Shown: positions 1-64,000 of the stretch, in pieces
Layout: each line of letters starts with the position of its first letter
Numbering within the stretch: position 1 is the first letter of the stretch
NCBI RefSeq assembly: GCF_039542385.1
Contig: NZ_BAABIA010000003.1
Location: forward strand, 434,001-498,000
Length of the DNA: 64,000 nt
Direction of reading: 5' to 3'
Source of the DNA: Prosthecobacter algae
GTDB lineage: Bacteria; Verrucomicrobiota; Verrucomicrobiia; Verrucomicrobiales; Verrucomicrobiaceae
Notes under the pieces: model-generated
Told to the model about the DNA's origin: nothing
What the model saw: only the letters and a program-made list of their open reading frames with translations
Databases searched by the model: none
Program-made: the position numbers and the translations under genes

Positions 1-657
1 GGTTGGCTCAATAGCCAGCACACCTTCAGCTTCGCGGACTACTATGATCCTGCCCACATGGGCTTTCGCAGCCTGCGGGTGATCAATCAGGACCGAGTCG
101 CCCCTGGCGGCGGTTTCCCCACCCACCCACACCGGGACATGGAAATCTTCAGCTACGTGCTGGAAGGCACCCTGGCCCACAAGGACAGCCTGGGGAACGG
201 ACGTGAACTGAAACCCGGCCAAGTGCAGCTCATGAGTGCAGGCAAAGGTGTGCTGCACAGTGAGTTTAACCCCTCCAAGTCCGAGACAGCCCACTTCCTG
301 CAGATCTGGATTCAGCCTGAGGCGCGAGCCCTGGTGCCCAGCTACACCGAGTGGCACCCCGATCCCGCCAAGGAGAAGGAGCCCAAGGTCCTCGTCATCT
401 CCCACGATGGCCGCGAAGACTCTGCCACCATCCATCAGGACGCCGATGTCTATCGATTGCGCCTGGGTGCCAGCGACAGCGTGGCCCATGAAGTGAAGGC
501 CGGGCGCGGCGTCTGGTTCCAGCTCATCAAAGGTGAAGCCACCATCAATGGCCAAGCCCTGAAACCTGGCGATGCGCTGAGCACCGAGGATGCGGGCACG
601 CTGACGATCACTTCGGCGGGTGCCGAGACGGAAGCGCTGCTCTTTGACCTGGGCTGA
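1..657 (+). CDS. Pirin family protein (5' end outside window)
   Basis: The reading frame is open from the first base and encodes pirin-type sequence before the first internal ATG (58), for example HTFSFADYYDP, so the gene starts upstream of the window. Pirins are bicupin proteins. The N-terminal cupin here keeps the metal-binding pattern (PTHPHRDME, then HSEFN with a conserved Glu/His), and a second, weaker cupin follows from about residue 130 of the visible part. Known pirins are cytoplasmic; some act as quercetin dioxygenases or transcription cofactors, and the role here is unknown. It converges on lpxB across a terminator hairpin. Family assignment is secure, substrate is not. Confidence 0.93.
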   Translation, partial: GWLNSQHTFSFADYYDPAHMGFRSLRVINQDRVAPGGGFPTHPHRDMEIFSYVLEGTLAHKDSLGNGRELKPGQVQLMSAGKGVLHSEFNPSKSETAHFLQIWIQPEARALVPSYTEWHPDPAKEKEPKVLVISHDGREDSATIHQDADVYRLRLGASDSVAHEVKAGRGVWFQLIKGEATINGQALKPGDALSTEDAGTLTITSAGAETEALLFDLG

Positions 658-673
658 TTGCCACCTAACCAAA

Positions 674-712
674 AACCCTGTGTTCTCCCCAAGGGCACAG
701 GGTTCTTTGTTT
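674..712. terminator. Bidirectional intrinsic terminator between pirin and lpxB
   Basis: A perfect 9-bp stem (AACCCTGTG at 674-682, CACAGGGTT at 696-704) is flanked by an A run on the left and a T-rich tract on the right. It can therefore end transcription from both converging genes. It lies 16 bp after the pirin stop and 13 bp from the lpxB stop. Confidence 0.8.
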
Positions 713-725
713 TCAGCAGCGTGAA

Positions 726-1847
726 TTACAAAACGGCCATTACCGTCTCTGCCGCACGGCGATAGGCCCCGCCCTGCCCCAGGGTGGCCACCACTTCAGC
801 CAGATCTTCCTGGAGATTCCGGCGCGTGACCTCATTCGTCAGCAGTTCCACCATTTCAGCCGCCAGCGTATCTGAAGTTAAGCCGCCCTGGACAAGTTCC
901 TTCACCACATCCCGCTGAGCCAGCACATTGATGATGCCGATGTTCTTGATGCGCACCACGGTCTTGGCCACCGCATACGTTAGGCCATTGACCTGATACA
1001 CCAAAGCGTACGGCAGACCGAAACAAGCCGCCTCCAACGTCGCCGTGCCACTGGCCACAGCGCCCACCTGGGCACGTTGCATGAGGTCATACACCGTGCC
1101 CACTTCGATCCAGCGCTTGGCTTCAGGAAAAGCCGCAGCATCTGCCATCTCGCGCATCAGGCCCGCTAGATTTTCATTGGCAGCGGACACAGCAAAACGG
1201 ACGTTTGGCTGCACCATGCGGATGGCTTGAGAGGCCTGTAGCATAATGGGGAAGAGACGCTTCACCTCATTCTTCCGGCTACCCGGGAACCAGCCCACCA
1301 GGCCGGGCTCGCGCTCCCAGTTGCGGCGCAGGGTTTCCACCCGGTCTACCATGGGGTGCCCGCTGAATTCGGTGGGCAAGCCGCTCTTTTCATAAAACTC
1401 CTTCTCGAAGGGAAAGATGCAGATCATGAGGTCCAGCACCTTCGCCATCGTCTTCACGCGACCCTTTTTCCAGGCCCAGACCTGAGGGCTGATGTAATAG
1501 ATAATCTTGCCCGTGTAACCTTGCGCACGCAGCTCCTTGGCCACGCGCAGGTTAAAGCCCGGATAATCCACCAGCACCACGGCATCAGGGCGCTGCTGCA
1601 TCACGGCGGCCACAGTGGCATTGAAGCGCTTCTTGAAGTAGCCGTACATTTTCAGCACTTCCCACAGGCCCACCACGCCGGCCGTTTCCACCCAGTCATC
1701 AATACCCTTCCCCGCCGCCTCGACCATTCGGGGCCCGCCGAGACCGCTGATCTTCAGCGCGGGATCCAGGGCGAGGAGTTCCTTGATCAAGCCCGATCCA
1801 TGCGTGTCTCCGCTGACTTCACCGGCGATGATGTAGAGGTGGGGCAT
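726..1847 (-). CDS. lpxB: Lipid-A-disaccharide synthase
   Basis: LpxB (GT19) joins UDP-2,3-diacylglucosamine and lipid X to form the lipid A disaccharide at the inner face of the cytoplasmic membrane. The 373-residue length is close to the E. coli enzyme. Visible family motifs are GEVSGD near the N-terminus, SPQVWAWKKGR, SGHPMVD, FPGSRKNE (nucleotide-sugar side) and SGTATLEAA. Presence of lpxB implies an LPS-bearing outer membrane. It lies 76 bp downstream of a Gfo/Idh/MocA oxidoreductase on the same strand, probably co-transcribed, and it ends at the shared terminator at 674-712. Confidence 0.96.
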   Translation of the reverse strand: MPHLYIIAGEVSGDTHGSGLIKELLALDPALKISGLGGPRMVEAAGKGIDDWVETAGVVGLWEVLKMYGYFKKRFNATVAAVMQQRPDAVVLVDYPGFNLRVAKELRAQGYTGKIIYYISPQVWAWKKGRVKTMAKVLDLMICIFPFEKEFYEKSGLPTEFSGHPMVDRVETLRRNWEREPGLVGWFPGSRKNEVKRLFPIMLQASQAIRMVQPNVRFAVSAANENLAGLMREMADAAAFPEAKRWIEVGTVYDLMQRAQVGAVASGTATLEAACFGLPYALVYQVNGLTYAVAKTVVRIKNIGIINVLAQRDVVKELVQGGLTSDTLAAEMVELLTNEVTRRNLQEDLAEVVATLGQGGAYRRAAETVMAVL

Positions 1848-1923
1848 GGGTTGCTGTCGCTGATCCGTTATATGCAGGGGTTTGCCGTGGATTTTAAAAC
1901 CACAACAGACTTCAGTTCATCCT

Positions 1924-2883
1924 TCAGCCCGCCAAAGCTGCGTTCTTTTCAATCTGATCCGTGATCTCCAGCGCGATGCGCACGGCTTCGGCACCTTCCT
2001 GGCCAGTCACCACCGGGCGTTTGCCATGGCGGGAGCATTCCACAAAGGCGGCGATTTCCAGCTTCAGGGGCTCGTCCTTCTCCACTTCCACGGCTTCGCG
2101 GACGATCTGCATGCCGTCTTTGCGGTAGATCCAACCGCTCTGTTCCTGGTAATCGAGCGAGAGGTAGCTGTCCTGCTGGAAGACGCGGATTTTGCGCATC
2201 TTCTCGGGGCTGATGCGACTGGCAGTGATGTTGGCGATGCAGCCGTTGGCAAACTTGAGGCGTGCATTGGCGATGTCCTCGCGCTTGGTCAGCACGGGGA
2301 TGCCCACGGCATCAATCTGAATGAGGGGGGACTTTACGAGATGGAGAACGATCTCGATGTCGTGGATCATCACATCCAACACCACACCGATGTCCATGCT
2401 GCGATTCGGGAACGGCGAAAGGCGATGCACCTCGATGAAACGCGGCTGGTCCATGCGCTCTTCGAGCTGGCGGAGCACGGGGTTAAACCGCTCAATGTGC
2501 CCCACCTGGAGAATCACATTTTTCGCCTGGGCCAGCTCAATCATGGCCTGGGCCTCGGCATAGGATTCGCTGATGGGCTTTTCCACCATCACATGCACGC
2601 CCTTTTCCATCAGGGGTTCGGCCACACGACGGTGGTAGATCGTCGGCACGGCCACCGTGGCGGCATCCACCCGGCTGGCAAAATCTCCCAAGTCACTGGC
2701 TGCCAGGGTATTGTATTGGGCGGCAAAGTCGGCCGCGCGTGCCGGGTCGGCATCATAGACGGCGGCAAAGACGACGCCCCCTTCGCTGCGGGCGGCGATT
2801 TCCGCCATGATGCGGGCATGATTTTTACCGATGGCACCCACACCGGCGACACCGATGCGGAAAGGTTGGGCTGCTGATTCCAT
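1924..2883 (-). CDS. Gfo/Idh/MocA family oxidoreductase, lpxB-linked (possibly GnnA-like)
   Basis: An NAD(P)-dependent sugar-type dehydrogenase of 319 residues. A Rossmann fold is shown by GVAGVGAIG at residues 11-19, the family EKP motif is at 101-103, and the C-terminal half is an alpha/beta GFO domain (GHIERFNP, VLDVMIHDIEI). The position directly upstream of lpxB recalls GnnA, the UDP-GlcNAc 3-dehydrogenase that with GnnB makes the 3-amino sugar for lipid A in Acidithiobacillus and Leptospira. No GnnB-type aminotransferase is present beside it, so the GnnA reading is an inference from position. Start is ATG at 2883, divergent from the HAD gene. Confidence 0.85.
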   Translation of the reverse strand: MESAAQPFRIGVAGVGAIGKNHARIMAEIAARSEGGVVFAAVYDADPARAADFAAQYNTLAASDLGDFASRVDAATVAVPTIYHRRVAEPLMEKGVHVMVEKPISESYAEAQAMIELAQAKNVILQVGHIERFNPVLRQLEERMDQPRFIEVHRLSPFPNRSMDIGVVLDVMIHDIEIVLHLVKSPLIQIDAVGIPVLTKREDIANARLKFANGCIANITASRISPEKMRKIRVFQQDSYLSLDYQEQSGWIYRKDGMQIVREAVEVEKDEPLKLEIAAFVECSRHGKRPVVTGQEGAEAVRIALEITDQIEKNAALAG

Positions 2884-3027
2884 GAAGCCTCAGCGTTAAT
2901 GAGGACGAAGCCGGGAGGCAAGAGGAAAGGAGGCAGCCAAACGACCTTGGTCGCCCAAAATCTGGCCCCGGCTCATTACCTCCGTCCCGGCCTTGCATCG
3001 CTAGCCGATCCCCGCCATAAAGCCGCC

Positions 3028-3681
3028 ATGCCCGGCCCCGTCCTCCTTTCCGATATTGGCAACGTCCTGACCTTCTTTGACTTCAGCGTCGCCGCCCAGC
3101 GCGTGTCAGAGCGCTGCCCCTTCCCGCCCGAGGCCCTTTCAGAGAGGCTGGACGACATCAAAGGCCCTTTTGAAAATGGCGACATGGACGATAATACCTT
3201 TGTCCGCGCCGCCATCCAGGCCCTGCAATTTGAAGGCACCCCTGCGGATTTTGAGGCCATCTGGTGCGATATTTTCACCGAGAACGAGGCCATGAAACGC
3301 ACCCTGGCTCCCCTGGCAGGGAAGGTGCCCATGAAGCTCCTTTCCAATACCAGCGGCCTGCACAAGGACTACCTCCTGCGCACCTATGATATCTTCCGCC
3401 CCTTCAGCGGCGGTGTTTATTCGTACTCCGCCAAGTGCAGCAAACCCGGCGAGGAGATCTTCCAAGTGACCATCCGGGAACTGGGGCTCGACCCCGCCCA
3501 GACCTTCTACATTGACGATCTGGAGGCCAACATCACCACCGCCCGGCGGCTCGGTTTTCAAACCCACCTCTACCACCCCAGCGCACATGCCCTCCTAGAG
3601 GCAGAGTTGAATGCATGGGCGGCCCAGCACGGCCTAGCCGCGGGACACCCCCCTGTTGACGCGAGAATCTCCCTGCCCTAG
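3028..3681 (+). CDS. HAD-superfamily hydrolase (YihX-like phosphatase)
   Basis: A 217-residue HAD phosphatase. The catalytic motifs are in order: motif I SDIGNV (nucleophile Asp, residue 9), motif II LLSNT, the motif III Lys in the SAKCSKPG stretch, and motif IV YIDDLEANI. The DxGN form of motif I, where the second Asp of the usual DxD is Gly, is shared with E. coli YihX, a glucose-1-phosphate phosphatase, and the spacing also fits that subfamily. The ATG at 3028 is preferred because homology begins there; the frame is open further upstream from 2899 but encodes basic low-complexity sequence. Substrate is not determined. Confidence 0.85.
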   Translation: MPGPVLLSDIGNVLTFFDFSVAAQRVSERCPFPPEALSERLDDIKGPFENGDMDDNTFVRAAIQALQFEGTPADFEAIWCDIFTENEAMKRTLAPLAGKVPMKLLSNTSGLHKDYLLRTYDIFRPFSGGVYSYSAKCSKPGEEIFQVTIRELGLDPAQTFYIDDLEANITTARRLGFQTHLYHPSAHALLEAELNAWAAQHGLAAGHPPVDARISLP

Positions 3682-3748
3682 CTGTACCTCTGGCACGTGA
3701 CATGCGTATCAGTATGCAGAGGCCGATCAGCCAGGAATCCCTACCCCT

Positions 3749-4231
3749 ATGAAATGTGACGTTTGCGACAGTGAAGCCACCGTGTTTCTGACCCAGATCA
3801 TCAATGGGCAGATGACCACGGTGAATCTCTGCGATGCCTGCTCCAAGGCCAAGGGCGTCACGGACGAGACCGGGTTTGGTCTGGCGGAGGCCTTCCTCAG
3901 CCAACCCCAGCCCGCCATCAGTGCGGAGACGGCTTGCCCGGCCTGCGGGTTCACTGCGGCGCAATTGAAAAAAATCGGTCGCATGGGCTGCCCGGAATGT
4001 TACGGCACCTTTCGTGAAGGCCTGGATGGGCTGCTGAAGTCCATGCACAAAGGCACCCGCCATGTGGGCAAGGTGCCGCACCAGATCGTGACCCAAAACG
4101 CCCTCGTGGGTAACCTGGGCCACTTGCGGGAGGAACTGGCCAGTGCCGTACGCGACGAGCGCTATGAAGACGCTGCCCGCCTGAAATCTGAAATTGACCT
4201 TCTCCAGGCCAAGCTGCCCAGTCATGCCTGA
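3749..4231 (+). CDS. mcsA: McsA-like zinc-binding UVR-domain activator of McsB
   Basis: A 160-residue protein with paired CxxC motifs at residues 3/6, 28/31, 63/66 and 81/84, giving two zinc sites, followed by a UVR (UvrB/UvrC-type) helical motif at about 120-155. This is the architecture of McsA, the activator and adaptor of the arginine kinase McsB in Bacillus. It is followed 66 bp later by mcsB and then clpC, the order known from Firmicutes, but without a ctsR repressor gene upstream, where a HAD phosphatase sits instead. Likely role: stimulating McsB and delivering it to ClpC during heat or oxidative stress. Confidence 0.9.
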   Translation: MKCDVCDSEATVFLTQIINGQMTTVNLCDACSKAKGVTDETGFGLAEAFLSQPQPAISAETACPACGFTAAQLKKIGRMGCPECYGTFREGLDGLLKSMHKGTRHVGKVPHQIVTQNALVGNLGHLREELASAVRDERYEDAARLKSEIDLLQAKLPSHA

Positions 4232-4297
4232 CGCTTCATCGTTGTGCATCTGATCGAACAAAGCGCAACGTTATCCATCTAAAGAATCATCCCCCCG

Positions 4298-5419
4298 ATG
4301 CGATTCACCACCCTCATCAAACACCCCGCTGACTGGATGAAAGGCAGCGGGCCGCATTCAGACGTGGTCATGACCTCCCGGGTGAGACTCGCACGCAACC
4401 TGCGGGGCTTCAGCTTTCCCGGCTACTCCGCCGAACGGCAGCGCGTGGAGTTGCTTGAACTGGCCCGTCCTTGTGTCGAGTCCCTACCTGAAATGACCGA
4501 TGGCTACAGCGAGGAATACACCGGGCTGACCAAAATCCGCAAACAGGTGCTGGTGGAACGCCATTTGGTGAGCCGTGAGCACGCCGCCCGCGCCGCTGGC
4601 TGTGCCGTCGTTGTGGACCGCAAGCAGAGCCTCTCCATCATGATCAATGAGGAGGATCACTTCCGCATTCAGGGCATCCGCGCCGGGCTGAATCTGCGCA
4701 GCGCCTACGCCCTGGTGGACAAGGCCGATACAGCCCTGGAATCCATGCTTCCTTACGCCTACGACGACCGTCTGGGCTACCTCACCGCCTGCCCCACCAA
4801 CCTGGGTACAGGCATGCGGGCCTCCGTGATGCTGCACTTGCCAGCGCTCGTGCTCTCAGACCAGATCAACCCCGTCATCAAGGCTGTGGGCAAGATCGGC
4901 CTGGCCGTGCGCGGCCTTTATGGCGAAGGTACCGAGGCTTTGGGCAATCTTTTCCAGATCTCCAACCAGCACACACTGGGGGAAAAGGAGGGGGAAATCA
5001 TCGCCCAGATCGAAAAAGTCATCGAGCGAGTCGTCAGTTCCGAAATGAATGCTCGCCAGAAGCTGCTGGAGGACAACCCCACCATGCTGCATGACCAAGT
5101 GGGCCGCGCCTTCGCCATTCTACGCTACGCCCACATTTTGACCTCAAAAGAGGCCCTGAACCTGCTTTCCCTCCTGCGCCTGGGAGCAGATATGGATCTG
5201 ATCCCCAACTGCGACCGGAGTCTGCTCGACATGCTTCTGCTCGAAATCCAACCCGCCCACCTCCAGCTCAGTGCTGAGCGCGAACTCTCGCCCGAAGAGA
5301 GGGACGCCCGCCGCGCGGAAATTACCCGGGCGCGGTTGCAAATGCTGACCGGCCCTTCTAACGTTTCTACAAGCAACTCAACCTCAGAGGAAAAACCCTC
5401 TGGTTCCAATGATGAATAA
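4298..5419 (+). CDS. mcsB: Protein-arginine kinase McsB
   Basis: An ATP:guanido phosphotransferase of 373 residues that phosphorylates arginines on misfolded proteins, tagging them for ClpC-ClpP. Seen in the sequence: SSRVRLARN-type N-terminal motif (SRVRLARN), NEEDHFR in the catalytic domain, the active-site Cys 165 in CPTNLGTGMRAS, and an RDxxRA motif (RDARRA, residues 335-340) that in Bacillus/Geobacillus McsB forms the allosteric phospho-arginine pocket. The stop codon lies 8 bp inside clpC, so the two genes are translationally linked. The C-terminal tail of about 20 residues is Ser/Thr-rich. Confidence 0.95.
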   Translation: MRFTTLIKHPADWMKGSGPHSDVVMTSRVRLARNLRGFSFPGYSAERQRVELLELARPCVESLPEMTDGYSEEYTGLTKIRKQVLVERHLVSREHAARAAGCAVVVDRKQSLSIMINEEDHFRIQGIRAGLNLRSAYALVDKADTALESMLPYAYDDRLGYLTACPTNLGTGMRASVMLHLPALVLSDQINPVIKAVGKIGLAVRGLYGEGTEALGNLFQISNQHTLGEKEGEIIAQIEKVIERVVSSEMNARQKLLEDNPTMLHDQVGRAFAILRYAHILTSKEALNLLSLLRLGADMDLIPNCDRSLLDMLLLEIQPAHLQLSAERELSPEERDARRAEITRARLQMLTGPSNVSTSNSTSEEKPSGSNDE

Positions 5420-7937
5420 CTTTACTCCACGCGCCCAACAGGTCCTGGCCCTTGCCCGCAAGGAAGCCGACCGATTCAACCACAACTACGTTGGTACCGA
5501 GCACCTTCTGCTGGGCTTGATCAAGCTCGGCCAAGGGGTGGCGGTCAACGTTCTCACCAAACTGGGTCTCGACCTGGAAACCGTGCGCCTCCAGGTGGAG
5601 CAGCAGGTCGGCTCCGGTCCAGAAACCAAGATGGTGGGCAACATCCCCTACACCCCAAGGGTGAAAAAAGTCCTGGCACTGGCCAGCAAGGAAGCGAAAG
5701 CTCTGAACCACAGCTATGTGGGCACCGAGCACATCTTGCTGGGCCTGCTGCGCGAAGGTGAAGGCGTGGCCGCCCAGGTGCTGCGCAACCTGGACATCAA
5801 TCTCGACAAAGCCCGCAACGAGATCCTCAAGGAACTGGACCCTAACTTCTCCGGCAGCAACGAAGAGGAAGAAGAGGACTCCGAGCCTGTGGCTCCCAGT
5901 GGCAACACTGAGGACGACAAGAAGAAGAAAAAGAACGAGAAGACCCCTGCCCTGCGCGCCTTTGGCCGTGACCTGACGGAAACCGCCCAGAAAGGCGAGA
6001 TGGACCCCGTCATCGGACGCACGGAAGAGATCGCTCGCGTCATCCAGATCCTTTGCCGCCGTACCAAGAACAATCCGGTCCTCATCGGTGAAGCCGGTGT
6101 GGGCAAGACCGCCATTGTCGAAGGGCTGGCCCAGGAAATTGCCGCTGGTAATGTCCCTGAAATCCTGCGCGACAAAAAAGTGATCACCCTCGACCTCGCC
6201 CTCATGGTCGCAGGCACGAAGTATCGCGGTCAGTTTGAGGAGCGCATCAAGGCCGTGATGGACGAGATCCGCCGCGCCAAGAACGTCATCCTTTTCATTG
6301 ATGAGATGCACACCATCGTCGGTGCCGGCTCTGCCGAAGGCACGATGGATGCCAGCAACATCATCAAGCCCGCCCTCAGCCGTGGCGAGCTCCAGGTCAT
6401 CGGTGCGACGACTCTGAACGAGTTCCGCAAATACATCGAAAAAGACTCCGCCCTGGAACGCCGCTTCCAGCAGGTGAAGGTGGAAGAGCCTTCCGTCGAA
6501 GACGCCATCCAGATCCTCATGGGCCTGAAGGGCAAGTATGAGATGCACCATAAGGCCAAGTATGCCAACGAAGCCATCACCTCCGCAGTGAAGCTGAGTT
6601 CCCGCTACCTGACCGCCCGCTTCCTGCCGGACAAGGCCATCGACATCATGGACGAAGCCGGTTCCAAGGCCCGCATCGCGGCCATGACCCGCCCGCCCGA
6701 GCTGAAAACCATCGAAGCTGAGATCGAAACGATCCGCATCGAGAAGGAAACGGCCATCAAGGACCAGGACTTCGAGAAGGCCGCCCGCCTGCGCGACAGT
6801 GAGAAGAACACCAAGAAGCGTTACGACGACATCCTGGAATCCTGGCGCCAGAACAACAGCGAACGCATCGTGGATGTGTCCGAAGACGACATCATGTCCG
6901 TGGTTTCCAAATGGACTGGTGTGCCGCTCCAGCGCATGGAAACAGCCGAAGCCCAGAAACTGCTCAAGATGGAGCAGGAACTGAAGGGCAAGGTCATCGG
7001 CCAGGACGAAGCCGTCATCGCCATCAGCAAGGCGCTGCGCCGTTCCCGCGCGGACCTCAAGGATCCACGTCGCCCAATTGGTTCCTTCCTCTTCCTGGGC
7101 CCCACAGGCGTGGGCAAAACCTTCCTGGCCAAGAACCTCGCCGAATTCATGTTCGGCAGTTCTGATGCGCTGATCCAGCTCGACATGTCCGAGTACATGG
7201 AGAAGCACACCGCCAGTCGCCTCATCGGCGCACCTCCTGGATATGTCGGGTATGAAGAAGGTGGCCAGCTTTCCGAAGCCGTGCGCCGCCGCCCCTACAG
7301 TGTGGTGCTGTTCGACGAGATCGAAAAAGCTCACCCGGATGTCATGAACCTCCTTCTCCAGATCCTGGAAGAAGGTCAGGTGACCGACAACTTCGGCCGC
7401 AAGATCGATTTCCGGAACACCATCGTCATCCTGACCTCCAACGTCGGCGCTGAGACCATTAAAAAGCAGTCCAGCCTGGGCTTTGCAGCCATGGCGCAGG
7501 GCGAGGCCGACAATGCCAGCATCAAGGGCAAGCTGTCCGAGATGGCCAAGAAATTCTTCAAGCCCGAATTCCTCAACCGTCTGGATGACCTCATCGTCTT
7601 CCGCATGCTTGAGAAGGCCGAGCTGGCGAAGATCGTGGACCTCGAAATCAACAAGGTGGTCAACCGTCTGAAGAGCAGGAACATCCACATCACGCTGGAC
7701 GAAAGCGCCGTCGAATTCCTGATGAAGGAAGGCTACGATCCGCAGTATGGGGCGCGCCCCATGCGCCGGGCCGTGGAGAAACACATCGAAGATCCTCTGG
7801 CCGAGCACGTCCTGGGTGGCACCGTCCACGAAGGCGATACGGTCAAGGTCAGCTTCGATGCCGAAAACAAGCGCCTCAAGTTCGCTGCCGAGTCCCCCGT
7901 TCGCGAGGAACCTGCCGTGGCCGAAACCAACGCATAA
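5409..7937 (+). CDS. clpC: ATP-dependent Clp protease ATP-binding subunit ClpC
   Basis: A class I Clp/Hsp100 unfoldase of 842 residues that feeds substrates into ClpP. Domains in order: a duplicated Clp_N region (about 1-145, repeats marked by [10 protein letters not shown] and [10 protein letters not shown]), an acidic/lysine linker, AAA1 with Walker A GEAGVGKT (227-234), a middle domain containing a UVR-type segment ([11 protein letters not shown]), AAA2 with Walker A GPTGVGKT (564-571), and the C-terminal D2-small domain. Start is ATG at 5409, overlapping the end of mcsB by 11 bp; a second ATG at 5412 is equally possible. A strong terminator follows. Confidence 0.97.
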
Positions 7938-7966
7938 GTTCACCGATTCCAAACCTTCAAACTCAA

Positions 7967-7996
7967 AGGCGGGCCTGCCAAGGCCCGCCTTTTTTA
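7967..7996 (+). terminator. Intrinsic terminator of the mcsA-mcsB-clpC operon
   Basis: A 9-bp GC-rich stem (AGGCGGGCC at 7967-7975, GGCCCGCCT at 7982-7990) with a 6-nt loop runs directly into a T tract, 30 bp after the clpC stop. Confidence 0.9.
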
Positions 7997-8081
7997 CATC
8001 ATGGGCTTGAGACAGGATTTCTTTGCTCAGGTGTTTTAATATCCAGCGCGCCAAAATCTTCACCCAAATGACAAAAACCCG

Positions 8082-8110
8082 TTGCATCCCCTCCCAGCCT
8101 TTGCCACTAT
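8082..8110 (+). promoter_or_regulatory. Putative sigma-70 promoter of tRNA-Phe
   Basis: A -35-like TTGCAT (8082-8087) and a -10-like CACTAT (8105-8110) are separated by exactly 17 bp and lie 25 bp before the tRNA 5' end. Match is partial, so this is a prediction. Confidence 0.45.
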
Positions 8111-8135
8111 CGCGGCCCGCCAAATCAGCGGGAAT

Positions 8136-8208
8136 GGCTCAGTAGCTCAGTCGGTAGAGCAGGGGATTGAAAATCCCCGTGTCGGCGGTTCGATTCCGTC
8201 CTGAGCCA
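8136..8208 (+). tRNA. tRNA-Phe (GAA)
   Basis: A full cloverleaf can be folded: acceptor GGCTCAG/CTGAGCC, D arm GCTC...GAGC, anticodon stem GGGGA/TCCCC with loop TTGAAAA (anticodon GAA at 8169-8171), and a T arm with TTCGATT. The anticodon arm is identical to that of E. coli tRNA-Phe. The discriminator is A and the 3' CCA is not fully encoded (CCT follows). Confidence 0.96.
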
Positions 8209-8376
8209 CCTCCTTACTCTAAGGAAGTGGCAAACAAATCCTCCAGGATTGTCCGCGTAGAGACGACGGAACTGATTTTTGGATCTCAAAATCTGCTGTG
8301 ACTGGACAGCCTCGTTTCTCTCCACTGGGTGGCGCATGATCAAAGCGGTGTGACGGACCCGTATGACTCCCGCCTT

Positions 8377-9090
8377 ATGACTTTCCGCACCCGACTCCTC
8401 CTTCCTTTCTTTGGCCTTCTTGCCGGACTGAACCTCAATTCGCCACCCTCCCTGAAAGCTCAAGAGAGCAAAGTTGGCAGCAGCTATACCAAGGTCCTAT
8501 TCCTGGGCAACAGCATCACCAAGCATGGTCCCAAGGCCGATATCGATTGGACAGGCAACTGGGGCATGGCCGCTACCTCGGAGGCCAATGACTATGTACA
8601 CCAGGTTATGTCAGGACTGACGGCCAGACAGAGAACCGCTCCCGCCATGCTGGTGAAAAACATCGCCGACTTCGAGAGAGCCCACGTCGGTTACGATCTG
8701 GACGGCAAACTCGCGGAAGCCTTCGCCTTCAAGGCCGACCTCATCATCCTCGCCATCGGCGAAAACGTGCCGGCGCTGAAGACCGATGAAGCCAAGGCGG
8801 CCTTCAAAGCAGAGACCATGAAGCTGCTGCAAAAGCTCCAAGGTGAACACAAGCCCACGATTCTCGTTCGCAGTTGCTTCTGGGCGAATACGATAAAGGA
8901 CCAGATCCTCCAGGAATGCTGTGAGGCGGTGGGCGGCATCTTTGTCAACATCAGCACCCTCGGCAAGGAAGAGGCCAACTACGGTCGGGCCGAGCGCCCC
9001 TACAAACACTCTGGCGTGGCAAACCACCCTGGGGACAAAGGCATGAAGGCCATCGCCGAGGCAATCCTGGCCGCGCTGCCTAAATCTTGA
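8377..9090 (+). CDS. Secreted SGNH/GDSL-type hydrolase
   Basis: A 237-residue protein with an N-terminal signal peptide (MTFRTRLLLPFFGLLAGL then an Ala-containing cleavage region), so the ATG at 8377 is chosen over an in-frame ATG at 8329. SGNH blocks are visible: FLGNSIT (nucleophile Ser), a Gly in the VHQVMSG region, IGEN (oxyanion Asn) and the C-terminal His in NHPGDKG. The usual DxxH Asp is replaced (VANH), so the acid member of the triad is not evident. Such proteins include carbohydrate esterases and acyl hydrolases; the substrate is unknown. It lies alone between tRNA-Phe and the ECF operon. Confidence 0.8.
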   Translation: MTFRTRLLLPFFGLLAGLNLNSPPSLKAQESKVGSSYTKVLFLGNSITKHGPKADIDWTGNWGMAATSEANDYVHQVMSGLTARQRTAPAMLVKNIADFERAHVGYDLDGKLAEAFAFKADLIILAIGENVPALKTDEAKAAFKAETMKLLQKLQGEHKPTILVRSCFWANTIKDQILQECCEAVGGIFVNISTLGKEEANYGRAERPYKHSGVANHPGDKGMKAIAEAILAALPKS

Positions 9091-9186
9091 GGTTTTACCC
9101 GAGATCTCTCTGGGGAGAGCAGCCCCGACAGATATTTTTTCAAATAGGTGTCCAATTCGTGTTCAACCCTGACCTTCCACTGTTGC

Positions 9187-9729
9187 ATGGCCACCTTACC
9201 CCCAGATCCAGCCGACCAGACGGAGACCTATCTCCGGCTGCTGACCCAGCACGACCGCTGGCTGGCGGCGTATGTTTACAGCTTGGTGGCCAGTGCGGCG
9301 GATGCGGATGACATCCTCCAGGAAGTGAAGGTGACCCTGTGGAAGCAGTTCGCCAAATTTGAGCCTGATTCCAACTTTCGGGCCTGGGCCCGAAAGATCG
9401 CCACCAACCAGATTCTCAACTACCGCCGATCCGAGAAAAAACGCTCGGTTTCATCCTCTCTCGATGAAGCCTTCATCGAGGCAGTGGCGGCAGAGATTGA
9501 TCAACGTGCCGATGCCCTGGACCTCAAGGCGGAAGCCCTGAACCTCTGCCTTCGCAAGCTGCCCGAGGCGCATCGGAAGATCGTCGTCTGGCGCTACTAT
9601 GAAGACTGCGGGATCGAAGAAATCGCCATCAAAAGTGAGCGCACGGTGGAAGCTGTGTACCGCTTGCTGAGCCGCATCCGCCAGGCACTGAGCGAATGCG
9701 TGAACCGCCAGATCGCCCCCACCCCATGA
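9187..9729 (+). CDS. ECF-type RNA polymerase sigma factor (Planctomycetes/Verrucomicrobia type)
   Basis: A 180-residue sigma-70 family protein with region 2 (DDILQEVKVTLWKQF, then the -10 recognition helix FRAWARKIATNQILNYRR) and region 4 (LPEAHRKIVVWRYYEDCG followed by a helix-turn-helix ending in RLLSRIRQAL). Regions 1 and 3 are lacking, as in ECF factors. The ATG at 9187 is chosen because the sigma-2 fold begins just after it; another ATG lies at 9148. The stop overlaps the start of a FecR-domain protein by ATGA, the usual ECF/anti-sigma arrangement, and the PSCyt1 and DUF1501 genes downstream are likely targets or operon partners. Confidence 0.92.
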   Translation: MATLPPDPADQTETYLRLLTQHDRWLAAYVYSLVASAADADDILQEVKVTLWKQFAKFEPDSNFRAWARKIATNQILNYRRSEKKRSVSSSLDEAFIEAVAAEIDQRADALDLKAEALNLCLRKLPEAHRKIVVWRYYEDCGIEEIAIKSERTVEAVYRLLSRIRQALSECVNRQIAPTP

Positions 9730-11129
9730 ATACCTCCGACTCATCTCTGGACCGTATCCAGCGTGCGCTGGAAGGCCTCCTCCCCCCAGAGGAGCATGAG
9801 GCGCTGAAGGCCGATGTGATCCGCGATGCGAATCTGCGTGCCCTTTATGTGGAGCAGGTATGGCTACACTCCACCCTGCGGGCGCAGAGCGAGTCCCTCG
9901 TGGGCCTGCTAGACATCCCAGAAGACAATGCGCCTACTCAGGCTGCGACGAAACCTCTGCGCCGCTGGCCGATCGCGCTCTGGTCCGCAGCCGCAGCGGC
10001 TTGTGTGACCTTGGCAGCCAGTGTTCTCATGCCGGGCAAAAGCTCCCCAGCCCTTCCCCTGGTCGCCACCTTGATTCAAGCGGAGAACTGCCGCTGGGCA
10101 GGTTCGGATCTCCCCACCGCCGTGGATTCCCAACTGGGCACCGGTAAGCTCGCCCTCGTCGAAGGCATCGCCACGCTGAAGTTCAAGAGCGGTGCGACGG
10201 TGACGATGGAGGCTCCAACCACATTGGAAATTCTCACCGCCATGCATTGCCGCCTTATCGAAGGCACCCTCACAGCCGAGGTTCCGGAACCCGCCCACGG
10301 TTTCACCATTGATACCCCCGACATTCAGGTGGTGGATCTGGGCACTAAGTTTGGAGTGACCGCAGGTTCGGCAGGCAATTCCCAAGTGCGCGTCTTTGAG
10401 GGAGAAGTCGAAATCGGCGGTCTTAAAGATGGCAAGATCAAGCGCCTGACTGAAGGCAAAGGTCTGCATGTCGGCTCGGGCAACACTTTGTTAGGCCAGG
10501 AACCTACCCGAGGTGAAGCCGTCCAAGAAGCGGGTGGTTGGACGGCCATCCCAACCTCGTTTGGTCGCGGCAAAGATGGTTATGCCCGCCGGGGGGACAA
10601 TGGCGCACCGATGGGCACTCATCCGCTCATCATCGTCAAACACACGGACCTGGCACCCGGCATGAAAAATGAACGTCGCGCCATCCTCACCTTCGACCTT
10701 TCCCAGATCCCAACAGACCGGATCGAGGAAGCCCAGATCGTGCTGGATCCGGAGCCTAGCGGCTTCGGCTTCTCCGCCCTGGTGCCGGATGAATCCCGAT
10801 TCTCCGTCTATGGAGTGACCGATGAAAAACTGGATGCCTGGGATGAAAAGCAGATGACCTGGGCTTCCATGCCGGGCTGCAACGATGCCGGACCCGATGC
10901 TGACAAGCTGCGCAAGCTGTCTGAGTTTTGGATCCCCCGTGGCGGCTCCGGCGGGCCACTCACTGTGCGTGGCGATGAACTCGCAAAATTCATTCGCGAA
11001 GATACCAACGGATTTGTTAGTTTTGTCATCGTCCGTGAGACAGGCGAAACCGATCCTTCTGGCCTCGCCCATGCCTTCGCCGCCAAAGAGCACCCCACTG
11101 CCCGCGCCCCGCTGCTGCGCCTCAAATAA
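9726..11129 (+). CDS. FecR-domain membrane protein with C-terminal DNRLRE-like domain (candidate anti-sigma/sensor)
   Basis: A 467-residue protein with three visible parts: a short cytoplasmic N-terminal helical segment (1-75), one transmembrane helix (about 81-102, WPIALWSAAAAACVTLAASV), and a long periplasmic part. The latter has a FecR fold (about 120-260; VDLGTKFGV and VRVFEGEVEI are typical) and then a beta-rich module (about 290-467, RAILTFDLSQIP, ending APLLRLK) resembling DNRLRE/CBM96 domains of polysaccharide-active proteins. Because it overlaps the ECF gene by 4 bp, it is probably the matching anti-sigma or signal transducer. The link between the C-terminal module and ligand sensing is an inference. 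Confidence 0.82.
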   Translation: MNTSDSSLDRIQRALEGLLPPEEHEALKADVIRDANLRALYVEQVWLHSTLRAQSESLVGLLDIPEDNAPTQAATKPLRRWPIALWSAAAAACVTLAASVLMPGKSSPALPLVATLIQAENCRWAGSDLPTAVDSQLGTGKLALVEGIATLKFKSGATVTMEAPTTLEILTAMHCRLIEGTLTAEVPEPAHGFTIDTPDIQVVDLGTKFGVTAGSAGNSQVRVFEGEVEIGGLKDGKIKRLTEGKGLHVGSGNTLLGQEPTRGEAVQEAGGWTAIPTSFGRGKDGYARRGDNGAPMGTHPLIIVKHTDLAPGMKNERRAILTFDLSQIPTDRIEEAQIVLDPEPSGFGFSALVPDESRFSVYGVTDEKLDAWDEKQMTWASMPGCNDAGPDADKLRKLSEFWIPRGGSGGPLTVRGDELAKFIREDTNGFVSFVIVRETGETDPSGLAHAFAAKEHPTARAPLLRLK

Positions 11130-11141
11130 ATTTCCCCGACC

Positions 11142-14100
11142 ATGACGAAGCCAACCATCATCCTGATCGCCTGTCTCACGACGACGCTCGCCTCCGCTGC
11201 CGACGACGCCCAACGCGCCGCCATGCAGTTCTTTGAGAAAGAGGTGCGCCCCGTGCTGGTGAACCGCTGCTACGAATGCCACGGTGAGAAAAAGCAGAAG
11301 GGCAGCCTGCGGCTGGATAACATCGGCTTCATCAAGGCAGGCGGTGATTCCGGCCCGGCTCTGGTAGCGGGAGATCCAGACAAATCCCTTCTCATCGAAG
11401 CCGTGCGTTATCAGGAGCCGGAATTTGAGATGCCACCGAAGGAAAAGCTTCCTGCCAAGGAAATCGCCATCTTGGAAAAGTGGGTGAAGATGGGCGCGCC
11501 CTGGCCAGAAGCAGAAGCCGCGCGTGTCAGTGTGGATGAAAACGGCTTCACCGATGAAGACCGTCAATACTGGGCCTTTCAGCCGCTGACCAAGCCCACA
11601 CCACCGGACATCCAGAGCCCCTGGATCCGCAATGATGTGGACCGCTTCATTGCCAAAAAGCATCAAGAGTTAGGCCTGACACCCGCTGCCGAGGCCGACC
11701 GCCATGAGCTGGTGCGTCGTCTCTATTTCAATCTCCATGGCCTACCACCCACTCAGGAGCAAACAGAGGCTTTCGTGAAAAGCACCGATCCTAAAGCTTA
11801 TGAAAAGCTGGTGGATGAGCTGCTCGCCAGCCCCCGTTATGGTGAACGCTGGGCGCAACATTGGTTAGACCTCACCCGCTACGCGGAGAGTGATGGCTAC
11901 AACCAGGATGCCTTTCGTCCTGCTGCCTGGCCTTATCGCGACTACGTCATCAAGAGCCTGAATGACGACAAGCCTTACGACCAGTTTGTGCGCGAGCAAC
12001 TGGCCGGGGATGAGATTGCCCCCAAAGACCCGAATGTGCTGGTGGCCACCTCCTACCTGCGCAATCCCATTTACGAGTACAACCAGCGCGATGCCCGCAG
12101 TCAGTATGAGGTAGTTCTGACGGACATGACAGACAATGCAGGGGAGCTTTTCCTGGGCCTCAGCTTCGGCTGCGCCAAATGTCATGACCACAAATTCGAT
12201 CCCATCCTGCAAAAGGACTACTACGCTCTGCGCGCCTTCTTCACCCCTTTACGCTGGCGCGATGACTTGATCCTGGCCACCGATGAACAACAGGCAGAGT
12301 TTGCCAAAAAAGAGTCTCCTTACAAGGCGGCCACGGCCCACATCCAGGCAGAGATTGATAGCATCATCGGCCCCATGATCGAACGCAACGTTCAGAAGGC
12401 CTATGAGCGCTTCCAGGCCGACATCCGCGCCATGGTGGACAAGAAGCCTGAAGAGCGCGCTCCCGAAGACTGGCAAGCCTCCTACTTCTGCGAACGACAG
12501 ATGGAGTATGAGCGCGAACGTTTCGATGCCCTGAAGTCCATCAAGGATCCCAAGGTCAAGGCCCGCTACCAGGAACTGACAGAGGAGTTGAAGAAGTTCG
12601 ACCATCTCAAGCCCGAGCCCCTGGTGAAAGCTTTCGTCGCCACCGATGCCACCTCCAAAGGTCCACGCAACCCCCTCAAAACCCGCAAGGGGGAACTGGA
12701 TGTGCAGCCCGCCTTCCTCACTCTGCTAGAACCCAAAGAGCCCGCGATCAACCCCCTGGAAAAATCCACCGGTCGCCGCAGTGCCTTGGCAGCATGGATC
12801 ACCCGTCCAGAGAACCAACTCTCCACCCGCGTCATCACCAATCGCGTTTGGCATTATTTGTTCGGCAAAGGCATCGTCGAGACACCGAACGACTTTGGCA
12901 AACTGGGCGACGTACCAACGCACCCCGAACTGCTGGACTACCTCACGCAGCGTTTCCTCGCAGGCGGCTGGAGCCTGAAAAAACTGCATCGCGAGATCCT
13001 GCTTTCAGCCACCTACCGTCAGACAGCCCATCGTGAAGTGCCCGCCATCGCGGCGAAGATTGACCCCTCCAACAAATTCCTGTGGCGCTTCAATCCACGC
13101 CGTCTGGATGCTGAGCAAATTCGCGATGCCATGCTGGCCGCCAGCGGTGAGCTGGATGCAAACACCGGGGGCCCCTCCACCGATGGCAACGGCACCCGCC
13201 GCTCCATCTACACCATCAAGAAACGTAATAGTCAGAATGAACTCCTCCGCAGCCTGGATGCCCCCGCCGGTTTCTCCAGCACCTCCGAGCGTCAAAGCAC
13301 CACCACCCCGACCCAGGCGCTGCTTTTGCTGAATGGCGACTGGACACTGACCCGCGCCCAAAAGCTGGCAGCACGTATCTCCAAAATCGAAGACATCTGG
13401 CAATACACCGTCGGCCGTGCACCCACGAAAAAGGAACTCGATCTGGCTGAGAAATTCATTGCCCAGAGGACCGCCACGCCAGCGATCGAAGAACGCCCCA
13501 CGGCCATGACCAGTGCTGAACTCGCCACCGCCAGCCAGTTCAAGGAGAACACCCCGCAGGAACGCCTGATCGCCCGCACCGCTGAAAAAGAAGGCGATGA
13601 ATTCACCCTCGAGGCTGTCGTCAAACTGGACAGCGTGGATGCCAATGCCTCCGTCCGCACCATCGCCTCTCGCTGGAACAATGGGAAAGACAACGTCGAA
13701 GCCTTCGGCTGGAGCTTAGGCGTGACCGGTGAAAAATCCCGCTTCAAACCTCGCAACCTCATCATCCAACTGGTGGCGGAAGACGAGAACCACAACATCA
13801 CCTATGAACCCGTGGCTTCGGATCTACGACTGGAACTCGGCATTGAGTATCATATCGCTGTCAAGGTCTCCTGCAGCGCTCACACCGTCACCTTCCGGAT
13901 GAAGCAGGTGGATAAGCCGAATGCTGCCCAGCTCATCTCGGTGGTGCCCCACACCGTGCGCAGCGGCCTCAGCAGCGGCTCGTCTTCTCTGGTCATCGGT
14001 GGCGTGCATAAGCGTGCAGCCTCTCACCAATGGGATGGCAGCATTGAGGCCGCCCGTGTCGTTCGTGGCATCATTCCAGACGAAGATCTCTCGGCCGATG

Positions 14101-14279
14101 CCGCTCAGTGGAAAGCCCCTGCCCTGGTCACCTGGGATGTGCGCGAGCCCCTGCCAGACACCCTTGCTTGGTCCAGCGCCGAAGCCTCCAGCCCCGGCAT
14201 GGTGGATCCCCACCAACGCGCCCTGGCCGACCTCTGCCACGTGCTGCTGAACGCCAACGAGTTCTTCTACCTGCATTAA
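11142..14279 (+). CDS. PSCyt1/DUF1549/DUF1553 protein with LamG domain inside DUF1553
   Basis: An exported 1045-residue protein: signal peptide (1-20), planctomycete-type cytochrome c domain with heme motif CYECH (43-47) and a distal Met in the EMPPKE segment, DUF1549 (about 155-360) ending in a second CxxCH (CAKCH, 344-348, then DHKFDPI), and DUF1553 (from about 540). A LamG/concanavalin-like segment (about 790-985, DEFTLEAVVKL to SIEAARVVRG) is inserted before the last DUF1553 helix (ALADLCHVLLNANEFFYLH). The biochemical role of this family is unproven; a c-type heme is expected. It is 12 bp from the FecR gene and followed 20 bp later by a DUF1501 gene, the constant partner. Confidence 0.9.
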   Translation: MTKPTIILIACLTTTLASAADDAQRAAMQFFEKEVRPVLVNRCYECHGEKKQKGSLRLDNIGFIKAGGDSGPALVAGDPDKSLLIEAVRYQEPEFEMPPKEKLPAKEIAILEKWVKMGAPWPEAEAARVSVDENGFTDEDRQYWAFQPLTKPTPPDIQSPWIRNDVDRFIAKKHQELGLTPAAEADRHELVRRLYFNLHGLPPTQEQTEAFVKSTDPKAYEKLVDELLASPRYGERWAQHWLDLTRYAESDGYNQDAFRPAAWPYRDYVIKSLNDDKPYDQFVREQLAGDEIAPKDPNVLVATSYLRNPIYEYNQRDARSQYEVVLTDMTDNAGELFLGLSFGCAKCHDHKFDPILQKDYYALRAFFTPLRWRDDLILATDEQQAEFAKKESPYKAATAHIQAEIDSIIGPMIERNVQKAYERFQADIRAMVDKKPEERAPEDWQASYFCERQMEYERERFDALKSIKDPKVKARYQELTEELKKFDHLKPEPLVKAFVATDATSKGPRNPLKTRKGELDVQPAFLTLLEPKEPAINPLEKSTGRRSALAAWITRPENQLSTRVITNRVWHYLFGKGIVETPNDFGKLGDVPTHPELLDYLTQRFLAGGWSLKKLHREILLSATYRQTAHREVPAIAAKIDPSNKFLWRFNPRRLDAEQIRDAMLAASGELDANTGGPSTDGNGTRRSIYTIKKRNSQNELLRSLDAPAGFSSTSERQSTTTPTQALLLLNGDWTLTRAQKLAARISKIEDIWQYTVGRAPTKKELDLAEKFIAQRTATPAIEERPTAMTSAELATASQFKENTPQERLIARTAEKEGDEFTLEAVVKLDSVDANASVRTIASRWNNGKDNVEAFGWSLGVTGEKSRFKPRNLIIQLVAEDENHNITYEPVASDLRLELGIEYHIAVKVSCSAHTVTFRMKQVDKPNAAQLISVVPHTVRSGLSSGSSSLVIGGVHKRAASHQWDGSIEAARVVRGIIPDEDLSADAAQWKAPALVTWDVREPLPDTLAWSSAEASSPGMVDPHQRALADLCHVLLNANEFFYLH

Positions 14280-14299
14280 GTTTTAGCCCCCTTCCTACC

Positions 14300-15727
14300 A
14301 TGCCCTGCCATAACTACGACATCCCCACTTCCCGCCGTGCCTTTCTCCGCCGGGCGGGCTGTGGTTTCGGTTCGGTGGCGCTCGCCGCCATGATGCGCGA
14401 GCCTGTGCTCGGTGCGCCGAGTGCGGCCAATCCCGTGCTGAAGCAATTGCCCCAGCGCATCGGCCAGGCAAAGAACGTGATCTTCTGCTTCATGGAAGGT
14501 GGCCCCAGCCATCTGGATACTTTCGATCACAAACCCCTGCTTCAAAAACTCAACGGTCAAAAGCTGCCGCCCAGCTTCAAGGAACCCGTGCTCGCCATGG
14601 GTGAAAGCGGCGCTCCATTGCTGGAGTCCAAACGCACCTGGAAAAAATACGGCCAGAGCGGCCTGCTGATCTCCGACTGGTTTGAAAATGTGGCCGAACA
14701 TGCTGATGACCTCGCCGTCATCAATTCCTGCGTGTCCGATGGCATCAATCACGCCGGCGGCGTCTGCCAGATGAATACCGGCAGCATCTTCGGTGGGCGC
14801 CCTTCGCTTGGGGCTTGGGTAAATTACGGGCTCGGCAGCGAGAACGGCAACCTGCCCGCCTTTGTCGTCATCAAAGACAGCGAAGGCACCGTGGTGAATG
14901 GCGTGCGCAACTGGGGCAGCGGCTTCATGCCTGCCGTTTATCAGGGCGTGGAGTTCAGCTCTGACGGCGTTCCGATCAAGTATTTGGACAACCCCAAAGG
15001 CTACAGTTCCGCCCAGCAGCGCGAGAAGCTGGACCTGCTGGCCAAGTTTAACCAAGAGTATAACCGCACCCGCACGGACAACACGGAACTGGATGCCCGC
15101 ATCCGATCCTATGAGCTCGCCTACAAAATGCAGGCCGAAGCTCCCGAAGCCGTGGATCTCAGCAAAGAAAGCGCTTCCATCAAAGCCCTCTACGGTATGG
15201 ACAAGCCAGAGACCGCCGTTTATGGGCGCAACTGTTTGTTAGCCCGTCGCCTCGTCGAAAACGGCGTGCGTTTTGTGCAGCTCTACTCTGGTGCCGGTAG
15301 CAAGTGGGATTCCCACAGCAAGCTGGAAGAGAACCACAGCCGTCTTTGCCGCTCCGTGGACCGCCCTATCGCGGGCCTGCTCACGGACCTCAAGCAGCGC
15401 GGACTGCTGGATGAAACTCTCGTCATCTGGGGCGGTGAATTCGGTCGCACTCCGATGAGCGAGCAGGGCGGTGGCCGCGACCACAACCCCGGCGGCTTCA
15501 CCATGTGGATGGCAGGCGGTGGTGTCAAAGGCGGCCAGACCATCGGCGCTACGGATGAGTTAGGCCTCTACGCCATCCAGGACAAGATGCACGTGCATGA
15601 TCTGCACTCCACCATCCTGCACCTGCTGGGCGTGGATCACACCCAGCTCATCTACCCTCACAAAGGCCGTCCTGAGCGCATCGACCAGAACGAAGGCCAC
15701 GCCAATAACAAACTCATCACAGGTTAA
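14300..15727 (+). CDS. DUF1501 family protein, Tat-exported, partner of upstream PSCyt1 protein
   Basis: A 475-residue member of the DUF1501 family, which has a sulfatase/alkaline-phosphatase-like fold. An N-terminal twin-arginine-like signal (SRRAFLRRAG, residues 11-20) suggests folded export. Family motifs: GGPSHLDTFD, GGEFGRTP and GRDHNPGGF, the last two contributing probable metal-ligand His/Asp residues. The ATG at 14300 sits right before the signal; longer in-frame starts inside the previous gene are rejected. Its stop overlaps the stop of the convergent Dabb gene by 4 bp. Function of the family is unknown; it always travels with the PSCyt1 protein in this window. Confidence 0.9.
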   Translation: MPCHNYDIPTSRRAFLRRAGCGFGSVALAAMMREPVLGAPSAANPVLKQLPQRIGQAKNVIFCFMEGGPSHLDTFDHKPLLQKLNGQKLPPSFKEPVLAMGESGAPLLESKRTWKKYGQSGLLISDWFENVAEHADDLAVINSCVSDGINHAGGVCQMNTGSIFGGRPSLGAWVNYGLGSENGNLPAFVVIKDSEGTVVNGVRNWGSGFMPAVYQGVEFSSDGVPIKYLDNPKGYSSAQQREKLDLLAKFNQEYNRTRTDNTELDARIRSYELAYKMQAEAPEAVDLSKESASIKALYGMDKPETAVYGRNCLLARRLVENGVRFVQLYSGAGSKWDSHSKLEENHSRLCRSVDRPIAGLLTDLKQRGLLDETLVIWGGEFGRTPMSEQGGGRDHNPGGFTMWMAGGGVKGGQTIGATDELGLYAIQDKMHVHDLHSTILHLLGVDHTQLIYPHKGRPERIDQNEGHANNKLITG

Positions 15728-16044
15728 TTCGCCCGCTGATCAGAGGATGCTTCCTGCAGTTCCTCAAAATCAGCCTCTGTAAAATCCACCACCTCTTCTA
15801 ACCAACGATCTTGCACAAAAGCCACGTGGTCAGGATGATGCGTATAAGCGGCATACGCGATCTGCGTCTCAAACCTCATGGTGATGCCAAAGTGATGCGT
15901 ATTTTTAACGCTTGTCTGGCGGCGAATGGCAAATTCCTGCACTCCAGGAAGGTAGGCCAGCACAGCGGCAGCTTTGAGAAAATCCTGCTCTGCGGCGGAT
16001 CCTCTTTCGTGCTTCAGACGAAAAGTGACAGTGTGTTCGATCAT
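15724..16044 (-). CDS. Dabb (stress-responsive alpha/beta barrel) family protein
   Basis: A 106-residue protein starting MIEHTVTFRLKH and containing VQEFAIRRQ, then HHFGITMRFE and a TYTHHPDHVAFV-like segment (YTHHPDHVAFV), the hallmarks of the Dabb ferredoxin-like dimeric barrel. The ATG at 16044 is where homology starts; the frame is open to 16230 but without family similarity. It runs toward the DUF1501 gene and the two stop codons overlap (TTAA at 15724-15727). Specific function unknown. Confidence 0.85.
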   Translation of the reverse strand: MIEHTVTFRLKHERGSAAEQDFLKAAAVLAYLPGVQEFAIRRQTSVKNTHHFGITMRFETQIAYAAYTHHPDHVAFVQDRWLEEVVDFTEADFEELQEASSDQRAN

Positions 16045-16244
16045 AGGTGTCGTTAGCTTATCAAGCCCCCGCCAAAAGCCCAGCGCATAGGCGAACCGTG
16101 GAATGGATTCGCGAATCCCGAAAAAACGCGCGTCTGCGACTTTTGGGGATTCGTGATAACTCCACGCGGCGGAAGGGGTGCTGTCGTATCTTCTCCGTGT
16201 CATCTCATTTGCCCGCTGCATTTCCCGCATCCATAGATGCGCCC

Positions 16245-17606
16245 ATGCCAGACACGCTGCGCCACATTCTTGCCTCTGAATCTCCCCAGTCTTCCATCAC
16301 CGTGCGTGGATGGGTACGCACCAAGCGGGAGTCAAAATCCTGCGCCTTTTTGGAAATCACCGACGGCTCTTGCTTTCGCGGGCTCCAGATCGTGGTGGAT
16401 GCCGCCCTACCCTCCGCCAGCCTGCTTCCTTCCATCCTCACCGGAGCCTCGGTAGAGGTCGTGGGAGATCTCATTGCCTCCCCGGCCGCAGGTCAAAAGT
16501 GGGAACTCCAGGCCACGGAACTCCGCCTTTTGGGCGAGGCCGATGCCACCTACCCGCTGCAAAAGAAAGGCCACACGCCTGAGTTCCTGCGCACCATTGC
16601 TCACCTGCGCCCGCGCACCAATCTCTTCAGCAATGTCTTCCGTGTGCGCAGCCGCATGGCCTTTGCGGTGCATCGCTTCTTCCAGGAGCGCGGCTTTTTC
16701 TACGTTCACACGCCTATCATCACCTCCAGTGACTGCGAAGGTGCGGGTGAGCTTTTCCGCGTCACCACCCTGAAACAAGGTGCCCCTGCGAAACCCGAGG
16801 ACGACTTCTTTGGTCAGCCCACCTACCTCACCGTCAGCGGTCAGCTCCAGGGGGAAACCTTCGCCTGTGCACTGGGAAACATTTATACCTTCGGCCCCAC
16901 CTTCCGCGCAGAAAATAGCAACACGGCCCGCCACGCCGCCGAGTTCTGGATGATCGAGCCCGAGATGGCCTTTTACGATCTCTTTGCCGACATGACGCTG
17001 GCCGAGGAGCATGTGAAATACCTAGTGGATGCCATGCTGACTGAGTGCCCGGAGGAACTAGAGTTTTTCAATAAGTTTGTGGACAAAAATTTGGTTAACC
17101 GCCTCCAACAGACCCTCGAAAAACCTTTCGAGCGTATCAGCTACACAGAGGCGGTGGATATCCTGCTCAAGTCAGGCAAGACCTTTGAGCATCCCGTCGT
17201 CTGGGGCGAGGGACTGCAAACGGAGCACGAGCGCTACATCGCGGAACAGCACGTGCGCGGCCCGGTGACGATCTACAATTACCCAAAGGACATCAAGCCC
17301 TTCTACATGCGCCAGAATGAGGATGGCAAAACCGTGGCCGCCATGGACCTGCTCGTTCCCGGCATTGGTGAAATCATCGGCGGCAGCCAGCGTGAAGAGC
17401 GCCTGGACGTGCTTCGCGCGGCCATGCAGCAGCACAACCTCAGCGAAGAAGACTACCAGTGGTATGTGGACCTACGCCGCTACGGCAGCGTGCCGCACGC
17501 AGGCTTCGGGCTGGGTTTCGAGCGCCTGCTCATGTTCGTCACAGGTGTGAGCAATATCCGGGATGTCATTCCCTTTGCACGCACCCCGGGTCATGCGGCG
17601 TACTAG
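16245..17606 (+). CDS. asnS: Asparagine--tRNA ligase
   Basis: A class IIb aminoacyl-tRNA synthetase of 453 residues (E. coli enzyme 466). It has an N-terminal OB-fold anticodon-binding domain (about 1-110, VRGWVRTKRESK and FLEITDGS), then the catalytic core with motif 1 (FFQERGFFYVHTPIIT), motif 2 (TFRAENSNTARHAAEFWMIE; the AsnRS-type ENSNT) and motif 3 (GFGLGFERLLMFVTG). The C-terminus NIRDVIPFARTPG is typical of AsnRS. The ATG at 16245 matches the family start; an in-frame ATG at 16047 would add 66 unrelated residues. Confidence 0.97.
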   Translation: MPDTLRHILASESPQSSITVRGWVRTKRESKSCAFLEITDGSCFRGLQIVVDAALPSASLLPSILTGASVEVVGDLIASPAAGQKWELQATELRLLGEADATYPLQKKGHTPEFLRTIAHLRPRTNLFSNVFRVRSRMAFAVHRFFQERGFFYVHTPIITSSDCEGAGELFRVTTLKQGAPAKPEDDFFGQPTYLTVSGQLQGETFACALGNIYTFGPTFRAENSNTARHAAEFWMIEPEMAFYDLFADMTLAEEHVKYLVDAMLTECPEELEFFNKFVDKNLVNRLQQTLEKPFERISYTEAVDILLKSGKTFEHPVVWGEGLQTEHERYIAEQHVRGPVTIYNYPKDIKPFYMRQNEDGKTVAAMDLLVPGIGEIIGGSQREERLDVLRAAMQQHNLSEEDYQWYVDLRRYGSVPHAGFGLGFERLLMFVTGVSNIRDVIPFARTPGHAAY

Positions 17607-17618
17607 TCTGTGATCTTC

Positions 17619-18521
17619 ATGACCGTTCGGGAAAAAGTTTTCAGTGTGCAGGGTTCCGTGTTCAGTCGCTTGAGGCTGAACGCAGGGTTGCTTGTGTTCG
17701 GTGCATGCCTCTGGGTCATGACGCTTTCTGCAAGTGCGCAGACGGGGCTCACCCTGCAACTGGTGCCGGAGACCACCGCCATCGTCCCTGGCCAGCCCTT
17801 CCGGGTCGGTTTGTTCATCCAGCACCAGCCCGGCTGGCACACCTATTGGCGGCAACCGGGGATCGTCGGTGTGCCCACCAGCATCGCCTGGGAATTGCCC
17901 GCAGGTTTTACAGCGGGAGAGCTGGAATACCCCGAGCCCGAAAGCGTGCTCATGTTCCGCATCAAGGCGCAGGGTTATGAGCGTGATGTGCTGCTACAGA
18001 CTCAGATCACCCCTCCAGCAGACCTGAAACCCGGGCAAACCATCCCCCTCAAAGGCAAAGCCACCTGGATGTGCTGTGGCAATACCTGCCACCCCGGCCA
18101 CATGGGTATCGAACTCAGAATGCCCGTGGCAGTGGAAAGCAGCCCCGACCCCAAGTGGCAGCCCTTGTTTGAAAAAGAACGCGCCGCCTACCCACGCCCC
18201 AGCGAGGCCTGGACGGCAAAGGCAACCGAAGAAGGCCTGAAAGTGACACTCACCCTCACCCCTGGTCCTGGAGCGCGACCTGTGGGAGCCGATGAAAAAG
18301 TAACCTTCTTCACGGACGATGGCTGGATCAATAGCGATGAACCTCAGCGTTTGGAACTCCTGCCGGAGGGCGGTTTCATTCTCCACCTGACCCGTGCCGA
18401 CGTCTTTCTTGGCAAAACAGTGCCCCAAGAGCTCAACGGCGTGGTTCAGCGGGACGGTGGCTGGGTGCAAGGTAAGAAGTGGCGCAGCCTCAGTATCGAG
18501 CCGAAATTACAGCGCCCTTAA
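17619..18521 (+). CDS. Exported protein with DsbD N-terminal-like (DsbD alpha / PF11412-type) domain
   Basis: A 300-residue exported protein. After a signal peptide (about 1-41, ending ASAQ) comes a segment resembling the N-terminal domain of the reductase DsbD: FIQHQPGWHTYWRQPG, ELEYPEPE and the cysteine-bearing WMCCGNTCHPG in place of the usual WxxCxxxCIP. No membrane channel or thioredoxin domain follows, so it is a stand-alone module; a role in passing electrons to periplasmic thiols is plausible but unproven. The start could also be GTG at 17610. It follows asnS by 12 bp. The DNA of the leader (17637-17670) contains GTGTTCAGT-like mini-repeats. Confidence 0.75.
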   Translation: MTVREKVFSVQGSVFSRLRLNAGLLVFGACLWVMTLSASAQTGLTLQLVPETTAIVPGQPFRVGLFIQHQPGWHTYWRQPGIVGVPTSIAWELPAGFTAGELEYPEPESVLMFRIKAQGYERDVLLQTQITPPADLKPGQTIPLKGKATWMCCGNTCHPGHMGIELRMPVAVESSPDPKWQPLFEKERAAYPRPSEAWTAKATEEGLKVTLTLTPGPGARPVGADEKVTFFTDDGWINSDEPQRLELLPEGGFILHLTRADVFLGKTVPQELNGVVQRDGGWVQGKKWRSLSIEPKLQRP

Positions 18522-18525
18522 TCTG

Positions 18526-19227
18526 TTACGGCTTTTTCACCAACGCAAAACGGTACCAGCGAGAACCTCCTTGAGAGTCTGGGATCAAGATGGAGAGTTC
18601 TTCCCCAATCGAATTCACTTGAATCTTGTCCCGCTGCTCGATCCCCACTGCCTCACGACTGATCGAGACACTGAGCAGTTGGAATCCGATTTCCTTTGGA
18701 TCGATCCCATCAACGCTTTTGGTGGCGGTACGGTCCACACCATTATTGGCGCGTGAGTTTTTCCAATTTGGCCTCCACGGCTTGCCGTCCACATAAGTCG
18801 GCTCCTCCTGGCCCTGATGTCGCCCCGGTTTGGCATTGCCACCATTGATCCAATAAATGCCGTCCTTTTTTACTCGCAACTCGGAGGGACCATCGATCAA
18901 AGCCTCGATCACCACTGAGTTTGGAGGAGCCTCAGGCCGTCCAGAGGCTTTCACTTCAGAGCCAGTTTGCGCGTTTACTTTTTGCCGGAAATACAGATTG
19001 TCTTCAGCCGAAAAAGTATCTGCCGACAGAATAAAGACCTGCCCATCCTCCCGTTTCATCGTTACCTGATTGTCCTTAAAAGACACAAACTCAGCCTTCA
19101 AGGTTCGTCCTGACTTGTCCGTGAACACCCTAAGTTCCTCCGCAGTAGCTGTCGCAGTGCCGCCAACTCCTCCCCAGATAAGAACGCAGGACCAAATCAA
19201 GCCAGGGATGAAAAATCGGGCCACCAT
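18526..19227 (-). CDS. Exported SHD1-like domain protein of unknown function
   Basis: A 233-residue protein with a signal peptide (MVARFFIPGLIWSCVLIWGG...ATAEE) and, directly after, one copy of an SHD1-like beta module (FTDKSGRTLKAEFVSF to VFILSADTFSAED), common in Planctomycetes and Verrucomicrobia exported proteins. The C-terminal 130 residues (ESVVIEAL-like start, DGIYWINGG, RWYRFALVKKP) are not recognised. The ATG at 19227 places the signal peptide at the N-terminus; an upstream ATG at 19287 is possible. It converges on the DsbD-like gene with only 4 bp between the stops. Confidence 0.65.
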   Translation of the reverse strand: MVARFFIPGLIWSCVLIWGGVGGTATATAEELRVFTDKSGRTLKAEFVSFKDNQVTMKREDGQVFILSADTFSAEDNLYFRQKVNAQTGSEVKASGRPEAPPNSVVIEALIDGPSELRVKKDGIYWINGGNAKPGRHQGQEEPTYVDGKPWRPNWKNSRANNGVDRTATKSVDGIDPKEIGFQLLSVSISREAVGIEQRDKIQVNSIGEELSILIPDSQGGSRWYRFALVKKP

Positions 19228-19448
19228 AGGAATTTGATTAAACCCTGCTTGCACCTCCCTTTTCAAGACGAATTCTATCAAAAACAATTCCCAATGGATT
19301 TAGGGCTCGGTATTCGAGATTCACTGCCAATGGTTATCTGACAGCACCCGCACATCCACCCCAAGAAAGACCTGCATTTGTTCGTTAAGAATGCAGAAGT
19401 CTCGCCATTGAATTTTCGTCAGCCAAGGCCACTATCCTTCCTCACCCC

Positions 19449-20384
19449 ATGAAAGGCATCCTCGTCCTCATCCTCGCCGCAGCCGTCGGTTATGCTGCCT
19501 ATCAATATGTGTATCCGCAGATTGCCGATGCGCTGAAGTTTGAGAAACATAAGCCCAAGGAGGTGGTGGTGGCCCCCAAACCAGAACCGAAGAAGGAAGT
19601 CATCGTTATCGCCCCACCTAAACCTGTGGTGGAAGCACCGAAACCCGTCATGGAGCCCCCAAAACCCGCTCCTATGCCTGAAGCTCCGAAGCCGGAACCC
19701 GTGAAGCCGAAGGAAGGCGAGTTTGTCGCGCCGAACTTTGACCCGATTGATGTCGCCACACAAAACTGGGCCGCCATCCCCAAAAGTGCCTTTCCCCGTC
19801 CGGTGAAGTTGAAGAAAGATCTGAATCTGCAGATGAAGATCGGAAATTCCAGTGCCGCCACCCAGGTGAAAGCCGGTGGCACCATTGTGGCCGTAGGCCA
19901 GGAAGGCACGGATATCCTGGTCTCCCCCACCGAAACCTCGCCCATGCGCGGCAAGGTGGGTCTGGATGACACCGACCTCAAGGAAGTGCTGACTGACATC
20001 TATGAGCGCTGGAAAGTCGCCCGCACTGAGACCCTGCGCCGTGCCCATGACTTCAAACTGGCTGCTGCTGAGCGTGCGAAAAACGCGCCTCCTCCGACCA
20101 AAGGAGCCACCGCCAGTGCAGGCAACGATAAACCCGCCCGCGATGCCGATGGTACCTATCCCCTGCTGCTGGCCAGCATGAAGTCCGGACAGGTGACCGA
20201 GATCAAACCTGAAACCATCAAGGAGTGGGGTGAACCCCAGATGACCGATGGCGTGTGGACCGTGATCGTGAAATACGAAACCCAGACCATGTTCGGCAAA
20301 TTTGACACCGAGGCCCAGGCCCAGATCAAAAACGGCAAGGTCGAAAAATGGATCTACACAGGTTCCGGCGAAGAGGTGCCCTGA
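19449..20384 (+). CDS. Membrane-anchored proline-rich protein of unknown function
   Basis: A 311-residue protein with an N-terminal membrane segment (MKGILVLILAAAVGYAAYQY), a Pro/Lys/Glu-rich rod (about residues 30-95, repeats of PKPxxxxPKP), a small beta-rich domain (about 110-180, KIGNSSAATQVKAGGTIVAVG, SH3-like in appearance) and a C-terminal domain (about 235-311) of unknown type. The layout resembles an inner-membrane-anchored periplasmic protein with a spacer crossing the cell wall. No homolog is recognised. It is a single-gene unit ended by a clear terminator. Confidence 0.7.
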   Translation: MKGILVLILAAAVGYAAYQYVYPQIADALKFEKHKPKEVVVAPKPEPKKEVIVIAPPKPVVEAPKPVMEPPKPAPMPEAPKPEPVKPKEGEFVAPNFDPIDVATQNWAAIPKSAFPRPVKLKKDLNLQMKIGNSSAATQVKAGGTIVAVGQEGTDILVSPTETSPMRGKVGLDDTDLKEVLTDIYERWKVARTETLRRAHDFKLAAAERAKNAPPPTKGATASAGNDKPARDADGTYPLLLASMKSGQVTEIKPETIKEWGEPQMTDGVWTVIVKYETQTMFGKFDTEAQAQIKNGKVEKWIYTGSGEEVP

Positions 20385-20396
20385 TCATCATTCATT

Positions 20397-20442
20397 AAAA
20401 AGCCTGCCAAAAGCCGTCGATGCGGTCTTGGCAGGCTTTTTT
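20397..20442 (+). terminator. Intrinsic terminator after the proline-rich protein gene
   Basis: A 14-bp near-perfect stem (AAAAAGCCTGCCAA at 20397-20410 with TTGGCAGGCTTTTT at 20428-20441) and a T run. A-rich on the other side, so it could also act on transcripts from the convergent LRR gene, although that gene ends 96 bp away. Confidence 0.85.
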
Positions 20443-20537
20443 ATTGCCTGGAGATGGCCGTCGTTTGTTTATCCGCGATCTTTCCAGGAGGTAGGCCCGT
20501 CATCACTGACGGACCCCGTTTAAGCTTCCAGTGGGCA

Positions 20538-21731
20538 TCAGGGCGTGATGCGCGCACCGGCGGCCTTTAGCTCTTCAAGGAGCTTTTTGGAGGCATCATT
20601 GACGGGATTGCCCTCGACGAAGATCTGGCAGTAGGGAGCCCACTCGCGGCTGCCGTCGTTGTCCTTTTTCCACATTCGATGCAGTGGGGAAAAGTCCGCG
20701 ATTTGATTGTTCTCCAGGAATAAAAACTGCAGATCCGTCAGCGGTTCCAGAGGAGTGATATCCACCACTTTATTTCCTTTCAGAGATAGCATGGACAACC
20801 ATTTCAAAGAACCGATCCCCGTCAGATCAGTGATTTGATTTCCCTCGAGATAGAGGGTCCATACCTTGGGCAGCTTAAACAGTGGCTTAGCATCCTGGAT
20901 CAGGTTTCCAGCAAGATAAAGGGAAGTCAGGGAAACGATGCCTCCGAAGGGAGAAACATCGACAACCTTGTTATTCGTCAGCTCCACATACTGAAGAGCC
21001 TTGCAGCTTGCCAGCGGAGCTAGATCAGAGATCTCATTATTCCCCACATCCAGGAACTGAAGCCGCTCCAGGCCCCGGATCGGCCCCAAATTAGTGATCT
21101 TGTTTTCGGGCAGGGTCAGGGAAGCCAGGGCGGTGCATTTTTCCAGCCCGGTCAGGTCGGTTATGCCCAGGGCCTTGCCCTCGATGATGGAAACGGAGGC
21201 CACATCTTCCGCCGTCAGCGGCTCCTGATTGTCCCGTTTGGCAAAGACCTGCTTCCGTACGGCTGATTCGAGGGCTTTATCTTTGAAAACAGAAACGGGC
21301 TTTGGCGGCGCCGGGGGTGGTGTCGGTTTCGCGGGAGTGGTCGCTGGTGGAGTGGCGGGCGCAGGTTTTGTCTCCGGTTTGGCTGCTTGGGCCGGGGCAG
21401 GCTTAGGAGCCGCCGCAGGGGCAGGTTTTGCCTCCGGTTTCGGAGCGGGCGCTGGAACTGGCTTTGTCTCGGGTTTGGGCGCTGGTGCAGGAACCGCAGG
21501 AGTCACTGGCTTTGGCGCAGCTGCCGGGGACGTCGCTGGAGCTGTCGGAGTTGCAGGCTTAGCCTCCGGTTTGGCAGCCAGTGGAGTGGGCGCAGGTTTC
21601 GCAGGGGCAGTTTCGGCGGAGGGTTTAGCCACTTCCGCAGGCTTGGCTGGGGGCGGAGAGGCGGGTTTGACCTCCTGGGAGTGGACGGGAGAAAGGGCCA
21701 GGAGAAGAAACAGGGGGGTGGTCAGCTTCAT
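20538..21731 (-). CDS. Secreted leucine-rich-repeat protein with Pro/Ala-rich stalk
   Basis: A 397-residue protein with signal peptide MKLTTPLFLLLALSPVHSQ, a 145-residue Pro/Ala/Lys stalk made of near-repeats such as PAPKPE and AKPETKPAP, a short helical cap, and about seven internalin-type 22-residue leucine-rich repeats (LTGLEKCTALASLTLPENKI, LRR consensus with N at the turn) from about residue 225 to 365. Internalin-type LRRs bind proteins; secretion and the stalk suggest a surface or periplasmic binding role. The ATG at 21731 is chosen because it begins the signal peptide. The stalk DNA is repetitive and a likely site of length variation. Confidence 0.85.
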   Translation of the reverse strand: MKLTTPLFLLLALSPVHSQEVKPASPPPAKPAEVAKPSAETAPAKPAPTPLAAKPEAKPATPTAPATSPAAAPKPVTPAVPAPAPKPETKPVPAPAPKPEAKPAPAAAPKPAPAQAAKPETKPAPATPPATTPAKPTPPPAPPKPVSVFKDKALESAVRKQVFAKRDNQEPLTAEDVASVSIIEGKALGITDLTGLEKCTALASLTLPENKITNLGPIRGLERLQFLDVGNNEISDLAPLASCKALQYVELTNNKVVDVSPFGGIVSLTSLYLAGNLIQDAKPLFKLPKVWTLYLEGNQITDLTGIGSLKWLSMLSLKGNKVVDITPLEPLTDLQFLFLENNQIADFSPLHRMWKKDNDGSREWAPYCQIFVEGNPVNDASKKLLEELKAAGARITP

Positions 21732-21807
21732 GGCGTGAATGAACATAGCCCGTTTATACGGCATCGCGAGGTTGCATGTTAGCGTAAAATCGTCTCTGAG
21801 TCTTCTT

Positions 21808-22095
21808 ATGGTCAATGTCATTGTCATTCTCGAGATCGATCCAGCCCGCGTGGATGAATTCCTGGAAGTCATCACGTACAACGCCGCCGAATCCGTGAAG
21901 GAGCCCGGCTGCCTGCGCTTCGAGGTGAGCCGCCAGTTTGACCAACCCAACCTCTTTGCCCTCAGCGAAAGCTATGTGGACAAAGAGGCCATGGATGCCC
22001 ACTACCTCACCCCGCACTTTGCCGTCTGGAAGGAAAAATCGGCCACGGGCTTCGTCGCGAAGCGCTGGTCCGTCAAAGGCCCCGTGCTGGAGTAA
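21808..22095 (+). CDS. Antibiotic biosynthesis monooxygenase (ABM) family protein
   Basis: A 95-residue ferredoxin-like-fold protein (VNVIVILEIDPARVDEFLE, CLRFEVSRQ, ALSESYVDKEAMDAHYLTPHF) matching the small ABM/YgiN family, members of which are quinol monooxygenases or heme-binding proteins. The ATG at 21808 is used because similarity begins there. It is followed 6 bp later by moaA and is probably co-transcribed with it. Substrate unknown. Confidence 0.85.
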   Translation: MVNVIVILEIDPARVDEFLEVITYNAAESVKEPGCLRFEVSRQFDQPNLFALSESYVDKEAMDAHYLTPHFAVWKEKSATGFVAKRWSVKGPVLE

Positions 22096-22101
22096 ACCCC
22101 T

Positions 22102-23100
22102 GTGGAAGACGCCTTCGGCCATCGCATTTCCTACCTGCGCGTTTCCATCACGGACCGCTGCAACGAACGCTGCCGTTACTGCATGCCGGAGGAGGAGCAG
22201 GCCTGGTTCCCCAAGGACGAAGTACTGACCTATGACGAGATGCTGCGCGTGCTGCGGGTGGGCGCTGGCCTCGGCATCCGCAAAGTGCGCGTGACGGGTG
22301 GCGAGCCTCTGACCCGCCCTGGAGTAGCGGACTTTTGCGCGCAGATCTCTGCCATTCCCGGCATTGAAGAAATCGGCATCTCCACCAATGGCACCCTGCT
22401 TTCCAAGCTGGAAAACGGTGTCACCATGGCCGAACGGCTGGTCAAAGCGGGCGTGCGCAGCGCCAATGTCTCGCTCGATTCCCTGGACCGTGCCGCCTAC
22501 CAGCGCAGCACCAGCCGCGACCTGCTACCGAAGGTGATGGAAGGCATCGATGCCGCCATCGCCGCCGGTTTCCGCAGCATCCGCTTGAACTGCGTGCTGA
22601 TGAAAAACCAGACCGAGCGCGAGTTTGTCCCCCTGATGAATTACGCCTGGGAGAAAGGACTGCTGCTGCGCTTCATCGAACTCATGCCTGTGAGCACGCA
22701 AGAAGTCCTCAGCGAAGATAACTTCCTGGCCACCGGCACGGCCAAACAGCTCATCGAGCAGCACACCGGCCCGCTGACTCCGCTGCCCGACTTTAAGACC
22801 AACGGCCCCGCCACCTACTACGCCGTGCCCGGCACGGAGCAAAAGATCGGCTTTATCGGCGCGATGACCAACCTGCACTTTTGCGAGACCTGCAACAAGC
22901 TGCGCCTAACCAGTGATGGTAAACTGCGCCCCTGCCTGGGTAGCTGGCTGGAGTTTGACCTCCGCAACGTGCTGAGAAGCGGCTGCACGGACGAGGAACT
23001 GGCACGTTTCATCCTGGGCGTGGTGGAACGGAAGCCGAAAGAGCACGACTTCCGCGACAACTACCAGCCCAACCGGCGTATGATCGCCATCGGTGGTTAG
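22102..23100 (+). CDS. moaA: GTP 3',8-cyclase (molybdenum cofactor step 1)
   Basis: A radical SAM enzyme that starts molybdopterin synthesis from GTP. The 332-residue length is typical. The N-terminal cluster motif is [11 protein letters not shown], the SAM-binding GGEPL segment follows, the C-terminal second cluster is [18 protein letters not shown], and the protein ends in the conserved Gly-Gly. Start is a GTG at 22102, six bp after the ABM gene. No other moa genes are in the window. Its stop overlaps that of the convergent DUF1501 gene by 4 bp (23097-23100). Confidence 0.97.
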
Positions 23101-24515
23101 GCCAGCACCTTCTTCACGGCATGCCCGTGGATGTCGGTGAGCCGGTAGTCACGGCCCTGGAAGCGATACGTTAGCCGCTCATGATCCACGCCCAGCAGGT
23201 GCATGATGGTGGCATTCAGATCATGCACATGCACCGGGTCCTCGGTGATGTTGTAGCAATAATCATCCGTGGCACCCAGCGTCATGCCTTTTTTCACACC
23301 GGCCCCGGCCATGAAGATGCTGAAGCAGCGCGGGTGGTGGTCGCGGCCATAGTTGGTCTCCGTCAGCGCGCCCTGGGAGTAGATGGTGCGGCCAAATTCA
23401 CCGCCCCAGACAATCAGGGTATCCTCCAGCAGCCCTCGCTGCTTCAGGTCCTTGATGAGTCCGGTGGTGGCCTGGTCCGTGTCATTGATCTGGCCCTGGA
23501 TGGCCTTCGGCAGACCGCCATGGTGATCCCACCCCATGTGAAAAAGCTGGATGCAGCGTACATCCCGCTCTGCCAGCCGCCGGGCCAGCAGGCAGTTCGC
23601 CGCATAGGTACCGGGTTTCATCACATCGGGGCCGTAGAGATCCAGCACACTCTTGGGCTCCTTGGAAATGTCCACCAGGTCCGGCACACTGGTCTGCATG
23701 CGGAAGGCCATTTCATATTGGGAGATGCGGGTGGCGGTTTCAGGGTCGCCAAAGGCGGCATGGTCCCGCTGGTTCAGCGTCGCCAGTTCATCCAGCATGC
23801 CTCTTCGCACTTCACGCGGCACGCCGGAGGGATTGGTGAGATAAAGCACCGGGTCCCCTTTGTTGCGGAATTTCACGCCCTGATGCTGGGTGGGCAGAAA
23901 GCCGCTGCTCCACAGGCGATCATACAGCGGCTGGTCATCCGGCCGCCCCGTGCCAAAGGATGTCAGCACGACATAGGCAGGCAGGTCACGGTTCACACTG
24001 CCCAGCCCATAACTCAGCCAGGAGCCGATGCTGGGCCGCCCGGCGAGCTGACTGCCCGTCTGGCAAAAGGTGATGGCCGGGTCATGATTGATTGCCTCGG
24101 TGTACATGGAGCGCACCACGCACAACTCGTCCGCCACAGATGGCAGGTGCTTCCACAGCTCGCTCAGCCAGGTCCCGCCCTGGCCATGCCGGGCAAATTT
24201 GAACATCGAAGGGGCCACCGGAAAGGACTTCTGCCCCGAGGTCATCGTGGTCAGCCGCTGGCCTTTGCGAATGGATTCTGGCAGGTCTTTGCCCCGTTGC
24301 GCCGCCATCTGCGGTTTCGGATCGAAGAGATCCATCTGCGAAGGCGCCCCGGACTGGAACAGGTAGATCACCCGTTTCGCCTTCGGCGCGTGATGCAGAT
24401 TGGCGGATGATGTCTCTGCCATCAGGGAGCCGAGCGCGGTCGAGCTGAGGGCTGCCGCACTGTTGCGCAGGAAGAGCCGACGATTGAGCGTGTCTTGGAT
24501 TTGGAAAGGATTCAT
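23097..24515 (-). CDS. DUF1501 family protein (second set)
   Basis: A 472-residue protein of the same family as the genes at 14300 and 29077. It carries an N-terminal export signal with a single-Arg-pair Tat-like motif ([14 protein letters not shown]), then [23 protein letters not shown] and [10 protein letters not shown]. Located 6 bp downstream of its PSCyt1 partner, so almost certainly translated from the same message. Function unknown; the sulfatase-like fold predicts metal-dependent hydrolysis, not shown here. Confidence 0.9.
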
Positions 24516-24521
24516 GGCAGA

Positions 24522-27500
24522 TCAATCGCGGGTCACCACACGGTCGAGATTTAGCAACACGCCCGCCGTTGCGGTGTAGGCGGCGAGGTCCCTGGGGTTC
24601 AGGCTGGCATCGGCAGGGGAGGCCCCTTGAGTGATGGCCTTGGTGGCCTCCTCAGGGTGGGTTTCATACCAAGCGCGACGATCTTGCCAGCCGCGAAGCA
24701 GAAGGGCCAGGGCCTCAGGCTCAATCTCACGTGCAGTCGCTCTTCGAAAGCCGTAGCGGATGGCTTCCTCTGGTGTTTTGCCCTGCTTCATCATGAGCTG
24801 GGCCAGACCGCGTGCGGCCTCGACGAAGGTGACCTCATTCAGCATCGCCAGGGCCTGCAAAGGCGTGTTCGTGCGGCTGCGCTTCACCGTGCAAATCTCG
24901 CGCGTGGGCGCATCGAAGAGCAGCATCGTCGGCGGGGCAGCCGTGCGTTTCCAGATGGTGTAGAGACTGCGGCGGTAAAGGGCCTCTCCCGTATCGGCTT
25001 TATAGCCTCGCAGGTCCCCATACTTGCTCGTTTCATCCCACACGCCTTCAGGCATGTAGGGCCGCACGCTGGGGCCACCCACCGTGGGCACCAAAAGTCC
25101 GCCGATGGCCAGCGCCTGATCTCTCACCGTTTCACCACTGAGGCGGAAACGCGGCCCACGGCCTAACCAACGGTTCTCAGGATCTCGCTCCAAAAGCTCT
25201 GGTGTGATCTTCGAAGTCTGGCGGTAGGCCTGGCTGGTGACCATGAGCTTCAGCAGGTGCTTCATGTCCCAACCGCTGCTCATAAACTCCGCCGCCAGCC
25301 AGTCGAGCAATTCCGGATGCACGGGATACTCCGCCTGGATGCCGAGGTTCTCCGTCGTCTTGCAGAGGCCGGTTCCAAAGAGCCGCTCCCACTGCCGATT
25401 CACCCAGACCCGTGCGGTCAGTGGATTCTCAGAACTCACCAGCCAACGGGCGAGGCCCAGGCGATTGTTCGGCGCGTCCTTCGGCATCGGATTCAGCCAG
25501 GCAGGCACGGCCATCGTCACCTTCTCCCCCGGTTTATCATACTCCCCACGATGCAGGATAAAGGCATCCCTCACCTCCTTGGCCTCCCGCATCACCATGG
25601 TGGTAGGCAGGGCGTTCTCAAAATCTGTCATCGCCTTCTTTCGATCAGCCACGGCATCCATCTCACGACGCACAGGACTGTCTTCGCTAGCCAGATAGTA
25701 GTTCTGCAATTCCTGGGTCTGGGCAGCCGTGCGCTGAGCTGGAGCGATGGCCAAGATAGCTTTGATCTTTGTCAGATCCGCCTGGCCATCCAGCTTCACC
25801 AAGTTGGCAGGCAGCGCCGTAGAACTGAGGCGGAAACGGCCAATGTTATGTCCACCGATGGCCTCGTGCCGCAGTCGAAGGAGCAACATGCTCCCCTCGG
25901 CAGGCGCAATGGGACGCTCCAGCAGGAACATGGCCCGCCGGGCATCCTTGCGCGTGTTACCATCGATCGCCCAGCCCTTGCCGCGCTTTTTGTTCAGCAC
26001 GTTGGCGATCTCATAGCCCTTCTGGCTGTAGTCGGCCTCGGCCTTGGCCACGGTGATCTTCTCAGGTTTCCCACCTGGCTTCTGCACATACACATCAAAG
26101 TCGCTGAGGACGAAGTTACCGTTGGAATTCCGCCCCAGACTTCCCCCAGGCAGAGAGGCATCCGGCAGGCATTCCAGAAGCAGGGCCGATACCCCCTCGC
26201 GAGGCACGGGGGCATCGTAGAGATAAATATCGCGGAGGGGATTCAGGCCGCTGGCCAGATAGCTGCCGTCAGGCTGGCGGGTGAGTTTAGCCCCCTGCTC
26301 ATTCAATTTGGAGACCACTTGAGATGGCTCGAGGAAAGCCCAGGTCGGCTTCTGGGCCGCCAGTTTAGCGGCCGCTTCTTTCTCCCAAGCGGCCAGCAAC
26401 ATCGGCAGTTTTTTTCGTTCTTCGGCCAGAGTTTTTTCAGCCGACTCCACCGCTGCCTTCAGCACCCCCAGCCGCTGCTGCTGCTCGGGTGTGGTGACAT
26501 TCATGATTGGCACGGAGTTTCCTCCACTGCGATTCGATGCTCCTTGGATGGTGCCGCTTTCCTCGATGTTATTAAAAAACGCGAACATCGAATAAAAGTC
26601 ACGCTGGGTGATGGGGTCATACTTATGATCATGACAGCGAGCGCAATTCATGGTTAGGCCCAGCCAGGTGAAGCTGGTCGTCTCCACCCGATCAATGATG
26701 TTCTCAATGCGCCACTCTTCGGCAATGATGCCACCTTCGCCATTGATGCGGTGATTGCGGTTAAACCCGGTGGCGATCACCTGATCCTGGGTGGCATTCG
26801 GCAGCAGATCACCGGCGATTTGCTGAAGGGTGAACTGATCAAACGGCAGGTTCCGGTTGAAGGCCCCGATGACCCAGTCCCGCCAGGGCCACATGCTGCG
26901 GCTGCTGTCGGTCTGGAAACCGTGACTGTCCGCATAACGCGCAAAGTCCAGCCATTCACGGGCCATGTGCTCCCCATAATGCGGACTCTGCAAAAGACGG
27001 TCCACTACGCTGCTGTAGGCTTTTGAAAGCCCCGCGGGTCCCTGGGCGGCTTGGACAAATGCGGCCACTTCTTCCGGCGTAGGTGGCAGCCCGATGAGGT
27101 CCAAGGTCACCCGCCTGATCAGGGTGGCAGCATCGGCTTCGGGTGAAAAAGCCAGCTTCTCTTTGGCCAGGCGAGTGGCCAGAAATGAGTCAATGGCGGT
27201 GGAGACAGGGGCATTCGTCTGGGGCCGGGTGACGGGCTCAAAGGCCCAGTGCCCCTGATATTTTGCCCCTTCGGCGATCCATTGTTTCAGCAGTGCCGCT
27301 TCCGCTTTGGACACCGGTTTATGCATCTTGGCCGGGGGCATCAGATCGTCCGCATTGTCCGTCGTCACTCGGGCGATGATTTCACTGAGTTCGGGTTTGC
27401 CCGGCACAATGGCCACGGCTCCAGATTCCGCCGGCTTCAGGGCTTGGTCACGGAGGTCCAACCGCAGATCACCCTTACGCTCCTTTTCATCAAAGCCGTG

Positions 27501-27617
27501 GCAATGAAAGCACTTGTCCGAAAGGATGGGGCGGATGTCGCGATTGAACTGCACCTCCGCCGCCTGCGTGCAGGTGAGAGCCGTGAAAAAGGAAAGGAGG
27601 TAAAAAGGCCGCGTCAT
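24522..27617 (-). CDS. PSCyt1/DUF1549/DUF1553 protein with internal carbohydrate-binding-like insert (second set)
   Basis: A 1031-residue exported protein: signal peptide (1-19), cytochrome c-like PSCyt1 domain with CFHCH near residue 36 and a LMPPAKMHKP ligand region, DUF1549 ending in CARCHDHKYDPI, then an extra beta-rich region between DUF1549 and DUF1553 (contains LPGGSLGRNSNGNFVLSDFD and GKGWAIDG, resembling a discoidin-type module), and DUF1553 ending VLLNLDRVVTRD. Tandem with its DUF1501 partner 6 bp downstream. The HlyD-type adaptor gene lies 92 bp upstream on the same strand. Confidence 0.9.
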   Translation of the reverse strand: MTRPFYLLSFFTALTCTQAAEVQFNRDIRPILSDKCFHCHGFDEKERKGDLRLDLRDQALKPAESGAVAIVPGKPELSEIIARVTTDNADDLMPPAKMHKPVSKAEAALLKQWIAEGAKYQGHWAFEPVTRPQTNAPVSTAIDSFLATRLAKEKLAFSPEADAATLIRRVTLDLIGLPPTPEEVAAFVQAAQGPAGLSKAYSSVVDRLLQSPHYGEHMAREWLDFARYADSHGFQTDSSRSMWPWRDWVIGAFNRNLPFDQFTLQQIAGDLLPNATQDQVIATGFNRNHRINGEGGIIAEEWRIENIIDRVETTSFTWLGLTMNCARCHDHKYDPITQRDFYSMFAFFNNIEESGTIQGASNRSGGNSVPIMNVTTPEQQQRLGVLKAAVESAEKTLAEERKKLPMLLAAWEKEAAAKLAAQKPTWAFLEPSQVVSKLNEQGAKLTRQPDGSYLASGLNPLRDIYLYDAPVPREGVSALLLECLPDASLPGGSLGRNSNGNFVLSDFDVYVQKPGGKPEKITVAKAEADYSQKGYEIANVLNKKRGKGWAIDGNTRKDARRAMFLLERPIAPAEGSMLLLRLRHEAIGGHNIGRFRLSSTALPANLVKLDGQADLTKIKAILAIAPAQRTAAQTQELQNYYLASEDSPVRREMDAVADRKKAMTDFENALPTTMVMREAKEVRDAFILHRGEYDKPGEKVTMAVPAWLNPMPKDAPNNRLGLARWLVSSENPLTARVWVNRQWERLFGTGLCKTTENLGIQAEYPVHPELLDWLAAEFMSSGWDMKHLLKLMVTSQAYRQTSKITPELLERDPENRWLGRGPRFRLSGETVRDQALAIGGLLVPTVGGPSVRPYMPEGVWDETSKYGDLRGYKADTGEALYRRSLYTIWKRTAAPPTMLLFDAPTREICTVKRSRTNTPLQALAMLNEVTFVEAARGLAQLMMKQGKTPEEAIRYGFRRATAREIEPEALALLLRGWQDRRAWYETHPEEATKAITQGASPADASLNPRDLAAYTATAGVLLNLDRVVTRD

Positions 27618-27709
27618 GCCGAAGAGGTGCTACCCGCCCAAACGGACGAACAACGACAATTCTCTCCGGCCAGCCGGATTTGACATGGAGTGGGTCCAAG
27701 CTGCCAGCC

Positions 27710-28981
27710 CTACGTCGTGGCTGGTTTGGCCATGGGCGGGGCTTCCTTGCCTGCTGGCTTTCCTTCCTTCGCCGTGCCTGCATCCATCTGCCCATCAATG
27801 GAAGGCAGTACGCGGGCACCATCGGCAGGGAAAGGAATAGGTGTGATGCAGAGCACGTCGCCAGGCTTTGGCGCCTTGGCTGCATTGGCCGAAACGACGA
27901 TGTGTTTCTCATTGCTCACCAGCGGGTCCACCGTCAAACGGCGCAGAGTGTTCTGAGGGCGGTCGATCAGGATGATCTCATTGCCCGCGCGCACGGCATT
28001 GCGAGGAATAATGTACACATCGCGCAGCGGCTCGCCGGAAATCTCAGCCTCCACAAAGGCCCCGATGGTGAGCGGAGGTGCGCCATCGGCACGCCGGGCG
28101 TACGGATCTGTCACCTGCGCCACGGCCGTGGCCTGACGAGTCTCAGCATCCAGGGAGCCCTCCACACGGACGATCTTGCCCTCCCACGCCACAGGCTTGC
28201 CCGCGACGATGGATTTCAAGAAAACCTTCGCCCCATCTTCGGTGGCCGTGCTCTGATCGCGGAAGGATTGCGGCAACTTCAAAAACTGACTTTCACGCTC
28301 CGGCAAAGGCAGGCGGATTTCTACATAATCCACGGCAAAGATGCGCCCCAAAATAGTGCCCTGGCTGACAAACTGCCCCACATCCACGGCCTGCTCCAGC
28401 ACCTGGCAGGCATACGGAGCGCGGATGGTGGTGCGCTCCAGGTCCCGCTCCGCCTTCACGATTTGCGCCTTGGCCGAGGCTACGTCCGCTTCTGCTTTGG
28501 CCACCTGAGGGGCTCGTGTCACCAGGGCAGATGGAGTTCCGGTACGGCCCATCGCGCGCCAGTTTTCCACGGCCTGATCCGCCCGCGCTTTTTCCTCCGC
28601 CAGCATCACCTCCGCCTGGGCCAGAGCACCTTTGGCAATGATGATGGCCGTTTCATAATCCAGCGGATCCAGGCGCATGAGCACATCTCCCTGGCCAAAG
28701 AACCCACCTGGGCGGAAAGACGGGCTGATCTCGATGATCTTCCCGCTCACCTCCGGCAGCAAAGTGCTGCGCGTTCGCGGCTGCACGGTCCCCTGAGAGC
28801 GAACCCGCAGTTCATACTCCGTCTTGTTAAGCACCGTCCCCTCCACCCGCACGAAGGTGGGTGGCATCTCCTTTTTCTCCTGCGCAGGAGGGTTCTTTAA
28901 AAGATACCACGTCACCAAGACACAGGCCCCCAGCACAACGAAGGGCAGGACAAAACGGACAGCTCTGAGGAGGAAGCGCAT
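27710..28981 (-). CDS. HlyD/RND-type periplasmic adaptor subunit (orphan)
   Basis: A 423-residue membrane fusion protein: N-terminal transmembrane helix (about 5-27), barrel-sandwich halves (LRVRSQGTVQPRTRSTLLPEV and TIRAPYACQVLEQAVDVGQF), a helical hairpin between them (about 100-165), a beta-barrel and a membrane-proximal domain (LTIGAFVEAEISG, YIIPRNAV). The last 35 residues are a Pro/Lys-rich tail. Adaptors bridge an inner-membrane pump to TolC, but neither an RND pump nor an outer-membrane factor is encoded next to it. The ATG at 28981 is preferred over a TTG at 28987. Confidence 0.88.
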   Translation of the reverse strand: MRFLLRAVRFVLPFVVLGACVLVTWYLLKNPPAQEKKEMPPTFVRVEGTVLNKTEYELRVRSQGTVQPRTRSTLLPEVSGKIIEISPSFRPGGFFGQGDVLMRLDPLDYETAIIIAKGALAQAEVMLAEEKARADQAVENWRAMGRTGTPSALVTRAPQVAKAEADVASAKAQIVKAERDLERTTIRAPYACQVLEQAVDVGQFVSQGTILGRIFAVDYVEIRLPLPERESQFLKLPQSFRDQSTATEDGAKVFLKSIVAGKPVAWEGKIVRVEGSLDAETRQATAVAQVTDPYARRADGAPPLTIGAFVEAEISGEPLRDVYIIPRNAVRAGNEIILIDRPQNTLRRLTVDPLVSNEKHIVVSANAAKAPKPGDVLCITPIPFPADGARVLPSIDGQMDAGTAKEGKPAGKEAPPMAKPATT

Positions 28982-29033
28982 GAACAACAGTTTAAACGCT
29001 TCGGGATGCCTCAGGATTCATTCTTTGTCGAAT

Positions 29034-29064
29034 GCCCATTCAGGATTGTTCGCCCTGAATGGGC
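29034..29064. other. Hairpin between DUF1501 (third set) and the adaptor gene
   Basis: An 11-bp perfect stem (GCCCATTCAGG at 29034-29044, CCTGAATGGGC at 29054-29064) with a 9-nt loop lies 13 bp after the DUF1501 stop. A T run follows only on the plus strand, so for the minus-strand gene it is either an atypical terminator or an mRNA-stabilising structure. Confidence 0.55.
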
Positions 29065-29076
29065 GGATTTTTGACC

Positions 29077-30345
29077 TCAGCCGAACAGGGCCGCGATCGG
29101 CTTGCCACCATCGGTGATCGGCACCGGACGAGAGGCATCCACCAGCTCATGCGAGGGATTGATGCCCAGGGCCGCATGGATCGTGGCGTGGAAATCCGGT
29201 GTGGAGACAGGGTTTTCCACGATCTCCTTCGACAAGTGATCCGTGACCCCATAGGCCCCGCAATGTTTCAGGCCGCCACCGGCCAAAATCATGCTGAAGG
29301 TGCTGCACTGGTGACCTCGCCCGCCGCCGCCATCGAATTCCGGCGGACGGCCGAACTCCGTGCCAATGGCGATGAGTGTCTTATCCAGCATGCCGTGGGT
29401 CTTCAGATCCGCGATGAGAGTCGCCAATGAATCATCCAGATCCTTGATCAGCAAATGCTGGTTTTCCTGGCCGTCATTGTGGGTGTCCCAGCCCGTTCCA
29501 TTGACGAAGCCAAGGTTATGCGAAACCTCGATAAAACGTACCCCGTCCTGAATGAGACGGCGGGCCAGGAGGCAACGCTGTCCGAATTCGCTCCCGTAGG
29601 CATTGCGCAGATCCGCAGATTCCTCGTCCAGATTGAAGTTCCGCATGAACTCTGGCCCGGCGAGACGCAGAGCCTCACGTTGAGCGGCTTCGTAGTCAGC
29701 TAAGGCAGCCTCTTTGGCCACACGCTCTTGCAAAGGCTTCAGCAACTTTTCGCGCGCACTCACCCTCTGAGAAGTCACATAGTCTGGCCGGGTAAATCCC
29801 GCAGGGCCAGCCTTCGTGTCGGACAGATAAATATTCCCATACTTGGCCCCAAGGAAACCCGGCCCACGGCTGGGGTTAGGATAACCGATGAGCATGTAGG
29901 CCGGCACCTTGGGATTGGCCGAACCCCGTTGATGAGCGACAATCGAGCCAATGGAGGGATAGGAAGTATTGCCACTGACAGGACGCCCCGTGTGGACGAA
30001 GTTCGTGGCGATGGCGTGCTCGTTGATCACGTTGTGAAACACCGTGCGCACAGCCGTCACATGCTCCATTTGGCGGGCCGTTTTAGGCAGGTGCTTACAC
30101 ACACGAACGCCTGGCACCGAAGTCTCGATGGAAGGGTAGGCTGAACCTGCCTTTTTGGGATTCGCCTTGGGATCGCCCAGCGCTTTGGGATCAAAGGTAT
30201 CCGTCTGGCACATGCCCCCACCCAGCCAGATGAAGATGCAATGTTCCGCCTTCCCCATCGGGATCGGCGCGGAGGTAGCGGCCCGCACTCCCATGGAGGC
30301 AAAAGGGGCCAAGGCGGCTGTCTGAAGAAAATGGCGACGTTTCAT
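29077..30345 (-). CDS. DUF1501 family protein (third set)
   Basis: A 422-residue DUF1501 protein with an export signal ([19 protein letters not shown]), then [35 protein letters not shown] and a conserved C-terminal [11 protein letters not shown]. It is shorter than the two other copies. Its PSCyt1 partner is upstream on the same strand but separated from it by a toxin-antitoxin pair (30375-30897) instead of being directly adjacent. Confidence 0.9.
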
Positions 30346-30374
30346 GGTCTTACGAATATCAGGGGTTGGTCTTC

Positions 30375-30668
30375 TTAAATGCGGGTCTTCCAGTAGTCGG
30401 GATGGCGTTTGGTGTGGGCCACAGCGATGATAAAAACCGTGTCGCCTTCATGACGATAAATCAGGGCGTATGAAAAGGGGGTGAGATTAAATCGGCGGTA
30501 TGGATTCCAGGCAAAGTGGGCGCATTCAGGATGTTGGCGGATCTTCAGCAGAGCGGCTGCGTAGGCGTCAATAAATCGGGAGGCTTGCCAAAGAGTCTGT
30601 TCAGAAAGATATCGAATGGATTCCTCCAGCTCCAGGTCAGCCTCTGGATGCGTACGTAACTTATACAT
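30375..30668 (-). CDS. RelE/ParE-family toxin
   Basis: A 97-residue protein with the ParE/RelE fold pattern: [20 protein letters not shown] (helical hairpin), then a compact beta sheet [20 protein letters not shown] and a C-terminal [15 protein letters not shown]. ParE-type toxins act on gyrase, RelE-type on ribosomal mRNA; the sequence alone does not settle which. It overlaps the antitoxin gene by 8 bp, the usual translational coupling. The pair lies within the third PSCyt1/DUF1501 set. Confidence 0.88.
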
Positions 30669-30897
30669 TGTATTTCGCTCTCAATTCTTGCACGACTTCG
30701 AGTGCGTCACGGCACTGCACCGTGCCGCTTTCGATTTCTTGCCAACGACGATCCAGGATGACTTTCAGATCGCGACTGAGTTCTTCATCCGAAGACGTAG
30801 CATAGACACTGTCTTGCAAACGGGCAGCAATCTCGAGTCGATCTTCTTCTGGCAAAGTCAGCAGATTGCTCAAAATGGATTCAGCAGAGGCAGTCAT
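30661..30897 (-). CDS. Addiction-module antitoxin (PF09720-type)
   Basis: A 78-residue acidic helical protein: SAESILSNLLTLPEEDRLEIAARL-like start (quoted in part), then a linker and DRRWQEIESGTVQCRDALEV near the C-terminus. This pattern, LPxxDRLEIAxxL with a later RRxxEI(x)SG, is that of the addiction-module component family that pairs with ParE-like toxins. The ATG at 30897 is chosen; an upstream in-frame ATG at 30951 would run into the promoter region. No DNA-binding domain is obvious. Confidence 0.85.
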   Translation of the reverse strand: MTASAESILSNLLTLPEEDRLEIAARLQDSVYATSSDEELSRDLKVILDRRWQEIESGTVQCRDALEVVQELRAKYNV

Positions 30898-30932
30898 GGC
30901 AAGGAATTCTATACTAGATTTCAACCGATGGC

Positions 30933-33900
30933 TCAAGGAGCAAAGACCCATTCAGGGGCGTTCAGCAGGGCCCAGAGGACGTCCTCCAGGCGGTTGCGCC
31001 AGTCTTTGCTCAGGCGCTCCGTCGGCGCGTCACCCCGGCGGGCGGCGGCCTCTTCTTCGATGCGCAAGGCATTGGCGGCTGCATCCAAGTGATTCGTCCA
31101 CGAGACATACTTCTGCGGGTAACGCGGCCCCGCTTTCACCGGTGAGACGGGTTGCAGACGCGAGTCATAGCCTTCGCTCAGGTAGGCGATGTATTGCTCA
31201 CGCTCAGCAGCCGTCGGCTTGCGGGTGAGCAGGCGCAGGTAGAGCGTATCCACAAACTGGTCTAACGGCATGTCTTGCAAGGCCAGGGCGGTGATGCCAT
31301 GGTCATCGCTCAGGCGGGTGAGCCAGATGCCCACGGTGCCGTTGCCCAAGATGGCAGGCTGAAGGGCGCTGGGATCATCATTGCGACTGCTCACCGGGTC
31401 CTGGCGGGCGCCCCGCCAACCGAAAGCTTCCAGCACGTCGCAAACCGCCTGAATGCGCGGCAGGCTCAGGCTGGGGCGGTCACGCTCGTTGCTGGTGCTG
31501 GCCAGCATCCAGGCATGCGTTGGATTGCCCAGGGTGATGGAACTCTTCATGTCGCGCCTGCCATCAATGTCGAGGCTGACTTCCTCGGTCTTGAAAGGCT
31601 TGCCCGTCGCGGCAAACAGCGAGTCCACAATCTGCTCCGCCGCCAGGCGGCGAGGCGCAGGCGAGGCAAACAGTGGGCTCGTTGCCGTTAGCTGAGTATC
31701 CGTAGCACGCTGATAGGCGTGGGAATTCAAGATGATGCGGGAAAGGTTCTTCAAGCTGTAACCGCCACGCACAAACTCACGGCCTAACCAGCGAATGAGT
31801 TCAGGGTGTGAAGGTTTACCGCGCTCCCAGTCCTCCGCAGGCTCCACGATGCCACGGCCCATGTATTGCTGCCACAGACGGTTGGCGATGACCTGGGCAA
31901 AACGCTCATTCTGCGGGGCTGTAATGAGGGAAGCCAGACGGTCGCGGGAATCCTTGGGATTTTCCGCCAGCGTATCCGCCAGATTCTCAGGGGCAAATTC
32001 ATCGAAGGGCCACGCGGGCTCCACCTTGGTGCCGGGTTGCAGGGTCACCTGGATGAGGGGCTTGCGGCCACCTTCATGCAATTTGTCCATGGGCACACTG
32101 CTGGTCTTGGGCACGTCCACAGCCTTCTTTTCCAGCATGGCGGCCAATTCGAAAAGGTCCTGCTGCAGACTCTTGTGAGCCGGGGCATCATGACACCGGG
32201 CGCACTTCATTTCTACACCGAGGAAGGCGGTGCTGATGATGGTACCTTTCGCGGCCATGGGCACATCATTGCCTGAGGCTGTGCCAAACCCAGCCGGGCC
32301 GCCGAAACGCTCGCTACCCTGCATGCGCAGCAGTTCCGTGACGACGAGGTCCATCGGGCGGTCATCTTCTAGCGCCTCATGCAGATACCAGCGGAAAGGC
32401 CCGGTGTTGTTCAGCGTGGGATTGAGGATGTTCGGGTTTTCGGCCAAGGCATCCTGCCAGTAGCCCATCCACTTGTCTGCCCAGCGTTTGTCGGCCAGCA
32501 GGCGGTCAATGGTCTTAGCACGTTTGTTGGGGCTCTTGTCCGCCGTGAAACTGGCGATCTCTTCCAGAGTTGGCACCACGCCCACGGTATCCAGCGTCAC
32601 GCGACGGAGGAAGGCGAGGTCATCGCTGAGATCCGTGATCTCGATGCGGTCCACATTCATCTCAGGCCAGACGGCACCTTCGCTGATCCAGCGCTGGATC
32701 ACGGCGATCTGCTCGGCCTTCAGCGGGTGGCCTTTGGGCGGCATGATGTAGTCTTCATCCGTGGTGCTGATGCGGGCGATGAGGGAGCTCTTTTCCGGCT
32801 TTCCCGGAACGATCGCGGGGCCGTCGGATTCGCCACCTTTCAGGGCTTCAGCTAGGGAGTCGAGCTTCAGATCGCCTTTGGTCTTGCTGCCCTGATGGCA
32901 GCTAAAGCAGTTGGCTTCCAGGATCGGCATGACTTCCTTGTAGAAGTTCACCCCGTCCTTCTTCGCTGCCGAATACTGGGCCGCGACGGCATTGATCTTG
33001 GCATTGAGGAAATGGTCCACCTCATTGTTAGCCGGATAGCTCTTCACCGGGGCTGGCACTTTCACCGCCGGGGCACTGGCCAGCCACTTGGCGGCGGCAT
33101 CGCGGCGCTTGGCCCAGTACGCATCATGCTTCGCACGCACTTTGGCGCGGCGCTCGGCATTCTCTTCCACCAGCCAAGCATTCTGCTTCTTCTCATAAGC
33201 AGCCCAGCCAGCGTCATTGTAGGCCACCTTGTCATGGCCCACTAGTTCCCAGGTCTCGCGGCCTTCATAAGAGATGGCCACCACCGTCTCACCCGTTTCC
33301 GGACGTTTTTTGGAGGAGCCCACCACACCGCCCACCATGCTCTCGATGACGAATAAATGCTCGCCGCCCTTGGTTTCAAATTCTGCCCACAGTTCCTGCG
33401 TTCCCGGAGGTGCAAAGCGGAAGTCGGGGCCCAGGTTCAGATAATTGTCCTGCTCGGACACACGGCCATGGCCACCCGTGTCAGATTTGGCGAAAGGGAG
33501 GTCCAGGAAAGGCTTGCCATCAATGACGAGACGAGTCGCACTGCGACCACGGACCAGGAGACGATGCTTGCCTGCTGGCAGATTCACCACCGAGGCAGCA
33601 CGTAACAGATAGGGAATGGGGCGATCTCCACGCACTCCTGTTTCCACATACTTCTGAGGCACTTCAGACAGGCCAAAGACATCCAGCGTGTAAGTCTCCG
33701 TCGGGGAAGGTGGCAGCGCAGGCCAGGAGTTCTTTGGCGGCACCCCCTCCTCGCAGATCTGCACCAGCACGCGGCCCTTGGGCAGCTTCTTGGCATCAAT
33801 CGGCGGCGGTGGTGGCTGGAACTGATAACGCTGCGCCAGCAGCACTTCCGGGAGCACCTCGCGATACACGGCGATCTCATCCAGGGCACCCGCCAGGGTA

Positions 33901-34637
33901 TTGCCTGCGCCGCCACCATAACCAGTGCCGATCATGACATCATCCGCATCGCTCACGGGTGGCTCGGTGGTTTTGCCCGCGATATCCCAGACACCGCCGC
34001 TGGTTTTCTTGCCGTCCACATAGGCCTTCATCGTCTCCGGCTTGCCGAAGGTGTAGGTCACCGCCACGTGATGCCAGCCGGACCCCGGATTGAAACCTTC
34101 TTTGGAAACCCAGCGGTGATAGTTTTCTGCTCCAGCCTTGTTGCGGCTACGGAAAAGGAAGCAAGGCCGCGCCTCACCACCCTCGCCCTTCAGGCGCAGC
34201 GCCCAGTTCTGATTTTCGGAGCTGAATTTGTCAGACTTGTTCCGCCCCTTGCCGATCAGGTAAACATACTTCCCGTTAGCCAGATCTTCGGCATTCACCC
34301 AGGCTTCGATGCTGATGGTGTCTCCCTGGACGAACCGCAGATTTGTTTCAGGCAGGTCGGTTTCCTTGACCTGGATAAAGCTATCCTTGCCGGTGAAGAC
34401 AGCCGCTTTGTTGCCTTTTTCAAAGACGGGATAAATCGGTTTCTGCGGACCGGTGGGCTCGATCGTTGCCTTGCCTTTCAGTTCGCCGGGCTCTTTGCCT
34501 TCAAAGGTCCACTTCACCAGCGGGCTCACTTTTGGCACAGGCGTCGAGTCGTTCTGGGCGGCGTTTTTCGCGTCGTCCGCAGGATCGGCCGCTAGCAGCA
34601 GGCCAGGAAGGAAAAGGAATGGAAGGGCGCGTGTCAT
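30933..34637 (-). CDS. PSCyt1/DUF1549/DUF1553 protein with N-terminal LamG domain (third set)
   Basis: A 1234-residue exported protein. Order: signal peptide (1-18), LamG/concanavalin-like domain (about 40-250, GDTISIEAWVNAEDL and GWHHVAVTY are typical), a further beta-rich region (about 270-430), PSCyt1 with CFSCH and a YIMPPKGHPL ligand segment (about 570-650), DUF1549 with CARCHDAPAHKS, and DUF1553 ending WALLNAPEWVFAP. Compared with the copy at 11142 the LamG domain has moved from the C- to the N-terminus. The ATG at 34637 begins the signal peptide; an in-frame ATG lies at 34703. Its DUF1501 partner follows the inserted toxin-antitoxin pair. Confidence 0.9.
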   Translation of the reverse strand: MTRALPFLFLPGLLLAADPADDAKNAAQNDSTPVPKVSPLVKWTFEGKEPGELKGKATIEPTGPQKPIYPVFEKGNKAAVFTGKDSFIQVKETDLPETNLRFVQGDTISIEAWVNAEDLANGKYVYLIGKGRNKSDKFSSENQNWALRLKGEGGEARPCFLFRSRNKAGAENYHRWVSKEGFNPGSGWHHVAVTYTFGKPETMKAYVDGKKTSGGVWDIAGKTTEPPVSDADDVMIGTGYGGGAGNTLAGALDEIAVYREVLPEVLLAQRYQFQPPPPPIDAKKLPKGRVLVQICEEGVPPKNSWPALPPSPTETYTLDVFGLSEVPQKYVETGVRGDRPIPYLLRAASVVNLPAGKHRLLVRGRSATRLVIDGKPFLDLPFAKSDTGGHGRVSEQDNYLNLGPDFRFAPPGTQELWAEFETKGGEHLFVIESMVGGVVGSSKKRPETGETVVAISYEGRETWELVGHDKVAYNDAGWAAYEKKQNAWLVEENAERRAKVRAKHDAYWAKRRDAAAKWLASAPAVKVPAPVKSYPANNEVDHFLNAKINAVAAQYSAAKKDGVNFYKEVMPILEANCFSCHQGSKTKGDLKLDSLAEALKGGESDGPAIVPGKPEKSSLIARISTTDEDYIMPPKGHPLKAEQIAVIQRWISEGAVWPEMNVDRIEITDLSDDLAFLRRVTLDTVGVVPTLEEIASFTADKSPNKRAKTIDRLLADKRWADKWMGYWQDALAENPNILNPTLNNTGPFRWYLHEALEDDRPMDLVVTELLRMQGSERFGGPAGFGTASGNDVPMAAKGTIISTAFLGVEMKCARCHDAPAHKSLQQDLFELAAMLEKKAVDVPKTSSVPMDKLHEGGRKPLIQVTLQPGTKVEPAWPFDEFAPENLADTLAENPKDSRDRLASLITAPQNERFAQVIANRLWQQYMGRGIVEPAEDWERGKPSHPELIRWLGREFVRGGYSLKNLSRIILNSHAYQRATDTQLTATSPLFASPAPRRLAAEQIVDSLFAATGKPFKTEEVSLDIDGRRDMKSSITLGNPTHAWMLASTSNERDRPSLSLPRIQAVCDVLEAFGWRGARQDPVSSRNDDPSALQPAILGNGTVGIWLTRLSDDHGITALALQDMPLDQFVDTLYLRLLTRKPTAAEREQYIAYLSEGYDSRLQPVSPVKAGPRYPQKYVSWTNHLDAAANALRIEEEAAARRGDAPTERLSKDWRNRLEDVLWALLNAPEWVFAP

Positions 34638-34689
34638 GTCCAGGTGAGTCTCAGTGTGATGAAACCAACGCTCCCTGACGAGACATTTC

Positions 34690-34736
34690 ACTGCCGCCGA
34701 CACCCCACTTTAGGGGGATGCCGGACAGGCGGCGAA
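34690..34736 (-). terminator. Possible terminator after the PQQ-repeat gene
   Basis: Nested inverted repeats GCCGCC/GGCGGC enclosing CCCC/GGGG lie between the PQQ-repeat gene stop and the next minus-strand gene. There is no T run after the stem on the minus strand, so this is a weak call. Confidence 0.3.
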
Positions 34737-34759
34737 AATGCACGAAACCCCTCCCGCCC

Positions 34760-36346
34760 TCACTTTGCCAAAGGCAGCTCGTAGCACACGGCCTCACGAT
34801 CATTGCGCACCAGCAGGTAACGGCCCGCCAGCGTGGGATGGTTCCAGGTCTTGCTGCTCAGGGCACCGATCTTGCCCAGTTCCTGAAATCCTTCGGGCTT
34901 CGCTGCCGCGAGATGAACTGGGCCGCTTTCGCTCTGGATGATCACCAAGTCATCCACCAGCAAGCTCTGACCGGAGGCAAAACGCCCCTCTTTCCACAAG
35001 CGCTCCCCAGTGGCCAAATCCACGCAGGCCAGCCGCCCATCGTCCAGGCCGTACGCATGGCCTCCCCGCGCCGCCGGGCTGTTGAACTGCGTCTTCATCT
35101 TCATGCCCGCCCACAGTTGTGTAGCCGCCAGAGAACCATCCGCTGCCGCCTTGATTTCCAGCATTTGACAGCCCATGCCGTAACCGGCGGAAAGAAACAC
35201 CCGGTCCTGGCCTAACACCAAGGGTTGCGAAGCCTTGGGCCAGTTCGCACCACCCCATTCATGCTCCAGCAGCACCGCACCACTGGCAGGATCATAGGCG
35301 GTCAAAGAGCGCACATTGTTACTCAGGATCACCCGTTTTCCCACCAAGGTGGCGAGCATCGGCGAGGAATAGCAGGCTTGGTCATCTCCCGCTTTCCAGG
35401 CCAACTCCCCAGTGTCCAGCCGATAGGCAAACAGCACGGGCCCCTTCGTCTGACCGCCCGTCACCACTACCTTATCATCCACGATCAAGGGTGAGCAACT
35501 CACGCCCCACTCGATGTTTTCCAGCTTGTTCTCCCCCAGGACGGAGCGCTGCCAGATGGGCTTGCCGGTGGTGGCGTTGAGGCAGTTCAACAGCCCCGTC
35601 GCCCCATACGCATAAACCCGCCCCTCATGCACCGTCGGCGTTGCATGGGGGCCATCCCCACTCTGCCATTGGGAAAAGCGCACCGGGTCCGCATAGGACC
35701 ACAGCAGCTTGCCCGTGAAGAGATCGTAGCACGTCACCATCTCCTCTTCGCCTCGCTGCTCCTGCGTGTAGGCTCGCCCCTGGACTATCGCATAGGCGGA
35801 CCACCCCAAGCCAATCGGCTGACGCCACAGCTCCTTCGGAGTCACCGCCTTCCAATCGGCCGCCAGCTTAGCGCCCGTGACTGTGCCGTCTCGATTCGGG
35901 CCAAAGAACTGCGCCACATCGGCCGACTGGGCCAGCATAGCTGCATTCGGCGACCAGCCCTCGGCAGCTTCCGCCGTTTTCATCTTGGCCAGGGAGGGAC
36001 CTTCGGATTTCGACCACTTCCACACGATGTTCGGCAGTCCGGTACCATCCAGGGTCCCATCCACTCGTGTCGCCCATTTCGCCACGCCTCCCAGGACCAG
36101 CAACACCGCCAGCCCCGTCAGCCGGAAACGCCAGGAGAAGCGTGGAGTGAAGACAAACCACAAACAGTTCAGGATCACCACCAGCAGCGGGATGGCCGCC
36201 GTGAGCCAGCTTTTGAGATTTCGCTCAAACTCAGGCAGCGAACGTATGTAGAAAACGGCAGCCATGCCCAGAAGGATCGTGGCGATGGGAAACCAAGGCA
36301 GGCCACGAGAACGTGCTTTGGGGACGGAGGATGAATCAGTGGTCAT
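34760..36346 (-). CDS. Membrane-anchored PQQ-binding-like beta-propeller protein
   Basis: A 528-residue protein with three predicted membrane helices (about 15-35, 46-66, 72-92) followed by an eight-bladed PQQ/BamB-like propeller; repeats include GRVYAYGATGLLNCLNATTG, LLVDDLVIIQSES and YAYGLDDGRLACVDLATGE-type blades (AYGLDDGRLACVDLATGE). Propellers of this type often scaffold protein contacts; enzymatic PQQ use would need further residues that are not evident. A TetR gene lies upstream on the same strand, and a site resembling the TetR operator lies 29 bp before this gene's ATG, suggesting direct repression. Confidence 0.85.
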   Translation of the reverse strand: MTTDSSSVPKARSRGLPWFPIATILLGMAAVFYIRSLPEFERNLKSWLTAAIPLLVVILNCLWFVFTPRFSWRFRLTGLAVLLVLGGVAKWATRVDGTLDGTGLPNIVWKWSKSEGPSLAKMKTAEAAEGWSPNAAMLAQSADVAQFFGPNRDGTVTGAKLAADWKAVTPKELWRQPIGLGWSAYAIVQGRAYTQEQRGEEEMVTCYDLFTGKLLWSYADPVRFSQWQSGDGPHATPTVHEGRVYAYGATGLLNCLNATTGKPIWQRSVLGENKLENIEWGVSCSPLIVDDKVVVTGGQTKGPVLFAYRLDTGELAWKAGDDQACYSSPMLATLVGKRVILSNNVRSLTAYDPASGAVLLEHEWGGANWPKASQPLVLGQDRVFLSAGYGMGCQMLEIKAAADGSLAATQLWAGMKMKTQFNSPAARGGHAYGLDDGRLACVDLATGERLWKEGRFASGQSLLVDDLVIIQSESGPVHLAAAKPEGFQELGKIGALSSKTWNHPTLAGRYLLVRNDREAVCYELPLAK

Positions 36347-36374
36347 AGACGGATACGGATATTGTCATTTCGGA

Positions 36375-36390
36375 GTGAGTGCTTACTTCT
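36375..36390. promoter_or_regulatory. Putative second TetR operator upstream of the PQQ-repeat gene
   Basis: GTGAGTGCTTACTTCT at 36375-36390 matches the palindromic site in front of the tetR gene (37123-37138) at 12 of 16 positions. It lies 29 bp upstream of the PQQ-repeat start codon and 21 bp after the tetR stop. Identity was counted by eye. Confidence 0.5.
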
Positions 36391-36410
36391 ACACAAAATC
36401 AAAAAAAATA

Positions 36411-37112
36411 TCAGCTCATCAGCAGAGCAAACGCCTGCGGGTGATAATTTCGACGAATGGCCTCGGCATTCAGCCCCAGGCCCTGCAAGGCAAACCAGAC
36501 CGCCTGTTCCACCTGAGCTGCGCGATCCACTTCCAGCTCCACCACGGGGCGGCCAGGCATTTCATTCAGCATTAGCATCGCCGCAAAGTGCTGCACAAAC
36601 CATGCGCCGACCTTTCCCTGCAAAGGTGAAGCTTCGGCATCGCCTGCAGCCATGGCCACAGCGAGGCAAGACTCCATCTTTTGGATAAACTCGCGCCCCA
36701 CGCGCTGCATGAAACCCCGGGCAAAGTTCCCATCTTCGATGATGCTGTTTGCCAGCAGGCGATGCAGGGCCTGCTCCGCCTCCGGCACCGCAGACACGGG
36801 GCGCAGCATCTTGGCCATCATGTAATGCACCAGCGTTACCAGCGAAGCCGTGGAATCCTCCAACTGCCCCAGCATTTCCGCCTTCTCCCCCGCCTTGGCT
36901 TGGCAGCAATGGGCTTGTAGGGCGATGTAGAGATCCTCCTTGGTCGGAAAATGGCGGAACATCAGCGCCTCAGAAACGCCCGCCGCCTTCGCCAGTTCCT
37001 TTGTGGTCGCTCCATGGAAGCCACGCTCGGCAAACACTCCCAAGGCGGCATCCAAAATGCCCCCACGCCGCTCATCGCTGGGCAGACGCGAGTTGGGAGT
37101 GGCTGGAGGCAT
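36411..37112 (-). CDS. TetR/AcrR family transcriptional regulator
   Basis: A 233-residue regulator. The N-terminal helix-turn-helix (about 18-65) has the family pattern ILDAALGVFAERGFHGATTK, ELAKAAGVSEALMFRHFPTK and EDLYIAL. The C-terminal ligand domain is divergent. An 8-bp inverted repeat lies 8 bp upstream of its start, consistent with self-repression, and a similar half-conserved site precedes the adjacent PQQ-repeat gene. TetR regulators often control efflux; here the clearest candidate target is the PQQ-repeat membrane protein. Confidence 0.92.
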   Translation of the reverse strand: MPPATPNSRLPSDERRGGILDAALGVFAERGFHGATTKELAKAAGVSEALMFRHFPTKEDLYIALQAHCCQAKAGEKAEMLGQLEDSTASLVTLVHYMMAKMLRPVSAVPEAEQALHRLLANSIIEDGNFARGFMQRVGREFIQKMESCLAVAMAAGDAEASPLQGKVGAWFVQHFAAMLMLNEMPGRPVVELEVDRAAQVEQAVWFALQGLGLNAEAIRRNYHPQAFALLMS

Positions 37113-37120
37113 GGCACATC

Positions 37121-37140
37121 ATGTAAGTGATTACTTACAT
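37121..37140. promoter_or_regulatory. Operator-like palindrome upstream of tetR
   Basis: A perfect 8-bp inverted repeat, ATGTAAGT (37121-37128) and ACTTACAT (37133-37140) with a 4-bp spacer, lies 8 bp before the tetR start codon (37112). Size and spacing fit a TetR dimer site. Confidence 0.75.
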
Positions 37141-37178
37141 TCGTCAACCAACATTTGCCTCTGCCTGTTCAGCTTGAT

Positions 37179-37895
37179 CTAAAAGTGATAGGTCAGAGCC
37201 TTTTGCGTGTCCACCTTTACCCGCCCGCTTTGGATAAGGCGCTGAATGAGTTGAGGTATATCTGGGTTGGCCGCATCCTTCTGCAAAAAGGCGGCCAAAC
37301 AGGTCAGCAGAGTCTTCTCGCGTTTCGGCCGATTTCCTGATTTCTTCAGAAAAGCCACCACACGTTCCAACTCCGTCCCTGCAGGTTTGGCGTCGGCAGT
37401 CTTCTTCACTACATGAACAGCGGAGCCCAATTCCTCCACGTTTAATTTGGAAGAGGGGACCTTTTTGACCACGATGGTTTTGATGACCTCAGGCTTCACA
37501 ATCGCCGGCTTTGGGCGAGGTTCGATGAGATCCCGAAAGTCCTCATGCCGTGAAACCGCCACCTGCCGACTGCGCAAATGCTGAACCAGCGGATCATACC
37601 CGGTGTCTTTAGACACAATGTGGTACTGGCCTCCAGGGTAGCTCAGCACCGCTTGGCCGACATAATAAGAGAGAGCAAAATCGAGTGCATTTTTTCCGGT
37701 GGATTGCAGGCGGATGATTTGGACAGCATCAGAATGCTGCAAAAGCTTTTCCACCACTTCCACCCCCAGCTTGGTCTGCTGAGCCCCCATCATCAAAGTA
37801 AATTGGAATCCCCGGCGTCCCACCAGAGACAGGTCCAGCTCATGCACATTCTCGAAATCAATGAACACGTGATGGCAGGGCGCTGGAGGGATCAT
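37179..37895 (-). CDS. PIN-like (NYN/PIN7-type) domain protein
   Basis: A 238-residue protein. The N-terminal 130 residues have the metal-dependent nuclease fold: FIDFENVHELDLS (first Asp cluster), QSTGKNALDFALSYYVG (second Asp) and YHIVSKDTGYDPLVQHLR (third Asp). This is the PIN-like pattern seen in bacterial proteins of the PIN7 family. A Lys/Val-rich linker follows, and a C-terminal helical domain (about 185-238, NRPKREKTLLTCLAAFLQKD) completes it. A ribonuclease role is plausible; substrate unknown. Upstream of tetR on the same strand, 66 bp away, probably a separate unit given the operator between them. Confidence 0.8.
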   Translation of the reverse strand: MIPPAPCHHVFIDFENVHELDLSLVGRRGFQFTLMMGAQQTKLGVEVVEKLLQHSDAVQIIRLQSTGKNALDFALSYYVGQAVLSYPGGQYHIVSKDTGYDPLVQHLRSRQVAVSRHEDFRDLIEPRPKPAIVKPEVIKTIVVKKVPSSKLNVEELGSAVHVVKKTADAKPAGTELERVVAFLKKSGNRPKREKTLLTCLAAFLQKDAANPDIPQLIQRLIQSGRVKVDTQKALTYHF

Positions 37896-37965
37896 AATAC
37901 CGCATTCAATCTAAGCGATTGACCCAATCCCCCAAGTGGAATTTCCACACAAATAACCACTAACC

Positions 37966-38000
37966 ATAAAAAAGGCTGCCCGGCAAAACCGGGCAGCCTT
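37966..38000 (-). terminator. Intrinsic terminator of citrate synthase
   Basis: A perfect 12-bp stem (AAGGCTGCCCGG at 37972-37983, CCGGGCAGCCTT at 37989-38000) with a 5-nt loop. On the minus strand it is followed by a run of T residues and lies 19 bp after the gltA stop. Confidence 0.9.
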
Positions 38001-38019
38001 GAAATGAAACGGCGACTGA

Positions 38020-39144
38020 TTAACGCTCGTCGATTGGCACGACCTTCTGGCCGTAGGGGCGACCGACGTATTCGCTCAAGGGGCGGAACAGGCGGTTTTC
38101 GCTCCACTGTTCCAGCACGTGGGCAGTCCAGCCGCTCATGCGGGCGATGGCGAAGATCGGCGTGAAGAGATCTGTCGGGATATCGAGGCTGTAATAAACG
38201 GTGGCGCTGTAGAAGTCCACGTTCGCATTCAGGCCTTTGCGTTCCCGCATGATCTCAGCGATGCGCTCAGACATCTGGATCCACTTCGCTTCGCCAAGCT
38301 GGGCGGTGAGCTGGATGGCCATCTCGCGCAGGTGCGGTGCGCGTGGGTCGAGGACCTTGTAAACGCGGTGGCCGATGCCCATGATCTTCTTCTTCTGAGC
38401 CAGGGCGTCTTCCACCCAGGCATCCACCTTGTCAGGACTGCCGATTTCTTCCAGCATGTGGATCACGCCTTCATTGGCACCGCCGTGAAGAGGGCCTTTG
38501 AGTGCGCCGATCGCCGCGCTGATGGCGGAATACATGTCGCTGAGCGTGGAGGCCACGACACGGGCGGTGAAGGTAGAGGCATTGAAGCCATGCTCGGCGT
38601 GCAGCACGTAGGCCACATCCAGAGTCTTCTCAGCTTCCTTGCTCGGCACTTCGCCAGTCATCAGGTAGAGGAAGTGGGCGGCTTCGCTGAGGTCCTTGCG
38701 GATCGGCGGCAGTTCCTTGCCGGTGCGGGCGCGGTGGAAGTAAGCGGCAATCACACCGATCTGCGACACGAGACGGATGGCCGTGGCGAGGTTCTCGCTC
38801 ACGTCCACATCGTGACGATTCAGCTCATAGCTGCCCAGCATGGAGACCGCTGTGCGCATGATGTCAATCGGCTTGGCCTTTTTAGGGGCGGCCAGCAGAT
38901 AATCAATCACGCCCTGCGGCAGCTCACGCTCAGCACGCAGTGCGGTGGTCAGTTTCTCCAGTTCCGCACGGTTGGGCAGCTTCTGGTAAAACAGCAAATA
39001 GACGACCTCTTCGTAGCTGACTTTGCCGGCGAGTTCATTGATGTCGTATCCGCAATAAAAAAGGATGCCTTCAGCACCCTTCACTTCCCCGAGACGGGTT
39101 TCTGCTGCGACGATTCCTTCGAGACCTTTGGAGACGACTGCCAT
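38020..39144 (-). CDS. gltA: Citrate synthase
   Basis: A 374-residue citrate synthase condensing acetyl-CoA and oxaloacetate, the entry step of the TCA cycle. The length fits the shorter dimeric type of Gram-positives and archaea better than the 430-residue hexameric enterobacterial type. Catalytic residues are evident: His in HAEHGFNAST, His in GPLHGGANEGV and Asp in NVDFYSATVYY; the substrate Arg lies in MGIGHRVYKVLDPRA. The ATG at 39144 (MAVVSKGLEGIVAAETRLG) is the family-typical start, although the frame extends to 39249. Confidence 0.95.
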   Translation of the reverse strand: MAVVSKGLEGIVAAETRLGEVKGAEGILFYCGYDINELAGKVSYEEVVYLLFYQKLPNRAELEKLTTALRAERELPQGVIDYLLAAPKKAKPIDIMRTAVSMLGSYELNRHDVDVSENLATAIRLVSQIGVIAAYFHRARTGKELPPIRKDLSEAAHFLYLMTGEVPSKEAEKTLDVAYVLHAEHGFNASTFTARVVASTLSDMYSAISAAIGALKGPLHGGANEGVIHMLEEIGSPDKVDAWVEDALAQKKKIMGIGHRVYKVLDPRAPHLREMAIQLTAQLGEAKWIQMSERIAEIMRERKGLNANVDFYSATVYYSLDIPTDLFTPIFAIARMSGWTAHVLEQWSENRLFRPLSEYVGRPYGQKVVPIDER

Positions 39145-39300
39145 GGCTGTTTTTAATGGTATGGGGGTTTGCGATTGGAAAGAGGTCAACATACGGGATG
39201 GATCTCCCGTGTCTTTGTGCGAGTTAGCTGCAAGCGTGCAAACGCTCAAGGCAAAATACGCTCCAAGAGCGTTTCCTGAGCCAACTTCCCCATCTTCGCA

Positions 39301-40692
39301 TCAGTGGCGAGGTTTTCCCCCAAGCTTTTCCTGACCCTGGGGTAAAGGCATCTGCCAAACAGCCGCATCCTGGGGGATTCCTTCCAGCTCCACAAAAGGT
39401 GCCAGCCCTGGTTCCCGACGGGCAGGCCGGACCTCGTGTGAGGCGGCTGAGGAGGTCTTCCCTTCCTGGTCTTTGGCCACGTGGGACTGGATCCGCGAAA
39501 GCAGGCTGCGAGGTTCCAGCCGGGTCCAGACTTTGCCCGACCAATAGTCCCCCTTCCAGCCCTGGCCAGGAGTCGAATGAACGTAGAGGGCAAAGCGGTC
39601 GAACATGATTTCCGGCACGTAACGACTGCCGACCCGCGAGACCAGGGGCGGATTGGAGGGATCTGGGCGGCCTTCGGTGGACTCCAGCAAGTATTCTTTG
39701 TCATCCACCTTCACCACCACCCAGGCATGCCCTCCCATGTCACCGTAACGGCCCAGGGCCACGCGCGCCTGAAACCCGCGCGAGAGCAGCCAGTCACACA
39801 AAAAGATCGCGGAGTCCTCACAGTCTCCGCGGCCTTTCCGCTGCGTGTCCAGGCTTGTTTGCCAGGCATCGGTCGATTCCTTTTTGGAGCCAGGGTCTTT
39901 GGTATAAACGCAGTTGGCATGCACAGCCGCCCAGATGGTGAAAAGCTCATGCACCCGGGAGTCATCTTTAGCAAAAATGGCCGGGGGGGCATACCCGGTC
40001 AGGAACTCATTCACAAAACGATACCGCCCGGCCTCATCCGCAGCCACGACAGCATAGGTGCGCCGGCATTGCGGGCACTCAAGTCCCAGACTGTTCTGGG
40101 CACGAGAAACCCTGACAATGTGGGGATGCTGGCAGTGCGGGCAGGTGCTGAAAAAAGCCTCCTGATCACTGGCCGTGATGGCCTCCGGACTGAAGTCTTC
40201 CAGGCGCTGGCCCACGATCAAAAGAGCGTGGGTCACCAGTCCGCCAGCAGATCGGCGGAGCGCACAGGCCAGATGCGTCATCTCAGGCGCGGTCTTCTGC
40301 GAAAAATCGTGAAACTGGTCCAGCAAGGCCCGCAAAGACGGACCACTGGCCGTGCAGACGGACACCTGCAAATAGCGCGGCATTTTGTCCTGCACGATCC
40401 GGGTGAGGGCGTTCACATCATCCAATGCCATCGTCGGGAACTCTGATTCCAGCCAGGTCTCGAGTTCGATGTCCATCTTCAGCAACGGCTGCCGGGCCCC
40501 CATGCGGACGAAATTGATCCGGTCCACCAAATCCACCTCAAAGCGCACACCTGAGTACGCCTGGTCCTCACCGCTCATCCACTCCTTGAACCAAAGGTCC
40601 CAAGCGGCCAGCTTGCCATTTTTATGGGCCATCAGTCCGCCAGCCAGGGTAAGGCCGAGGAGGATGGACCAAAGGAGAAGACGGGCAAGCAT
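39301..40692 (-). CDS. Transglutaminase-like domain protein with zinc-ribbon
   Basis: A 463-residue protein with a single N-terminal membrane or signal segment (MLARLLLWSILLGLTLAGGL). A four-Cys zinc ribbon (CPHC and CPQC, about residues 190-215) precedes a transglutaminase-like core: catalytic Cys in GRGDCEDSAIF, His in GDMGGHAWVVV and an acidic residue in YLLESTEG. Related bacterial proteins are usually cysteine proteases rather than true transglutaminases. The Cys-rich ribbon in an exported or membrane-tethered protein is odd and the cellular side of the ribbon is not clear. Last gene before the ABC/TolC operon, same strand. Confidence 0.8.
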   Translation of the reverse strand: MLARLLLWSILLGLTLAGGLMAHKNGKLAAWDLWFKEWMSGEDQAYSGVRFEVDLVDRINFVRMGARQPLLKMDIELETWLESEFPTMALDDVNALTRIVQDKMPRYLQVSVCTASGPSLRALLDQFHDFSQKTAPEMTHLACALRRSAGGLVTHALLIVGQRLEDFSPEAITASDQEAFFSTCPHCQHPHIVRVSRAQNSLGLECPQCRRTYAVVAADEAGRYRFVNEFLTGYAPPAIFAKDDSRVHELFTIWAAVHANCVYTKDPGSKKESTDAWQTSLDTQRKGRGDCEDSAIFLCDWLLSRGFQARVALGRYGDMGGHAWVVVKVDDKEYLLESTEGRPDPSNPPLVSRVGSRYVPEIMFDRFALYVHSTPGQGWKGDYWSGKVWTRLEPRSLLSRIQSHVAKDQEGKTSSAASHEVRPARREPGLAPFVELEGIPQDAAVWQMPLPQGQEKLGGKPRH

Positions 40693-40787
40693 GCGCAGTC
40701 CTGATTATAGTATTTATAGACAAAGACGCAATCCCAAAGCTATCTGAGATCCATGACTCGCACTCTCGCTGGCCGCAGGGGCATGGA

Positions 40788-41489
40788 TCAACGCCTTGCC
40801 TTGGCTCCGCGCTCATCCGTTTCCACCACACCGTCGCGTAGGCGGATGATCCGGGTGCAGCGTTCCACCATGCGTTCGTCATGGGTGACGAAGACGAGGG
40901 TCTTCCCCTGTTCGTTGAGCTCGTCAAAAAGGGCCAGGATCTCCTGGCCGGATTTCGAATCGAGGTTCCCGGTGGCCTCATCCGCCAAAATCATGAGAGG
41001 GCTGTTGGACAGGGCACGGGCGATGGCCACACGCTGCTGCTGCCCACCGGAAAGTTCGTTAGGCTTGTGAAAGAGCCGATGCCCCAGGCCCACCTGGTTG
41101 GCCAGCTTTTCCGCCACCTCGCGCATCTGCGCATCATCAGCCCCGCCATAGTACATGGGCACGGAGATGTTCTCCAGGACGGTGAGCTGCTGGATGAGGT
41201 TGTAACTCTGGAAGATGAAACCCAGGTTGCGATTGCGCGCCGCCGAGAGGTCATCATCGTTCAGCGTCGCCACGTTTTCGCCGCCGAGGAAGTAGTCACC
41301 GCTGGTCGGCTGATCCAGGCACCCAAGAACATTCAGCAGCGTGGATTTACCACAGCCGGAGGGCCCCATGATGCAGACGTACTCGCCTGGATGGATGTCA
41401 AAGGACACCCCCTGGAGCACTTGGCTCAGGACATCGCCCATCTGGTAAGACTTGCGAATGTCCCGCAGACTGATGATCGGTTCAGACAT
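40788..41489 (-). CDS. ABC transporter ATPase, MacB/LolD type
   Basis: A 233-residue stand-alone ATPase. Walker A GPSGCGKST, Q-loop FIFQSYNLI, signature LSGGQQQRVAIARAL, Walker B LMILADEATGNLD and H-loop FVTHD are all present; the ATGNLD after Walker B is typical of the MacB/LolD group that works with FtsX-type permeases. It follows the adaptor gene by 3 bp. No permease gene is next to it; the following minus-strand gene is the transglutaminase-like protein. Confidence 0.94.
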   Translation of the reverse strand: MSEPIISLRDIRKSYQMGDVLSQVLQGVSFDIHPGEYVCIMGPSGCGKSTLLNVLGCLDQPTSGDYFLGGENVATLNDDDLSAARNRNLGFIFQSYNLIQQLTVLENISVPMYYGGADDAQMREVAEKLANQVGLGHRLFHKPNELSGGQQQRVAIARALSNSPLMILADEATGNLDSKSGQEILALFDELNEQGKTLVFVTHDERMVERCTRIIRLRDGVVETDERGAKARR

Positions 41490-41492
41490 GCG

Positions 41493-43316
41493 TCACTTTA
41501 CGGTGGCCACATCCTTGGGCTTGGCTTTGCCCTGCCCTTTGGGTTTGGCGGGTGTGACAGGATTTTCAGGCAGGCCGGGGGCCGTCGGGCCGTCCGCCTT
41601 GTTTTCTGGCACCAGTTTCTTCGGCAGAGACAGGGCGACGAGCTCGCCCAACTGAAGGCCAGTGCGCACCTCGATGAATTCATCGTTGAACAGGCCGGTC
41701 TCAACGGAGCGGCGGGCGAGGTTGCCGCTCTCATTCACGTAGCAGTAGTGGTGGTCGTTTTCGACCTCGATGCTCTGCACGGGGACGAACATGACATCGG
41801 CAAGCTGATCAACCAGGATTTCCACCTTGGCATTCATGCCGGGCTTCATCCAGGGGTGAGTGCCCAGGATGTGGATGGAGGCGGGGTACACCTTCAGGTT
41901 AGGCGTGTAACGACTGCTGCTGGAGTCTGGAAGAACGGCGAGTTCCGCCACTCGACCTTCCAGGACGATGCCTGGCTCGGCATCCACCTTGATGAGGGCA
42001 GGCTGGCCGATGCGCACCTTCTTTACCTGGGATTCGTGGACGTTCACATGCACGCCCATCTGGGACATGTTCGGAATGGTGAGGACGGTCTGGCGGAAAC
42101 GGACATTGCTGCCTTCCTCAATGGACTCGCTGTACCGGGCCGAAGCACTGGCATTCAGATCGCCATAGGCGACAAGGCCCGGCTGCACCGCCCGCATCAT
42201 GCAGGCCTTGAGCTGACGATCGAGGTCCTCCTTTTTGGCCAGCTCCATTTCATAGCGGCGCTTGGCCGTCTGGAAACGTGTCTCGGCCTGGGCCATTTTG
42301 GAACGGTTCGCCCGTACGGTGCGCTGCAGCTTGGTCAGGCTCTCGCGATAACCCGAGACCAACTGGGCACACATCTTGGAGAAGGCGTATTTTTTAAACA
42401 GGGCCAGTTCCGTACTCGCGGTCTTGCCGGCGAGAGACACTTTTTCAAAGTTGACTTGGTCATTCTCCAACTGCGTTTTGGAAATGAAATCACGTGAGGC
42501 GAGACGCTGCGAGGCCTCGACTTTTTGCTTGGCCACGGCCAGCTCGGATTTGCGTAGCAGAAGTTCGTCTTCCAACTGACGGAGCTTTTGCTGAGCTTCG
42601 CCATCACCGCTGTTTTGACCTTCCAGGAAAGGCGAAAAATCAATGCGTTCGGACTCGGCAGAACCGATGGCGTTTTTCAGCGGGCGGATGGGGTCTTTTT
42701 TCGCTTCCACCACGGCGGAAACATTGGTGCCAGCTTCGAGCTGGGCATTGGCCTGGGACTCGAGCTGATCCGCGAACTTATCAAATTCAGCCGCATCTTT
42801 AGGCAGCCCGGCAGCAGCCAAAATCTTCATGCTCAGTTCCCGACCCAGGTACTTTTCAAAGTCCATCAGGGCGAAGATGGCAGTCTCCTTCATGTCACGC
42901 ACGAGGCTCTGGTTCTCGCTGCGCTGGATCTCGCGGCCCTCGTCGGCATCAATGTAAGAGGCGACGGTGGTCTGAAATTGGATCTCGTGGTCCTGAATGC
43001 GGGTTTTCAGGTCGGAGTTGTCGAGCTCAACCAGGACTTTCCCTTCCTTCACATCCTCTTCCGTCACCAGATAGCCTTCCGGAATCAGGCTGAGGATTTT
43101 GGTCGGCGTTTCGATTTCCGACTTCAGTTCAAAGTTCTGCAAGGCACGGATTTCCCCGCCCTGGAGCACGTTGATCTGTAGCCGTCCCTTTTGGACGGAG
43201 AAAGTAGGCACATCCTCGGCCTGCCGGTCTGAGCCGGACATGAGGAAACTCACTGCAGCAATCCCTGCCACAGCGACTCCTCCATAGATCCAGATTTTAG
43301 ACTTCGCCTTCTTCAT
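41493..43316 (-). CDS. HlyD/MacA-type periplasmic adaptor with unusually long helical region
   Basis: A 607-residue adaptor: transmembrane helix (about 7-27), first lipoyl half (LQINVLQGGEIRALQNFELK), a long helical insertion (about 95-360, rich in heptad-like QKLRQLEDELLLRKSELAVAK segments) giving an extended coiled-coil hairpin, then the second lipoyl half, beta-barrel and membrane-proximal domains (VLTIPNMSQMGVHVNVHES, GMNAKVEILVD). MacA-type adaptors are near 370 residues, so the hairpin is much longer. The tail is Pro/Lys-rich. Its ATG overlaps the stop of the TolC-type gene by 4 bp. Confidence 0.9.
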   Translation of the reverse strand: MKKAKSKIWIYGGVAVAGIAAVSFLMSGSDRQAEDVPTFSVQKGRLQINVLQGGEIRALQNFELKSEIETPTKILSLIPEGYLVTEEDVKEGKVLVELDNSDLKTRIQDHEIQFQTTVASYIDADEGREIQRSENQSLVRDMKETAIFALMDFEKYLGRELSMKILAAAGLPKDAAEFDKFADQLESQANAQLEAGTNVSAVVEAKKDPIRPLKNAIGSAESERIDFSPFLEGQNSGDGEAQQKLRQLEDELLLRKSELAVAKQKVEASQRLASRDFISKTQLENDQVNFEKVSLAGKTASTELALFKKYAFSKMCAQLVSGYRESLTKLQRTVRANRSKMAQAETRFQTAKRRYEMELAKKEDLDRQLKACMMRAVQPGLVAYGDLNASASARYSESIEEGSNVRFRQTVLTIPNMSQMGVHVNVHESQVKKVRIGQPALIKVDAEPGIVLEGRVAELAVLPDSSSSRYTPNLKVYPASIHILGTHPWMKPGMNAKVEILVDQLADVMFVPVQSIEVENDHHYCYVNESGNLARRSVETGLFNDEFIEVRTGLQLGELVALSLPKKLVPENKADGPTAPGLPENPVTPAKPKGQGKAKPKDVATVK

Positions 43317-45013
43317 GACTCTCCCTTCGGTTTCTCGTTATTCAATACGTCTACCCACGACCCGTCTTTCTGAATGTAGAGCACTCCCATGTCGCTCCAG
43401 AGCTGGAGACGGGCGATGACGTGATCAATCAGGGTGGAAACAACAAGGTCGCGTGCGGTGATGAGGCGGTCCTGGGACTCCACGATGTCACGGGCGGTCC
43501 CCTGCCCTTCCTCCATGAGGGCGGTCTCGATTTCGAGACGCTTTTGCGCCAATTCCAGGCCCCTCTGAGCCAGGTCATACTGCTTGCGGGCGACGGCGAG
43601 GCCGCGCCAATCGCTGCGGATGGTGTTGCGGAGCTGCTCCTCCGCAAGGTCGAGCTGACGCTGGGCAAGCTGCTCATCCAACTGGCTGGCGCGGAGCTGG
43701 TTACGCTCAGGTTTTGTGTTCAGGTTCAGGTCCACATCCACGCCGCTGGCGAAACGGCGGACCTTGGGGTTCAGTTCCAGGCCCTCGTTGTTGCTGGGAG
43801 TGCCGACTTGGTAGCCCACCAGGGCATTCAGGGTGGGAAGGGTCTGCTGATGGGCGATCTTCACCCGGCGATGGGTATCGGCCAGGCGGTCGCGCTGGTT
43901 GTAGAGGTCCAGGCGGGTGATGAGGGCGGTATCCAGGACGGTTTCCAGGTCATCCCGGGGCTCCACCACCTCCAGCCGCTTCAGTTCATCATTGCTCAGA
44001 ATGATGCGCTCCGTCACTGGCAGGCCCAGGGCCACCTTGAGGTCATCGAGCTGCTCCTCGTAATTGCGGACGGCGGTGATCCAGTTACGCTCATAGGTGA
44101 GCTGGCCTTGCTGGATCTGTTTCAAGCTGGACTGGGTGCGCAGATTGGCCGCAGCGAGTGCGCCTTCACGCTCGATGGAGGTCGCCGCAGCACGGTTCGC
44201 CACGTAGCGGTTGCGGGCGGCCTCGCGGGCCTGGAGGGTGCGCAGATACTGAGTGGTGATGCTGACGGTGAACTCCTTGCGGTATTGGGTGAAATCGCGG
44301 ATGGCGTAAAGCACATCGCGCTCATCCTGACGGAGCGGCTCCGATGCAGCCAGCACCCCGGCCCCGCGCAGCAAAGGCTGGGACAGGTTCACCGTCGCAC
44401 GGGAATCGCTGAGATTGCGCACACCACCGGTGAAAAAGCGGGTGAAGTCGGTCGTCAGGTCCAGCGCCAGCCGGGCCCCGGTCCTCATGAGGTAGTCCAC
44501 GCCCACACCGCCATCGGCCGTGAGGGTTTTGCTCCGTACGAGGTTGTTCACTCCGGTTTTCACCTGGGATTCCGTGTAGGTGCCGCTGCCGTCCGCGCCC
44601 AGGATCGGGCTGTAGAGCTGCCGAGTCCCGGTGAGAGTCAGCGCCGAAAGATAAACGATTTCCTTCCGGTTCAGGTAGGTGCGGTTGCGATGCACGGCAA
44701 AGTCCAGCGCATCCGCCAGGGTGATCACCCGTGCGCCTTTTTCGATGTAGGCACGGTCGCCGAGGAAATCAGACGTTTCGGAATTTTTGATGAGCACCGC
44801 CAGGTTGGCTGGCTGCGGCGGGGTCACGCTCAGCAGCGTGTCATCTTCAGCTCCTGGGACGATTTGGGATTTTTGCCCGATGATGCCGAACACTTCCCGG
44901 TCCGCCCATTTTTTAAAGAAGCCCTGCGAACAGCCTGACATCAGACACACGCTCAGCGCGGCAACGGAGTGCAGCGAACGGTACAGGCGGCTGGAAGGCA
45001 TGGATGACAGCAT
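43313..45013 (-). CDS. TolC-family outer-membrane efflux protein, lipoprotein
   Basis: A 566-residue outer-membrane factor. The start carries a lipoprotein signal with lipobox LMSGC, so the ATG at 45001 (MPSSRLYRSLHSVAALSVCLMSGC) may be the real one. The body shows two OEP repeats of alternating strands and long helices (LREALDFAVHRNRTYLNR-like start of repeat 1, then VDVDLNLNTKPERNQLRASQ in repeat 2). It is the first gene of a tolC-adaptor-ATPase operon on the minus strand and is divergent from the ECF sigma gene at 45293. Confidence 0.93.
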   Translation of the reverse strand: MLSSMPSSRLYRSLHSVAALSVCLMSGCSQGFFKKWADREVFGIIGQKSQIVPGAEDDTLLSVTPPQPANLAVLIKNSETSDFLGDRAYIEKGARVITLADALDFAVHRNRTYLNRKEIVYLSALTLTGTRQLYSPILGADGSGTYTESQVKTGVNNLVRSKTLTADGGVGVDYLMRTGARLALDLTTDFTRFFTGGVRNLSDSRATVNLSQPLLRGAGVLAASEPLRQDERDVLYAIRDFTQYRKEFTVSITTQYLRTLQAREAARNRYVANRAAATSIEREGALAAANLRTQSSLKQIQQGQLTYERNWITAVRNYEEQLDDLKVALGLPVTERIILSNDELKRLEVVEPRDDLETVLDTALITRLDLYNQRDRLADTHRRVKIAHQQTLPTLNALVGYQVGTPSNNEGLELNPKVRRFASGVDVDLNLNTKPERNQLRASQLDEQLAQRQLDLAEEQLRNTIRSDWRGLAVARKQYDLAQRGLELAQKRLEIETALMEEGQGTARDIVESQDRLITARDLVVSTLIDHVIARLQLWSDMGVLYIQKDGSWVDVLNNEKPKGES

Positions 45014-45292
45014 AACAAGAAAGCGATCTGCTCAAAAAAGGGTTAGGCGAGCAGACTGACAGGGTTGGGGGATGAATACTACGCCCCCCAAAGCCCGTCT
45101 CTATCAGGGCAGGTTAAATAATCCGCGTTCGCACAATGTCATCCGCCCCCTGCCGATTCTTCATCAGGCCCGCAGCCAAACCTGTATTCAGCACCGAATA
45201 ACGTTCATTCCAGAGATTTGCCGCATCCAGAACGGCCTGCCGGTGTTTCAAATAGCCGTTGCCACACCTGCCTCACCCCTACACTTTCCATC

Positions 45293-45973
45293 ATGGAGGA
45301 ACCGCTCCCAAAAGAAATCACCGAAGAAATGATCAAGGAAGTGTCCGGCTCCCCGCCGACACGCAAGACCTTGATCGAGCGACTGGACAACTGGAGCGAC
45401 TGGTCGAGCTGGGATGAATTCTACCGGACCTACTCCGGTTTCGTCTTTCACGTGGCGCGCAAATCTGGCCTGAGTGATGACGAGGCCAGCGACGTGGTGC
45501 AGGAGACCTTCATCGGCGTGGCCAAGAACCTGCAAAAGAAAAAATTCGACACCAGCCTGGGTTCCTTCAAATCCTTCCTGCTCAATCAGGCCCGCTGGCG
45601 CATCTTGGACCAGTTTCGCCGCCGTAAAAAACAGCAGAGCCGCGAGGCGAACCTGTATGCGGATGAAACCGATGACCGTCGCACCGCCCCGATCGACCGC
45701 TGTGCCGACCCCAATGGCATGGCCCTGGAAAAGCTCTGGGACAAAGAATGGCAGGACAAGATCATGGACATCGCCCTCCGCCGGGTGAAGGCCCTGGTCT
45801 CACCGCGTCAGTACCAGATTTTCTCCTGCTACGTGCTCAAAGGCTGGGACCCGGAACGAGTCAAAAAGGAATTGGGGGTCAATGCCGCCCAGGTCTATCT
45901 GGCGAAGCATCGCGTGGGTCGCATTCTGAAACGCGAGGCTGCGAAGCTGGCGGCTGAGGAAGAGGAGACATAG
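45293..45973 (+). CDS. Sigma-70 family (ECF-like) RNA polymerase sigma factor
   Basis: A 226-residue sigma factor with region 2 (WDEFYRTYSGFVFHVARKSG, SDVVQETFIGVAKNL, SFKSFLLNQARWRILDQFRRR) and region 4 (SPRQYQIFSCYVLKGW then the helix-turn-helix ending VYLAKHRVGRILKREAAKL). The region between them is longer than in the ECF at 9187, and no anti-sigma gene adjoins it. It is divergent from the tolC operon (279-bp shared upstream region) and precedes the DUF3494 PEP-CTERM gene, which is on the opposite strand. The ATG at 45293 is preferred over one at 45218. Confidence 0.88.
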   Translation: MEEPLPKEITEEMIKEVSGSPPTRKTLIERLDNWSDWSSWDEFYRTYSGFVFHVARKSGLSDDEASDVVQETFIGVAKNLQKKKFDTSLGSFKSFLLNQARWRILDQFRRRKKQQSREANLYADETDDRRTAPIDRCADPNGMALEKLWDKEWQDKIMDIALRRVKALVSPRQYQIFSCYVLKGWDPERVKKELGVNAAQVYLAKHRVGRILKREAAKLAAEEEET

Positions 45974-46093
45974 AATCGGCGACGGATCAGCACCTGATCT
46001 TGCATTCCTCACTTCCAAGTCAGGAAACACGACTCTGCTGCGGATGGCCAAGTGCAGCAGGCGTTGGTCCTCATTTCTGCTGGCAGGCGGTAT

Positions 46094-46855
46094 TCAAGAC
46101 TGGGCCCGACCACGGCGGAAGAAGAAGGTGGTGAGGCCGCATAGGACCAGGAGCAGCGCGCCGGGCTCGGGTACGGCAATGAGATTTGAGTCAAGGGTCA
46201 CCGCCCCCGTCAGCGCGATTACGCGTCCTTCCACTGTGGCTCCCGTGGTCAGCGTATCGCTGACAAAGGCGAGGATGTTTCCCTCAAAGTCGGTCCCGGT
46301 GCCCAACGTCGCGGAACTGCCGACTTGGAAGTACACGTTGTCAGAGGTAGCCCCATTGATCGTATCGATGATGGATAAGGATGCCGTGGTCAGGGTGCTG
46401 CCGATCTGGAAGACAAACAGCGGATTGTCCAGGCCGAGGCCGTCCAGGGTTAGGGTGCCAGTGAGCTGGGCGGAGGAGTCAAACTGATAGACGCCCGGAG
46501 TCAGTGTGAGGCCACCCAGGTCCTGCCCGGTCAAAATCTGCGTCTCCGGCATCAGCACCAGGATGTTGTAGGCGTTCAGGGCATCCGCCTGCGCCTGGAT
46601 GGCCAGGGCATCATTCAGATGGATGGTGCCAGAAAAGGTCCCTGGCGGAAAGCCAGAGATCGCCGTGCCTGGACTCACCCCCAGATCGCCCGATAAACTG
46701 GTGGGCCCCGTGTTGGTCACGGTGGTGGCCGCCAGAACAGAGAAGCTCTCGGCAGCGCCGAGCGAAACGGATCCCGCATGCAACGGCGATCTGGCCGCGA
46801 GGAGGATGCAGGCGGCGGTCATCAGGGAGATCTTTAAATAGGGGAGCGAATTCAT
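46094..46855 (-). CDS. Ice-binding-like (DUF3494) protein with PEP-CTERM sorting signal
   Basis: A 253-residue secreted protein. It has an N-terminal signal peptide (about 1-27), a DUF3494 ice-binding-like beta-solenoid domain (VLAATTVTNTGPTSLSGDLG, TLTPGVYQFDSSAQLTGTL, VYFQVGSSATLGTGT) and a C-terminal VPEPG motif, hydrophobic helix and RRGR basic tail, the PEP-CTERM signal for exosortase-type processing. DUF3494 proteins include true ice-binding proteins and others of unknown ligand, so function is open. No exosortase gene is in the window. Transcribed divergently from tRNA-Gln direction but on the same strand. Confidence 0.88.
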   Translation of the reverse strand: MNSLPYLKISLMTAACILLAARSPLHAGSVSLGAAESFSVLAATTVTNTGPTSLSGDLGVSPGTAISGFPPGTFSGTIHLNDALAIQAQADALNAYNILVLMPETQILTGQDLGGLTLTPGVYQFDSSAQLTGTLTLDGLGLDNPLFVFQIGSTLTTASLSIIDTINGATSDNVYFQVGSSATLGTGTDFEGNILAFVSDTLTTGATVEGRVIALTGAVTLDSNLIAVPEPGALLLVLCGLTTFFFRRGRAQS

Positions 46856-47245
46856 TTTGATATTTCTTTTGGTTAGGCTGGGGCGTGGACGCAGTGCAGC
46901 AGGAGAGCAGGAGGCTTTTGAGAGATGAACCTGAGGGCAGCATGACCCAGAGGAACCGATGGAGGAGCCTCCCGCAGCACCGTGCTACATCAGAAGACCT
47001 CCGTGATTGACGGGAGAACGAGAGGCCGTTGGCGGCGTGTCTTCTTAGGATTCCAAACGAGCCATCATTTGACTCGTTATGGATTTTACAATAAAACAGG
47101 TTTTTTACCAGCTTATTTTTCTCCGCACACCTGCATTCATTCCTACTGATAGGTCTTTTGCCAACGTTTACCCAGGGTAGAAATGAGATTGCCCGAGTCT
47201 TTTACAGGCTAGAAAACCCTTTTTGGAAGGCCAGCTTTCTGGCCC
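46856..47245. other. Intergenic stretch between DUF3494 gene and tRNA-Gln
   Basis: A 390-bp stretch with no supported gene. The half near 47090-47160 is markedly AT-rich compared with the surroundings and may hold the promoter of the DUF3494 gene. No coding frame with family similarity was seen on either strand. Confidence 0.5.
47229..47244 (-). terminator. Hairpin downstream of tRNA-Gln
   Basis: A 6-bp stem GGCCAG/CTGGCC with a 4-nt loop directly follows the tRNA 3' end on the minus strand. The T tract is short, so it may be a terminator or a processing structure. Confidence 0.45.
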
Positions 47246-47319
47246 TGGCTACCCCGCATGGATTCGAACCATGAACGAGAGATCCAAAATCTCCTGTGTT
47301 ACCATTACACCACGGGGTA
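47246..47319 (-). tRNA. tRNA-Gln (TTG)
   Basis: Minus-strand cloverleaf: acceptor TACCCCG/CGGGGTA, anticodon stem GGAGA/TCTCT around loop TTTTGGA with anticodon TTG (47285-47287), T arm with GGTTCGAATCC. The discriminator G and an encoded CCA (47246-47248) follow. Anticodon TTG reads CAA, so glutamine. Confidence 0.93.
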
Positions 47320-47412
47320 ATGCGGTGAGGGCCGTCAGAATAGACCTCCCTCTGACGCTGTGCAACAGGCACCGTCAGATTTTTCACGTCTTTTCCAGCA
47401 TCGCGCCGGAGA

Positions 47413-48762
47413 TCACTCGTCCTTGCCGCACAGGTCGGACTTGTGGGCGCGAGTTTCGGCCACGATCACGCCACTGAGGGCGATGAGGGAAATCAGGTTG
47501 GGAATGGCCATGAGGCCGTTGAAAGCATCAGACAAATCCCAGACAACACCGAGCGGCAGCACAGACCCAGCCAAGACAGCCGCCACCCAGAGAAGGCGAT
47601 AGGGCTTGACCGCCCGGCTGCCAAAGAGGTACTCGGCGGCCTTTTCCCCGTAGTAACTCCAGCCCAAAATGGTGGAGAAAACGAAGGTCACGAGGCCAAA
47701 AATCAGGATGTAGGGACCATAGACATGCAGGTCAGCAAAGGCGGCCTGGGTCAGTTGCACCTTGCCCAGACCCTCCTTCCAATGACCGCTGCTGACGATG
47801 ACCAGACCCGTCATGGCGCAGACGACCACGGTGTCCCAAAACGTGCCCGTGGAAGAAACCAGGGCCTGACGCACGGGATTCTTGGTCTGGGCGGCCGCCG
47901 CCACGATGGGTGCGCTGCCCAGGCCGGATTCATTGGAAAACAGGCCGCGGGCAATGCCGTAGCGCATGGCCTCCTTCATCCCTGCGCCGATGAAGCCGCC
48001 AATGGCCGCCTGTCCGGTGAAGGCGGAATTAAAGATCAGCGAGAGGGTCTCTGGGATGACCGCGTAGTTTTTGATGAGGATGCAGGCGCAGCCGATGACG
48101 TAGCCGATGGCCATGAAGGGAACCAGCACGCTGCAAAAGCGGGCGATGCTCTTCACCCCGCCCAGGATCACGGCACCAGCCACCACGGTCATGAGACCGC
48201 CGACCGACCAGGCAATGACATTTTTGTCATACGCGGGCAGCAAGTTTTGCACATGGCCCACCACCGAATTGGCCTGGGACATGCAGCCAATACCGAAACC
48301 AGCCACGCAAGTGAACACAGCAAAGACAATGCCCAGCCAGCGCATGTTCATGCCGCGCTCCAGCACATACATGGGGCCGCCGGCAAAGCTGCCATCTGGC
48401 ATCTGCACACGGTATTTCACGGCCAGCAGAGCCTCACCGTACTTAGTGGCGATGCCAAAGACGCCGGTGAGCCACATCCACAGCACCGCCCCAGGCCCGC
48501 CCGCCGCCACCGCGCTGGCGACACCGATGATATTTCCTGTGCCGATCGTAGCCGCAAGAGCCGTCATGAGCGCTCCAAATTGCGACACATCGCCCGAGGC
48601 CCCTTCGTCCTTGGTCACAGAAAGTTTGATGCCCCGGAGCAGGTGCTTTTGAATGAAGCCCGTGCGGAAAGTCAGAAACAGATGAGTACCAAACAAAAGA
48701 ATGATGAGCGGCAGTCCCCAGACGAATCCGGCAAAGTCGGCGGCAAATTTGGCAAAATCCAT
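47413..48762 (-). CDS. Alanine/glycine:cation symporter (AGCS) family protein
   Basis: A 449-residue membrane protein with about eleven hydrophobic helices. AGCS family signatures are clear: GLPLIILLFGTHLFLTFRTG at the start, LAATIGTGNIIGVASAV, GAVLWMWLTGVFGIATKYGE and SNESGLGSAPIVAAAAQT. These carriers import alanine or glycine with Na+ or H+. The ATG at 48762 is the family-typical start; the frame stays open upstream. Divergent from livK across 138 bp, so the two amino-acid uptake systems may share a control region. Confidence 0.93.
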   Translation of the reverse strand: MDFAKFAADFAGFVWGLPLIILLFGTHLFLTFRTGFIQKHLLRGIKLSVTKDEGASGDVSQFGALMTALAATIGTGNIIGVASAVAAGGPGAVLWMWLTGVFGIATKYGEALLAVKYRVQMPDGSFAGGPMYVLERGMNMRWLGIVFAVFTCVAGFGIGCMSQANSVVGHVQNLLPAYDKNVIAWSVGGLMTVVAGAVILGGVKSIARFCSVLVPFMAIGYVIGCACILIKNYAVIPETLSLIFNSAFTGQAAIGGFIGAGMKEAMRYGIARGLFSNESGLGSAPIVAAAAQTKNPVRQALVSSTGTFWDTVVVCAMTGLVIVSSGHWKEGLGKVQLTQAAFADLHVYGPYILIFGLVTFVFSTILGWSYYGEKAAEYLFGSRAVKPYRLLWVAAVLAGSVLPLGVVWDLSDAFNGLMAIPNLISLIALSGVIVAETRAHKSDLCGKDE

Positions 48763-48900
48763 AGAATGCCCTTTTAGCCGCCCTGCGGGGTAGAAGCCAG
48801 AAAAACAAGTGCATCCTTGTGCAGTTCTCGAAGCGCAGCCGCACCAAGGAGCCTCTCGAATTCCCCTTGCCCATGGTATGCAGGCTGCTAGAAAAGCTCC

Positions 48901-50046
48901 ATGCAGATGCAAAAGCGCCAATTTTTTGTTTTAGGGGCCATCGGACTTCTTGTTTCCGGCCTGACCGGCTGCAACAAAAGCGGCGGGGACACGATCCTGA
49001 TCGGGGAGTTTGCATCCTTGACCGGCAAGGAGGCCACCTTTGGGATTTCTTCCCACGAAGGCACGATTTTGGCGGTCAAGGAGATCAACGCCGCAGGCGG
49101 TGTGCTGGGCAAGCAACTGGAACTGAAAACGGAGGACGACCAGTCCAAGGCGGGCGAGCCGGCCAACGTGGTGAACAAGCTGATCTCGAAAGACGGCGTG
49201 GTGGCCATCCTGGGCGAGGTGGCCTCCAGCCGATCCCTGGAAGCAGCACCCATCTGCCAGCAGAACGGAGTGCCGATGATCTCCCCGGCTTCCACCAATC
49301 CCAAAGTGACCGAAACTGGCGACCATATTTTCCGGGTCTGTTTCATCGATCCCTTCCAGGGGACGGTGATGGCGAACTTTGCCACCAAAACCCTGAACGC
49401 CAAGAAAGTGGCTGTCTTCACCGATGTGAAGAGCGATTACAGCAAGGGTCTCGCCAAATTCTTCAAGGAAGGCATTGCCAAAGCAGGTGGCCAGGTGGTG
49501 GCCGAACTGGATTTCAACGGTGGCGACAAGGACTTTAAGGCTCAACTCACAGCCATCAAGACCGCCGGACCGGACGCTGTTTTCATTCCCGCCTATTATA
49601 CAGATGTGGCTCTGATCTGCATCCAGGCCAAGCAACTGGGCATCAGCATCCCCTTCCTGGGCGGTGACGGCTGGGAAAGCCCTACCCTTATCGAAATTGG
49701 CAAAGATGCCGTCGAGGGGCACTACTTCTCCACCCACTATTCTGCGGATGCCGGCACGCCCAATGTACAGAACTTTGTGGACTCCTACAAAAAGGAATAT
49801 CAAGGCAAGGTGCCTGACGCCATGGCCGCCCTGGGTTACGACTCTGCCATGTTCCTTGCGGATGCCATCAAGCGCGCCAACTCCACGGAGCCTGGCAAGA
49901 TCCGGGAAGCCCTCGCAGCCACGAAAGAATTTGAAGGTGTGACGGGCAAAATGGCCATCAATGCACAGCGCGATGCGGTGAAATCAGCCGTGATCCTGCA
50001 GGTCAAAGGTGGCAAATTTACGTTTGTGGAAACCGTGAACCCCTAA
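48901..50046 (+). CDS. livK: Branched-chain amino acid ABC transporter substrate-binding lipoprotein
   Basis: A 381-residue periplasmic binding protein of the Leu/Ile/Val type (Peripla_BP_6): two lobes, with IGEFASLTGKEATFG at the first, VVAILGEVASSRSL and SPASTNPKVTETG in the hinge region. A lipobox LTGC ends the signal at residue 24, so it is predicted to be membrane-anchored. A second ATG at 48907 is also possible. First gene of a livKHMGF operon; a gene-free stretch with a repeat element separates it from livH. Confidence 0.93.
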   Translation: MQMQKRQFFVLGAIGLLVSGLTGCNKSGGDTILIGEFASLTGKEATFGISSHEGTILAVKEINAAGGVLGKQLELKTEDDQSKAGEPANVVNKLISKDGVVAILGEVASSRSLEAAPICQQNGVPMISPASTNPKVTETGDHIFRVCFIDPFQGTVMANFATKTLNAKKVAVFTDVKSDYSKGLAKFFKEGIAKAGGQVVAELDFNGGDKDFKAQLTAIKTAGPDAVFIPAYYTDVALICIQAKQLGISIPFLGGDGWESPTLIEIGKDAVEGHYFSTHYSADAGTPNVQNFVDSYKKEYQGKVPDAMAALGYDSAMFLADAIKRANSTEPGKIREALAATKEFEGVTGKMAINAQRDAVKSAVILQVKGGKFTFVETVNP

Positions 50047-50048
50047 GT

Positions 50049-50184
50049 GCTGATAGCCGGGAATCGATGGTGAAGGGGCTGAACCAGCAAATCCGCCCGT
50101 TCTTCATGAATCCCGGCATGCGCATCCCACCAGCCCGTCTGCCCTTTTAAGGCCCCCAGCAATCAACGCTCAACCTTCAACTTC
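50049..50184. repeat. Gene-less repeat element between livK and livH (related to 52808-53370)
   Basis: The left part (50050-50083) matches the left arm of the cassette at 52809-52842 at 26 of 34 positions, counted by eye. The right part (50162-50181) matches the right arm region at 53344-53363 at 17 of 20. The two parts face each other in inverted orientation, but with weaker arm-to-arm identity than the second copy. The middle, about 70 bp, holds only a 14-codon ORF (50106-50150). Likely a decayed or non-coding copy of the same element. Confidence 0.6.
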
Positions 50185-50186
50185 CT

Positions 50187-51098
50187 CTGGACTGGTTTCT
50201 TCAGCAACTCATCAACGGCCTCGCTCTGGGTGCGATCTATGCACTCATCGCGCTAGGTTACACGATGGTCTATGGCGTGCTGCGGTTCATCAACTTCGCG
50301 CACAGTGATGTGCTGATGCTGGGGGCCTACTCGGCCTACTTTCTGGCTCCTGCGGTGGAAAAGGTGGCTCCCCTGCCCTCCGTCACCGGGGCGGTGATCG
50401 TGGTGCTGCTTTCGGCCATCATCTGCGCAGGGATCGGCATGCTGATCGAGTTTCTCGCCTACCGCCCGCTGCGATCCCGGCCAAAGCTGACGGTGCTGAT
50501 CACTGCCATCGGGGTGTCCCTGTTCATTGAGTACACCTGCCAGCACAAGGCCGTGTTTGGCGCAGACACCAAGCCGTTCCCTCGGCTGCTGGGAGAAAGC
50601 GACCTCCACCTCGGCGGCTTGGTCATCGGCAGCAACGACCTGCTGGTCCTGGGGGTGACGGTACTGCTGCTGGCGGGCCTGTGGTTCATCGTCCAGCGCA
50701 CAAAGATCGGCACCGCCATGCGGGCGGTTTCCTTCAATCAGCAGGCGGCGGCGCTGATGGGCATCAACATCAACCGCATCATCTCCTTCACCTTCGGGCT
50801 GGGCTCTGCGCTCGCCGCCATCGCCGGGATTTTGTATGCAATCAAAGCTCCGGGGATTGATCCCCTGATGGGTGTCCAGCCAGGGCTTCGGGCCTTTGTG
50901 GCGGCAGTCTTGGGCGGCATTGGCAATCTGCCAGGCGCGGCACTCGGTGGACTGTTGCTGGGGCTGCTGGAAACCTTTGCCGGGGGCACCCCCGGACTTT
51001 CGAATTACCGGGACGGCATCGCCTTTGCCATCCTGATCCTCATCCTTTTGTTCAAACCTGCCGGCCTGCTCGGCAAAGCCACGGTGGAAAAAGTATGA
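50187..51098 (+). CDS. livH: Branched-chain amino acid ABC transporter permease LivH
   Basis: An integral membrane permease with about eight helices. Homology to LivH starts at DWFLQQLINGLALGAIYALI, which lies upstream of the first ATG (50265), since the frame is open from 50151 after a TAA at 50148. There is no ATG, GTG or TTG in that stretch; a CTG at 50187 is the best non-standard start and gives 303 residues. Conserved GYTMVYGVLRFINFAH and the EAA-like segment RTKIGTAMRAVSFNQQAA are present. Its stop overlaps livM by 4 bp. See the finding on the missing start. Confidence 0.88.
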   Translation: MDWFLQQLINGLALGAIYALIALGYTMVYGVLRFINFAHSDVLMLGAYSAYFLAPAVEKVAPLPSVTGAVIVVLLSAIICAGIGMLIEFLAYRPLRSRPKLTVLITAIGVSLFIEYTCQHKAVFGADTKPFPRLLGESDLHLGGLVIGSNDLLVLGVTVLLLAGLWFIVQRTKIGTAMRAVSFNQQAAALMGININRIISFTFGLGSALAAIAGILYAIKAPGIDPLMGVQPGLRAFVAAVLGGIGNLPGAALGGLLLGLLETFAGGTPGLSNYRDGIAFAILILILLFKPAGLLGKATVEKV

Positions 51099-52030
51099 CC
51101 TCCATGAATGGCGCAAAACGCTGGCTGCTGGCTGGCATCATCCTGGCCGTGGTCGTGTCCCAGTTCTCGGGGCAGTTCAACCGCTACTACCTGGGCATCC
51201 TCGTTGACATCGGTATCAACATCATTCTGGCCGTGAGCCTGAACCTGATCAACGGCCACACAGGCCAGTTCAGCCTTGGCCATGCCGGTTTCATGGCAGT
51301 GGGCGGCTATTCAGCGGCCAAGTTCACGCTGGTGGTGGCCCCGATGGTTCCGGAAAGCCTGCAGCCGCTGCTGTTCCTGGTGGCGCTGATCCTGGGTGGC
51401 CTGCTGGCGGCCCTGGCTGGCGTGGCGGTGGGTGTGCCCTCCCTGCGGCTGCGAGGTGACTACCTGGCCATCGTGACACTCGGCTTTGGCGAAATCATCC
51501 GTGTGGTGGTGCAGAACATGGAGAGCGTGGGCGCTGCCAGCGGGCTGAAAGGCATCCCCAAGGAAACGACGCTGGGCTGGACCTTTGCCCTCGCCGCCAT
51601 CACCATTTACGTCGTCGCTGCATTGGTCAATTCCACCTATGGCCGCGGCTTCATCGCGGTGAATGATGATGAAGTGGCCGCTGGCTCCATGGGCATCAAT
51701 CCCGTGCGCTACAAGGTGACCGCCTTTGTCATCGGTGCCTTTTTTGCCGGCATCGCCGGGGGGCTTTATGCGCATCACAAGCAGTTCCTTTCGCCGACAG
51801 GTTTCGACTTTTTGAAGTCCATCGACATCGTGGTCATGGTCATCCTCGGCGGCATGGGCCGCACGGTGGGGGTGATCATTGCAGCCATCCTGCTGACTCT
51901 TCTACCTGAGGTGCTCCGGCAGTTTGCGGACTATCGCATGATCATTTACGCCCTGCTGATCATCGGACTGATGATTGCCCGTCCGCAGGGCCTGTTCACC
52001 TTTGGCAAACGGAAAGGAGCGGCAACATGA
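51095..52030 (+). CDS. livM: Branched-chain amino acid ABC transporter permease LivM
   Basis: A 311-residue permease with about nine helices and the LivM pattern: LNLINGHTGQFSLGHAGFMA near the start, GDYLAIVTLGFGEIIRV in the middle, and the EAA-type loop AVNDDEVAAGSMGINPVRYK. It pairs with LivH to form the channel. Four-base ATGA overlaps join it to both livH and livG, so the three genes are translationally coupled. Confidence 0.95.
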   Translation: MTSMNGAKRWLLAGIILAVVVSQFSGQFNRYYLGILVDIGINIILAVSLNLINGHTGQFSLGHAGFMAVGGYSAAKFTLVVAPMVPESLQPLLFLVALILGGLLAALAGVAVGVPSLRLRGDYLAIVTLGFGEIIRVVVQNMESVGAASGLKGIPKETTLGWTFALAAITIYVVAALVNSTYGRGFIAVNDDEVAAGSMGINPVRYKVTAFVIGAFFAGIAGGLYAHHKQFLSPTGFDFLKSIDIVVMVILGGMGRTVGVIIAAILLTLLPEVLRQFADYRMIIYALLIIGLMIARPQGLFTFGKRKGAAT

Positions 52031-52812
52031 GCAGCCCTCTCCTCCAAATGGACAAGGCCACCATCCGCTTTGGCGGCCTGACGGCCGTCTCTGAGTTGAG
52101 CCTGAGCATCGGCCCCCATGAACTCGTGGGCCTCATCGGCCCCAATGGCGCGGGCAAAACCACGGCCTTCAACCTCATTAGCGGTGTGTATAAGCCCACT
52201 GACGGGCAGATCCATTTCAATGGAAAGCGCGTGTGCGGACTGAAGACTCATCAGCTCACGAATCTGGGTATCGCGCGCACCTTTCAAAACATCCGCCTGT
52301 TCGGTTCCCTGAGCGTTTTTGACAATGTGCGGGCCGCCACCCAGTTGCACCGCAGTCACGGCATCATCAATGCCCTGTGGCGCGGCAAGGGATTCCTTCA
52401 CAGCGAAAGCGAAGTGGAAAAAGAGGTGCTGGAGCTTCTGGACATTTTTGACCTGCGGCGCCTGCGTGATGAAGATGCCAAGAGCCTGCCCTACGGCGAC
52501 CAGCGCCGGCTGGAGATCGTGAGGGCGCTGGCCACCCGGCCCAAGCTGCTGCTGCTGGATGAACCAGCCGCCGGGATGAACCCCACGGAGAAAGAGGAGC
52601 TGATGTACCTCATCCAGTTCATCAAAGACAAATTTCAAATCGCCATCCTGTTGGTCGAACACGACATGAAAGTGGTGATGGGCATCTGCCAAAAGATCGC
52701 CGTGCTGGAGTACGGCAAAAAGATCGCCGAAGGCACACCTGAACAGATTCAAAAAGACCCAAAGGTGATCGCCGCCTACCTGGGCACTGAAGATGAAGGT
52801 GCCGAAAGTTGA
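52027..52812 (+). CDS. livG: Branched-chain amino acid ABC transporter ATPase LivG
   Basis: A 261-residue ATPase: Walker A GPNGAGKT, Q-loop FQNIRLF, signature region LPYGDQRRLEI (a YGDQ form usual in LivG), Walker B LLLLDEPAAGMNPTE and H-loop LVEHD. ATGA overlap with livM. Its stop codon (52810-52812) lies inside the left inverted-repeat arm of the cassette that follows, so the final residues may have been altered by the insertion. Confidence 0.95.
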   Translation: MSSPLLQMDKATIRFGGLTAVSELSLSIGPHELVGLIGPNGAGKTTAFNLISGVYKPTDGQIHFNGKRVCGLKTHQLTNLGIARTFQNIRLFGSLSVFDNVRAATQLHRSHGIINALWRGKGFLHSESEVEKEVLELLDIFDLRRLRDEDAKSLPYGDQRRLEIVRALATRPKLLLLDEPAAGMNPTEKEELMYLIQFIKDKFQIAILLVEHDMKVVMGICQKIAVLEYGKKIAEGTPEQIQKDPKVIAAYLGTEDEGAES

Positions 52813-52837
52813 TGGTCGGGAGTTGATGGTTGATGGG
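52808..52837. repeat. Left inverted-repeat arm of the four-helix-bundle cassette
   Basis: A 30-bp arm built of GTTGATGG-type units. It matches the reverse complement of the right arm (53341-53370) at 24 of 30 positions, counted by eye. It contains the livG stop codon. Confidence 0.7.
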
Positions 52838-52855
52838 CTGAAACTCGCGAAACTT

Positions 52856-53215
52856 ATGTTTAACTTTGAGAAACTGGAAGTCTGGCAAAAGGCGATTGAG
52901 TTCGCTGATCTGGTTTACAGCCAGACGCGAGACTTCCCCGCCGACGAACGGTTTGGGCTAACCAACCAAATGCGCCGCGCCTCCGTTTCCATTTCTTCAA
53001 ACATTGCCGAAGGTTCTTCACGGTTCTCCAAGAAAGATTTTGCTCGATTCATCGAGATCGCCTGTGGCTCTGTCTTTGAAGTGGTCTCCCAGTGTTTTAT
53101 TGGCCGGAATCAAGGATTCCTCTCCTCAGAGCAATTCGAAATCCTCTATCATTCCACCGAGCAGCAGGGCAAGATGCTCAGCGGACTCCGCCGGTCTTTG
53201 CTTGAAGAAGCCTGA
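52856..53215 (+). CDS. Four-helix-bundle protein (23S rRNA IVP-like family)
   Basis: A 119-residue all-helical protein: FEKLEVWQKAIEFADLVY, then RDFPADERFGLTNQMRRASV, SISSNIAEGSSRFSKKDFAR and the C-terminal helix QQGKMLSGLRRSL. This is the four-helix-bundle family first named for ORFs in 23S rRNA intervening sequences; it is also related in fold to Avd of diversity-generating retroelements. Biochemical function is not established. Start is ATG at 52856; a start inside the repeat arm would add residues. It is bracketed by inverted repeats and interrupts the liv operon between livG and livF. Confidence 0.9.
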   Translation: MFNFEKLEVWQKAIEFADLVYSQTRDFPADERFGLTNQMRRASVSISSNIAEGSSRFSKKDFARFIEIACGSVFEVVSQCFIGRNQGFLSSEQFEILYHSTEQQGKMLSGLRRSLLEEA

Positions 53216-53340
53216 TGACCCTTGCGACCCTATGAGCCTCTTAGCCAACCAGAGAATTCTCCCGCAGGTCATGAACTCATGCCGTATGATGAACATTCAG
53301 ACCCAGGATGCTTTTGGGAAGACTGCGTTTAGTGACTCCG

Positions 53341-53370
53341 TCTATCAACCCTCAACTCTCAACCATCAGC
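53341..53370. repeat. Right inverted-repeat arm of the four-helix-bundle cassette
   Basis: A 30-bp arm with TCAACC-type units, the inverted counterpart of 52808-52837. It ends 6 bp before the livF start codon, so it replaces or overlays the usual ribosome-binding region; no Shine-Dalgarno motif is seen there. The 125 bp between the IVP-like gene and this arm hold no recognised feature. Confidence 0.7.
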
Positions 53371-53376
53371 CTGCTT

Positions 53377-54084
53377 ATGCTTGAGATCCAAAACCTCGAA
53401 GTCTCCTATGGCTCCATCAAGGCCCTGCATGGCATCTCGATGAAGGTGCCGGAGAAGTCCATCGTCACGCTCATCGGCGGCAACGGGGCGGGCAAGTCCA
53501 CCACCCTGCGTACCATTTCCGGTTTGGTCAAAGCACGCGCGGGCAAGGTGATCTATGACGGCGCGGACATCACCAACCTGCCTCCGCATCAAATCGTGGG
53601 CCGCCACCTCTGCCACGTGCCGGAGGGGCGCATGGTGTTTGCCAATCTGACCGTCCTGGAAAACCTGAAGATGGGGGCCTATCTGCGCCATGACCGGGCA
53701 GGCATTGCCGAGGACATCGAGTATTCGTTCAATGTCTTCCCACGCCTGAAAGAGCGCATCAGCCAGCACGCGGGGACGCTATCCGGCGGGGAGCAGCAGA
53801 TGCTCGCCATCGCCCGGGCCCTGATGAGCCGCCCCCGCTGCCTGATGCTGGACGAGCCTTCTCTGGGCATCGCGCCCATCCTGGTCCGCGCTATTTTCAA
53901 ACAGATCGTCGCCATCAACAAGGAGCGTGGCATCACCATCCTGCTGGTGGAACAAAATGCCAACCTCGCTCTCGGCATCTCCCATTACGGCTATGTGCTG
54001 GAGACAGGAAAAGTCCTGCTGGAAGATGAGGCCAAAGCCCTGAGGCTGAATCCGCAGGTGCGCGAAGCCTACCTGGGTGACTGA
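53377..54084 (+). CDS. livF: Branched-chain amino acid ABC transporter ATPase LivF
   Basis: A 235-residue ATPase with Walker A GGNGAGKST, Q-loop, signature LSGGEQQML, Walker B CLMLDEPSLGIAP and H-loop LVEQN; the Gln in place of His after Glu is usual in LivF. It would complete the livKHMGF transporter that takes up leucine, isoleucine and valine. The ATG at 53377 is the family start. It is separated from livG by the four-helix-bundle cassette, so its expression may depend on read-through or a new promoter there. Confidence 0.95.
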   Translation: MLEIQNLEVSYGSIKALHGISMKVPEKSIVTLIGGNGAGKSTTLRTISGLVKARAGKVIYDGADITNLPPHQIVGRHLCHVPEGRMVFANLTVLENLKMGAYLRHDRAGIAEDIEYSFNVFPRLKERISQHAGTLSGGEQQMLAIARALMSRPRCLMLDEPSLGIAPILVRAIFKQIVAINKERGITILLVEQNANLALGISHYGYVLETGKVLLEDEAKALRLNPQVREAYLGD

Positions 54085-54306
54085 TCGAAAGCAGCACGCA
54101 CAGTCCGCAGTTCCAAAAGCCGATTGCGTCAGCTTTGCGGAGTGATGCCGCTGCCATCGGGCGGAAGCTTCAAGCTCGCAGGTCCCCAGCCCGTCGTGGT
54201 CGCTTTCTGATCAGAGAACTTGGCTGGCTACTTTCTGAAGGCGGCTCATTCGTCCCTTCCATTCTCCATTCACAGGCGTAGTTTCACCCTTCCCCTGCCT
54301 CCGCCC

Positions 54307-56028
54307 TTGAAAACCACTCTTCGCGTCTTTTCCTACCTGCGCCGTTACCCGCTGATGGCCGCCGCCCAGCTTTTCTGCGCCATCACTGGTACTCTTATGG
54401 TGGTGGTCTTCCCCGCCGTCACCCGGGAGGTGCTGGATGTGGTGGTGCCCAAGGCCCAGTGGGACCGGCTGGGTCCCCTGATCCTGACGGCCCTGGGGGC
54501 CTACTTTGCCCAGCACCTGTTCAACAGCCTGCGCATCATGCTGAACAATACCTTTGAGCAAAAGGTGATCTATGACCTGCGCAGCGACCTCTACCAGCGC
54601 CTGCAGACGCTGCCGCTGCGGTGGTTCGACAATCGGCCTACCGGGGACATCATGACCACCGTGGGGGAAGACATCCCGAACGTGGAACGTGTGCTGATCG
54701 ATGGCATTGAGCAAGGACTCGTGGCCATCATCCAAATCGCCGTAGTTGGCGTCTTCATGTTCCAGGCAGATGTCACCCTGGCGCTTTGGGCATTGGTGCC
54801 CATCCCCTTCCTGGCCGCAGGGGCGCTGGGATATACCCGCTCCTCGAAGGACCGCCACCGAGCCGTGCGCCGGGCCAGCAGCGGCATGAATAGCCTGCTG
54901 CATGACAATGTGGCCGGCATGCGCCAGATCAAAGCCTACGCCATGGAGGCCGAGGAGCACTCACGCTTCAACGCCGCCAGTGCGGCTTTAAAGGCAGCCT
55001 CCCTGCATGTGATGCGCATCTGGGCCATCTATCGGCCCGGCATGCACTTTCTTACCAGCGTGGGCATGGTGCTGGTACTGTGGATGGGTGCCCGGGGACT
55101 GATGGAAGGGCGAATCGAAAAGGGGGATCTGGCAGCCTTTCTCCTCCTGCTGAAGTTTTTTTACGACCCCATCGAGCAACTGCACCAGCTCAATCAGATC
55201 ATACAAGGAGGACGCGCAGCCGGCGAACGCGTCTTTGAAATCCTGGATACCGAACCCGAAACGGACACCGTGGAGGGACGTACCCTGCCCGCCATCACCG
55301 GTCATGTGCGCTATGAAAACGTCGGTTTCAGCTACGGCGGAAAAATCCCCACCGTCCACGGCATCAACCTTGAGGCCCAGCCCGGCCAGACTATCGCCCT
55401 CGTGGGCTCTACAGGGGCGGGAAAGTCCACCCTCATCAATCTGCTGACCCGCTTTTATGAATATGACGAAGGCGTCATCACAATTGACGGAGCCCCCGTG
55501 CATGAATTGAACAAAGCTTGGCTGCGCAGCAGCATCGGCTACGTGACCCAGGAAAGCTTCCTCTTCAATGGCACCGTCCGGGAGAATCTAGTCATCGGAA
55601 AACGAAACGCGACCGATGAGGAGCTGTGGGAAGCCCTGGCCAGTGCCAACGCCGACGGGTTTGTCGGGCGGCTGGAAAAGGGCCTGGATACCAAGGTGGG
55701 AGAGCGCGGCGTGAAACTGAGCGTAGGGGAAAAACAGCGTATCTCCATCGCCCGCGCCCTGCTGCGAAATCCACCCATCCTGCTGCTAGACGAAGCCACA
55801 GCCAGTGTGGACACCGAGACGGAAAGACAGATCCAAACAGCGCTGGATCGACTGATGGAGAACCGCACCAGCTTTGTGATTGCTCATCGACTGAGCACCG
55901 TCCGCCACGCCGATTGCATCTACGTTTTAAATCAAGGTAAAATCCTAGAAAAAGGAACCCACGATAACCTAGTTTCGCAGAACGGAATCTACGCCAATCT
56001 CTGTAAGAGTTCGCTCATAAAGAATTAA
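54307..56028 (+). CDS. ABC exporter, MsbA-like (fused membrane and ATPase domains)
   Basis: A half-transporter of about 573 residues: a six-helix exporter domain (about 10-320, EVLDVVVPKAQ, RWFDNRPTGDIMTTVGEDI) and an ATPase with Walker A GSTGAGKST (about 367-375), signature LSVGEKQRISIARALL, Walker B ILLLDEATASVD and H-loop. Homodimers of this type flip lipid A precursors (MsbA) or export drugs; the substrate cannot be told from sequence. No ATG is near the homology start; a TTG at 54307 (MKTTLRVFSYLRRYP) is preferred over TTG at 54220. A hairpin follows the stop. Confidence 0.9.
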   Translation: MKTTLRVFSYLRRYPLMAAAQLFCAITGTLMVVVFPAVTREVLDVVVPKAQWDRLGPLILTALGAYFAQHLFNSLRIMLNNTFEQKVIYDLRSDLYQRLQTLPLRWFDNRPTGDIMTTVGEDIPNVERVLIDGIEQGLVAIIQIAVVGVFMFQADVTLALWALVPIPFLAAGALGYTRSSKDRHRAVRRASSGMNSLLHDNVAGMRQIKAYAMEAEEHSRFNAASAALKAASLHVMRIWAIYRPGMHFLTSVGMVLVLWMGARGLMEGRIEKGDLAAFLLLLKFFYDPIEQLHQLNQIIQGGRAAGERVFEILDTEPETDTVEGRTLPAITGHVRYENVGFSYGGKIPTVHGINLEAQPGQTIALVGSTGAGKSTLINLLTRFYEYDEGVITIDGAPVHELNKAWLRSSIGYVTQESFLFNGTVRENLVIGKRNATDEELWEALASANADGFVGRLEKGLDTKVGERGVKLSVGEKQRISIARALLRNPPILLLDEATASVDTETERQIQTALDRLMENRTSFVIAHRLSTVRHADCIYVLNQGKILEKGTHDNLVSQNGIYANLCKSSLIKN

Positions 56029-56060
56029 CCGTTAGTATCTAGGTAGGCAATGTAAACCAT

Positions 56061-56075
56061 GGTTCGTTACGAACC
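56061..56075. terminator. Palindrome, probable terminator of the ABC exporter gene
   Basis: A 15-bp palindrome GGTTCGT-T-ACGAACC followed by TTTT. As RNA it can form a 5-bp stem with a 5-nt loop, a weak terminator; alternatively it is a protein-binding site for the small ORF that follows. Confidence 0.45.
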
Positions 56076-56133
56076 TTTTGCAAAGATATTTGGACTTTTT
56101 GCAATAACACGTGTTGATTTACAACGCTTAATT

Positions 56134-56238
56134 ATGGGCATCCTCGTCGTCTCACTCATTGGCGCGGCCACTCTGGCTGCGTTCATTTTTAATCTCCGGC
56201 GATCCAAGCCTCGGAGTCGCTGGCGTCCGCGTGATTGA
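56134..56238 (+). CDS. Candidate small single-pass membrane protein (34 residues)
   Basis: ATG at 56134 opens 34 codons ending in TGA at 56236-56238. The product is a hydrophobic helix (GILVVSLIGAATLAAFIF) followed by a basic tail rich in Arg/Lys (LRRSKPRSRWRPRD), a typical small inner-membrane protein layout obeying the positive-inside rule. No homolog is recognised and no strong ribosome-binding site is seen. Treat as a candidate only. Confidence 0.35.
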   Translation: MGILVVSLIGAATLAAFIFNLRRSKPRSRWRPRD

Positions 56239-56431
56239 TTGCCATCAAACTTGCAATTCAATTACCTGTTTATTGCCAGACTCACCCATTCTCGCCATCC
56301 TACTGTGCGTCGCGAAGATGAAAGTCGTGCAGAAAATCCTCTGCTTTGACGGCTTGGTGATCGCCTAGACTGCTGTCATAAACCCGTTGTTGGCGAGTTG
56401 CCATGTCCATGGGATACGCCACACTGAAAGG

Positions 56432-57820
56432 GTGAATTCCGTCACCCCAGCCCACGCGGCCAGCCTCCGCGCCCTGCTTTCTCCTGATCGTGTCTTGACG
56501 GCCGATGAGGACATTTTGCCTTACAGTTTCGATGGCACCGCTGCGCTCAAGGTCCGTCCAGGGGCGGTAGTTTTTCCCCGCACTTCCGAAGAAGTGGCCG
56601 CCTGCGTCAAGCTGGCCCGGGAGGCCCACATCGCCGTGGTCACCCGGGGTTCCGGCACGGGTCTCAGTGGCGGCAGTGTGCCCTCCCCTGGCTGCCTCGT
56701 TGTTTGTCTGGTGCAGATGGACCAGATTTTAGAAGTCGATGAAAAGAACCTGACGATGCGCGCCCAATGTGGGGTCATCACCAAGGAGATCGATGATGCC
56801 GCAGCCAAGGTGGGTCTCTTTTATCCGCCTGACCCCGGCAGCATGAAAATCAGCACCATCGGCGGCAATGTGGCCGAGAACAGCGGCGGCCTGCGCGGGC
56901 TGAAGTATGGCGTCACGCGCGATTATGTCATGGGCATCCAGGTGGTCCTGCCGGATGGCACACTGACTTGGCTGGGCAACAAGTGCGTGAAGGATGTGGC
57001 CGGCTACTCCATGAAGGATCTTTTCATCGGCAGCGAAGGCACTCTGGGCATCATCACTGAGGTGCTCATCAAGCTGCTGCCCCGCCCCGTCGCCCGCAAG
57101 ACCATGCTGGCACTCTATGACCGCATGGAGTCCGCCGCAGAAACGATCAGCGCCATCATCGCGGCCAAGATCATCCCCTGCACGCTGGAGTTCCTGGACC
57201 GCACCACCGTGCAATGCGTGGAAGATTACGCCAAGATCGGCCTACCTACCGATGTGGAGGCCCTGGTGCTGATGGAAACCGATGGTCACCCTGTGGTGGT
57301 GCAGGAAGAGGCCGAACAAATGATGCAACTGGCCCGCCAGCACGGGGCCCGCGAGGTCCGTGCCGCTGCCGATGAAGCCGAAGGGGCCAAGCTGGCCTCC
57401 GCCCGCCGCAATGCCTTCTCCGCCCTGGCCCGCGTGATGCCCACCACCATCCTGGAAGACGTCACCGTGCCGCGCACGGAGCTAGCGCACATGGTCGGCT
57501 TCATCCGCGAATGCGCCATCCGGCATAACCTCAAGGTGGGCACCTTCGGCCACCTCGGCGATGGCAACCTGCACCCCACTTTCCTGACCAATGAGCGAGA
57601 CCACGAGGAGATGCATCGCGTGGAGGCCGCGCTGGAGGAAATCGTCAATGAAACCCTACGACTGGGCGGTACCGTAACGGGTGAGCATGGCGTCGGCCTC
57701 GCTAAAAAAGCCTTTGTACGCCGCCAGCTTGGCGATGGCAGCTACGAGCTGATGAAGAGCATCAAACGCGCACTCGATCCCCAGTGCCTGCTGAATCCAG
57801 GGAAGATTTTTGATCTGTGA
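56432..57820 (+). CDS. FAD-binding oxidase, GlcD/D-lactate dehydrogenase type
   Basis: A 462-residue flavoprotein of the FAD-binding type 4 family: VTRGSGTGLSGG (FAD/PMH fold), NVAENSGGLRGLKYG, then a C-terminal FAD-linked domain with FGHLGDGNLHPT and GTVTGEHGVGLAKKAF. Glycolate oxidase subunit D and D-lactate dehydrogenases share this layout. GlcE and GlcF partners are not adjacent, so the physiological 2-hydroxy acid is uncertain. The start is a GTG at 56432, after a purine-rich AAAGG. Its stop overlaps the ketosynthase start (GTGA). Confidence 0.92.
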   Translation: MNSVTPAHAASLRALLSPDRVLTADEDILPYSFDGTAALKVRPGAVVFPRTSEEVAACVKLAREAHIAVVTRGSGTGLSGGSVPSPGCLVVCLVQMDQILEVDEKNLTMRAQCGVITKEIDDAAAKVGLFYPPDPGSMKISTIGGNVAENSGGLRGLKYGVTRDYVMGIQVVLPDGTLTWLGNKCVKDVAGYSMKDLFIGSEGTLGIITEVLIKLLPRPVARKTMLALYDRMESAAETISAIIAAKIIPCTLEFLDRTTVQCVEDYAKIGLPTDVEALVLMETDGHPVVVQEEAEQMMQLARQHGAREVRAAADEAEGAKLASARRNAFSALARVMPTTILEDVTVPRTELAHMVGFIRECAIRHNLKVGTFGHLGDGNLHPTFLTNERDHEEMHRVEAALEEIVNETLRLGGTVTGEHGVGLAKKAFVRRQLGDGSYELMKSIKRALDPQCLLNPGKIFDL

Positions 57821-58896
57821 GCCGCATCGTCATCACCGCCGCTGAGACGGCCTGTGCCCTCGGTAACACTCTGGATGCCAGCCTTGCCACCTGGCAGGCG
57901 GGGCGCAGCGGCCTAAGCCAGCAAGAGGGGCTTTTGGCCGGGCGCATCGCCGATCGCAGCCTGCTCAAAGGCCGCCGTTATGGGGCGGCCAGCAATCTGG
58001 GCGTGCAGGTGGCGCGCCGGGCCGTGGCCCGTGCTGGCTGGGGCGAGGCAGAGACCCGCAGCGCCTGGCTCTTTGCCGCCAGCAGTCGGGGCAATGCCGG
58101 AGAGCTTCTCGGTTCCCACGCCTGGCGCCGCCCTTCCCGCCGCTTCAGCGCCAGCAACACCCTGCACAGTGAAATCGCTGCCGCCATTAGCATTGAGCTC
58201 GGCATCCGTGGCCCCTGGCAAATGATTTCCAATGGCTGCTCCGCTGGGCTGGATGCCCTCGGTTTCGCGTGGATGGCCTTGCAAACAGGGCTCACTCAAA
58301 GGGCGCTCGTCGTCGCGGTGGACCTGCCGCTTTACCCGGAACTGCTGCGTGATTTCCTGGATACACGCCTGCTTTCCAACAGCAGCCGCAATGATCCCCT
58401 GTCTCCCCACACCTCCGGTTTTCATCCCGGTGAGGCCGGCGTGGCCCTGACGCTAGAACTCGGCGGTCAAGGCCCCGTGGTGAAGCGCTATGCCGCCAAT
58501 AGTGATGCCTACGACTCCCTCGTCATCCCCGAAGATGGAGCGCCACTGGCCGAGTTGCTCACGGGTTTTGAAAAACCCGATCTCCTCTGCCCGCACGCCA
58601 CTGGCACGGCCAATCACGCCCAGGCGGAAATGAATGCCCTGCGCAGCACCTATGCCGAGGTGCCGCCCCTGCTGCTGCTGAAACCTTTCACCGGCCACAC
58701 CCTCGGGGCCAGTGGTCTGTTGGACATCGCCCTGATTTCCGAGGCCCTGCGCCGTCGTGCCATGCCAGGGAACCTTTCCGGCCTCACCTGCCCTGACGGC
58801 CTGTGTTTAGACCTCCCTGCCCAGCCCCAGAGCGTGCTCAAGATCGCCTCCGGCATGGGTGGCCACAATGCGGCGGTGCTGCTGACACACGAATGA
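57817..58896 (+). CDS. Stand-alone beta-ketoacyl synthase family protein
   Basis: A 359-residue thiolase-fold condensing enzyme. The full catalytic set is visible: nucleophile Cys 141 in SNGCSAG, His 260 in CPHATGTANHAQAE, and Lys 289/His 294 in LKPFTGHTLGASG. It is shorter than FabF (about 410) and quite divergent. Start is GTG at 57817, overlapping the oxidase gene by 4 bp. No acyl carrier protein, ketoreductase or dehydratase lies next to it, so the pathway is unknown; an accessory fatty-acid or polyene role is possible. Confidence 0.88.
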   Translation: MSRIVITAAETACALGNTLDASLATWQAGRSGLSQQEGLLAGRIADRSLLKGRRYGAASNLGVQVARRAVARAGWGEAETRSAWLFAASSRGNAGELLGSHAWRRPSRRFSASNTLHSEIAAAISIELGIRGPWQMISNGCSAGLDALGFAWMALQTGLTQRALVVAVDLPLYPELLRDFLDTRLLSNSSRNDPLSPHTSGFHPGEAGVALTLELGGQGPVVKRYAANSDAYDSLVIPEDGAPLAELLTGFEKPDLLCPHATGTANHAQAEMNALRSTYAEVPPLLLLKPFTGHTLGASGLLDIALISEALRRRAMPGNLSGLTCPDGLCLDLPAQPQSVLKIASGMGGHNAAVLLTHE

Positions 58897-58968
58897 TCTC
58901 TGGCCTCAGGCAGTGGCAAATTCGGGAATTTCGTTGACGCTCCCGCCACTCTGCATTCATCTCAAACC

Positions 58969-59529
58969 GTGACCCAACCGCCTGACAAACTCCGCCAACT
59001 CCTCGACGCCGCCGGAGTGGCGCGTTGCCTGGATGAGATCGCGGCCGCCATTGATGCCCGTTGGAAAAACGAAGCCCGCATTGCCCTGGTGGGCGTCTAT
59101 CGCCGGGGGGTGCCCTTTGCCCGCGCCCTGGCCGAACGCCTGCGCGCCCGTGGCCGTGAGGTGGACTTTGGCAAGATTGATATCACGCAGTATCGGGATG
59201 ACCTGCAGACCATGAAGGTGGTGCCAAAGCTGGAAGGTTCCGATCTCGGTTTCGATCTGGACGATGCCGTCGTCATCCTTTGCGACGAAGTCATTTACAC
59301 CGCCCGCACTTCCCGCGCCGCTTTGGAGGAGTTGCTGGATTTTGGCCGCCCTCGCTGCGTGCAGTTCGCCGTGCTGGTGGACCGCGCTGGGCGCGAACTC
59401 CCCCTCCAGGCCGACTACGTCGGCATCCGCGTGGACCTGCCCGCTGAAGAGCGCGTGAGCGTGCGCTTCGCTGATGGCGACGGCTGGGACGAAGTATTTG
59501 TTAGACCTTGGCAAAAGACAAACGCATGA
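58969..59529 (+). CDS. pyrR: PyrR-type bifunctional pyr regulator / uracil phosphoribosyltransferase
   Basis: A 186-residue type I phosphoribosyltransferase fold with the PyrR-like segments VGVYRRGVPFARALAERL, DITQYRDDL and AVLVDRAGRELPLQADYVG. The PRPP loop, VDDVLYTGRT in Bacillus PyrR, is CDEVIYTART here (residues 105-114): second Asp to Glu and Gly to Ala. Enzyme activity may thus be reduced, while RNA-binding control could remain. Start is GTG at 58969 and the stop overlaps pyrB by ATGA. The 72 bp upstream hold a small hairpin (AAATTC/GAATTT) but no clear PyrR-binding loop. Confidence 0.88.
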   Translation: MTQPPDKLRQLLDAAGVARCLDEIAAAIDARWKNEARIALVGVYRRGVPFARALAERLRARGREVDFGKIDITQYRDDLQTMKVVPKLEGSDLGFDLDDAVVILCDEVIYTARTSRAALEELLDFGRPRCVQFAVLVDRAGRELPLQADYVGIRVDLPAEERVSVRFADGDGWDEVFVRPWQKTNA

Positions 59530-60455
59530 GCCTCACCCCGCGCAAAGACCTCCTCGACATCGCCTCCCTCACGAATGAGGAAATCGAGTTCGTGCTCGCC
59601 AATGCGGTGCCGTTCAAAGACCTCTTCAAACGCAGTGTCAAGAAGGTACCCACACTGAAGGGCCAGACGGTGCTCACGCTCTTTTATGAGCCCAGCACCC
59701 GCACCCGCTCATCCTTTGAAGTCGCGGCCAACCGCCTTTCTGCCGACGTCACCCACTTTGACATCGAGTCCTCCAGCGTGGTCAAGGGCGAGTCCGTCCT
59801 GGATACCGTGGAGACTTTGGAATCCATGCGCGTGGACTACATCGTGGTGCGGCATAAGCAGTCCGGCATCCCCAGCCTCATCGCCAAAAACACCCGCGCC
59901 AGCGTCATCAATGCCGGCGATGGCTGGCATGCCCACCCCACCCAGGCCCTGCTAGATGCCTTCACCCTGCGTGAAAAGTTCAAGGACCTGCGCGGTGCCC
60001 GTGCCCTCATTGTCGGGGACATCCAGCACAGCCGCGTGGCCCGCAGCACCAGCCTCATCTTCCGCCGGCTGGGCATGAACGTCGCCTACCTCGCGCCCGG
60101 TTCCATCATGCCTCGTGAGACGCCTGAGGACGTGAAACTCTTTGGCAACTGGACCGATGCCCTGGATTGGAAACCGGACGTTGTTTACCTTCTGCGCGTG
60201 CAGAGCGAGCGCATGGACGAGCCCTTTTTCCCCAGCGCTGCCGAGTATCACAAGAACTACGGCCTCACCGATGCCCGAGTGGAGATCCTCAAAGAGCGCG
60301 GCCTCTGGCTCATGCATCCCGGCCCCGTCAATCGCGGCGTAGAGATCACGGACAGAGGCATGAACTACGAGAAGAGCCTCATCAACCAGCAGGTGGAAAA
60401 CGGCATCGCCGTGCGCATGAGCGTGCTCTACTGGCTGAAGCCGGGGGCGGTTTAA
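59526..60455 (+). CDS. pyrB: Aspartate carbamoyltransferase, catalytic subunit
   Basis: A 309-residue enzyme that joins carbamoyl phosphate and aspartate in the second step of pyrimidine synthesis. Key segments: EPSTRTRSSFE (carbamoyl-phosphate binding), GDGWHAHPTQALLD and a DxxxxLR(V/M)Q-type aspartate loop (YLLRVQSERM). It is coupled to pyrR by an ATGA overlap, but no pyrC or pyrAA follows; rarD lies convergent with its stop 4 bp overlapped. A TTG at 59508 is an alternative start. Confidence 0.96.
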   Translation: MSLTPRKDLLDIASLTNEEIEFVLANAVPFKDLFKRSVKKVPTLKGQTVLTLFYEPSTRTRSSFEVAANRLSADVTHFDIESSSVVKGESVLDTVETLESMRVDYIVVRHKQSGIPSLIAKNTRASVINAGDGWHAHPTQALLDAFTLREKFKDLRGARALIVGDIQHSRVARSTSLIFRRLGMNVAYLAPGSIMPRETPEDVKLFGNWTDALDWKPDVVYLLRVQSERMDEPFFPSAAEYHKNYGLTDARVEILKERGLWLMHPGPVNRGVEITDRGMNYEKSLINQQVENGIAVRMSVLYWLKPGAV

Positions 60456-61336
60456 GTCGGCTCCTGTTTTTTGGAAAGCTGGTCCACACAAAAGACGGCA
60501 ACCGCGCTCCAGATGAGCGCAAAAGCCACCAGAGACAGCGGGCTCAGCGGCTCACCATAGGCCAGCACGCCCAAAAGAAATTGACCGGTGGGAGCCAGGA
60601 ATTGCAGCAGACCTAACAAACTAAACGGCAATTTTCTAGCTGCATGGGCAAAGCCAAGCAACGGCACGGTGGTGACCACCCCAAGGCCCATCACCAGCGC
60701 CAGATCCAACCCGCTGCCACTGCCAAAAATCGCCCGGCCCTGAGCCGAAGCCCAGAGCAAAAAACCACCCGCCACCGGCAAGGCCACCAGAGATTCCGTG
60801 GCCAGACCGGCCAAGGCCCCCTGAGCAGACTTCCGCCGCACCAGCCCGTAAAAACCAAAGCTGAAGGCCAGCACCAGGGCAATCCACGGCGGCCTGCCCA
60901 CTGCGATCATTTGCAGCAACACCCCGCCTGCGGCCAGGCCGATGCTGATCTTTTGCCGACGCGAAAGCGTCTCCCCCAAGAGCACACAACCGATCAGCAC
61001 ATTCAGCAGCGGATTCAGAAAGTAACCCAAACTGCATTCCACCAGATGCCCATGCTGCGCCGCCCAGACAAACGTGCCCCAGTTGATCCCCAGCAGCACC
61101 GCCGCCAACGCGTGCGTGCGCAGGATGTCCCCGCGCCGGAGATCCCTCAGCCAAGCCCGGGCTTCACCGAACAGCAGCAGCAGAGGCACCGTCAGCGCCA
61201 GCGTCCACACCACCCGCTGCGCCACCGCAATGTCTGACCCGATGTGCCCCACCCATTTCCAATAAACCGGGATGATCCCCCACAGCCCAAAGGCCATGAC
61301 CGCACTCAAAATGGCGGAGGTCGGCGGGCGGGGCAT
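60452..61336 (-). CDS. rarD: EamA-family transporter RarD
   Basis: A 294-residue membrane protein with ten predicted helices in two EamA repeats. RarD-type segments: FGLWGIIPVYWKWVGHIGS at the start, LGINWGTFVWAAQHGHLVECSLGYFLNPL and the C-terminal LQFLAPTGQFLLGVLAYGEPL. Homologs include chloramphenicol-sensitive RarD; substrate is unknown. Its stop overlaps that of pyrB by 4 bp (TTAA at 60452-60455). Confidence 0.93.
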   Translation of the reverse strand: MPRPPTSAILSAVMAFGLWGIIPVYWKWVGHIGSDIAVAQRVVWTLALTVPLLLLFGEARAWLRDLRRGDILRTHALAAVLLGINWGTFVWAAQHGHLVECSLGYFLNPLLNVLIGCVLLGETLSRRQKISIGLAAGGVLLQMIAVGRPPWIALVLAFSFGFYGLVRRKSAQGALAGLATESLVALPVAGGFLLWASAQGRAIFGSGSGLDLALVMGLGVVTTVPLLGFAHAARKLPFSLLGLLQFLAPTGQFLLGVLAYGEPLSPLSLVAFALIWSAVAVFCVDQLSKKQEPT

Positions 61337-61367
61337 TGGGTGGTTAGATAGGCAGCACTAGGGACTT

Positions 61368-61658
61368 TTAAAAGCGCTTTAAACCCCAGTTTGGATTGCG
61401 GCGATTATGCCTCACCACCCATACCCGGACGTAATCCTCCCGTACATCGTAGATCAAATGATAAGGGAAACGGTCAAAGTTGCAGCGCCTCAGCCCGCAG
61501 GCATCGAAATGGAAAAAACGTGGATTTTCAGCAATCTTGAAAAGCCCCATTTGGAATTCGCCAAAGAAATCTTCAGCAAGTTCTTCGGAAACCTCCGAGT
61601 ATTTTTCCAGGATTTGATCCAGGTCTTTTTGGACCTGTTTATGAAACCTAACTCGCAC
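61368..61658 (-). CDS. RelE/ParE-family toxin (second module)
   Basis: A 96-residue protein of ParE/RelE type: VRFHKQVQKDLDQILEKY, then FFHFDACGLRRCNFDRFPYH and YVRVWVVRHNRRNPNWGLKR. The GTG at 61658 is chosen, overlapping the antitoxin stop by 11 bp; a TTG at 61688 would extend it 10 residues. Different in sequence from the first toxin, so probably an independent acquisition. Confidence 0.82.
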   Translation of the reverse strand: MRVRFHKQVQKDLDQILEKYSEVSEELAEDFFGEFQMGLFKIAENPRFFHFDACGLRRCNFDRFPYHLIYDVREDYVRVWVVRHNRRNPNWGLKRF

Positions 61659-61860
61659 GGTAGCGAAGGCCGGAAACAAGTTGGTCAAAAGTAATCATGA
61701 CCTCTGGATTTTCGTCGGCTTCACGCACCCGGCTCATGACTTCCTCATCGGAAACCGTGTAATGGGGCTTCTGAAGCCCGTGCAGAAGGCGAGCCGCCAA
61801 AGAAGCCCTTTCATCCTCCGGCAGCTTGTCTGCTTCAGCACTGAGTTCTTCCAGTTTCAT
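61648..61860 (-). CDS. Addiction-module antitoxin-like protein (second module)
   Basis: A 70-residue acidic protein: MKLEELSAEADKLPEDERAS and LAARLLHGL, then a linker and DEEVMSRVREADENPEVMI. The LPEDERxxLAARLL pattern resembles the antitoxin at 30661-30897 and the PF09720 addiction-module family. The ATG at 61860 is used. Paired with the toxin that overlaps its 3' end. Confidence 0.78.
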   Translation of the reverse strand: MKLEELSAEADKLPEDERASLAARLLHGLQKPHYTVSDEEVMSRVREADENPEVMITFDQLVSGLRYRAS

Positions 61861-61981
61861 GAATAAAATAATAATCGCTGTCACCTCATCCGCCAACTCG
61901 TTTTCTCAAATGCGCTCCAGGATGGACCGCTGTAAATCGTGGCATTGACCGCCCGCCCGGCCCCTCTAGCATCGCGGGCTC

Positions 61982-63142
61982 ATGCCTCAGCCAGCACGCC
62001 GCCTCGAAGTCTTCACTGAATCCGTCATCCGGGAGATGACGCGTCTTTCAAACCGTCATGGGTCCATCAATCTGGCCCAGGGGTTTCCGGACTTTGATCC
62101 GCCGGCGGAATTGATTGAAGCGCTGGCCGTGGCCATTCGCGGGCCGCATCATCAATATGCGGTCACCTGGGGTGCGCCGCGTTTCCGCCAAGCGCTGGCT
62201 CGCAAGCATTCGCAATATACCGGGCTGGATCTGGATGCGGACCGGCACCTGGTGGTGACCTGTGGCAGCACGGAGGCGATGATGGTGGCCATGATGACGG
62301 CCTGCGATCCGGGCGACAAGGTGATCGTCTTCTCCCCCTTCTACGAGAACTACGCTGCCGATGCCATCCTCTCCGGAGCCATCCCAGTGCACATCACACT
62401 GCATGCGCCTAACTTTGAATTCGACCGCACGGAGCTGCGTCAGGCGTTTGCCGATGGGGCCAAGGCCATCGTCATCTGCAATCCCTCCAACCCCTGCGGC
62501 AAGGTTTTCACACGTGAGGAACTGCTGTTCATCGCGGGCTTAGCCGAAGAGTTCGATGCCTTTGTGCTGATGGATGAGGTGTATGAACACATCGTGTATG
62601 CCCCGCACCAGCACACCTACTTTGCCACGCTGCCGGGAATGTGGGAGCGCACGCTGAGCTGTGGTTCCTTGTCGAAAACCTACTCCATCACGGGCTGGCG
62701 GCTGGGCCATGTGATTGCACCGGAAAATCTGATTTCACGGGCGAAAAAAGTGCATGACTTCCTCACGGTGGGGGCCGCTGCGCCCCTGCAAGAGGCGGCG
62801 GTGACGGCTCTGGATTTCCCCGCGAGTTACTACGAGGAACTGCAACGCGACTACGATGCGAAGCGGGATGTCTTCCTGGGCTACATGCGCCAGACCGGGC
62901 TGTCCTTTTCTGAGCCCCAAGGGGCCTACTACACGCTCCTGGACATCAGCCCCCTGGGCTTTGCCACCGATACGGAAGCAGCCGCCTGGATGACCCAAGA
63001 AGTCGGCGTGACCGGGGTGCCGGGGTCCAGCTTTTACCGCGAGCCTGAGCATCGTTTCATCCGCTTCCACTTCGCCAAAAAAGAGGAGACGCTGCGGGCT
63101 GCCGGAGAAAAACTCGTGGAAGGCCTGCGTCGCGGAAGGTAG
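61982..63142 (+). CDS. PLP-dependent aminotransferase, class I (KAT / methionine-aminotransferase-like)
   Basis: A 386-residue fold-type I aminotransferase: INLAQGFPDFDPP near the start, NPSNPCGKVF (cofactor side), Lys 232 in the SLSKTYSITGWRLG motif as the Schiff-base lysine, and VPGSSFYREPEHRFIRFHFA near the C-terminus. The NLAQGFPDFxPP opening is shared with kynurenine aminotransferase/glutamine transaminase K and with YbdL methionine aminotransferase. Substrate not fixed. Alone on its strand, starting 121 bp after the antitoxin start. Confidence 0.92.
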   Translation: MPQPARRLEVFTESVIREMTRLSNRHGSINLAQGFPDFDPPAELIEALAVAIRGPHHQYAVTWGAPRFRQALARKHSQYTGLDLDADRHLVVTCGSTEAMMVAMMTACDPGDKVIVFSPFYENYAADAILSGAIPVHITLHAPNFEFDRTELRQAFADGAKAIVICNPSNPCGKVFTREELLFIAGLAEEFDAFVLMDEVYEHIVYAPHQHTYFATLPGMWERTLSCGSLSKTYSITGWRLGHVIAPENLISRAKKVHDFLTVGAAAPLQEAAVTALDFPASYYEELQRDYDAKRDVFLGYMRQTGLSFSEPQGAYYTLLDISPLGFATDTEAAAWMTQEVGVTGVPGSSFYREPEHRFIRFHFAKKEETLRAAGEKLVEGLRRGR

Positions 63143-63203
63143 CCCTTCGATCCTCGATAACGCTATCCGCACAGGGACTGTGCGGGCTACCCGGGGAAAC
63201 GTG

Positions 63204-64000
63204 TCACGCTTCCTGCCAATCACGCTTCCCTTCCCCACGCTGGAAACGCCACAGCCTGCCAGGTTTGTATTCCACCCCGTCCCAGGTCCAGGCCTGGATG
63301 CTGAGCTGGCGGGAATCGCCCTCGATGACGTGGAATCCGTTAGGCTCGCCTTTCAAGCGATGAGAGATGGCGGTGGACACTGCCGACAGCACACAGTTCC
63401 GTGCGGCACTGCCACCGCTGAGGCGCAGTGTCTGCGCATAGCTGATGTGGAAATGTCCCGCCAGCACAAGGTCCACCCCGGCGAGGTTCACGGACTGGGA
63501 AAATTCCCGCTGCCGCCCGATGAGATGTCTGCGCGTGCCCTGAGGCGGCGCTGCGGGGGGATGATGCACCACCAGCACGCGCAGGGAATCTTCATCCACC
63601 GCCTGCCCCAGCTTCACCATGCGCGCCATCTGATGATGCGAGAGCCGCCCGCGCGACCAGTCCAAGTGCCAGCCCGCCGTGCGCGCTGAATTGGTGCCCA
63701 TGACAAACAGCCCAGGGCGGCTCCACACAGGCTCCAGGTCTTCCTGTACCAAGCGGCGGAAGTGCCGCCACGGACGGCGAAAGCGCTCCCACACCACCCA
63801 CCAGCGTGGCACGTCGTGGTTCCCTGGCACCACGAGTTGCGGGATGGCAATGGAGTCCAGGAAAACCCGTGCTTCCTCGAACTCGCGAGCGCGTCCGCGC
63901 TGAGTGAGGTCGCCGCTGACGATGAGCAGTTCCGGGTTTGCCTTTAAAATGGCTTCACGGAGAAAGGCCGGTAGATCAGGACTCACGGCCCCGAAGTGGA
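63204..64000 (-). CDS. Metallophosphoesterase (5' end outside window)
   Basis: At least 265 residues of a calcineurin-like phosphoesterase. Motifs: SGDLTQRG, GNHD (VVPGNHDVPRW), VVHHPP and GHFH. The reading frame stays open past a GTG at 63986 to the window end and there encodes the HFG of the first DxH motif, so the true start is beyond the window. The later residues form the beta-sandwich closing with a C-terminal WRFQRGE segment. Substrate unknown; some relatives cleave cyclic nucleotides. Confidence 0.9.
   Translation of the reverse strand, partial: HFGAVSPDLPAFLREAILKANPELLIVSGDLTQRGRAREFEEARVFLDSIAIPQLVVPGNHDVPRWWVVWERFRRPWRHFRRLVQEDLEPVWSRPGLFVMGTNSARTAGWHLDWSRGRLSHHQMARMVKLGQAVDEDSLRVLVVHHPPAAPPQGTRRHLIGRQREFSQSVNLAGVDLVLAGHFHISYAQTLRLSGGSAARNCVLSAVSTAISHRLKGEPNGFHVIEGDSRQLSIQAWTWDGVEYKPGRLWRFQRGEGKRDWQEA

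Follow-up and report, generated by a model that had tools for sequence, protein, structure and literature searches.

The window (the whole stretch of DNA analysed here, 64,000 nucleotides long) comes from a genome of 6.12 Mb and contains a livKHMGF operon, which is the setting of the spacer discussed below. This 140-bp spacer separates livK from livH, and 2.7 kb downstream of it an IVP cassette is located between livG and livF. The relevant features are the following:

48901-50046, + strand: livK, binding protein (PF13458, 3.4e-68)
50047-50186, + strand: livK-livH spacer, a putative gene-less remnant, 140 bp from the livK stop to the inferred livH start
50051-50083, + strand: left arm of the spacer, 26/33 against the cassette left arm at 52810-52842, ungapped
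50056-50117, + strand: predicted RNA hairpin of the spacer, covering most of the left arm (from the fold of 50047-50120)
50082-50110, + strand: interior stretch of the spacer, 21/29 against the 3' non-coding part of the cassette at 53247-53275
50162-50181, + strand: right arm of the spacer, three TCAAC heptads directly 5' of livH, 17/20 against the cassette right arm at 53344-53363
50187-51098, + strand: livH, permease (PF02653), with an inferred CTG start and no in-frame ATG, GTG or TTG before 50265
52806-53376, + strand: IVP cassette between livG and livF, consisting of left arm, IVP gene and right arm; the arms pair
52859-53215, + strand: IVP (four-helix-bundle) gene (PF05635, 7.2e-37; TIGR02436, 1.7e-34)

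The inferred CTG start of livH is common to the window and its nearest relative, G019 (LivH 91%), and by eye neither livH nor livF of the window is preceded by a Shine-Dalgarno sequence. In some Limisphaerales-like loci (the set of L121, L123, L144 and L157) livH apparently starts with ATT or ATC. The closest LivH proteins in our genome contig collection (86-88%) belong to Verrucomicrobial records, e.g. Brevifollis gellanilyticus and MAGs labelled Prosthecobacter debontii or Phragmitibacter. Rfam gave no match at E <= 1 within 49900-53500. The IVP protein of the window obtains weak scores with Avd models, and a passage of PMC10053308 likens PF05635 to the Avd protein of diversity-generating retroelements.

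Our data imply that the spacer and the cassette are similar beyond chance. An earlier note on this DNA had matched the left part of the spacer to the cassette left arm in 26 of 34 positions and the right part to the right arm in 17 of 20, with a short interior of about 70 bp that lacks an IVP-like gene. The measured counts are 26/33 on the left and the same 17/20 on the right, the arms are 78 bp apart, and no remnant of an IVP peptide was found in the spacer (best score 24 at a shuffled mean of 24.6, 115/200 shuffles as good). Both spacer arms have the same order and orientation as the cassette arms. The arms were scanned on both strands of 464 kb of the window genome (the window and 20 stretches of 20 kb; 926,656 positions). 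A left-arm match of at least 25/33 occurred in the cassette itself (33), in the cassette right arm when read on the opposite strand (26), in the spacer at 50050, in a heptad array at C17:25064 (L195, one match) and in L194 on C14 (one match). Left matches of at least 20/33 joined to right matches of at least 14/20 on one strand, 40-700 bp apart, form six pairs in these 464 kb, and every one of these belongs to the two elements of the window; relaxing the thresholds to 18/33 and 13/20 raises the number to 47, including pairs that lie elsewhere. A search for three TCAAC heptads, one mismatch being allowed, gave 15 matches at seven separate places in the 6.12 Mb, and the reversed-pattern control gave none. 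The paired-arm scan and this control therefore place the similarity beyond chance, and in the 464 kb it exceeds that of random intergenic regions, the comparison on which the earlier note had staked its reading when it proposed a genome search with both arms. The interior contributes a putative and weak match: its 21/29 is the best of 926,824 positions apart from itself, for a stretch picked after the alignment had been inspected and with an unbiased p of approximately 0.004-0.01.

Such arms appear to belong to the IVP element. In the window cassette they pair at -48.0 kcal/mol (shuffled mean -22.3), and the predicted fold of the whole cassette (z -3.10) has them paired around the gene. Arm similarity follows IVP identity among 36 cassettes (626 pairs, r 0.71, 0/2000 permutations) and still does once the 76 pairs with common host flanks are set aside (554 pairs, r 0.39, 0/2000 permutations); the arms track IVP relatedness at unrelated sites too. 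One such site is L196 (G300:C115), where an IVP 71% identical to that of the window has matching GTTGAT arms and is followed by a gene that we take to be sdhB (succinate dehydrogenase iron-sulfur subunit). An inverted-repeat test of 33 IVP loci (those with loci reported rather than all matches, without the below-cut-off L005) gave p <= 0.05 in 16 of the 33 and not in the other 17, the window cassette being at 0.06; its control, the flanks of other loci, is inflated because the loci share arm families. PF05635 genes are common, with at least one above the cut-off in 49 of the 56 genomes searched. The notion that the cassettes are specific to liv operons was rejected, as the other IVP genes of the window genome and that of G300 lie elsewhere. 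Long heptad arrays without an IVP gene are present on C14, C16 and C17 of the window genome (L008, L011, L015, L016, L018), and a GC-rich palindromic repeat is seen several times by eye alongside them.

Elements of this kind occur at the same junctions in other liv loci. A LivH scan of the genome contig collection gave 66 loci, of which 55 were measurable at livK-livH and 54 at livG-livF. In locus L112 the livK-livH junction contains a cassette whose arms are of the same family and whose IVP has 71% amino acid identity to that of the window, and the livG-livF junction contains a gene-less element of 110 bp whose GTTGAT arms pair. The locus is thus the mirror image of the window, with the gene at livK-livH and the gene-less element at livG-livF, and each of its two elements finds its best match in the other (left 28, right 26). 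The record names of L112 and L156 look doubtful, the contigs being from MAGs named 'Akkermansia muciniphila' and 'Zoogloea sp.' that bear Verrucomicrobial liv operons. At L157, too, livK and livH are separated by a cassette of this arm family, with an IVP 69% identical to that of the window. The flanks of its arm ends would join to an ATG for livH, and RNA excision restoring a 'split start codon' was considered and rejected: the short-spacer loci L121, L123 and L144 are also without ATG, GTG or TTG and have ATT or ATC, and livF of L112 lacks these codons, likewise that of L139 and L126, where the spacers are 50 and 19 bp. The livK-livH spacer of L111, a locus from another clade, is 129 bp long with a fold z of -1.93, and its ends resemble by eye the arm type with an 11-base repeat.

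Junctions of the same operon also contain another type of four-helix-bundle insert, whose heptad arms are A-rich: it is found at L138 and L157 and probably also at L133, L137 and L150. The livG-livF inserts of L133, L137, L150 and L138 are 437-444 bp long with A-rich ends, and in L138 three junctions are occupied, namely livH-livM (by a gene-less insert), livM-livG and livG-livF. The frames at livG-livF and livM-livG of L138 and at livM-livG of L157 are TIGR02436/PF05635 proteins; the protein-family test covered L138 and L157, and the inserts of L133, L137 and L150 were likened to those of L138 by eye. A sequence-blind scan of the 66 liv loci (601.5 kb) gave 16 heptad arrays and 8 inverted pairs; shuffled sequence gave 3 arrays and 0 pairs. 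Four of the pairs have 369-402 bp between the arms (L112, L138 twice, L157), three are gene-less with 40-75 bp (L112, L138, L161), and the eighth spans two neighbouring cassettes. Since this size class of 40-75 bp emerges from a sequence-blind scan, a gene-less class of heptad pairs exists, and the 78-bp interior of the putative window remnant is close to it. The scan is strict and misses both window elements, the livK-livH cassette of L157 and the inserts of L133, L137 and L150; the window spacer is missed because its arms are too decayed. Applied to the 464-kb sample of the window genome, the same scan detected 10 arrays, and its only inverted pair is that of L195, with the arrays 747 bp apart. 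An exact gene-less pair pattern, strict enough to miss the window's own two elements, was found in 0 of 285 class genomes, and at gene spacing in 1 of the 285, at one place, with an IVP 71% identical to that of the window.

The comparison with relatives, which the earlier note had proposed, gives the spacer a history. Among the nine relatives compared, seven have a short livK-livH spacer of 12-46 bp (G003, G010, G005, G008, G043, G036, G053), G037 has one of 87 bp and G019 one of 122 bp, as against 140 bp in the window. At livG-livF the genes overlap by 8 bp in G019, G003, G010, G005, G036 and G053, the gap is 33 bp in G043 and 50 bp in G037, and G008 ends before the junction; the 564-bp insert occurs in the window alone among the operons with a readable junction (absent in 8/8 relatives). 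Because G019 shares the expansion at livK-livH and not the cassette, the expansion looks older than the livG-livF cassette in the window operon. A tree of 50 operons groups the window with G019 at 0.989, and these with L112 and its sister at only 0.65; this sister, L120, which is from the same genome as G043, has a short livK-livH spacer. The spacer of G019 keeps a 12-bp motif of the right arm, and the left arm was not found in it. The two spacers align weakly, 1/500 shuffles being as good globally and 24/500 locally.

We turn now to the RNA that the spacer would form. Its arms are not complementary to each other (132/500 shuffles as good), with an arm duplex of -18.7 kcal/mol and a shuffled mean of -18.6. 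The earlier note had suggested a fold of the interior; run on the spacer, this check predicted a hairpin of 62 nt in the left half, starting 9 nt past the livK stop. The 74-nt stretch 50047-50120, chosen after a first fold, has -32.5 kcal/mol and z -3.92 (0/200 shuffles as good), and the whole spacer z -1.78 (10/200). No terminator-like site is present in the spacer, the single such site being within livH.

One could argue that this hairpin is an ordinary intercistronic one of the malE-malF type, for which no relic origin would be needed. Such a hairpin would block 3'-5' exonucleases, so that livK mRNA outlasts livHMGF, and the arm likeness would be due to chance or convergence. According to passages of PMC5927463, the binding-protein gene is the stabilised one in E. 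coli ABC operons, where hairpins without a U tract behind this gene protect its mRNA; the prediction for the window likewise has a stable hairpin without a U tract after a binding-protein gene. Spacers of at least 60 nt are also commonest at livK-livH (17/61 operons, compared with 9/68, 4/61 and 7/59 at the other junctions), and 4 of these 17 have a local hairpin z below -2. However, 2 of 7 long livG-livF spacers are below -2 as well, therefore strong hairpins are not special to livK-livH. Furthermore, the z of the whole spacer is modest, G019 has no such hairpin in its spacer (z +1.24), and chance or convergence would have to account for two arms that match in order, a joint match that is unique in the 464 kb. 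Thus we regard an ordinary hairpin as a serious, albeit rather unlikely, explanation.

It is improbable that only the right part of the spacer derives from an element, as a stand-alone heptad array before livH beside an unrelated hairpin. Arrays without an IVP gene do occur elsewhere in the genome, the right motif is all that G019 shares, and a portion of PMC4679880 describes direct heptamer repeats before start codons in Beggiatoaceae; the left arm, with its 26/33 and its position, speaks against this explanation. The right arm of the spacer fits the wider arm family (scores 11-17). The left arm scores 19 against the window cassette, in a likeness that includes non-heptad bases, and 7-10 against the two L112 elements and those of L157 and G300; the left arms of these four and of the window cassette score 13-28 among themselves. 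Gene conversion between the livK-livH spacer and the livG-livF cassette (or the left end of this cassette), in either direction and in the lineage of the window, would explain a left arm that resembles the window cassette alone and is absent from G019, and has a parallel in the mutual best matches of L112, but we consider it very improbable, and any such copying was not recent because the left arms differ at 7 positions in 33 bp.

On balance we lean towards the spacer being a gene-less remnant of a heptad-armed IVP element, which now perhaps serves as an intercistronic hairpin. It has similar arms in the order of such a cassette, though neither their inversion nor the IVP gene. The decayed gene-less copy proposed by the earlier note agrees with the long spacer of the window and G019 and with the cassettes that L112 and L157 have at this junction, and it is weakened by the unpaired arms, by the lack of the left arm in G019, and by finding neither an IVP remnant in the spacer nor a second copy of it in the genome. 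Its further claim, two insertions of one family in one operon, gains from these same cassettes and from the gene-less livG-livF element of L112, and loses from a spacer left arm unlike those of L112, L157 and G300. The main doubt lies in this left arm, whose likeness is specific to the neighbouring cassette and is missing in G019 despite the shared expansion; the hairpin could be an ordinary one.

A remnant of this kind would fit the following scheme. The full-length element would consist of two inverted heptad arrays enclosing a four-helix-bundle (IVP) gene and would occupy the gap that runs in an operon from one gene's stop codon to the following gene's start codon. Once transcribed, the arms of an intact copy are predicted to form a long stem that encloses the gene, in the manner of the 23S rRNA intervening sequence (IVS). 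In the spacer the gene would have been lost and the arms left unpaired, and the left half would form a local hairpin right after livK, a possible barrier to 3'-5' mRNA decay that would favour livK over livHMGF. That a gene-bearing copy once occupied the spacer or gave rise to it is our inference, as are the mobility of the element and this action of the hairpin.

A wider generalisation can be offered tentatively, as a possibility that is less likely than not: mobile heptad-armed four-helix-bundle cassettes would be mRNA counterparts of the 23S IVS, which insert after the stop codon of an operon gene and ahead of the next start codon, duplicate inside the same operon and, on losing their gene, leave behind hairpins that shift the proportions of the operon's products, with the window and L112 as reciprocal stages. 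To our knowledge, no role has been assigned to PF05635 genes outside rRNA. If mobile stem-forming cassettes do enter operons and leave gene-less hairpins, PF05635 genes would acquire a setting and a testable effect, namely the stoichiometry of operon products, and their cassettes would be a source of new intercistronic RNA structures. We found no description of heptad-armed four-helix-bundle cassettes between operon genes in the open PMC literature, which omits most subscription journals and therefore lends weak support to novelty.

Several known systems invite comparison. The spacer resembles a MITE in being a short gene-less relative of a larger element with inverted ends, and the livG-livF copy of L112 has the shape of a MITE. 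Unlike MITEs, which come in several near-identical copies, the window spacer stands alone in its genome (a BLAST search with all of it gave nothing better than E 0.75 besides itself), its ends are not terminal inverted repeats, and no transposase is known for its parent; by eye, a comparison of the window and G019 brought out no clear target-site duplication. A MITE family was therefore rejected, and the 'MITE-like' label of the earlier note finds no support. The TAACTGA-type heptamers of Beggiatoaceae (PMC4679880) are similar in that seven-base arrays lie just before a start codon at which no Shine-Dalgarno sequence is seen. As far as the available part of that source goes, they are single direct arrays of one heptamer, whereas here there are inverted pairs of arrays with varying heptamers, often with an IVP gene; the same part mentions no such gene, and '23S rRNA' and 'intervening' occur in it 0 times. 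The malE-malF type hairpins, as described in passages of PMC5927463, share with the spacer a hairpin directly after a binding-protein gene and without a terminator-like site, though the spacer hairpin is a predicted one and is not conserved in G019. Finally, the 23S rRNA IVS of Coxiella burnetii, in the portion of PMC4990558 that describes it, is an element of 428 nt with an IVP/S23 gene and ends that form a stem. The elements of the window differ from it in lying between mRNA genes and not in rRNA (the spacer is between livK and livH, outside any 23S rRNA gene) and in having heptad arrays as ends, and the spacer has neither gene nor pairing ends; yet the window cassette, of a length similar to that given in this portion, likewise holds an IVP-family gene inside inverted, stem-forming ends.
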